The notes under the pieces: generated by a model
Told to the model about the DNA's origin: nothing
The model's database searches: none
Seen by the model: only the letters and a program-made list of their open reading frames with translations
Program-made: the position numbers and the translations under genes
Shown here: one piece after another, positions 1 through 24,368 of the stretch
Numbering within the stretch: the stretch's first letter is position 1
Layout of the letters: each line of letters starts with the position of its first letter
Virus record (IMG/VR): IMGVR_UViG_3300026519_000063
Location: 1-24,368 of that record
Length of the DNA: 24,368 nt
Strand: one strand, 5' to 3'
DNA from: a virus

Positions 1-87
1 TCTTGCGTTAAATGCTGGATACAATGTCCAGAGAATGGCATATGCCAGATATTAAAAGAAAATGAGGAACAAAATGAAAAGCTTTAA
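1..87 (+). CDS. Cys-rich protein, C-terminal fragment (partial)
   Basis: The open frame enters from the left edge and ends in TAA at 85-87, so only 28 C-terminal residues are visible. Four cysteines (C2, C5, C9, C15) give a CxxC-x3-C-x5-C pattern, suggesting a small zinc-binding or ferredoxin-like cluster, followed by a charged tail ending NEKL. The next gene starts at 74 inside this one, so the two are probably translationally coupled. The family is not recognised. It is called from frame openness and gene packing only. Confidence 0.45.
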   Translation, partial: SCVKCWIQCPENGICQILKENEEQNEKL

Positions 88-226
88 AAATGATAGCCAT
101 CGAAAATGGCACGACTATATAGAAAGAATATCACAAGAAAACATGCATAAACTTAATGCAATAAGAAAAGATTTTGATGAAAGAATGTGGAAAAACTCTT
201 ATTTAAATAAAACTACTAAGAAATAA
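74..226 (+). CDS. Small hypothetical protein (50 aa)
   Basis: This short ORF begins MKSFKNDSHRKWHDYI and ends in TAA at 224-226. It has a GAGG Shine-Dalgarno at 64-67 and overlaps the preceding reading frame by 14 nt, as is usual in phage early operons. It is rich in Lys, Asn and aromatic residues, probably helical, with no membrane segment. Its last 11 nt overlap the 3' end of the minus-strand nuclease gene, so two transcripts collide here with no terminator. Function unknown. Confidence 0.5.
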   Translation: MKSFKNDSHRKWHDYIERISQENMHKLNAIRKDFDERMWKNSYLNKTTKK

Positions 227-587
227 TACCATTAATTATGCCAATAACCTGATTTAAACCATCATCAAGGCATGAAGTAGTCACTAGGTGGACATCATAA
301 CCCAACTCACGCCACAAATCATGGCAATCTAATTGATTCGGTTGTGGTTTATTTTTTCCAACTTTCAATTCAATTGCAATCATTTTCCCTTTGGGCATTA
401 ATATTAATATATCTGGCTGCCCTGATTCCATGCCTTGAGATTTAATTCTATTTCTTTGGTAAGGTTGCAAGCGTATACCTTGCATGCCTATTACAAAATC
501 TAATCTACGTAGAGCCTTTAATTTTCTTAAAGTTTTTACTATATGAGCCTGCAAAGAATCTTCTTTTATATTAATACCCACCGCCAT
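216..587 (-). CDS. VRR-NUC domain nuclease (candidate Holliday-junction resolvase)
   Basis: This 123-residue protein carries the VRR-NUC signature of the PD-(D/E)xK nucleases: SGQPDILILMPKGK followed by IAIELKVGKNKPQPNQ. These supply the catalytic Asp (GQPD), the ExK pair (IELK) and the trailing Gln-containing helix. Stand-alone phage VRR-NUC proteins are thought to cut branched DNA such as Holliday junctions or flaps. The start at 587 is preferred because AAAGG lies about 6 nt upstream; an in-frame ATG at 629 has no good RBS. It is the second gene of a minus-strand pair, overlapping the 50-aa ORF by 17 nt, and diverges from the ERF/SSB operon, which supports a recombination role. The family call is firm; the exact substrate is inferred. 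Confidence 0.85.
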   Translation of the reverse strand: MAVGINIKEDSLQAHIVKTLRKLKALRRLDFVIGMQGIRLQPYQRNRIKSQGMESGQPDILILMPKGKMIAIELKVGKNKPQPNQLDCHDLWRELGYDVHLVTTSCLDDGLNQVIGIINGIIS

Positions 588-723
588 AATATACCTTTCT
601 GATATTACCCCATACCCCGAATGTATCATAAAACTTGCGCAGTTGCACTTGAATTCCTATGGCGTTAAGGTCATAGCCAATATAATTACAATCAACACCA
701 TCAATTGTTATATAATATCTCAT
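571..723 (-). CDS. Small hypothetical protein (50 aa) upstream of VRR-NUC
   Basis: The ORF starts MRYYITIDGVDCNYIGYDLN and ends YYGGGY. It has a very strong Shine-Dalgarno (AAGGGGG) about 4 nt before its ATG, and a consensus-like promoter lies just upstream (751-779). It overlaps the nuclease start by 17 nt, so the two are likely co-translated. The short beta-rich start and Gly/Tyr tail match no family I recognise. It could be a small partner of the nuclease or a leader peptide. Support comes from RBS strength and promoter position. Confidence 0.6.
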   Translation of the reverse strand: MRYYITIDGVDCNYIGYDLNAIGIQVQLRKFYDTFGVWGNIRKVYYGGGY

Positions 724-750
724 AATACCCCCTTAAATAAAATAAAGTAT

Positions 751-779
751 ATTATATAGTATTATCTGTGCATTAACAA
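751..779 (-). promoter_or_regulatory. Sigma70-like promoter for the VRR-NUC operon
   Basis: On the minus strand, -35 TTGTTA (774-779) and -10 TATAAT (751-756, a perfect match) are separated by 17 nt. The promoter lies about 28 nt upstream of the 50-aa ORF and points away from the plus-strand promoter at 802-829. The two -35 boxes are only 22 nt apart, so their polymerases would probably interfere. Confidence 0.65.
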
Positions 780-812
780 TGTATAATATATTTATTATTA
801 ATTGACATTGTT
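775..812. promoter_or_regulatory. Dyad overlapping both divergent -35 elements (candidate operator)
   Basis: AACAATGT at 775-782 and its exact reverse complement ACATTGTT at 805-812 form an 8-bp inverted repeat with a 22-nt AT-rich centre. The left arm overlaps the minus-strand -35 and the right arm overlaps the plus-strand TTGACA. A smaller dyad CATT-aac-AATG sits at 771-781. The symmetry suggests a shared site for a regulator of both directions. No regulator gene for it is identified in the window, and chance in AT-rich DNA is possible. Confidence 0.4.
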
Positions 813-829
813 TCATATAACTTTATCAT
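802..829 (+). promoter_or_regulatory. Sigma70-like promoter for the plus-strand early operon
   Basis: A perfect -35 TTGACA (802-807) and a -10 TATCAT (824-829, 5 of 6) are spaced by 16 nt. The first start codon downstream is at 856, preceded by AAGGAA. It is paired back to back with the minus-strand promoter at 751-779. Confidence 0.6.
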
Positions 830-855
830 AAAATAAAATAAAGAAAGGAAATAAA

Positions 856-975
856 ATGAATGTTATAGATATAATGCAATATTTTACAGGCGATGAGCCT
901 ATTTTTGAAGAATTAATGATCGAACCCTTAAAACGAAAAATGAAACAACCAATAAATGATAATAAAAATATTTGA
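856..975 (+). CDS. Small hypothetical protein (39 aa), first gene after the early promoter
   Basis: The ORF begins MNVIDIMQYFTGDEPIFEEL and ends NDNKNI. AAGGAA at 845-850 is a good Shine-Dalgarno 5 nt before the ATG. The N-terminal half is acidic and the centre is basic (PLKRKMK). As the first gene behind the divergent control region it could be an early regulator or anti-host peptide, but nothing in the sequence identifies it. It is called from RBS and promoter placement. Confidence 0.5.
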   Translation: MNVIDIMQYFTGDEPIFEELMIEPLKRKMKQPINDNKNI

Positions 976-994
976 TTAATACGATAATAATACC

Positions 995-1023
995 TTGACA
1001 ATACATTTATAGTACGTTATATA
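995..1023 (+). promoter_or_regulatory. Second early promoter, upstream of the acidic 107-aa gene
   Basis: A perfect TTGACA (995-1000) is followed after 17 nt by TATATA (1018-1023); an overlapping TATAAT lies at 1022-1027 with a longer 21-nt spacer. It is 30-35 nt upstream of the start codon at 1053. The sequence TTAACAAT just downstream (1027-1034) repeats the motif at the divergent control region (773-780), hinting at common regulation. Confidence 0.55.
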
Positions 1024-1052
1024 TAATTAACAATAACGAAAAGGTAAGAAAA

Positions 1053-1376
1053 ATGTATATAACAGAATTTGAAGATCAAGAGGATGCGGTTAATATATCT
1101 AATAAAGCAGATGGTGTTATGACCGTTTTAAATGTCTTCTTAAAAAAGATAAATGATGCAGACGACTTTCTACATAAAAACCTAGATAAGGATGGTGTAA
1201 ACGATGAAGACGAACTTCATACAGTTTGTGAAAATATATACGAAATTCAATCGATATTAGGAAAGCTCATAAAAGAAACAGAGATTACATTGAGGAGTGC
1301 AGAAGATTATGATCCAAGTGATATAGATAACATGATAGAAGATGAAACTGCGATGTATAAAGCGAGGGCTTTATGA
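1053..1376 (+). CDS. Acidic hypothetical early protein (107 aa)
   Basis: The protein is strongly acidic: about 27 Asp/Glu against about 10 Lys/Arg. Acidic runs include FEDQEDAV (6-13), NDEDEL and a C-terminal EDYDPSDIDNMIEDE. It looks mainly helical, with no membrane segment or cysteine pairs. It has its own strong promoter and an AAAAGG Shine-Dalgarno, so it is probably made early and well. Its stop overlaps the next gene by 4 nt (ATGA). No family is recognised. The charge is compatible with a DNA-mimic or anti-host protein, but also with a small accessory factor of the recombination genes that follow. Confidence 0.75.
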   Translation: MYITEFEDQEDAVNISNKADGVMTVLNVFLKKINDADDFLHKNLDKDGVNDEDELHTVCENIYEIQSILGKLIKETEITLRSAEDYDPSDIDNMIEDETAMYKARAL

Positions 1377-1504
1377 TTGAAAAAACAATAAGTGATAAAA
1401 TGCTAGATAGGCTTTTCTGGCACTTACATACTAAGCCAGTAACAAAACTTAGAAATAAATTATTAATAAGATTGGAAAATGAAGATGAACAAAGAAGAAA
1501 ATAA
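1373..1504 (+). CDS. Small hypothetical protein (43 aa)
   Basis: This ORF is translationally coupled to the preceding gene through an ATGA junction at 1373-1376. It starts MIEKTISDKMLDRLFWHLHT and ends EDEQRRK, overlapping the start of the ERF gene. It is a single predicted amphipathic helical region with a basic middle. Function unknown. It is supported only by the stop-start overlaps on both sides. Confidence 0.5.
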   Translation: MIEKTISDKMLDRLFWHLHTKPVTKLRNKLLIRLENEDEQRRK

Positions 1505-2093
1505 AGAAACTAATATTACTGACATACTTCATAAAATACAAGTAGAGCTGAAAGCTCCTAAGAATCAGTATAATAAATTCGGAAAGTATAACTATCGAAG
1601 CTGTGAAGATATTTTGGAAGCAGTCAAGAAGATTTTACCAGATAAGAGTTTTCTAACAATATCAGATGATGTTGTGTATATAGGAAACAGGTACTATGTC
1701 AAAGCAACAGCAACGTTAGGGCGTGGAAATAGCACGGTATCCGTTAATGGCTTCGCCCGTGAAGGTGAGGACAAGAAAGGCTTTGATGATGCTCAGCTAA
1801 CTGGGGCATCAAGTTCATATGCCAGAAAATATGCTCTAAATGGTCTGTTCTGTATAGACGACACGAAAGATGCAGACGCAACTAAAATAGAGGAAAAACC
1901 AATAGTTAAAATTATTCCTGTTACACCAGAGGAATATACAGAATTACAAAAATCTGTAGATAACGCAAAAAGCGAAGCAGAGCTTGGTGAGGCAAGAGCT
2001 AAAATAAAAGCTTGCTGGAGGAGGCTATCAAAAGAATGGCAAAAAACTATTAGCAAGAAAATATTAGATAATGAGTTTTATATTAAGGAATAA
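1479..2093 (+). CDS. erf: Erf-family single-strand annealing protein
   Basis: The 204-residue protein matches the ERF superfamily of phage recombinases, which anneal complementary ssDNA as oligomeric rings and replace host RecA in phage recombination and circularisation. Diagnostic segments are the N-terminal FGKYNYRSCEDILEAVK, the middle GFDDAQLTGASSSYARKYAL and GLFCIDDTKDAD. The divergent C-terminal third (about 150-204) is lysine- and glutamate-rich, as is usual. A second in-frame ATG at 1485 has a better-placed GGA, so the true start may be two codons in. The stop overlaps the next ATG by 1 nt (TAATG). It works with the SSB, NinB-like and VRR-NUC products nearby. Confidence 0.92.
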   Translation: MKMNKEENKETNITDILHKIQVELKAPKNQYNKFGKYNYRSCEDILEAVKKILPDKSFLTISDDVVYIGNRYYVKATATLGRGNSTVSVNGFAREGEDKKGFDDAQLTGASSSYARKYALNGLFCIDDTKDADATKIEEKPIVKIIPVTPEEYTELQKSVDNAKSEAELGEARAKIKACWRRLSKEWQKTISKKILDNEFYIKE

Positions 2094-2317
2094 TGACAAT
2101 GATCACCTTATGCGATAAATGTGACAATGTTGTTGATAAGAAAGCTAACCCAAGATATTGGGCGTGCATAAAACATATAAGGTTATTAGATGGTTTTGTT
2201 TCAAGCACAGCAAGGGTTACTAATCCTTATTTGTTTTGCCGAGATGTTAATGGTGGCGCTTGCCCTTTGTTTGAGGATATTAAATATGAAGCAAATATTT
2301 GTACTGAAAAAAGATAA
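2093..2317 (+). CDS. Cys-rich small protein (74 aa), possible zinc-binding
   Basis: The protein has a CDKC pair at residues 7-10, then Cys25, Cys49, Cys57 and Cys69, a layout typical of small zinc-ribbon proteins in phage recombination operons. It begins at a TAATG overlap with the ERF stop and its end overlaps the NinB-like start by 32 nt. The fold is not certain and no family name can be given. The first residues MTMIT resemble LacZ-alpha only by chance; this is not vector sequence. Confidence 0.75.
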   Translation: MTMITLCDKCDNVVDKKANPRYWACIKHIRLLDGFVSSTARVTNPYLFCRDVNGGACPLFEDIKYEANICTEKR

Positions 2318-2687
2318 CTATTCTATCATATATGATTATCTTTCACAAATTGAATTTGATGGAAAGATGAAAATAACAATAGAAGAGAATAAAAAAAATA
2401 GGTCGAATGCACAAAACTCATTATTTCATATGTGGTGTAAAATCATAGGAAGCCATACTGGATATATGATGCATGAAACAAAAGCTATATTAAAAAACCA
2501 TTTACTGGGGTATAACGAAATAATTAATAAAAAAACTGGTGAAGTAATAAGGGAGCTAAAATCTACATCAGAGTTGAATACAAAAGAATATACTAAGTTT
2601 TTAGAGTCAATAGAAGTTCTGGCTATGACCTATTATAATATAAAACTACCAAGACCAGAAGATATTTACAGAGGAGCAATGGATTAA
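2286..2687 (+). CDS. NinB-like recombination protein
   Basis: From the ATG at 2286 the product is 133 aa. This start has GAGG (2273-2276) 9 nt upstream; upstream in-frame starts lack an RBS. Features shared with NinB (lambda Orf)-type proteins are NRSNAQNSLFHMWCKII near the N-terminal third, and KSTSELNTKEYTKFLESIEV with LPRPEDIY at the C-terminus. NinB/Orf proteins bind ssDNA/SSB and help load recombinases. The position between ERF and SSB fits that role. Similarity is by motif and length (lambda Orf is 146 aa), so the function is likely but not certain. Confidence 0.7.
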   Translation: MKQIFVLKKDNYSIIYDYLSQIEFDGKMKITIEENKKNRSNAQNSLFHMWCKIIGSHTGYMMHETKAILKNHLLGYNEIINKKTGEVIRELKSTSELNTKEYTKFLESIEVLAMTYYNIKLPRPEDIYRGAMD

Positions 2688-2902
2688 TGTTAGATATAAG
2701 CATAAAACAAAGAATGTATGTTGATTTATGGCATGCATGGTATGTTGAACACGGAGCGATAGCTTCATCAATTGAAATAGGACGACTAGCAGACAAAAGC
2801 CCTAGCACCGCTCAAAGTGCTATAAATAAGGCAATGATCAAAAATAATTGTAATACAATACATGAATTATTAACAAAAGATAAACAAATTATAGGAGAAT
2901 AA
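2687..2902 (+). CDS. Small helix-turn-helix-like protein (71 aa)
   Basis: It starts at a TAATG overlap with the NinB-like stop. Residues about 25-48 (SSIEIGRLADKSPSTAQSAI) look like a helix-turn-helix: a hydrophobic first helix, a turn at KSP and a second helix STAQSAINKA. This could be a small DNA-binding regulator, but the motif is weak. Its last codons (KQIIGE) lie inside the 33-nt direct repeat (2880-2912) that recurs upstream of ssb, so it was probably next to ssb before the pentapeptide gene arrived. Confidence 0.7.
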   Translation: MLDISIKQRMYVDLWHAWYVEHGAIASSIEIGRLADKSPSTAQSAINKAMIKNNCNTIHELLTKDKQIIGE

Positions 2903-2912
2903 AATAATGAAT
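2880..2912 (+). repeat. 33-nt direct repeat, copy 1 (RBS and start of pentapeptide gene)
   Basis: This segment is identical to 3597-3629. It contains the end of the HTH-like gene, the Shine-Dalgarno (TAGGAG) and the first two codons (ATG AAT) of the pentapeptide gene. Both copies are followed by different sequence. The pair brackets a 717-bp unit. Confidence 0.9.
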
Positions 2913-3611
2913 ACTGGTAATAGGAATACTGGTTATAGTAATACTGGTGAATGGAATACTGGTGATAGGAATACTGGTAACAGGAATACTGGTTATATGA
3001 ATACTGGTGACTGTAATACTGGTAACTGGAATACTGGTTATATGAATACTGGTAACTGGAATACTGGTGACTGGAATGCTGGTTATATGAATACTGGTAA
3101 CTGGAATGCTGGTGATAAGAATACTGGTAACAGGAATACTGGTGATGGGAATACTGGTGACTGGAATACTGGTGATGGGAATACTGGTTATATGAATACA
3201 ATAACACCAGAAGAAATACTAGTTTTTAATAAACCATTATCAAGAACTATATGGGATGCGGCAGAAAAGCCACTTTGGATTCATGCGACAATAACAAAGT
3301 GGGTAATAAGTGATAATATGTCAGAAAAAGAAAAAAAAGCTTACCCTAGTTACGTAACAACAGGAGGATATGTCAAGTCTTATACATGCCTAAAACATGC
3401 TTATGTTGATGCATGGGAAAAAGCAGATAAGGAAGACAGGGATAAGACTAAGTCATTGCCTAACTTTGATATAGATGTTTTTACAGAGATATTCGGCTTT
3501 AATCCATTTAAAGAAGAGAAAAAGGAAGTGACACTTAAATCAACAGAATATAAGCTAAATAAAATTAAACAAATTATAAATAAAATTAAACAAATTATAA
3601 ACAAATTATAG
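2907..3611 (+). CDS. Pentapeptide-repeat phage protein (NTGxx repeats plus conserved C-terminal domain)
   Basis: Residues 2-96 are 19 uninterrupted pentapeptides, mostly N-T-G-x-x (variants NAG), of the Pentapeptide_2 (XNXGX) type. A C-terminal domain (about 97-205) follows, with the segments TPEEILVFNKPLSRTIWDAA, VTTGGYVKSY and LPNFDIDVFTEIFG. This combination is common in hypothetical proteins of enterobacterial phages and prophages. Such repeats are thought to fold as a regular beta-solenoid; no function is established. The last 16 residues (twice NKIKQII) come from a 21-nt tandem duplication. The gene is bracketed by 33-nt direct repeats and looks like a late addition. The antisense frame through the repeats is not a gene. 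Confidence 0.85.
   Translation: MNTGNRNTGYSNTGEWNTGDRNTGNRNTGYMNTGDCNTGNWNTGYMNTGNWNTGDWNAGYMNTGNWNAGDKNTGNRNTGDGNTGDWNTGDGNTGYMNTITPEEILVFNKPLSRTIWDAAEKPLWIHATITKWVISDNMSEKEKKAYPSYVTTGGYVKSYTCLKHAYVDAWEKADKEDRDKTKSLPNFDIDVFTEIFGFNPFKEEKKEVTLKSTEYKLNKIKQIINKIKQIINKL
2910..3194 (+). repeat. 15-nt tandem repeat array (19 units) coding NTGxx
   Basis: Each unit is AATACTGGT plus two variable codons. The AAT ACT GGT core is almost invariant at third positions; the only core change is GCT for ACT, in units 12 and 14. This base-level uniformity implies recent expansion or homogenisation rather than old protein-level conservation. Confidence 0.92.
3560..3610 (+). repeat. 21-nt tandem repeat, about 2.4 copies, AT-rich
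   Basis: The unit TAAAATTAAACAAATTATAAA occurs at 3560-3580 and 3581-3601, followed by a partial copy CAAATTATA to 3610. The partial copy runs into the 33-nt direct repeat, so the tandem array appears to have grown out of it. It codes the last residues of the pentapeptide protein. An iteron role is conceivable but unsupported. Confidence 0.85.
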
Positions 3612-3629
3612 GAGAATAAAATAATGAAT
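3597..3629 (+). repeat. 33-nt direct repeat, copy 2 (RBS and start of ssb)
   Basis: This copy is identical to 2880-2912. Here the same bases provide the stop of the pentapeptide gene (TAG at 3609-3611), the TAGGAG ribosome-binding site and the first two codons of ssb. Identity stops abruptly on both sides (G/T on the left, A/T on the right). Confidence 0.9.
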
Positions 3630-4055
3630 TCAGTAAACAAAGTTATATTAATTGGTAATATTGGAAAAGATCCAGAGATAAGATCAATGCAAAATGGAAA
3701 CAGTGTAGCCAGTTTTCCTGTTGCTACGTCCGAAAGCTGGAAAGATAAATCAACTGGTGATTGGAAAGATAAAACAGAGTGGCATAACATTGTTGTTTTT
3801 AATCAGCACCTAGTTAAATTCTGTGAATCCCATCTTGAAAAAGGAATGAAAGTTTATATTGAAGGGGCATTAGAAACAAGAAAATGGCAAGATAAAAACG
3901 GAGTTGATAAATATACAACTGAAATTATGCTGAAGGCTTTCAAAGGTGAGATAACTTTGTTAAGCAAAAAGGAAGAAGATTCTCATAAAAATGAAACAGT
4001 CTCACCAACACCAGCACCAGTGCAAGATGATTTAGAAGATGAAATCCCATTCTAA
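3624..4055 (+). CDS. ssb: Single-stranded DNA-binding protein
   Basis: The 143-residue protein is a typical bacterial/phage SSB: an N-terminal OB fold (about 1-107) with [28 protein letters not shown] and [20 protein letters not shown], then a short Pro/Thr linker and the acidic tip DDLEDEIPF, which binds partner proteins. It coats ssDNA in replication and recombination and would work with the ERF and NinB-like products. The linker is shorter than in E. coli SSB (178 aa). The start has TAGGAG 8 nt upstream, within the direct repeat at 3597-3629. Confidence 0.97.
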
Positions 4056-4083
4056 TTTTATGCTCAAACAATTGGAGAGAGAT

Positions 4084-4278
4084 ATGAATAAAGTTAGGGA
4101 TGCTGTTTATTGGGCTGTTAGTGGTGCTGTTTGGAAGGCTGTTTTGGAGGCTGTTTATTGGGCTGTTAGGGGGGCTGTTCTGGAGGCTGTTTATTGGGCT
4201 GTTAGTGCGGCTGTTTGGGATGCTGTTAATGATGCTGTTGAAGACATCACAAATTTAAGGAACTGGGGTGAGATATGA
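4084..4278 (+). CDS. AVxx tetrapeptide-repeat protein (64 aa)
   Basis: From the ATG at 4084 (GGAGAG just upstream) the protein has Ala-Val every fourth residue from 7 to 52: twelve AVxx units such as AVYW, AVSG, AVLE and AVWD, followed by EDITNLRNWGEI. A longer in-frame start at 4039 would overlap the ssb end; its RBS is poor. At the DNA level this is a 12-nt repeat with GCTGTT almost constant, and the longer unit GCTGTTTATTGGGCTGTTAG occurs three times. A strict four-residue period predicts a helix with a slowly rotating hydrophobic stripe, suited to self-assembly or membrane contact. Similar repeats occur in other phage hypotheticals; the function is unknown. The stop overlaps the next gene by 4 nt. 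Confidence 0.7.
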   Translation: MNKVRDAVYWAVSGAVWKAVLEAVYWAVRGAVLEAVYWAVSAAVWDAVNDAVEDITNLRNWGEI

Positions 4279-4634
4279 AAAATATATCAACGTTAATATT
4301 GTTGTATATAAAATCTAGAAAGTATGATTTTACCTTTTTGGCAATCCATGAACATATAAAGAGGCATGGTTATGAAAATATATCTTATACAGATGTGAGG
4401 AGAAAAGTTTATTCATTATGTTCGACTGGTCATTTAAGAAGAGTTGCTAAGGGCGTATATACGAAAAGCTATCAACCAACAACAACACAAGTATATGAGT
4501 ATTTAATGGATAATAATATAAGCGGCTTTAATCATAGGGATGGTTTAACAGACAGGCTTGTAGACTATATAATAAAGAAGAAGTTTGATAAGGCTAATGA
4601 AAACCTAAGATGGTATGGGGGTATTAATAAATGA
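4275..4634 (+). CDS. Hypothetical protein with winged-helix-like N-terminus (119 aa)
   Basis: It is coupled to the previous gene by an ATGA junction. Residues about 1-65 have the pattern of a winged helix: helix (LILLYIKSRKYDFTFLAIHE), second helix, third helix (YTDVRRKVYSLCSTGHLRRV) and a short wing (AKGVYTKS). The remainder (TQVYEYLMDNNISGFNHRDG onward) is helical and basic. DNA binding is plausible, as a regulator or replication accessory. No specific family is recognised. Confidence 0.75.
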   Translation: MKNISTLILLYIKSRKYDFTFLAIHEHIKRHGYENISYTDVRRKVYSLCSTGHLRRVAKGVYTKSYQPTTTQVYEYLMDNNISGFNHRDGLTDRLVDYIIKKKFDKANENLRWYGGINK

Positions 4635-4798
4635 CAATAGGAAAAATACCTTTATTAATCATGATAAGTATATTATTTGTTGTAGTGATAAGCCAGCACC
4701 AAGACATACAAACAATGATTCATCCTGAAAATTGTGTTTTTGAAATACCTAGAATTAATGGTTTAGATTTAAAGCAATTGCCAATACCTAAATATTAA
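4631..4798 (+). CDS. Small membrane-anchored protein (55 aa)
   Basis: It starts at an ATGA overlap with the previous stop. One hydrophobic segment (about residues 5-21, IPLLIMISILFVVVIS) follows a very short N-terminus. A 34-residue polar tail with one Cys comes after it, giving an N-anchor topology with the tail probably in the periplasm. There is no lipobox. It could be a superinfection-exclusion or lysis accessory protein such as an inner-membrane spanin, but it lacks the long coiled coil of Rz. Function not assigned. Confidence 0.6.
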   Translation: MTIGKIPLLIMISILFVVVISQHQDIQTMIHPENCVFEIPRINGLDLKQLPIPKY

Positions 4799-4802
4799 TA
4801 TA

Positions 4803-4836
4803 AGATATATGAATTATATCTAGAGGATAATTCATG
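4803..4836 (+). promoter_or_regulatory. Alternative leader hairpins, one sequestering the start codon
   Basis: Hairpin A is AGATATA (4803-4809) with TATATCT (4815-4821), a perfect 7-bp stem with a 5-nt loop. Hairpin B is TATGAATTAT (4808-4817) with ATAATTCATG (4827-4836): nine Watson-Crick pairs plus one G-U, with the GAGG Shine-Dalgarno region in its 9-nt loop and the AUG fully paired. The two cannot form together. This has the layout of a translational switch for the gene at 4834, but the stems are AT-rich and stability was not computed. Confidence 0.4.
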
Positions 4837-4841
4837 AGTAC
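4824..4841 (+). repeat. 18-nt inverted repeat, plus-strand copy
   Basis: AGGATAATTCATGAGTAC at 4824-4841 recurs in inverted orientation at 6374-6391. In both places it holds the ribosome-binding site and the codons Met-Ser-Thr of a virion-type gene, and the two genes converge between the copies. Part of the similarity could reflect the common RBS style here (the gene at 6678 also has AAGGATAAT). Confidence 0.75.
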
Positions 4842-5619
4842 GTTGCTTAATAATTTTACAAGTAAAGACCCAATGTTAAATATAGCAAAAGGTGAAGTCC
4901 CTCATCATGAGCAATGGGAGGAATACGGTAAAGCACCAGACATAGATATAAGCACTGGAATTGTAGATATTTGGGGCATTAAATCAATTTATACAGGATT
5001 CCCTATAAATGACGTTGAAACTATGGAAATATTTTCTACATCTTTAAATGACACAGTATTGGGGACAGGGGCTAGAACTGTTGAGATCACTAACCTTCTT
5101 GACGTTAATGGTAATGAAATGCCTAACGTTGTTGTTAACATGAATGGTACAACACCAGTTTCACTAGGCTCACAAACATATTATCGTGGGGGAACTGTAG
5201 TTAAAGTGCTAACAGCTGGGTCAAGCGGTCAAAACATGGGCGATATAACACTAAGGCACACAACAACAACAAATAATATATTTTCATTTCTCCCTATTGG
5301 TAACAACCAATCATCAGTTTTAGCTTATACTGTACCCATGGGAAAGACTCTATATGTGAATCATATTTCCATACAAATGGCTAGGAATAATGGGGCAGCT
5401 GGATCGGCTCAAATGTCGGTTAGGGCAAGACCATATGGGGGCGTATTTAATGCCATAAAAGATCCAGAGATAAGCAACAGTTCCCCATACATGTTTGATG
5501 GTGGAGTTTATCATATATTCAAAGAAAGAACAGATATTAAGTTAAGTTGTGAAGATGTATCAGATAATAATACAATAATTACGGGAGACTTTGGGGGGGT
5601 ATTGGTAAATAATAATTAA
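4834..5619 (+). CDS. Phage virion structural protein (fibre/decoration type)
   Basis: The 261-residue protein resembles a class of phage structural proteins. It has an early VPHHEQWEEYGKAPDIDI and VDIWGI segment, then IYTGFP and VETMEIFSTSLNDT, then GARTVEITNLLD and VVNMNGTTPVSLGSQTYYRG, and a beta-rich C-terminal domain with VLAYTVPMGKTLYVNHISI. This mix of threonine-rich strands suggests a trimeric appendage or capsid-surface protein. It lies on the early strand, 35 nt after the membrane-protein gene, while all other virion genes are on the minus strand. GAGG sits 7 nt before the ATG. It ends at 5619, directly against the convergent gene that ends at 5620, with no terminator. Its expression timing is unclear. 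Confidence 0.75.
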   Translation: MSTLLNNFTSKDPMLNIAKGEVPHHEQWEEYGKAPDIDISTGIVDIWGIKSIYTGFPINDVETMEIFSTSLNDTVLGTGARTVEITNLLDVNGNEMPNVVVNMNGTTPVSLGSQTYYRGGTVVKVLTAGSSGQNMGDITLRHTTTTNNIFSFLPIGNNQSSVLAYTVPMGKTLYVNHISIQMARNNGAAGSAQMSVRARPYGGVFNAIKDPEISNSSPYMFDGGVYHIFKERTDIKLSCEDVSDNNTIITGDFGGVLVNNN

Positions 5620-6381
5620 CTATAAACCCCACTTCCTTAATAAATAATTATCTATTACAGATATTTCTAAATCAGATAATAATTTATTATAATAAATAAC
5701 TTCCGCTATTTGACCTTGATGTCCGAAAATATTTCCAGTAAAAGCTCCTATAACAACAATACCAGAATGAGCAGGCTTAGCGTTAGTTGTGCTTGATGCT
5801 AAAGACCAGGTACTAGGACTAATATCATTAGTTACAACGCCATTAATCCGTCCAACCTGACCAGCTCCTCCGCCCTCTATATTTAAAAATGGTTTAGTAT
5901 TATCAATAAAGCCATTAGCACAAGCAACATGATAATTACCACTAGACGCCGTAACATGTTGAATTAATGTGTCAACACCCCCTGTATAAGGATAAACATT
6001 AGTTTCTTTGAAAACTACAAATATAGTTGTTTCTGCCCCAGTAGTTAATGCAGGGGCTACTAAGTTATCAGTAGTGCTTCTATCAAAATCAATTACGTTT
6101 AAGCCATTTTGCGTAACTGATTTAGTTGTTGGTTGCCTTGATCCCGTAGCTTGAACAGCATGAGAACCATTACCAGACTTATCACTCCATTGGGATACTG
6201 CCCCTCCAACTTCTATAATTGTTGAATGATCTGCCGCATCGAGCCATAAACTAAGGTTATCAATTTGTTTAGGATTAACTATTCCCGTGACAGCAGTTCC
6301 AGTATACGGAGAACCCAACAATGTGCTTTCATTGTTTTCTGGTAATAATGTTCCACCTAATGGATTTATTAAAGTACTCAT
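5620..6381 (-). CDS. Concanavalin/LamG-like domain virion protein
   Basis: The 253-residue protein has a short Gly/Pro/Thr-rich N-terminus (about 1-40). A domain typical of concanavalin-like (LamG) jelly rolls in phage and marine proteins follows: LSLWLDAADHSTI, VSQWSDKSGNGSHAVQ, GLNVIDFD, TTIFVVFKE and the C-terminal GQIAEVIYYNKLLSDLEI. Such domains bind carbohydrate or decorate virions. It is the last gene of the late minus-strand operon; its SD (AAGGA) overlaps the stop of the preceding gene. It is likely a receptor-contact or capsid-surface protein. It shares only the start region with the convergent gene at 4834-5619. Confidence 0.75.
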   Translation of the reverse strand: MSTLINPLGGTLLPENNESTLLGSPYTGTAVTGIVNPKQIDNLSLWLDAADHSTIIEVGGAVSQWSDKSGNGSHAVQATGSRQPTTKSVTQNGLNVIDFDRSTTDNLVAPALTTGAETTIFVVFKETNVYPYTGGVDTLIQHVTASSGNYHVACANGFIDNTKPFLNIEGGGAGQVGRINGVVTNDISPSTWSLASSTTNAKPAHSGIVVIGAFTGNIFGHQGQIAEVIYYNKLLSDLEISVIDNYLLRKWGL

Positions 6382-6391
6382 GAATTATCCT
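6374..6391 (-). repeat. 18-nt inverted repeat, minus-strand copy
   Basis: This is the exact reverse complement of 4824-4841 and covers the RBS and first codons of the LamG-like gene. Exact identity ends at both flanks (A versus G upstream, T versus G downstream). Confidence 0.75.
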
Positions 6392-6678
6392 TTTTTAAAG
6401 GTTAAGTCTATAGTACCACTTGTAAAATTACCCGTCTTACAAAACAATCTGTACTCCCATTTACCAGAAACCAAACCAGTAGCTATATAACCATCGCCAT
6501 TATAGATTATTTCGTCATCATCAATCCATGCAGTAGTTCCATAAGGTCTTCCTTGTAACGTTATTGTGCCTACTCCAGAGTTACCTAGTGAAATTGTATA
6601 ATAATCAGTTACTAATATTGGATTAGTCCCTGTATTTTCAGCAGTTATTGAGGTAGTTTGTTCATTATTTACAGCCAT
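6385..6678 (-). CDS. Small beta-rich hypothetical protein, probably structural (97 aa)
   Basis: The protein begins MAVNNEQTTSITAENTGTNP and ends TIDLTFKKG. The pattern of Thr/Gly-rich strands (YYTISLGNSGVGTITLQGRP, GKWEYRLFCK) suggests an immunoglobulin-like or jelly-roll sandwich. AAAGGATAAT is the RBS. It sits between the lysis genes and the LamG-like virion gene, which suggests a virion or fibre accessory. No family recognised. Confidence 0.65.
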   Translation of the reverse strand: MAVNNEQTTSITAENTGTNPILVTDYYTISLGNSGVGTITLQGRPYGTTAWIDDDEIIYNGDGYIATGLVSGKWEYRLFCKTGNFTSGTIDLTFKKG

Positions 6679-6689
6679 TTTATTATCCT

Positions 6690-7163
6690 TTAATTGTTAA
6701 GTTTACGTTGTTTTGCTATATCCAAGCTTTTTCTAATAGCGGTTTTCTTTTTGGTTTTTATAATACTATCAGATTTTGCGTATTTCTGTAACACATCTTT
6801 TTTTATTTTGTACTTACCGAAATCCTTATGAAGCCTGCCACCGAAGAAGAATACCACAATTGTACCAAGAATCCACCATGCTTGATCTGGCATTAACTCT
6901 AAATTCCTTGCCCCATTAACAAAAGTCTCAGGGTCTAGCCAACACAAGACAAATAAATATATTGTACCAAAGGCGAATACTGGGCGTGGCAGGCGGTTTA
7001 ATCCATCTATGAGGCTATCAAACCAGTTGTTACTATTACCGAACTCACGGGCAAACTGTGAATGAATTGAAGTGTTTCTATCAGCATCATATTTATCCCG
7101 CTTCTCTTTGCTGCCAAAGAAAGATTTAATCATGTCACCAATAAAAGGAATGTATCTAATCAT
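6690..7163 (-). CDS. Holin, 3TM gene-transfer-agent type
   Basis: The protein is 157 aa from the ATG at 7163. This start is chosen because the previous gene's stop overlaps it (TGATG) and GGGGAAAA lies upstream. It matches the GTA_holin_3TM family: a KRDKYDADRN/FAREF amphipathic start, WFDSLIDGLNRLPRPVFAFG, two clear membrane segments (about 62-76 and 95-112, the second WWILGTIVVFFFGG) and a basic cytoplasmic tail (KYKIKKDVLQKY to the end). Holins open the inner membrane at lysis time so the endolysin can reach the cell wall. The neighbour upstream is the M15A endolysin, which supports the role. Confidence 0.85.
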   Translation of the reverse strand: MIRYIPFIGDMIKSFFGSKEKRDKYDADRNTSIHSQFAREFGNSNNWFDSLIDGLNRLPRPVFAFGTIYLFVLCWLDPETFVNGARNLELMPDQAWWILGTIVVFFFGGRLHKDFGKYKIKKDVLQKYAKSDSIIKTKKKTAIRKSLDIAKQRKLNN

Positions 7164-7555
7164 CAATATTTTCCCCAAAAACAAACTTGTTTCTTGCCAA
7201 TATCAACACGCCTATCTATATGAATAAAGCTCTTATACACACCAACCGACCAACCAAGATTCAAAGCAACCGCAACCATTTCTGTCCTCTGCTTATCGTT
7301 TTTGACAGCTAAATCTATAGCTAGCGTCCCTTGCCTACCGTCTCCAACATCTTCATAAATATGATAGCTTGTTTCTGATCCACCTATTTTTTTATTATGG
7401 GCAAACGATCTACAACACGAATTGACAATAAGCGGAAACCCCAAAGTCTCACGATATAACAATAGTTCACGTTCAAAATTAATGTCAAGCTCAACTATAT
7501 TTGTTGCTCTGCATTGTAACTCACTATCGCTAAAATAATCTGATAATTGACTCAT
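7163..7555 (-). CDS. M15A-family peptidase endolysin
   Basis: The 130-residue protein has the peptidase M15A layout: N-terminal FSDSELQCRAT, central NSCCRSFAHNKKIGG, zinc ligands H65 (SYH) and D81 (AIDLAV), and H112/D114 (FIHIDRR). Such enzymes cut peptide bonds in peptidoglycan cross-links. The usual SxHxxGxAxD spacing is stretched by about nine residues (YEDVGDGRQ), yet all ligands remain. The start at 7555 overlaps the upstream stop by one base (TGATG); two upstream in-frame starts (TTG 7585, ATG 7564) are less well placed. It lies between a coiled-coil/TM protein and the holin. Confidence 0.85.
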   Translation of the reverse strand: MSQLSDYFSDSELQCRATNIVELDINFERELLLYRETLGFPLIVNSCCRSFAHNKKIGGSETSYHIYEDVGDGRQGTLAIDLAVKNDKQRTEMVAVALNLGWSVGVYKSFIHIDRRVDIGKKQVCFWGKY

Positions 7556-7842
7556 CAAAACCATACCTTCATTATATACGCCCAACCAAGACTTATAACC
7601 GCAAATATACCAATGACTTTGTTTCTATCTTTTTTGTATCCCTCTATGTGAGGCTCAATCTTTGTTTCTATATGATTGTCAATCCTATCAATTCTTTTAT
7701 GAGCTGTTTTTGTAGCCTGTTCTGCAACGATCATTTTTTCATGCGCATTATCAACCTTGCTGTTAATAGCGTCAGTGTTTTTTATCAGATATTTAATATC
7801 AGTTCTTATCTCTGCGATACTTACATCATTATTTACAGTCAT
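7555..7842 (-). CDS. Coiled-coil protein with C-terminal membrane anchor (XhlA-like lysis protein)
   Basis: The 95 residues comprise an N-terminal helical coiled coil (about 5-70; TDIKYLIKNTDAINSKVDNA) and one C-terminal membrane helix (about 75-92, VIGIFAVISLGWAYIMKVWF). This is the layout of haemolysin XhlA-type and related phage lysis accessory proteins, which assist holins. Its start overlaps the DUF1353 stop by 4 nt and has GAGGA upstream. The lysis role is inferred from architecture and position. Confidence 0.65.
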   Translation of the reverse strand: MTVNNDVSIAEIRTDIKYLIKNTDAINSKVDNAHEKMIVAEQATKTAHKRIDRIDNHIETKIEPHIEGYKKDRNKVIGIFAVISLGWAYIMKVWF

Positions 7843-8243
7843 GATTTCCTCTTCCAGCTAGATTTACCGAACCATCTCACACCTACATAAGCAAGCTTTG
7901 CTAACCAAGATTTAATGCCCAAATAATCAAGCATATCTTTGAATAATAAATCTGCTTGTTTTCTTGTGAAAAATACTTCTGAGCCAGCCATTGTTTTTAA
8001 AAATCCGTTTCTATATAAATAATCGTGAACAATTCCAGCTGGATCATGAATCCCTCTACGCTCAAACTTAAATAATGACCAAGCAAAAGACGGAACACTT
8101 GTTCCATCATAAATAAAACCTTTATCTATGACAAAAGTTAATCCGTCAATCTTGAATATGTAATCTTTTTCAAGCCTCAAGCTACCCTCAATAGAATCAT
8201 TGATATAAATTACATAGGGTTGTGATAAAAAATCTATTTTCAT
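7839..8243 (-). CDS. DUF1353 family phage protein
   Basis: The 134-residue protein has the DUF1353 hallmarks: a short beta strand region, GFIYDGTSVPSFAW (about 42-55), then HDPAGIVHDYLYRNGF (about 66-81) and a helical C-terminus ending in basic residues. The family is common in tailed phages near tail and lysis genes; its function is unknown, though the conserved His/Asp pair suggests a metal or catalytic site. It is coupled on both sides by ATGA overlaps. Confidence 0.85.
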   Translation of the reverse strand: MKIDFLSQPYVIYINDSIEGSLRLEKDYIFKIDGLTFVIDKGFIYDGTSVPSFAWSLFKFERRGIHDPAGIVHDYLYRNGFLKTMAGSEVFFTRKQADLLFKDMLDYLGIKSWLAKLAYVGVRWFGKSSWKRKS

Positions 8244-8797
8244 TTTGGCTTCTCCGCTCTAATTTTCTTCTTATTATCATAATCAAGCCGCACCTTTGCA
8301 GGCAACTCTTCTTTGGTAACAAGACCTTTACTGATGATTATATCCATCAAGTCTTCTGCAATACGAGGCAGTGAGTTATCGGACTCTTGCATTTTACGTT
8401 GCCAATCTTCCAAAGGTTTTTTGGCTTTTGCAGTATTAAAAGCTACTTGGTCTACCTTCCATTTTTTAAATTTTTTATCCCACACGTCAAATTCATTGGG
8501 TTTATCTAATGTGTATTCATCGTCTAAATCAGATATATCATTAACTATTCCAGCATACTCTTTTGTCATTACATTATATCTATCTTTACCTCTGGGATCA
8601 GAAATAACAGACCATGATTCTTCTTCATCACTAAATATACATATCTCACCAACCATACTTTCAGGTGGCGCAATAATTGTTGAATTAGCAGGATAATGCC
8701 AAACAGCCTTTGTTATTGGACACAACTTCGCTACACCTTGACCAATATATATTTTTGTTTTTTCATCATATAAATAAACTTGTTTTGTACTTTTCAT
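8240..8797 (-). CDS. Tail-fibre assembly-like protein
   Basis: The 185-residue protein follows the pattern of tail-fibre assembly/chaperone proteins: YLYDEKTKIYIGQG at the start, WHYPANSTIIAPP, then ESWSVISDPRGKDRYNV, and a helical C-terminal half (about 105-185) containing KPNEFDVWDKKFKKW. It directly follows the tail-fibre gene (11-nt gap, GAGG RBS), the usual place for a fibre chaperone. It may instead be a short structural tail protein with the same N-terminal motif. Confidence 0.65.
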   Translation of the reverse strand: MKSTKQVYLYDEKTKIYIGQGVAKLCPITKAVWHYPANSTIIAPPESMVGEICIFSDEEESWSVISDPRGKDRYNVMTKEYAGIVNDISDLDDEYTLDKPNEFDVWDKKFKKWKVDQVAFNTAKAKKPLEDWQRKMQESDNSLPRIAEDLMDIIISKGLVTKEELPAKVRLDYDNKKKIRAEKPK

Positions 8798-8808
8798 TTT
8801 ATTGCCTC

Positions 8809-10266
8809 TTAATATTTAATACATTTCATTTTAATAATGGATGGCTGTATATTATTATGTGCCGCACCTGATCCAGACGATGTTGTTGATACATTAGCCG
8901 CAACACCGCCACCACTAGCACTTGAATATGGGACTGTCCCTCCTGCTGTGGAATCGTTTTTAAATGCAACTGTATGTGTGTGTGCCGCGTTTTCAGCCGT
9001 AGTTAATGAATGGGTTTCGCTACCCCCAATATCACCAACAGCATTCCCTAGTGTTCCAGTACCAGTCCCACCAGAACCAACTACAACTCTTCTTTGTTGA
9101 TTAGGTAAATTAAAGGTTGTTGAGCCATCCCCGACGCCATAAGTTGTCCCAATGGCTGTAAATAAATCAGAATAGGTTGTCCTTGATACAGCTGCACCAT
9201 TTTCATCGAGAAAACCAGCAGGTGTTGTTGTTCCAGAATATTCTATTGTTGTTCCTACAGGAATAGAGGATAAATCAATAATCCCCTGAACAGTGGTTTT
9301 CTTGGTATTATTGCTATCAGACACATCGCCAAATATGATCTCATCATTAGCTGTTATAGTTGCGGATGTTTGACCGTTTATATCATCTATTGAACCAGCA
9401 TCACCTTTTGAGCCTTGCGTACCAGATACCTTAATTGTCCAGTCTGCCAGTGTTCCAGTACCACCAATATTTGTAATATTCATTGTGAGTGTTGTGCCAG
9501 AATATGATGTTACGGAGCCATGCATATAGTTTGTAGGGTCAGCATCAGAAGTTATCAAAAGCCATGTACCAGCAGGAAAGAGCTTCCCAGATTGTGTTGT
9601 AAATACTTTTGAACCTATACCAATTAATAATGATGTCGTGCTTGTTGCGGATAAATTAGCCACACTTTCGGCGGCAGCCGTTGCGCTATTAGCGGCAGCC
9701 GTTGCAGATAAATCCGCAGAATCCGCACTTGCCGCAGCAGAGCCCACTAATAAAGATGGAGCAGACACATAAATATTATTAACTCCTGTCGCTGGAGCCG
9801 TATTAAATGTTAAAGATGTTTCGTTGATTGTATAAGCAGAAACATTTTGAATATCATAGCCAACACCAGCCCCAGCATCAACCCATACTTGGATCGCCTT
9901 CTCATCAGTCCCTAGGGACTGAGACAAAGTAAATGTTGTCGTTGAGCCGTCCCCAGAAAATGTTTGAAAGAACGAATCACTTGCCTCAGCCGTTGTAGTG
10001 AACGATGCCACATTGTCAGTTGTTTCGATCGTAACATCATTCACATCTTTTATTACAAACTTATACGAGCCGAGCAACCATATTTGAGCACGTCCAGCAG
10101 GGTCTAGTACAACGGGATTAGTATGCTCTATTAAACCGCTCTGATCTGTAAAAGTAGCTTTATTTGTTGTTGTTCCTGCGGAATAAGTGTATACTTTCCC
10201 GCCAGATAATGGAATACCATTATTATCAAAAAACTGTAAAAACGGGCTTGTCATTAAAACTGCCAT
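8809..10266 (-). CDS. Tail fibre with P22-type head-binding region and collar domain
   Basis: The 485-residue protein starts with the conserved short-tailed-phage fibre N-terminus: FFDNNGIPLSGGKVYTYSAG, NPVVLDPAGRAQIW, GSYKFVIKD (about 11-80). A Ser/Thr/Ala-rich shaft with the ATAANSATAAAE segment lies around 175-205. A phage tail collar domain occupies about 338-400 (GTTIEYSGTTTPAGFLDENG, GDGSTTFNLPN) and the protein ends with ENAAHTHTVAF and the IQPSIIKMKCIKY tail. It attaches to the tail hub and recognises the host surface. Its start overlaps the ejection-gene stop by one base. No reverse transcriptase or template repeat is nearby, so this is not a diversity-generating target. Confidence 0.85.
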   Translation of the reverse strand: MAVLMTSPFLQFFDNNGIPLSGGKVYTYSAGTTTNKATFTDQSGLIEHTNPVVLDPAGRAQIWLLGSYKFVIKDVNDVTIETTDNVASFTTTAEASDSFFQTFSGDGSTTTFTLSQSLGTDEKAIQVWVDAGAGVGYDIQNVSAYTINETSLTFNTAPATGVNNIYVSAPSLLVGSAAASADSADLSATAAANSATAAAESVANLSATSTTSLLIGIGSKVFTTQSGKLFPAGTWLLITSDADPTNYMHGSVTSYSGTTLTMNITNIGGTGTLADWTIKVSGTQGSKGDAGSIDDINGQTSATITANDEIIFGDVSDSNNTKKTTVQGIIDLSSIPVGTTIEYSGTTTPAGFLDENGAAVSRTTYSDLFTAIGTTYGVGDGSTTFNLPNQQRRVVVGSGGTGTGTLGNAVGDIGGSETHSLTTAENAAHTHTVAFKNDSTAGGTVPYSSASGGGVAANVSTTSSGSGAAHNNIQPSIIKMKCIKY

Positions 10267-12593
10267 TATTCATCCTCACTTACTATAATTCCAAGAGGAG
10301 CAATTGACGCACCCCTTGCAGAATTGGCTAAACTATCATACCTAAAATACGCTTGTTTTACTAATGCTTTCTCTGATTTTGTCAATACAGGCGATCTTGA
10401 AACACCCTCCAACATTAATAACTTCTTTTCTGGGTTTTTCTCATATATTATTTTAGCTACCTGACCCGCTGTCTTATCATTCATTCCATCAAATAGCTTT
10501 CTAATCACCGTTCTAATACCACTCACGCTTGCACCTGTTAGATCACCACTTGCTACCGATGCAGCAACGGAGGCACTGTCACCAGCAAAGTCAGCCGCAG
10601 CTAAGGCTTTTGATGTTGTTGGTGAACCACCTAAGACCTCATTTTTCATTTTAAACATTCTATCCTCTATTTTCAACGACTTTTCTAATCCCTTAAATTC
10701 ATCTGGGCTTAAAATTGTTGCTAGTCTAGCTTTTTGAGTTTTAGACCCCATAATTTTATTATATGGATTCCTGCCCTCGATATTTTTATCGATAACATCT
10801 CTGATAGACTTACCAACACCGATTTTAAATGCTTCTTTTTCTTTGTTTGTCATTTTCAATAACGTTTTCTTAATAATTTCTGGATCGTCTAACTTTGTAA
10901 AACCTCTTCCTTTGTCCATTGCACTTTGAACGCTTAAATAATCACCTGCTTCCGCCCTTGCCCTTGAATAAGCCCTTGTGACATCTAGTTTATCCATTTC
11001 CTTAATCAGTGAGTTTTTTTGTGCCGTTACTATGCTAGCAAGGTGATTCTCACCCTCTCTGTACAACTTCCTTATTTTTGTATCCATTGACTTTTTAACA
11101 TAATCTAATGTTCTTAAATTCAAACCAGAAGCAATTGCACCTTTCACATCTTCCATTTTACCGATAGCCGCCAAATCACGTGTAATTTGTTTTAACTCAG
11201 CATCAGGTAATCCCATCAAAGACCTGTCATTTTGCATTATATTTGCAGCATCTTTTAACGCTTTTTTTCCTTCGGGAGTAGTCAATATGTTATTTATTTC
11301 ATTTGAACTCATAGACTTATTAGCAGAAAAAGCCTTTTTATATAATGGATATGCCTTAACTCTACCAGCTTCTAGTAAGTCATCAGCAGTCTTATAGTAA
11401 TTCTCAACACTACTCACATTTTTAGATATAGCTTTTTTTATGTTCTCTGGAGCATCAAGTATTTTCTTATTAAAGTATTTAACCGCTTCACTTTGACCAG
11501 ATGGATATTGTGCTGAGCCTTTTGCTAGTGTAGTCATTTGTTGAGAATATATATCAACAAGTGCCTTATCACTTACCTTCCATTCCTCTAGTATATTCTT
11601 CCATGTATCAGGAAAATCTAGTTTTAGTTTTTCTTTGACTTTATTTAATGCCTCTTTCTCAATACCCTTTGAAATAGCAACATCACCACCAGCAACATTC
11701 TTTATACCGCTCGCAAACTCATCAAACGTCCCTACATTCTTGCTAGGACTAATTCCACCAATCCATTTAACTATTTTGTTCTTTAATGGCGCAAGGACAG
11801 GAGCTACCACAGCACCAGCAACAGGTAAGGAAGCACCAAGAGCCAAACCAGCCCCAGCGCCATACTTAAAACCCTCCAACTCTTTGCCATGTTCTGCCTC
11901 ACCAGCGGAATAAAGTCCTGCCGTTGGGGCAAGTACAGCACCACCTTTCGCACTTCGTAATCCGAGAGTTCCAAGTTTTGACATTTTTCCTGCGTCTTTC
12001 GCAACTTTGCCACCCCGAACAAAAGAACCCACTTTGGATAAGCCTTTTGGTATTGCGTTGATTGCACCTCTAATTCCCTCCTTTGAAGCTATACCACTTA
12101 ACGCCGTTGCAGAAGCTAAAGGTAATGTAGCACCGATTCCTGTAACCATTCCAGCGCCACTAGCCCACGGATTCTGCTCCGATAATGCCTCTTGATGTTG
12201 CAAGCCTTGTTCGTATAGATCACCAAAATCTTGCTCTGTTTGACCGTACTTACCATACGTCTTAGCTTGTAATTCTGGGTTTTGTTGTAAATGTCGTTTT
12301 AATGTTTCGGTCATTTCGTATTCAGGTGAATAACCAACCGCTTCAGAGGCTTTTGCAATACCTGCACCCATAGCAGTAGTAGCCTTTTGACCGAACGGAA
12401 CAGCACTTGCTAAACTTTGTATGAATGCTTCACCAGCACCGCCAGCATAACCATAATCTTCCTGTGGCACTTCTAGTGGTGATGTCTGAATAAACTCGCT
12501 AACCATTACTTGAGCTTGTTCTGGAGTAGTTCCATCAGGCACTTCAAATCTTGCTATCTTTCCGTCTGGCATTTCAAATTTAGCTATCGGCAT
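10266..12593 (-). CDS. Internal virion/DNA ejection protein (775 aa)
   Basis: The protein begins PIAKFEMPDGKIARFEVPDG followed by TTPEQAQVMV, a common N-terminus of large podovirus internal proteins. A long Ala/Gly-rich stretch (about 145-275) has several weakly hydrophobic segments (GAGAGLALGASLPVAGAVVA) that could insert in the membrane. A helical lysine-rich body follows. Position and composition parallel P22 gp16, the last of three ejection proteins that leave the capsid with the DNA and cross the cell envelope. The start immediately follows the previous stop (TAG ATG). No lytic transglycosylase motif was seen. Confidence 0.75.
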   Translation of the reverse strand: MPIAKFEMPDGKIARFEVPDGTTPEQAQVMVSEFIQTSPLEVPQEDYGYAGGAGEAFIQSLASAVPFGQKATTAMGAGIAKASEAVGYSPEYEMTETLKRHLQQNPELQAKTYGKYGQTEQDFGDLYEQGLQHQEALSEQNPWASGAGMVTGIGATLPLASATALSGIASKEGIRGAINAIPKGLSKVGSFVRGGKVAKDAGKMSKLGTLGLRSAKGGAVLAPTAGLYSAGEAEHGKELEGFKYGAGAGLALGASLPVAGAVVAPVLAPLKNKIVKWIGGISPSKNVGTFDEFASGIKNVAGGDVAISKGIEKEALNKVKEKLKLDFPDTWKNILEEWKVSDKALVDIYSQQMTTLAKGSAQYPSGQSEAVKYFNKKILDAPENIKKAISKNVSSVENYYKTADDLLEAGRVKAYPLYKKAFSANKSMSSNEINNILTTPEGKKALKDAANIMQNDRSLMGLPDAELKQITRDLAAIGKMEDVKGAIASGLNLRTLDYVKKSMDTKIRKLYREGENHLASIVTAQKNSLIKEMDKLDVTRAYSRARAEAGDYLSVQSAMDKGRGFTKLDDPEIIKKTLLKMTNKEKEAFKIGVGKSIRDVIDKNIEGRNPYNKIMGSKTQKARLATILSPDEFKGLEKSLKIEDRMFKMKNEVLGGSPTTSKALAAADFAGDSASVAASVASGDLTGASVSGIRTVIRKLFDGMNDKTAGQVAKIIYEKNPEKKLLMLEGVSRSPVLTKSEKALVKQAYFRYDSLANSARGASIAPLGIIVSEDE

Positions 12594-13592
12594 CTATTCA
12601 AATCCTAAAAATTTAACTTGTGGTATTGACTTTTGTCGATTTTTATAAAACGCATCTTCACTATTTTGAAGTAATCTATCAGGTATTTTCTTGCCTGTTG
12701 ACCTCGATAATGTTTTTAATTGATTATTCCAACCTCGAACTCTCGCATTAATTTGCGCAAGTTTCTCCTCGGGGCTTGAATTTAGATCACCCATAGTTGA
12801 TTTTAACCAATTACCCTCCTCTACCGTGAACGCAGCACCGAATGTAGGTTTTAGCTGTGGTAGAATCTCAACACTAACTATATTTGCCATAGAGGCAGCA
12901 GCCTCAGCAGGAGTTCCAACATTCAAACCAGATTGCCTTTTAATCCAATCAACAGACCTACCAGCCTTAGTATATGTTGCCACCTTAGCAAGGTCTTTCA
13001 ATCTATCCGTGGCATCAGTCAGGGCGGGATAAGCTGCTACCAATGAATCAAATGAAACTATATCCTCACCCATCGACTTACCTTTTAATGAGCTGACTTG
13101 CTTCTCATATTCGATCTTTGGTTGCATCACTAAATTAACATCAGATACCTGCTGTGCGATATCCGCCTTTCTTTGAGGCTCAAAGGCTGTTTTAGCCCGC
13201 TCAGAGCCAGATTGCTTACCATATTGTAAATCACCTAAAGCATCCACTATTCCATGTTTAGGAATATACCGACCTTGTTGATTTTGCATTATACCTTTTT
13301 CTTGTGTTTTTGCAAAAGTCTCAATGGCATTTGCTCGCTCAATATTTCCTGATTGCTTGGCTTCTAAATAAGCATTCGCAAGTTGTAATGGTGCAGGAAT
13401 TGAGCCACTGCCAGCCATTAATGGATTGTCAACCTTTTTTTGTAAAAGCTCTTGTTGCAATCTGTTTGTTTCTATACTTTGTTCACCAAGCTCAAAAGAT
13501 TGTCTTTTGGCCCTTTTTCTAGCTTGAAATTCCTCTTCAAGCCTGTCGAAATCAGCTTTGGTTCTTAGTTTGTCATAAATATTTGCAACCAT
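12594..13592 (-). CDS. Internal virion/DNA ejection-type protein (332 aa)
   Basis: The N-terminal 60 residues form a charged helix (FDRLEEEFQARKRAKRQSFE), the centre is glutamine-rich, and the C-terminal domain contains GAAFTVEEGNWLKSTMGDL and SSPEEKLAQI, a pattern seen in internal virion proteins of podoviruses. It sits second in the three-gene ejection block, as P22 gp20 does. AGGGGTT is the RBS. Function is inferred from position and the C-terminal motif. Confidence 0.65.
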   Translation of the reverse strand: MVANIYDKLRTKADFDRLEEEFQARKRAKRQSFELGEQSIETNRLQQELLQKKVDNPLMAGSGSIPAPLQLANAYLEAKQSGNIERANAIETFAKTQEKGIMQNQQGRYIPKHGIVDALGDLQYGKQSGSERAKTAFEPQRKADIAQQVSDVNLVMQPKIEYEKQVSSLKGKSMGEDIVSFDSLVAAYPALTDATDRLKDLAKVATYTKAGRSVDWIKRQSGLNVGTPAEAAASMANIVSVEILPQLKPTFGAAFTVEEGNWLKSTMGDLNSSPEEKLAQINARVRGWNNQLKTLSRSTGKKIPDRLLQNSEDAFYKNRQKSIPQVKFLGFE

Positions 13593-13595
13593 TTT

Positions 13596-15488
13596 TTAAC
13601 CCCTGTTGTCATATTCATCTCGGTTTTGATAGCCACGCAACAACCTAGAAAGCGTATCAGTCACTAGATTTGACCTATAAGCTTTTGATTCCGCTCTTGA
13701 TCTACCACCCTGAATATCAATATTACCTATTGCGCCTGCTGTGTTCAAGCCTTGCGCAGCCTGCCCAGACAGCATTTGATATAATGAACGCTGTCTTGCT
13801 AAATCGCGATTATATGCATCTTGATAACCTTGTGCAGCCATGCCTTGACCAAGCTCACTAACTTCTTTTAGAGCACGACCAGAGAAATAGCCACCACTCG
13901 CAGCTTGCCTACGTGCCAAGGCTTGTTCTGCTTGAGATAATCTATATTGATAACCTGGATCTTCTTCATAATTAAAATCACCTCCAAGCTCACCGCTTGC
14001 CAAAGCTTCTTTTAACCGTGCTTGTGCTTGTCTTCCTCCTGCTTCATAAGGGGCTAACCCCTCCTTAGCCAGTCTTTGAGACTCCAAGATCTCATCTTCT
14101 ATATCTTTTGCTGTTTTATAATTAAATAAAGCTGAACCTAAATCGCCCACAGTACCCAAATTAATACCATATTGTTTTCCAGCACCAGATATTCCACCTA
14201 AAGCCCGACTTAATCCACTTGGTTTTTTAATTGGCATTCTTATCTCCTCGCCGTTCACATTAATATAATTCTCTTGTCCACTACTTAATCTTGAACCAGC
14301 ATAACCACCAAGTCCACCCATAACAGCTCCAGATAATGCATCTTTTAACTTACCAGAGCCGGCATAACGGCTTCCAGCACCAGATAAAGCCCCAGTGAAT
14401 GCACTAGCACCCGCACCAGACAATCCTAAACCAGAAGCTATTGAACCGCCATAGCCACCTGTTAAACCACCAATTCCTGCCCCACGTAAGGCAGATTTTA
14501 AATCACCCCCGCCCAAATATCCTTGTAAACCACCAGATAAAGCGCCTTTTATAGCCGCCTTTTTTGCAAAACTACCTAAAGCTGTTCCGAGTGTAGAAGT
14601 CCCTGCCGTTGCACCCCCTGCACTAATTCCAGTTGTAGCGCCCGTTGCACCTGCTGCACCCGCCCCAAACAATGCAGGGGCAAACGCTGAACCAAAGCCA
14701 GCCGTTAAAGCTGTGCCAACAGCCATACCAATAGGACTACTTATAAATCTTTTAAACGCACCGCCTTTGGCTTTTCTTCTTGCAACTTGCTCGGCGGCTC
14801 TCTTTTCAGCCTCTATCTTTTTTGTTTTATTTGTTTTAAATTGTGACCTAGCAACAGCCAATGAAGCCTCACCACCACCATAAGCCTCTGCTAGACTCTC
14901 TGGAGTAAAATAACTTTTACCATTATATTTATACGAAGACAACGGAGCATCTGGGACATTCTTATTAAGAACAAATTCTTTAAACGACATTGGAGAACGA
15001 ACATTTCTTGGAATATCATAAACTGTGTCTGTTTGTAAAGCTGGTCGAACATACCAAGGAGCAAAACCCTCTTTTTTAGTTTTGCTAATTGCCCCAGATG
15101 TTCCCCCTATCACATAATCTTTGTCAATATTAGGGTCATAGAGACGTTGACCTCTTAATGATGGATTCCTATCCCATAAACCACGATCAACTTCATATTG
15201 GGTATATTTTGTGTCAGATCGAGGATTGTCTCTAGGAACATAAGAAGTAGCATAAGGAGACGGATCAATGGCCTTATAGCCTTGAAGAATACCAACTTCA
15301 TTAGCATATGGATCGCCCCACTGATTAACGCCACGCGCCCTCGCTTTATCAATCTTGGCTTGAATCAAAGCCTCGCCAGCAGCTTGATAATTAGGATTCC
15401 AGCCACTTTCTACTAACTTATTATAATAATTAGCTGATTGTGGATTTTTATTTATCCAATATTGCAGGGTTTTAGCCGTATCTTTCAC
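13596..15488 (-). CDS. DNA transfer/ejection protein with Gly-Ala-rich core (630 aa)
   Basis: The GTG at 15488 is chosen as start because a GGAGG Shine-Dalgarno (15498-15502) lies 9 nt upstream; an in-frame TTG at 15512 is the only other candidate. The region about 245-415 is a run of Gly/Ala-zipper segments (FKRFISSPIGMAVGTALTAG, GGLTGGYGGSIASGLG) able to pack in a membrane. The C-terminal 150 residues hold the conserved phage pattern APYEAGGRQAQARLKEAL, DPGYQYRLSQAEQAL, GGYFSGRALKEV and YQDAYNRDLARQ. This is the P22 gp7-like position. It is probably carried in the capsid and forms part of the DNA conduit. The fold of the N-terminal 240 residues is not recognised. Confidence 0.75.
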   Translation of the reverse strand: MKDTAKTLQYWINKNPQSANYYNKLVESGWNPNYQAAGEALIQAKIDKARARGVNQWGDPYANEVGILQGYKAIDPSPYATSYVPRDNPRSDTKYTQYEVDRGLWDRNPSLRGQRLYDPNIDKDYVIGGTSGAISKTKKEGFAPWYVRPALQTDTVYDIPRNVRSPMSFKEFVLNKNVPDAPLSSYKYNGKSYFTPESLAEAYGGGEASLAVARSQFKTNKTKKIEAEKRAAEQVARRKAKGGAFKRFISSPIGMAVGTALTAGFGSAFAPALFGAGAAGATGATTGISAGGATAGTSTLGTALGSFAKKAAIKGALSGGLQGYLGGGDLKSALRGAGIGGLTGGYGGSIASGLGLSGAGASAFTGALSGAGSRYAGSGKLKDALSGAVMGGLGGYAGSRLSSGQENYINVNGEEIRMPIKKPSGLSRALGGISGAGKQYGINLGTVGDLGSALFNYKTAKDIEDEILESQRLAKEGLAPYEAGGRQAQARLKEALASGELGGDFNYEEDPGYQYRLSQAEQALARRQAASGGYFSGRALKEVSELGQGMAAQGYQDAYNRDLARQRSLYQMLSGQAAQGLNTAGAIGNIDIQGGRSRAESKAYRSNLVTDTLSRLLRGYQNRDEYDNRG

Positions 15489-15489
15489 T

Positions 15490-15918
15490 TTATCTAGCCT
15501 CCATAATACCAATAATAGTCAGTGGCACGGTTACAGCCGACCATGCAGGGACGTATATTCTATTAGAACTAGCCACAACATGACCAGAGCCTGTACCGAG
15601 ATTCCCACTCACGGCAAAGCAAATGCCGTCACCATTAATATCTATAGGAAAATTATTTATATAAGTTGAACCCGCAGATGAACTGGTGCTTGTTGATGGT
15701 GTTATTGTAACCATAAAATAACATAAACTTTGGGAAAGTTTGTAATATTTACCAGTGATTGTTGGCGTGCCTGATATTGTTAGATTAGTGAATGTTGGAG
15801 CAAATTCCGTACCTGTGTCGCCTGTGAATAAATTATTAAAGAACATCAACCACGGCAAAGTAGGTTGACCTTGCTCATCAATGACTTTTTCTGGTACAGG
15901 AGGGGGAGTATTGCTCAT
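15490..15918 (-). CDS. Virion protein with tail-attachment-like N-terminus (142 aa)
   Basis: The N-terminus PPPVPEKVIDEQGQPTLPW followed by LMFFNNLF resembles the short attachment segment of many phage tail-tip and fibre proteins. The remaining ~95 residues are a Thr/Ser/Gly-rich beta domain (TFTNLTISGTPTITGKYYKL to TIIGIMEAR). It lies directly after the gp10-like gene, where P22 has its tail needle gp26, but it lacks the long coiled coil. A tail-tip plug or knob is a reasonable guess. Its start overlaps the previous stop (ATGA); its own end supplies the RBS of the next gene. Confidence 0.7.
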   Translation of the reverse strand: MSNTPPPVPEKVIDEQGQPTLPWLMFFNNLFTGDTGTEFAPTFTNLTISGTPTITGKYYKLSQSLCYFMVTITPSTSTSSSAGSTYINNFPIDINGDGICFAVSGNLGTGSGHVVASSNRIYVPAWSAVTVPLTIIGIMEAR

Positions 15919-17312
15919 AATAAATAGCTCCCCGTTAAGGCGACTTTGACGTTATCTGTTATTCTTATCTTGAATGTCATAATTTCAGCAATTCCCAAAC
16001 GTCTAAACGTGACCTTTGTCTGAAATTGCCCCGCTTTCCCTATGTTAACGGTATACCAATTCGACCATGTTCTTGCACCGTCTTTACTTAGTTGCAAGGA
16101 AATCTGTGGATTTGTAGAGCCTGTTTGTTCACCGACTCCAGTTTCAACACCGATTACGAGGCTATTATATCTTATTCTTTGGTCTTCGTCACTAATATTC
16201 GTATAAATCCTCTCACGAACAAGTGGAGAACCTGCATCATCATTATAATCAAGGCTCATGATGTATAACTTATTATTCCTTCTATCTCCAACAATGTGCT
16301 TATCAAAAGCGTAGATACAGCATGAACCGAGATGTTGTTCGAACTCTCCTGCATCATTTAAGAAAGCCTTTTCATGCCATAAATTTGTAGACATATCATA
16401 AACAAGCGATGTCTTTAGTCCACCGCCCGTAATTACATAGAAATCGTGCCCCTCTTGTTGATAAACATAACCTATCATATTCTCTTTATCGGTTGCACTT
16501 TGTATCATTTTCTCTATAGCATCTGTAGATATTCTTTGCGGTGATAATCCAGATGTACGATAAACTATCCCTGATCCTTTTAAATCACGACCAACCCACA
16601 ACATCGAGCCATTATGTTCGGTTGCGGTGTGTGGGGCTAAAATCCCCGTGCTAATTTGTGCGCCAGATATTCTTTGAAACGGGAAAGAGCTGTTTCGAGT
16701 GTTAGACCATATTTCTAATGTGTTTTTGCCAAACAACCATAATTGCCCAATTGCGGAAAAAGGGCGGACAAGATCATCAGGACTACTTTCAGCAGTAGCG
16801 AAGTCTAAAGCACTCCAAGACTGCCCATCATATAAAGCAGATATATAAAATTTACCACTATTGACCTCATTAACGACAAAATATCCATCTAGGAATGTTA
16901 TTGTCCCGCTTGTAGGTAAATCAGCATCTAGAACACGGGCAAAGGTATTGTCACTATAAAGCATTGTGTACACATTGACCCCATCACAAACTGCTATCTC
17001 TAAGCCGTTTTCAGCTATTGATATATTGCCTATACTCTGCAATAGAGTACCCCTTGAAGTAAGAACACCAACAGAATCAACCTCAAATAATTCTGAACCA
17101 ATAACAAAAAAAGCGCGCCCATTTCCTGCTACAAAAGCCCCGCGAACTTCACCAGACCCGCCAGATGTAAAATATTGAAGACCAGCTGTGCTATACATAG
17201 CCGAAACTTCCTTTCCTTGCTTATCAAAAACTGGGTACAGATTTATTGATCTTTGTGCGTCAAAAGGCAACGATCTTTGTTCATATGTCGCACCTACTAG
17301 CCCTATTTTCAT
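15915..17312 (-). CDS. P22 gp10-like packaged-DNA stabilisation protein
   Basis: The 465-residue protein opens MKIGLVGATYEQRSLPFDAQ and then RSINLYPVFDKQGKEVSAMY, the signature of the phage stabilisation family (P22 gp10, 472 aa). In P22 this is the hexameric tail hub that closes the head after packaging. The body is beta-rich (a propeller-like fold is expected). The start at 17312 is preferred to the GTG at 17321 because of its ATGA overlap with the gp4-like gene. The neighbours gp4-like and coat support the call. Confidence 0.92.
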   Translation of the reverse strand: MKIGLVGATYEQRSLPFDAQRSINLYPVFDKQGKEVSAMYSTAGLQYFTSGGSGEVRGAFVAGNGRAFFVIGSELFEVDSVGVLTSRGTLLQSIGNISIAENGLEIAVCDGVNVYTMLYSDNTFARVLDADLPTSGTITFLDGYFVVNEVNSGKFYISALYDGQSWSALDFATAESSPDDLVRPFSAIGQLWLFGKNTLEIWSNTRNSSFPFQRISGAQISTGILAPHTATEHNGSMLWVGRDLKGSGIVYRTSGLSPQRISTDAIEKMIQSATDKENMIGYVYQQEGHDFYVITGGGLKTSLVYDMSTNLWHEKAFLNDAGEFEQHLGSCCIYAFDKHIVGDRRNNKLYIMSLDYNDDAGSPLVRERIYTNISDEDQRIRYNSLVIGVETGVGEQTGSTNPQISLQLSKDGARTWSNWYTVNIGKAGQFQTKVTFRRLGIAEIMTFKIRITDNVKVALTGSYLL

Positions 17313-18001
17313 TGAGTCCACCCCGTGAGTACATTATTAAGGCTATCTATGCCCCCGACCCCGTCAAGTGTGTTCTTCTTAGCGACTGAACGTTTTATAT
17401 TTGCTAAAGATTCACGGGCAATCATTAAAGTTGACTGCGTCACTTGCTCCCCATATTCAGGGGCAAGCTCCATAGCTAAGTTGTATATCAAAGCTCTTTT
17501 CCACCCAGCAGGCAGATCGATATTATCGCTCAGAGAGTAAGTAATAAGGGGTTTTTCTGTTAACAGAAATATTGAATAATTTACACTTGGAGTAGGATAT
17601 ATCTTTATTTTCCCTAAAGCGTAATTATTATTATAGTTTATAAAATCTGGTATATTTGATTGTATGCTTTTTTGTGCAATGTTCGCATAAGCATCATCAT
17701 TAATCATCTTTAAAGGGTAATCAGTCACCCCGATTCTTATATATGACGATATTATAGATATTGGTCTTGTGGTGTTGAAGTCACCGCCATCGCCTATCGT
17801 ATAATCAGACACACCACCAGTTAAAGAAAAATTTTCTAATGTTCTGGATGTAATCATCAATGAATTATTTGACCACGACTCCATTAAGTCATTCAACATC
17901 TCTAAGCCATCAACAACCTCATCAGAGGACGGGACTTCGTTTTTAGTTATAATCCCGCTTTTTCGCATTGCAGATGTTATAATATCAAGAGCCGTGACCA
18001 T
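17309..18001 (-). CDS. P22 gp4-like head-tail connector/tail accessory factor
   Basis: The 230-residue protein begins MVTALDIITSAMRKSGIITK and has EVVDGLEMLNDLMESWSNNS, VSDYTIGDGGDF and LPAGWKRALIYNLAMELAPE, a pattern shared with gp4/tail-accessory-factor proteins that dock under the portal. It is longer than P22 gp4 (166 aa). It follows the HeH-like gene by 6 nt and is coupled to the gp10-like gene. Confidence 0.85.
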   Translation of the reverse strand: MVTALDIITSAMRKSGIITKNEVPSSDEVVDGLEMLNDLMESWSNNSLMITSRTLENFSLTGGVSDYTIGDGGDFNTTRPISIISSYIRIGVTDYPLKMINDDAYANIAQKSIQSNIPDFINYNNNYALGKIKIYPTPSVNYSIFLLTEKPLITYSLSDNIDLPAGWKRALIYNLAMELAPEYGEQVTQSTLMIARESLANIKRSVAKKNTLDGVGGIDSLNNVLTGWTQ

Positions 18002-18007
18002 TATAAT

Positions 18008-18250
18008 TTATTCCTCTAACCTAGAAATTAGTTTACTTATCCCGATATTCGGGCTATATTTGATACCCCTCTCATCAGCAATAGCTTTAATCTCAGACAA
18101 TTCTAAGCCATCATACCTTGAAGCTGTGCCAGATTCTGATTTAATCTCATCATCACAAATCCAGCCAAGACTTATAAGCTCTTTATGTATATCGTAATGA
18201 TCATCATCAACAAGCTTTGTCTCCATACCTTTTTTAAATTTTAAAATCAT
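18008..18250 (-). CDS. Small HeH/SAP-like protein between coat and connector genes (80 aa)
   Basis: The N-terminal half (MILKFKKGMETKLVDDDHYD) resembles short head-region proteins. The last 33 residues (LELSEIKAIADERGIKYSPN and ISKLISRLEE) have the helix-extended-helix pattern of HeH/LEM-like DNA-binding motifs that occur in many phage head modules. AAGGAG is a strong RBS. It could help head completion or DNA contact; no role is proven. Confidence 0.7.
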   Translation of the reverse strand: MILKFKKGMETKLVDDDHYDIHKELISLGWICDDEIKSESGTASRYDGLELSEIKAIADERGIKYSPNIGISKLISRLEE

Positions 18251-18273
18251 TATATAATCTCCTTAAAAGTTAC

Positions 18274-18296
18274 AGGGGGGTTTTATTACCCCCCCT
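18274..18296 (-). terminator. GC hairpin downstream of the coat gene (attenuator or weak terminator)
   Basis: Six G (18275-18280), an 8-9 nt AT loop and six of seven C (18289-18295) form a strong stem; an A-T pair can extend it. On the minus strand it lies just after the coat stop. The sequence following the stem (TGTAACTTTT) has only a short, displaced T run, so it may act as partial attenuation or as 3'-end protection rather than a full stop. That would allow more coat than connector mRNA. Confidence 0.5.
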
Positions 18297-18301
18297 ATGA
18301 T

Positions 18302-19540
18302 TTAGCTAGTTATTCTTGAAGCCCACTCGGGACGATCTGCAACCAGACCACCAAGGAAATCAAGACGTGTGACCATTCGGCGTTTATTGATGTCCCAATC
18401 ACGAACAATCGCAACAGTGATACCATCTACGGTCTCTTGTGCCGCAAATTCAGCTCTTTGAGGCATAATAAGAGGTACTGACACCATTCTAAACGCGTCT
18501 TTATGATACGCTAAGTTTTGAGTGTAAGTAGTAGAAGCTGCACCAATAAATACCAATGGGGCGTTATCAGCAGGTAAGGCACTCACATTTTGCAAACCTA
18601 CGTCAGCACTACTATAGATACTAGGTGATATCGAGACAGTCGCCTGTCCTGCGCCATTAGCAGTGGCATCAGCCGTAACAACAAATTGCTGTAGGAATGT
18701 ATAAGTTTTCTTAGTGATTGGGTGAACCGCATACACTCCAGCTATAGTGAAAACCTGACCTTTAGTAACTGTACCAGTTGTGATGGTCAAGCCGTCTATA
18801 GTAATCGTACTAGATCCAGAAGAAACCGCTCCATTAATAAGAACAGAGGTCACATCATTGCCATTTTCATGATCGTTTAATAACTCATTCTCCATCCACT
18901 TAAAGCCATCAGCAAGACCAATAAAGCCTTGTTTGTACTGCTTGGCTATCTCATCAGAACTTTGGAAAAGCCCTTTACGAGCATTAACCGCAGAGCGACC
19001 AGCCGTTGAATCGAAGCAGATATATCTCTCATCATCTTTAGGAGCAAGAAACTTATTCATTTTCTCACGAGCTGATAAGATTGTATCTGGATCAAAAACA
19101 GTAGAGCCAGCCGTGCCAACAACATTATATGTTGCATCAGAAGCTTTCTCTAAAAACCTTTGTTCAACATCTTGACCGATTGAGCTAACAGCGGGCTTAA
19201 CAACACGCTTTATAACATTCTTCATTTCAATATCTGAGGCAAACTCAAGAGAGTCTATCTCAATTCCAATTGTAGAAATAGTGTCTAGCGAAAGAGCCAC
19301 TTTTTCTTCAGTGATGTTCTGGACAGAGGATGTTATATCAAATGTGTTCTGAGGGATGTATCTTGCAGGCTTAGAAATATAGATAGTATCGCCTGCGCCA
19401 TAACCATTTTTACCTTTAAAATCCTCTGGATCAACTTTTGATATTGATTTTGTAAATTGCAGACTATCTGCAAGCATCTTTGCGGCTGCTTTGGCAATTA
19501 TACCAGGAGCATCTTTGTTTGTATTAAATGTATTAGCCAT
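18302..19540 (-). CDS. Major capsid (coat) protein, P22 gp5-like
   Basis: The 412-residue protein matches the P22 coat family (gp5, 430 aa). It has the N-terminal helix region (APGIIAKAAAKMLADSLQFT), KPARYIPQNTFDIT, and the inserted Ig-like domain around 230-320 with TKGQVFTIAGVYAVHPITKK and FLQQFVVTADA. The C-terminal HK97-core segment holds NLAYHKDAFRMVSVPLIMPQ and RLDFLGGLVADRPEWASRI. It forms the icosahedral shell on the scaffold. Expression is likely high; AAGGAAA is the RBS. Confidence 0.95.
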   Translation of the reverse strand: MANTFNTNKDAPGIIAKAAAKMLADSLQFTKSISKVDPEDFKGKNGYGAGDTIYISKPARYIPQNTFDITSSVQNITEEKVALSLDTISTIGIEIDSLEFASDIEMKNVIKRVVKPAVSSIGQDVEQRFLEKASDATYNVVGTAGSTVFDPDTILSAREKMNKFLAPKDDERYICFDSTAGRSAVNARKGLFQSSDEIAKQYKQGFIGLADGFKWMENELLNDHENGNDVTSVLINGAVSSGSSTITIDGLTITTGTVTKGQVFTIAGVYAVHPITKKTYTFLQQFVVTADATANGAGQATVSISPSIYSSADVGLQNVSALPADNAPLVFIGAASTTYTQNLAYHKDAFRMVSVPLIMPQRAEFAAQETVDGITVAIVRDWDINKRRMVTRLDFLGGLVADRPEWASRITS

Positions 19541-19570
19541 TTTTTAGTTTCCTTATAGTTTGATTAAAGA

Positions 19571-20389
19571 TCACCCTAAAGCCCACTTGACGATTTCATC
19601 AGCATTCATATCAGCAGGAGATTTAGAACCTCCCTTTGTGCCATTGACCCCGCTCATAGGTCTGGGTGCTTGTGTTGTATTAATTGTGTTTGTTTTGCTT
19701 GTCATAGCTACTCCACGATCAATTGCTCTACCAATCTCCATCGCCGCCATCGTTGGTGATAAATTAGAAATCATCTCTAATTTTCCCTCTTTGGCTAACG
19801 CATAAAAAGCCATCGGAGCATTATCAGCTTCCATAAAAAGGCTTTGTATTTCCTCTGAAAATGAGTTAACAATATCTATATTACTCTCAACAATTGAACT
19901 AAAATCAGGAATAGACTTTCTATAATCATCTGATTGTTTGGATACAATTTCCGCACGCTCTTGTCTTATTCTTTGATCGTTTTCTGTTTGTTGTCGCTTT
20001 AAAGATACTTCTTTTTTATTGTTTTCGTTTTCTGCTAGACTCTGTTTTATCTCATGCTTAGTAACAGCTTTTAAATAATCGCCATAAGTATCAAAATCAT
20101 CCTCATTCGGAGGGTCATCTTTCGGCTTATTATTTGTAGAACTGCTTTTCATTTCATTGAGTTCAGATATTAGCCTCTGCTGTTCTGCACGAAGCTTGCC
20201 AATTGTTTTATCACGCCTTGACAGTGCGTTGACTGCTTTTTTGGGGAACGGAGTGTTTTCTTGCTCATCAACCGCATTGTTATGCGTGTTATCAGAGCTA
20301 GAATCTTCTGCTACCTCAGTACTTGCAGCCTTATTTTCTACAACTTCATTTGCTTCCATCTCAGGAGCTTGTATTGTATTTTCTTCCAT
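19571..20389 (-). CDS. Scaffolding protein, P22 gp8-like
   Basis: The 272-residue protein is highly charged and helical, with a Glu/Asn-rich disordered start, KKAVNALSRRDKTIGKLRAE, DDFDTYGDYLKAVTKHEIKQ and a conserved C-terminal segment MAFYALAKEGKLEMISNLSP with MEIGRAIDRG. Its place between portal and coat genes is that of P22 scaffold (303 aa), which directs procapsid assembly through its C-terminus. The start overlaps the portal stop by one base (TAATG). Confidence 0.88.
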   Translation of the reverse strand: MEENTIQAPEMEANEVVENKAASTEVAEDSSSDNTHNNAVDEQENTPFPKKAVNALSRRDKTIGKLRAEQQRLISELNEMKSSSTNNKPKDDPPNEDDFDTYGDYLKAVTKHEIKQSLAENENNKKEVSLKRQQTENDQRIRQERAEIVSKQSDDYRKSIPDFSSIVESNIDIVNSFSEEIQSLFMEADNAPMAFYALAKEGKLEMISNLSPTMAAMEIGRAIDRGVAMTSKTNTINTTQAPRPMSGVNGTKGGSKSPADMNADEIVKWALG

Positions 20390-22458
20390 TAGTTTTCTTC
20401 CTTTTCGCTTGTTTCTGCTGGCTCATTGCCTAACATATTTGACGCTTCGTCAAATTCTTCTGTACCTACTAATTTAGCGGTATCTAATTTTATATTAGCC
20501 TCTGTCTCAAGCTCTTTTATCTCTAATTCTTGTTCTTTTATTCGTAGTTCAGCCATCTTAATTTCTGCATCAAAATTGAATTGTTTTTCTTTTAGTTGAA
20601 GCTCTAATATCTTCAGCTCATTACTAGCCTTATCATTTTCAGATTTAGTCATCTCTGATTGAGCTTTTATTTGTAAATCTGCCTGCTTATTATCAATATT
20701 TTCTTGTAGCTTCTGCATCTCAACTTGAAGAGCTTGAATAGTCGCCTGCGCTTCTTGTTGAATGGCCTCTATTTGTTGTTGTGCTTGATTATCTTCTTCA
20801 TTATTTTCTTCTAATAATTTTGGATCAATTAGTTTCTTCATGCGCTCAGACATCGCAGACGCACCAGTGAAATCCATATTTTTGAACAACAAATCGCCCA
20901 TAACCTGCATAAGATCGGGTTGCCTAGTGACAATATCAGAAAAGAACGTTGCCGCCTCTTGTCGCCTAGTCGTATAAGACGCGCCAGCCGTAACTTTTAC
21001 GTCATACCTACCTTTTGAAAGATCAATAGACTCCTCCTGCTTGTCAACGGTTGCCCCATTAATACCGATGCGTTTTGGCTCATCTTCTTCGCCTATAATA
21101 CGTAAAACACGCTCTGTGTCATATATTTTTGGTATGGCAGAGACCAAAACTCGTCCAACGTGAGTTATCGATTTCACTAGATTATCGCCAAAATGATATG
21201 TAGCAACCTCACCTTCTTGCTTGCGCTCATTAATAGCAACACCAGAAGTTTCATTCCCACGAGCTCCGAGAGACGCACTATACATCCCCATAGTCGCCTT
21301 AATATCATCTATTGTACTACGTGATGCATTAATTACACCAGTTGGAATGGTGGGTGGCGGCAGCCTAGTAGGCATTGGGGCTGGGTTACCGTCCAAATCT
21401 GTCTGCTTATACCTAAGAACCATAGCCTTATTCGGGTCTGACCAATCCTCACTATAGTCTTCCACCTGCCCTTCTGCCGCCATCACAGGAGCTTGGGGCT
21501 GCTTCATAATCAATTCCGTTTCTAAGGACTTCCAAAAATTAAACATTTTTTGCGCTTCTTTAGATTTACGAATTAGGCTAAATATATTCCGCTTTCCCTT
21601 GTTCCATGATTCCTCTCCGAAAACTGGTATAAGTGGGATGTAACTGCCAGGGAAAACAGTCTCTTCTAATAGATCGGCACCAGAAAGTTTGTACCTTTTA
21701 ATTGTCCTGCGCTTTATTGTACGGATATTAGCATAATCGTGACCATCTTTTAAGTCTTCGATGTGACCGTCTTTGTTAATACCGATTGTTCTTTTTTCCT
21801 CAACAACCTTAAAAAATTCTGCAATTGTAATATGATCATTACCATGAAAATCTTGTTCACTATTCTCAAAGCAAATTGGATCAAATTTTGGGTATTTTTC
21901 TTTAAAATCATCCGCCGTGATCTGCTCAAGTATAGTGCAGTGCATCGCATCACGACCATCAAGCTCTATGGAGTTGCTATCAAGGAAAACTGCTAATGGA
22001 TTGACCACACGCTTTATTAAAAGCTCCTGATCAAAAGAAATCTCATCTATATAATCATGATCAACCCGAATAAAGCCAATAGAACTTCTGACTGAATCGT
22101 TCACAGAATTATCATAGGCATCATCAGCAGAACTGGAATACTCAATATTTTTGATAAGACCCTTGTAAATCTCGGCAATTTCTTCATCACCATCTTTCCC
22201 AGATGGAATAATATTTATTGTGGGGGTATTTATTTTTATGTCATTTACGACCTGATGAACGAATTGCCCTAGCTGATCAATTGTTAGGGCGGGGCGTTTG
22301 GAATTTGTTCTTGCCAAAGCATCAGCAGTATCCCACTGAGCATAAGCATTATCAGAAAGAAAGTCTATATCATCACTAGCTTTTCTGTATATAGGCGACC
22401 AATAATCTTTGTCTACGCTGAATGTTTTTTTAATTGCTGTAATATCCGCTTTTTTCAT
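20389..22458 (-). CDS. Portal protein, P22 gp1-like
   Basis: The 689-residue protein is of the P22 portal type (725 aa): YWSPIYRKASDDIDFLSDNA and QWDTADALARTNSKRPALTI at the start, VRSSIGFIRVDHDYIDEISF, and a wing/stem body with PGSYIPLIPVFGEE and YSASLGARGNETSGVAINER. From about residue 545 a long Gln/Glu/Lys-rich coiled helix (to about 660) should form the extended barrel seen in P22. It forms the dodecameric DNA channel and terminase dock. Its RBS is poor, and a candidate promoter lies 80-110 nt upstream. Confidence 0.95.
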   Translation of the reverse strand: MKKADITAIKKTFSVDKDYWSPIYRKASDDIDFLSDNAYAQWDTADALARTNSKRPALTIDQLGQFVHQVVNDIKINTPTINIIPSGKDGDEEIAEIYKGLIKNIEYSSSADDAYDNSVNDSVRSSIGFIRVDHDYIDEISFDQELLIKRVVNPLAVFLDSNSIELDGRDAMHCTILEQITADDFKEKYPKFDPICFENSEQDFHGNDHITIAEFFKVVEEKRTIGINKDGHIEDLKDGHDYANIRTIKRRTIKRYKLSGADLLEETVFPGSYIPLIPVFGEESWNKGKRNIFSLIRKSKEAQKMFNFWKSLETELIMKQPQAPVMAAEGQVEDYSEDWSDPNKAMVLRYKQTDLDGNPAPMPTRLPPPTIPTGVINASRSTIDDIKATMGMYSASLGARGNETSGVAINERKQEGEVATYHFGDNLVKSITHVGRVLVSAIPKIYDTERVLRIIGEEDEPKRIGINGATVDKQEESIDLSKGRYDVKVTAGASYTTRRQEAATFFSDIVTRQPDLMQVMGDLLFKNMDFTGASAMSERMKKLIDPKLLEENNEEDNQAQQQIEAIQQEAQATIQALQVEMQKLQENIDNKQADLQIKAQSEMTKSENDKASNELKILELQLKEKQFNFDAEIKMAELRIKEQELEIKELETEANIKLDTAKLVGTEEFDEASNMLGNEPAETSEKEEN

Positions 22459-22538
22459 AAACCACTATCTTATAAAATAAGCATCAAATTAATGTGCGAA
22501 AAAACCATTGTAAAAAACATATGGTATGAATATATTGT

Positions 22539-22567
22539 ATATTAACTTTAATTTATCTCGTTGTCAA
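22539..22567 (-). promoter_or_regulatory. Candidate internal promoter upstream of the portal gene
   Basis: On the minus strand, a perfect -35 TTGACA (22562-22567) overlaps the terL stop codon. A -10 TAATAT (22539-22544, 4 of 6) follows after 17 nt. It lies in a 105-nt gap that is unusually long for this operon. It could give extra portal-to-fibre transcription, but the -10 is weak. Confidence 0.4.
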
Positions 22568-23844
22568 GCACCCATATATGAGCCAGTAGCTAAAGGGATT
22601 GGCTTAATCTGTCTTCTTGATTTTTGTGCGTTCATTGACAAATCGATTGCCTGCGCCATATATGTGAAGGCATCAGCTGGATCACTTGCCCAATCATGGA
22701 GAGGCTTATCTTTGAAACGCTGTAGATTCTTATCCCATTCATAGTGATAATTATTTAGAGCGTGAATACCATCAAGGCACTTTTCATCATCTATATAGCA
22801 CTCTTTTAATAGTGAGCGACCAGCCTCAATTCTAGAAGCCACCGAACTTATCTTTATCACTTGTGTTTTGAAATTTATAGAATTTAGTTGCTTTTGTATT
22901 GACCCGTGAGCACCCAGCCTTTCATGAGCTGCATCATGCGGCAAATAATGGACGCCGAATTTATATGGCTTAGACCTAATCTGCTCAACATAATGGACTA
23001 AATCCTCACCTGTATTTGCGTAATAGTCTATAATCCGAACCTGCAAGCCAACTATTTGCCAAAACCAAATCACCGTCGCATCTCTACGCCCTAAATCCCA
23101 AGCTGTATAAACTGGAAGCCCAGATTTATAAGGTACTGGGCAGAGCCTAGCATCTTTTATGGCTTCATCAACCAAATTCGCAAATATTAACCCAGAATGG
23201 CGTAAATCAAACTCACCCTCCCAAATATGGCGGTAAGCAACCTCATCTTCATTGCGTAATGCTTCCATCTCTTTAAAAAGAACCTTTGGAAAATAAGGAT
23301 TATCGCGCCAACTAACTTTCTTAACATAGGTATCAGGCAATTTTTTAGCAACGAACCTTTTGTAGGTTGGGTCAGTAGGGTTTTTGGGATTAAAGGCTAC
23401 CCATATTTCAGAGCCATCTTTACGAATCGACGGTATAAGCAATTCCCATGAATGATCTGATATATTTTCTGATTCTTCGCACCAAACAATCGTTATACCC
23501 TCAATGCCTTTTATTTCTGTAATATTATGCTTTAAGCCCTTAAATAAAAACTCCGTGCCGTTTTTTGATTTAATAGTTGTTTTTAAAATATTATAATGGG
23601 CATAAAATAAAGGTGTGGATTGAATTATGTCAGATAAAAGCCGATGAACTGAATCACCAATTGAGGCTTGGAGCTCTCTTGTACAAAGAATACGCTCTTT
23701 ATTAGAAAGTCCTTTGATTAATAAAGCAAGGGCAATTGAATAAGACTTAGCACCACCACGACCACCATAGTACACCTTATAACGACTCTTTTTAAAAAGA
23801 CCATCAAAGGCTTTAGGTATCTTTATTTGAATCGCTTTCGACAA
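22564..23844 (-). CDS. terL: Terminase large subunit (packaging ATPase/nuclease)
   Basis: The 426-residue protein has Walker A GGRGGAKS (27-34), Walker B ITIVWCEE (117-124) and the coupling motif WVAFNP (148-153). The RNase H-like nuclease follows, with D250 in TAWDLGRRD, D304 in LPHDAAHERLG and the C-terminal HDWASDPADAF. It pumps DNA through the portal and cuts it. The start is TTG at 23844: an in-frame TAG lies two codons upstream, no ATG precedes Walker A, and GAGGT sits 9 nt upstream. The coding region overlaps terS by 32 nt, so it is probably coupled. It is of the Terminase_3 type and somewhat shorter than P22 gp2 (499 aa). Confidence 0.95.
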   Translation of the reverse strand: MSKAIQIKIPKAFDGLFKKSRYKVYYGGRGGAKSYSIALALLIKGLSNKERILCTRELQASIGDSVHRLLSDIIQSTPLFYAHYNILKTTIKSKNGTEFLFKGLKHNITEIKGIEGITIVWCEESENISDHSWELLIPSIRKDGSEIWVAFNPKNPTDPTYKRFVAKKLPDTYVKKVSWRDNPYFPKVLFKEMEALRNEDEVAYRHIWEGEFDLRHSGLIFANLVDEAIKDARLCPVPYKSGLPVYTAWDLGRRDATVIWFWQIVGLQVRIIDYYANTGEDLVHYVEQIRSKPYKFGVHYLPHDAAHERLGAHGSIQKQLNSINFKTQVIKISSVASRIEAGRSLLKECYIDDEKCLDGIHALNNYHYEWDKNLQRFKDKPLHDWASDPADAFTYMAQAIDLSMNAQKSRRQIKPIPLATGSYMGA

Positions 23845-24166
23845 AAACTACCTCAATTTTATTGATTTGATCAGCTGGATTCCCATTCTTATCTAAATTT
23901 TGATGCTCCGATCGTTGTAATTTGGGGATATGATATTCGATAACAGAAGTGAATAATTTAAAAGCCTCTAGCGGGTTGGGGTTGACCACAACATCACCAG
24001 AAGCATCCTTAACACCATTCGCAATATCATCAAGCCATTTCTCGAGTCGGTGGACATTGTTGTCAACAAACATGGAAATCGCCTCTCGTGCCTTTATTGT
24101 AGACTTATTGGCGACACCTTTTGTCCTTCCATTAATATTGCCAGACTGTCCCTTCACAAATACCAT
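23813..24166 (-). CDS. terS: Terminase small subunit-like protein
   Basis: The 117-residue protein begins VKGQSGNINGRTKGVANKST, a basic Gly/Asn/Arg start typical of phage small terminase-like (and DUF5681) proteins. A helix with REAISMFVDNNVHRLEKWLD and a C-terminal helical segment PLEAFKLFTSVIEYHIPKL follow. It would recognise the packaging site and load the large subunit. It is directly upstream of and overlapping terL, and GAGGT lies 9 nt before the ATG. The role is assigned mainly by position and motif. Confidence 0.82.
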   Translation of the reverse strand: MVFVKGQSGNINGRTKGVANKSTIKAREAISMFVDNNVHRLEKWLDDIANGVKDASGDVVVNPNPLEAFKLFTSVIEYHIPKLQRSEHQNLDKNGNPADQINKIEVVFVESDSNKDT

Positions 24167-24210
24167 AAAAATTGTACCTCATTGTTTTCTTCAATATGCT
24201 ATATTTATAT

Positions 24211-24239
24211 ATAATAACACTTAAAATACACTAATTCAA
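24211..24239 (-). promoter_or_regulatory. Late-operon promoter upstream of terS
   Basis: On the minus strand, -35 TTGAAT (24234-24239) and -10 TATTAT (24211-24216, 5 of 6) are spaced by exactly 17 nt, about 45 nt before the terS ATG. It is the best promoter-like site ahead of the packaging and structural genes. Real late control may also use antitermination, which cannot be seen here. Confidence 0.5.
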
Positions 24240-24273
24240 TGTATATATTAACCTTAATGAATTCTGAGCTAAA

Positions 24274-24368
24274 GTGTCAAAGTCCCATACCGTAGCGATT
24301 AAAGCCGTGGTACATGAACTTAGACAGGGAAGATTAACCTCAAAGTTATTCGTCGCTTGTGCCAACTA
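24274..24368 (+). CDS. Possible divergent CDS, N-terminal fragment (partial)
   Basis: A plus-strand frame opens after a TGA at 24265-24267 and stays open to the window edge. From the GTG at 24274 it reads SKSHTVAIKAVVHELRQGRL and on through about 30 codons, an amphipathic, protein-like stretch. The base composition is noticeably richer in G/C than the flanking intergenic DNA, which fits coding sequence. The RBS is weak (GAG), and the frame is cut by the window end, so this is tentative. No family is recognised. Confidence 0.4.
   Translation, partial: MSKSHTVAIKAVVHELRQGRLTSKLFVACAN

Follow-up and report, generated by a model that had tools for sequence, protein, structure and literature searches.

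The convergent genes at 4834-5619 and 5620-6381, whose start regions carry an 18-nt inverted repeat, are most economically read as fixed in place: two optional virion-type genes that have a start module in common. We put the probability of such an accessory pair at the 3' end of the late operon, with a start module that was either copied or reached by convergence, at roughly 0.72. An earlier sequence-only reading of this DNA had proposed that the two genes and their repeat form an invertible segment that switches a virion protein; in our view the arrangement of the genes is most likely fixed and fairly ordinary, and not a host-range switch.

The convergent genes and their setting

The window analysed here is the whole IMG/VR record, a linear stretch of 24,368 bases that lacks end repeats; because circular related records measure 33-37 kb, the contig is probably incomplete. 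Its minus strand holds the late operon of a P22-like podovirus, encoding terminase, portal, scaffold-like, coat and head-closure proteins, a tail fibre, a fibre assembly protein and a DUF1353 protein. This operon continues through an M15 endolysin (7163-7561) and a holin (GTA_holin_3TM, E 2.4e-14; 6690-7184), which together make up a lysis module, to a small gene of 97 aa (6385-6678), decoration-like by position and size only, and immediately downstream of it a ConA/LamG-like virion protein gene of 253 aa (5620-6381), the last of the operon. The early genes lie on the plus strand, among them those for an Erf-type single-strand annealing recombinase (1479-2093), a NinB/Orf recombination mediator (2367-2687) and SSB (3624-4055). 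The plus-strand member of the pair, a 261-aa gene of the phrog_8198 family (4834-5619), directly follows a 55-aa ORF with a probable membrane segment and no family (4631-4798). As the sequence-only reading had described, the two genes are convergent and end at adjacent bases, their stop codons abutting at 5619/5620.

The minus-strand protein matched phrog_10356 (E 1.5e-23), a profile of virion structural proteins, and its predicted structure (pLDDT 70) had a ConA-like fold, with the tailspike of cyanopodophage Pan3 (9vyh, E 1.8e-7) as the top match. Pfam Laminin_G_3 was found in 4 of 28 of its relatives and was not detected in the 253-aa protein itself. One relative, from Pseudanabaena phage Pam2 (ON014754.1, H21), carries a neurotoxin name, which is probably a misannotation because the match spans the ConA/LamG-like region. 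Elsewhere (L089:10342-12345), two tandem LamG-like genes have an identical stretch of 37 nt around a possible start codon.

The phrog_8198 profile covered residues 14-260, nearly the whole of the plus-strand protein (E 1.5e-14), which is a probable accessory virion protein. Its model (pLDDT 88.5) was beta-rich after two short N-terminal helices; the good full-length structural neighbours were uncharacterised viral proteins only, and no solved structure matched over the full length, the PDB matches listed aligning poorly overall. We retrieved 80 viral relatives of this family. A search of viral contigs with the single protein gave no match, and a scan of genome contigs with the family alignment gave seven distant ones, mostly on MAG contigs. 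Annotated relatives occupied one of three places: the interval from terminase to portal, a position past the portal gene, or one close to where the tail genes end. The gene was co-oriented with most of its locus in 79 of the 80. Since the family is elsewhere almost always co-oriented with its neighbours, the plus-strand placement here is unusual. In the exception (L090:5549-7425), a phrog_8198 relative belongs to a three-gene cassette that runs against the capsid-region genes around it. The cassette resembles the present gene in opposing the late-gene strand, and differs from it in lying between capsid-region genes and in having ends that carry no long exact inverted repeat. The third-position composition of the plus-strand gene was also tried as a marker of early or late residence and failed to separate the two.

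The sequence-only reading had taken the gene at 4834 to be a virion-type gene on the early strand, which agrees with the normal position of phrog_8198 in a virion operon. Its use of this term for both genes holds as far as family membership and genomic context go, and we infer a virion role for the two proteins from these two lines.

The slot at the end of the operon is optional. In L254 the late operon closes with the same M15-holin module (M15 73% identical), opposing early genes come next, and both the LamG-like and phrog_8198 genes are absent. Among seven coat-protein relatives the virion synteny was kept and neither protein was detected. Because these relatives do without them, the 97-aa, LamG-like and phrog_8198 genes are optional cargo at the operon end. 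Elsewhere, a different LamG-like gene follows the fibre region on the late strand in L079, a fibre gene, two small genes and a LamG-like gene share one strand in L214, and phrog_8198 precedes the fibre, on the late strand, in L190, L193 and L220. None of 80 relative loci anchored on the fibre contained the phrog_8198 and LamG-like genes as a pair.

The inverted repeat and other shared start regions

The repeat, AGGATAATTCATGAGTAC, is located at 4824-4841 on the plus strand, with its inverted copy at 6374-6391 on the minus strand; as the sequence-only reading had reported, it runs over the ribosome-binding site (RBS) and the Met-Ser-Thr start of each gene, and the identity was exact at both sites. 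Each arm consists of a Shine-Dalgarno sequence, a spacer and ATG AGT AC, and the arms coincide precisely with the two outer limits of the convergent genes, 1.57 kb separating one outer end from the other. Among the exact inverted repeats of the window it ranks first in length, and its arms reach 28 nt at 86% identity once mismatches are admitted. The 18-mer was absent elsewhere in the window, even with three mismatches allowed, and an exact scan of 2.9 million viral contigs gave one match, an unrelated one on L070.

Exact non-overlapping inverted repeats of at least 18 nt were rare in shuffled sequence, occurring in 5 of 1000 dinucleotide shuffles, or 2 of 1000 with a spacer of 200-5000 nt, figures to be read for a repeat that was singled out from a large scan. 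Among unrelated AT-rich phage genes, 1 of 61,075 pairs of start contexts shared at least 18 nt (about 1.6e-5 per pair), so that about 0.004 would be expected for the approximately 220 opposite-strand gene pairs in the window. A pure coincidence of RBS style and Met-Ser-Thr, although possible, is disfavoured by both comparisons, and we kept it in the form of convergence; the repeat probably has a cause, pure chance being unlikely.

The repeat contains an RBS, a spacer and the start of three codons, and nothing more. Past it, the two gene starts differ mostly at synonymous positions, the peptide MSTL(L/I)N being alike in both. The caveat of the sequence-only reading, that the identity is partly a matter of RBS style, was borne out: AGGATAAT also precedes the start at 6678, with another copy at 8690. 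ATGAGTAC also opens 2 of 80 homologs of the plus-strand gene (L088 and L097). Both AGGATAAT and ATGAGT are ordinary start elements in this genome.

A 9-nt dyad, ATGAATTAT and ATAATTCAT (4809-4835, plus strand), brackets the Shine-Dalgarno sequence of the left arm but not that of the right, both in the sequence and in the centroid fold, and could mask the RBS and start of the phrog_8198 gene in the mRNA. The energy of this fold was unexceptional (z about 0), and hairpins close to position 4800 or where the two stop codons meet did not stand out either.

A second pair of genes in this genome also shares a start region. The gene at 2907, which encodes pentapeptide-like repeats, and the SSB gene at 3624 have 31 identical nucleotides around their starts, in direct orientation, and because of that orientation this repeat cannot be an invertible segment; it looks like a trace of gene insertion. 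The sequence-only reading had held that many genes of this genome sharing one start context would count against a switch, and this pair goes part of the way, with a longer but direct match. In our survey, start repeats of at least 18 nt were seen in four of 25,884 same-strand pairs and in one of 9,219 opposite-strand pairs, the latter being the present case, so they were no rarer between same-strand genes than between opposite-strand ones. These phages thus have start-region repeats in the absence of an inversion system, and the 18-nt inverted one needs no special mechanism.

The surroundings of the direct repeat are themselves repetitive. The interval 2872-3629 comprises a gene of 15-nt tandem repeats (pentapeptide-like, with NTG motifs) between direct repeats of 41 nt (2872-2912 and 3589-3629, plus strand, 95% identity), each of which takes in the RBS and start of the gene that follows; the interval looks like an insertion scar. 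An ORF of 79 aa at 4039-4278 is made up mostly of 12-nt tandem repeats (AVYWAV..GAV-like) and had no Pfam match.

A fixed pair weighed against inversion

Under the fixed arrangement that we favour, the pair would have been added where the late operon meets the early operon, the LamG-like gene forming the last gene of the former and the phrog_8198 gene closing the early-strand run that opposes it. The 18 identical letters would then represent a translation-initiation module, a Shine-Dalgarno sequence with Met-Ser-Thr, common to both genes. One of them may have gained this module by copying, or by recombination over a short homology, in a phage with its own Erf, Orf and SSB genes; alternatively, both may have converged on it. 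No switching would take place, and any expression of either gene would come from the transcript of the strand on which it lies. We favour this arrangement because the repeat holds only an RBS, a spacer and start codons, because the same genome has the 31-nt direct start-region repeat, because close relatives and L254 leave the slot empty of both genes, because the opposite-strand phrog_8198 relative of L090 lacks a long exact inverted repeat, and because proteins of PF00239 and PF00589 are absent from the window. Against it stand the improbability of the repeat by chance and its placement exactly at the outer ends of the pair, the unusual strand of the phrog_8198 gene, the fact that a flip would be perfectly conservative and would restore a gene order common for this family, and the failure to find a terminator-like site anywhere from 4000 to 7000, so that a simple two-operon end is not demonstrated.

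The same features can be accommodated, in our view quite improbably, by a programmed invertible segment in which a site-specific recombinase of phage or host flips 4824-6391 and thereby chooses a jelly-roll-like or a ConA-like virion protein for the late operon. Inversion of the segment in silico left both reading frames, RBS and starts intact and so exchanged whole genes, in agreement with what the sequence-only reading had predicted for the gene at 4834; this follows automatically, because the arms consist of an RBS and start codons. The flip would also place the phrog_8198 gene, elsewhere a late-strand gene, behind the small gene. A co-directional gene of 80-145 aa comes just before the gene in 47 of 73 members of the phrog_8198 family and in 25 of 38 of the LamG-like family, against a background of 26%, the family members counted not being independent. 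Because most members of both families follow such a gene, either gene would fit behind the 97-aa gene, and this is the best argument for the switch.

In known fibre switches the N-terminal part of the fibre is constant and lies outside the segment, and the invertase is encoded next to the segment; neither feature was seen here. The core of gix/hix-like sites is AAACCnnGGTTT; it was not found in the window with up to one mismatch, and a PinQ-type site appeared only at four mismatches (position 6432). The arms have no obvious dyad-symmetric core. A PF00589 tyrosine recombinase was found neither in the window nor in eleven related records, and a PF00239 serine recombinase neither in the window nor in close relatives; a PF00239 protein was present in one distant record only (MW202879.1), far from its phrog_8198 gene. 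The sequence-only reading had itself remarked on the lack of a site-specific recombinase in the window, and a recombinase encoded farther away or supplied by the host is conceivable; as this contig is probably incomplete, we keep the programmed switch under consideration. The IMG/VR, phage and genome collections yielded neither a flipped arrangement nor the same pair, a result with little power because no close relative with either gene was found. With no recombinase in the window, no flipped relative and arms made of translation signals only, the proposal that the segment is a switch was thus unsupported. Its fullest form, a whole-gene virion switch in a P22-like podovirus that uses translation-initiation regions as crossover sites, takes its recombinase in trans and leaves both coding sequences untouched, strikes us as very doubtful.

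Alternatively, a rare or one-off inversion through the Erf system or template switching may have left the phrog_8198 gene on the early strand, which we regard as unlikely. The phage encodes Erf, Orf and SSB, the Erf of phage D3 is about equal to lambda Red in recombining diverged sequences (PMC3945230), and a small gene followed by the phrog_8198 gene in one operon is the usual order. However, 18 nt is shorter than the minimal efficient pairing segments of Red-beta (23-27 bp) and RecA (31-34 bp) (PMC3945230), making general recombination unlikely as a fast switch. This route also needs the inverted repeat to exist beforehand, and no relative with the uninverted order of both genes was found.

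The nearest anatomical analogue is the e14 P segment, in which 16-bp arms around 1797 bp are acted on by cognate recombinases (PMC12529663), a layout comparable to the exact 18-nt arms at both starts here. As in e14 P (PinE/PinQ), Mu G (Gin) and P1 C (Cin), convergent virion genes lie between short inverted repeats, and inversion would swap the gene expressed from the late operon. Unlike in those systems, where the repeat lies within a fibre gene, the repeat here coincides with an RBS and start codon; the two genes come from unrelated families, and no invertase, gix/hix-like core or inversion was observed. The fixed pair instead resembles the short-homology traces of mosaic phages with Rad52-like recombinases (PMC3945230), in that Erf, SSB and Orf are encoded and start-region repeats, including the 31-nt direct one, lie at gene borders; it differs from them in that the copy is inverted and of only 18 nt, and a parental genome that would prove transfer was not found.

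If the segment does flip, it would be a compact virion-protein switch whose crossover sites double as ribosome-binding sites, unlike the Mu/P1 layout. If it does not, it offers an example of short inverted repeats at convergent phage genes that are shared start signals, and scans for inverted repeats would need read support before a switch is claimed. In another locus, two divergent ORFs of equal length (120 aa; L210:1627 and 2366) have a 17-nt inverted match near their starts and are possibly an inverted duplication.
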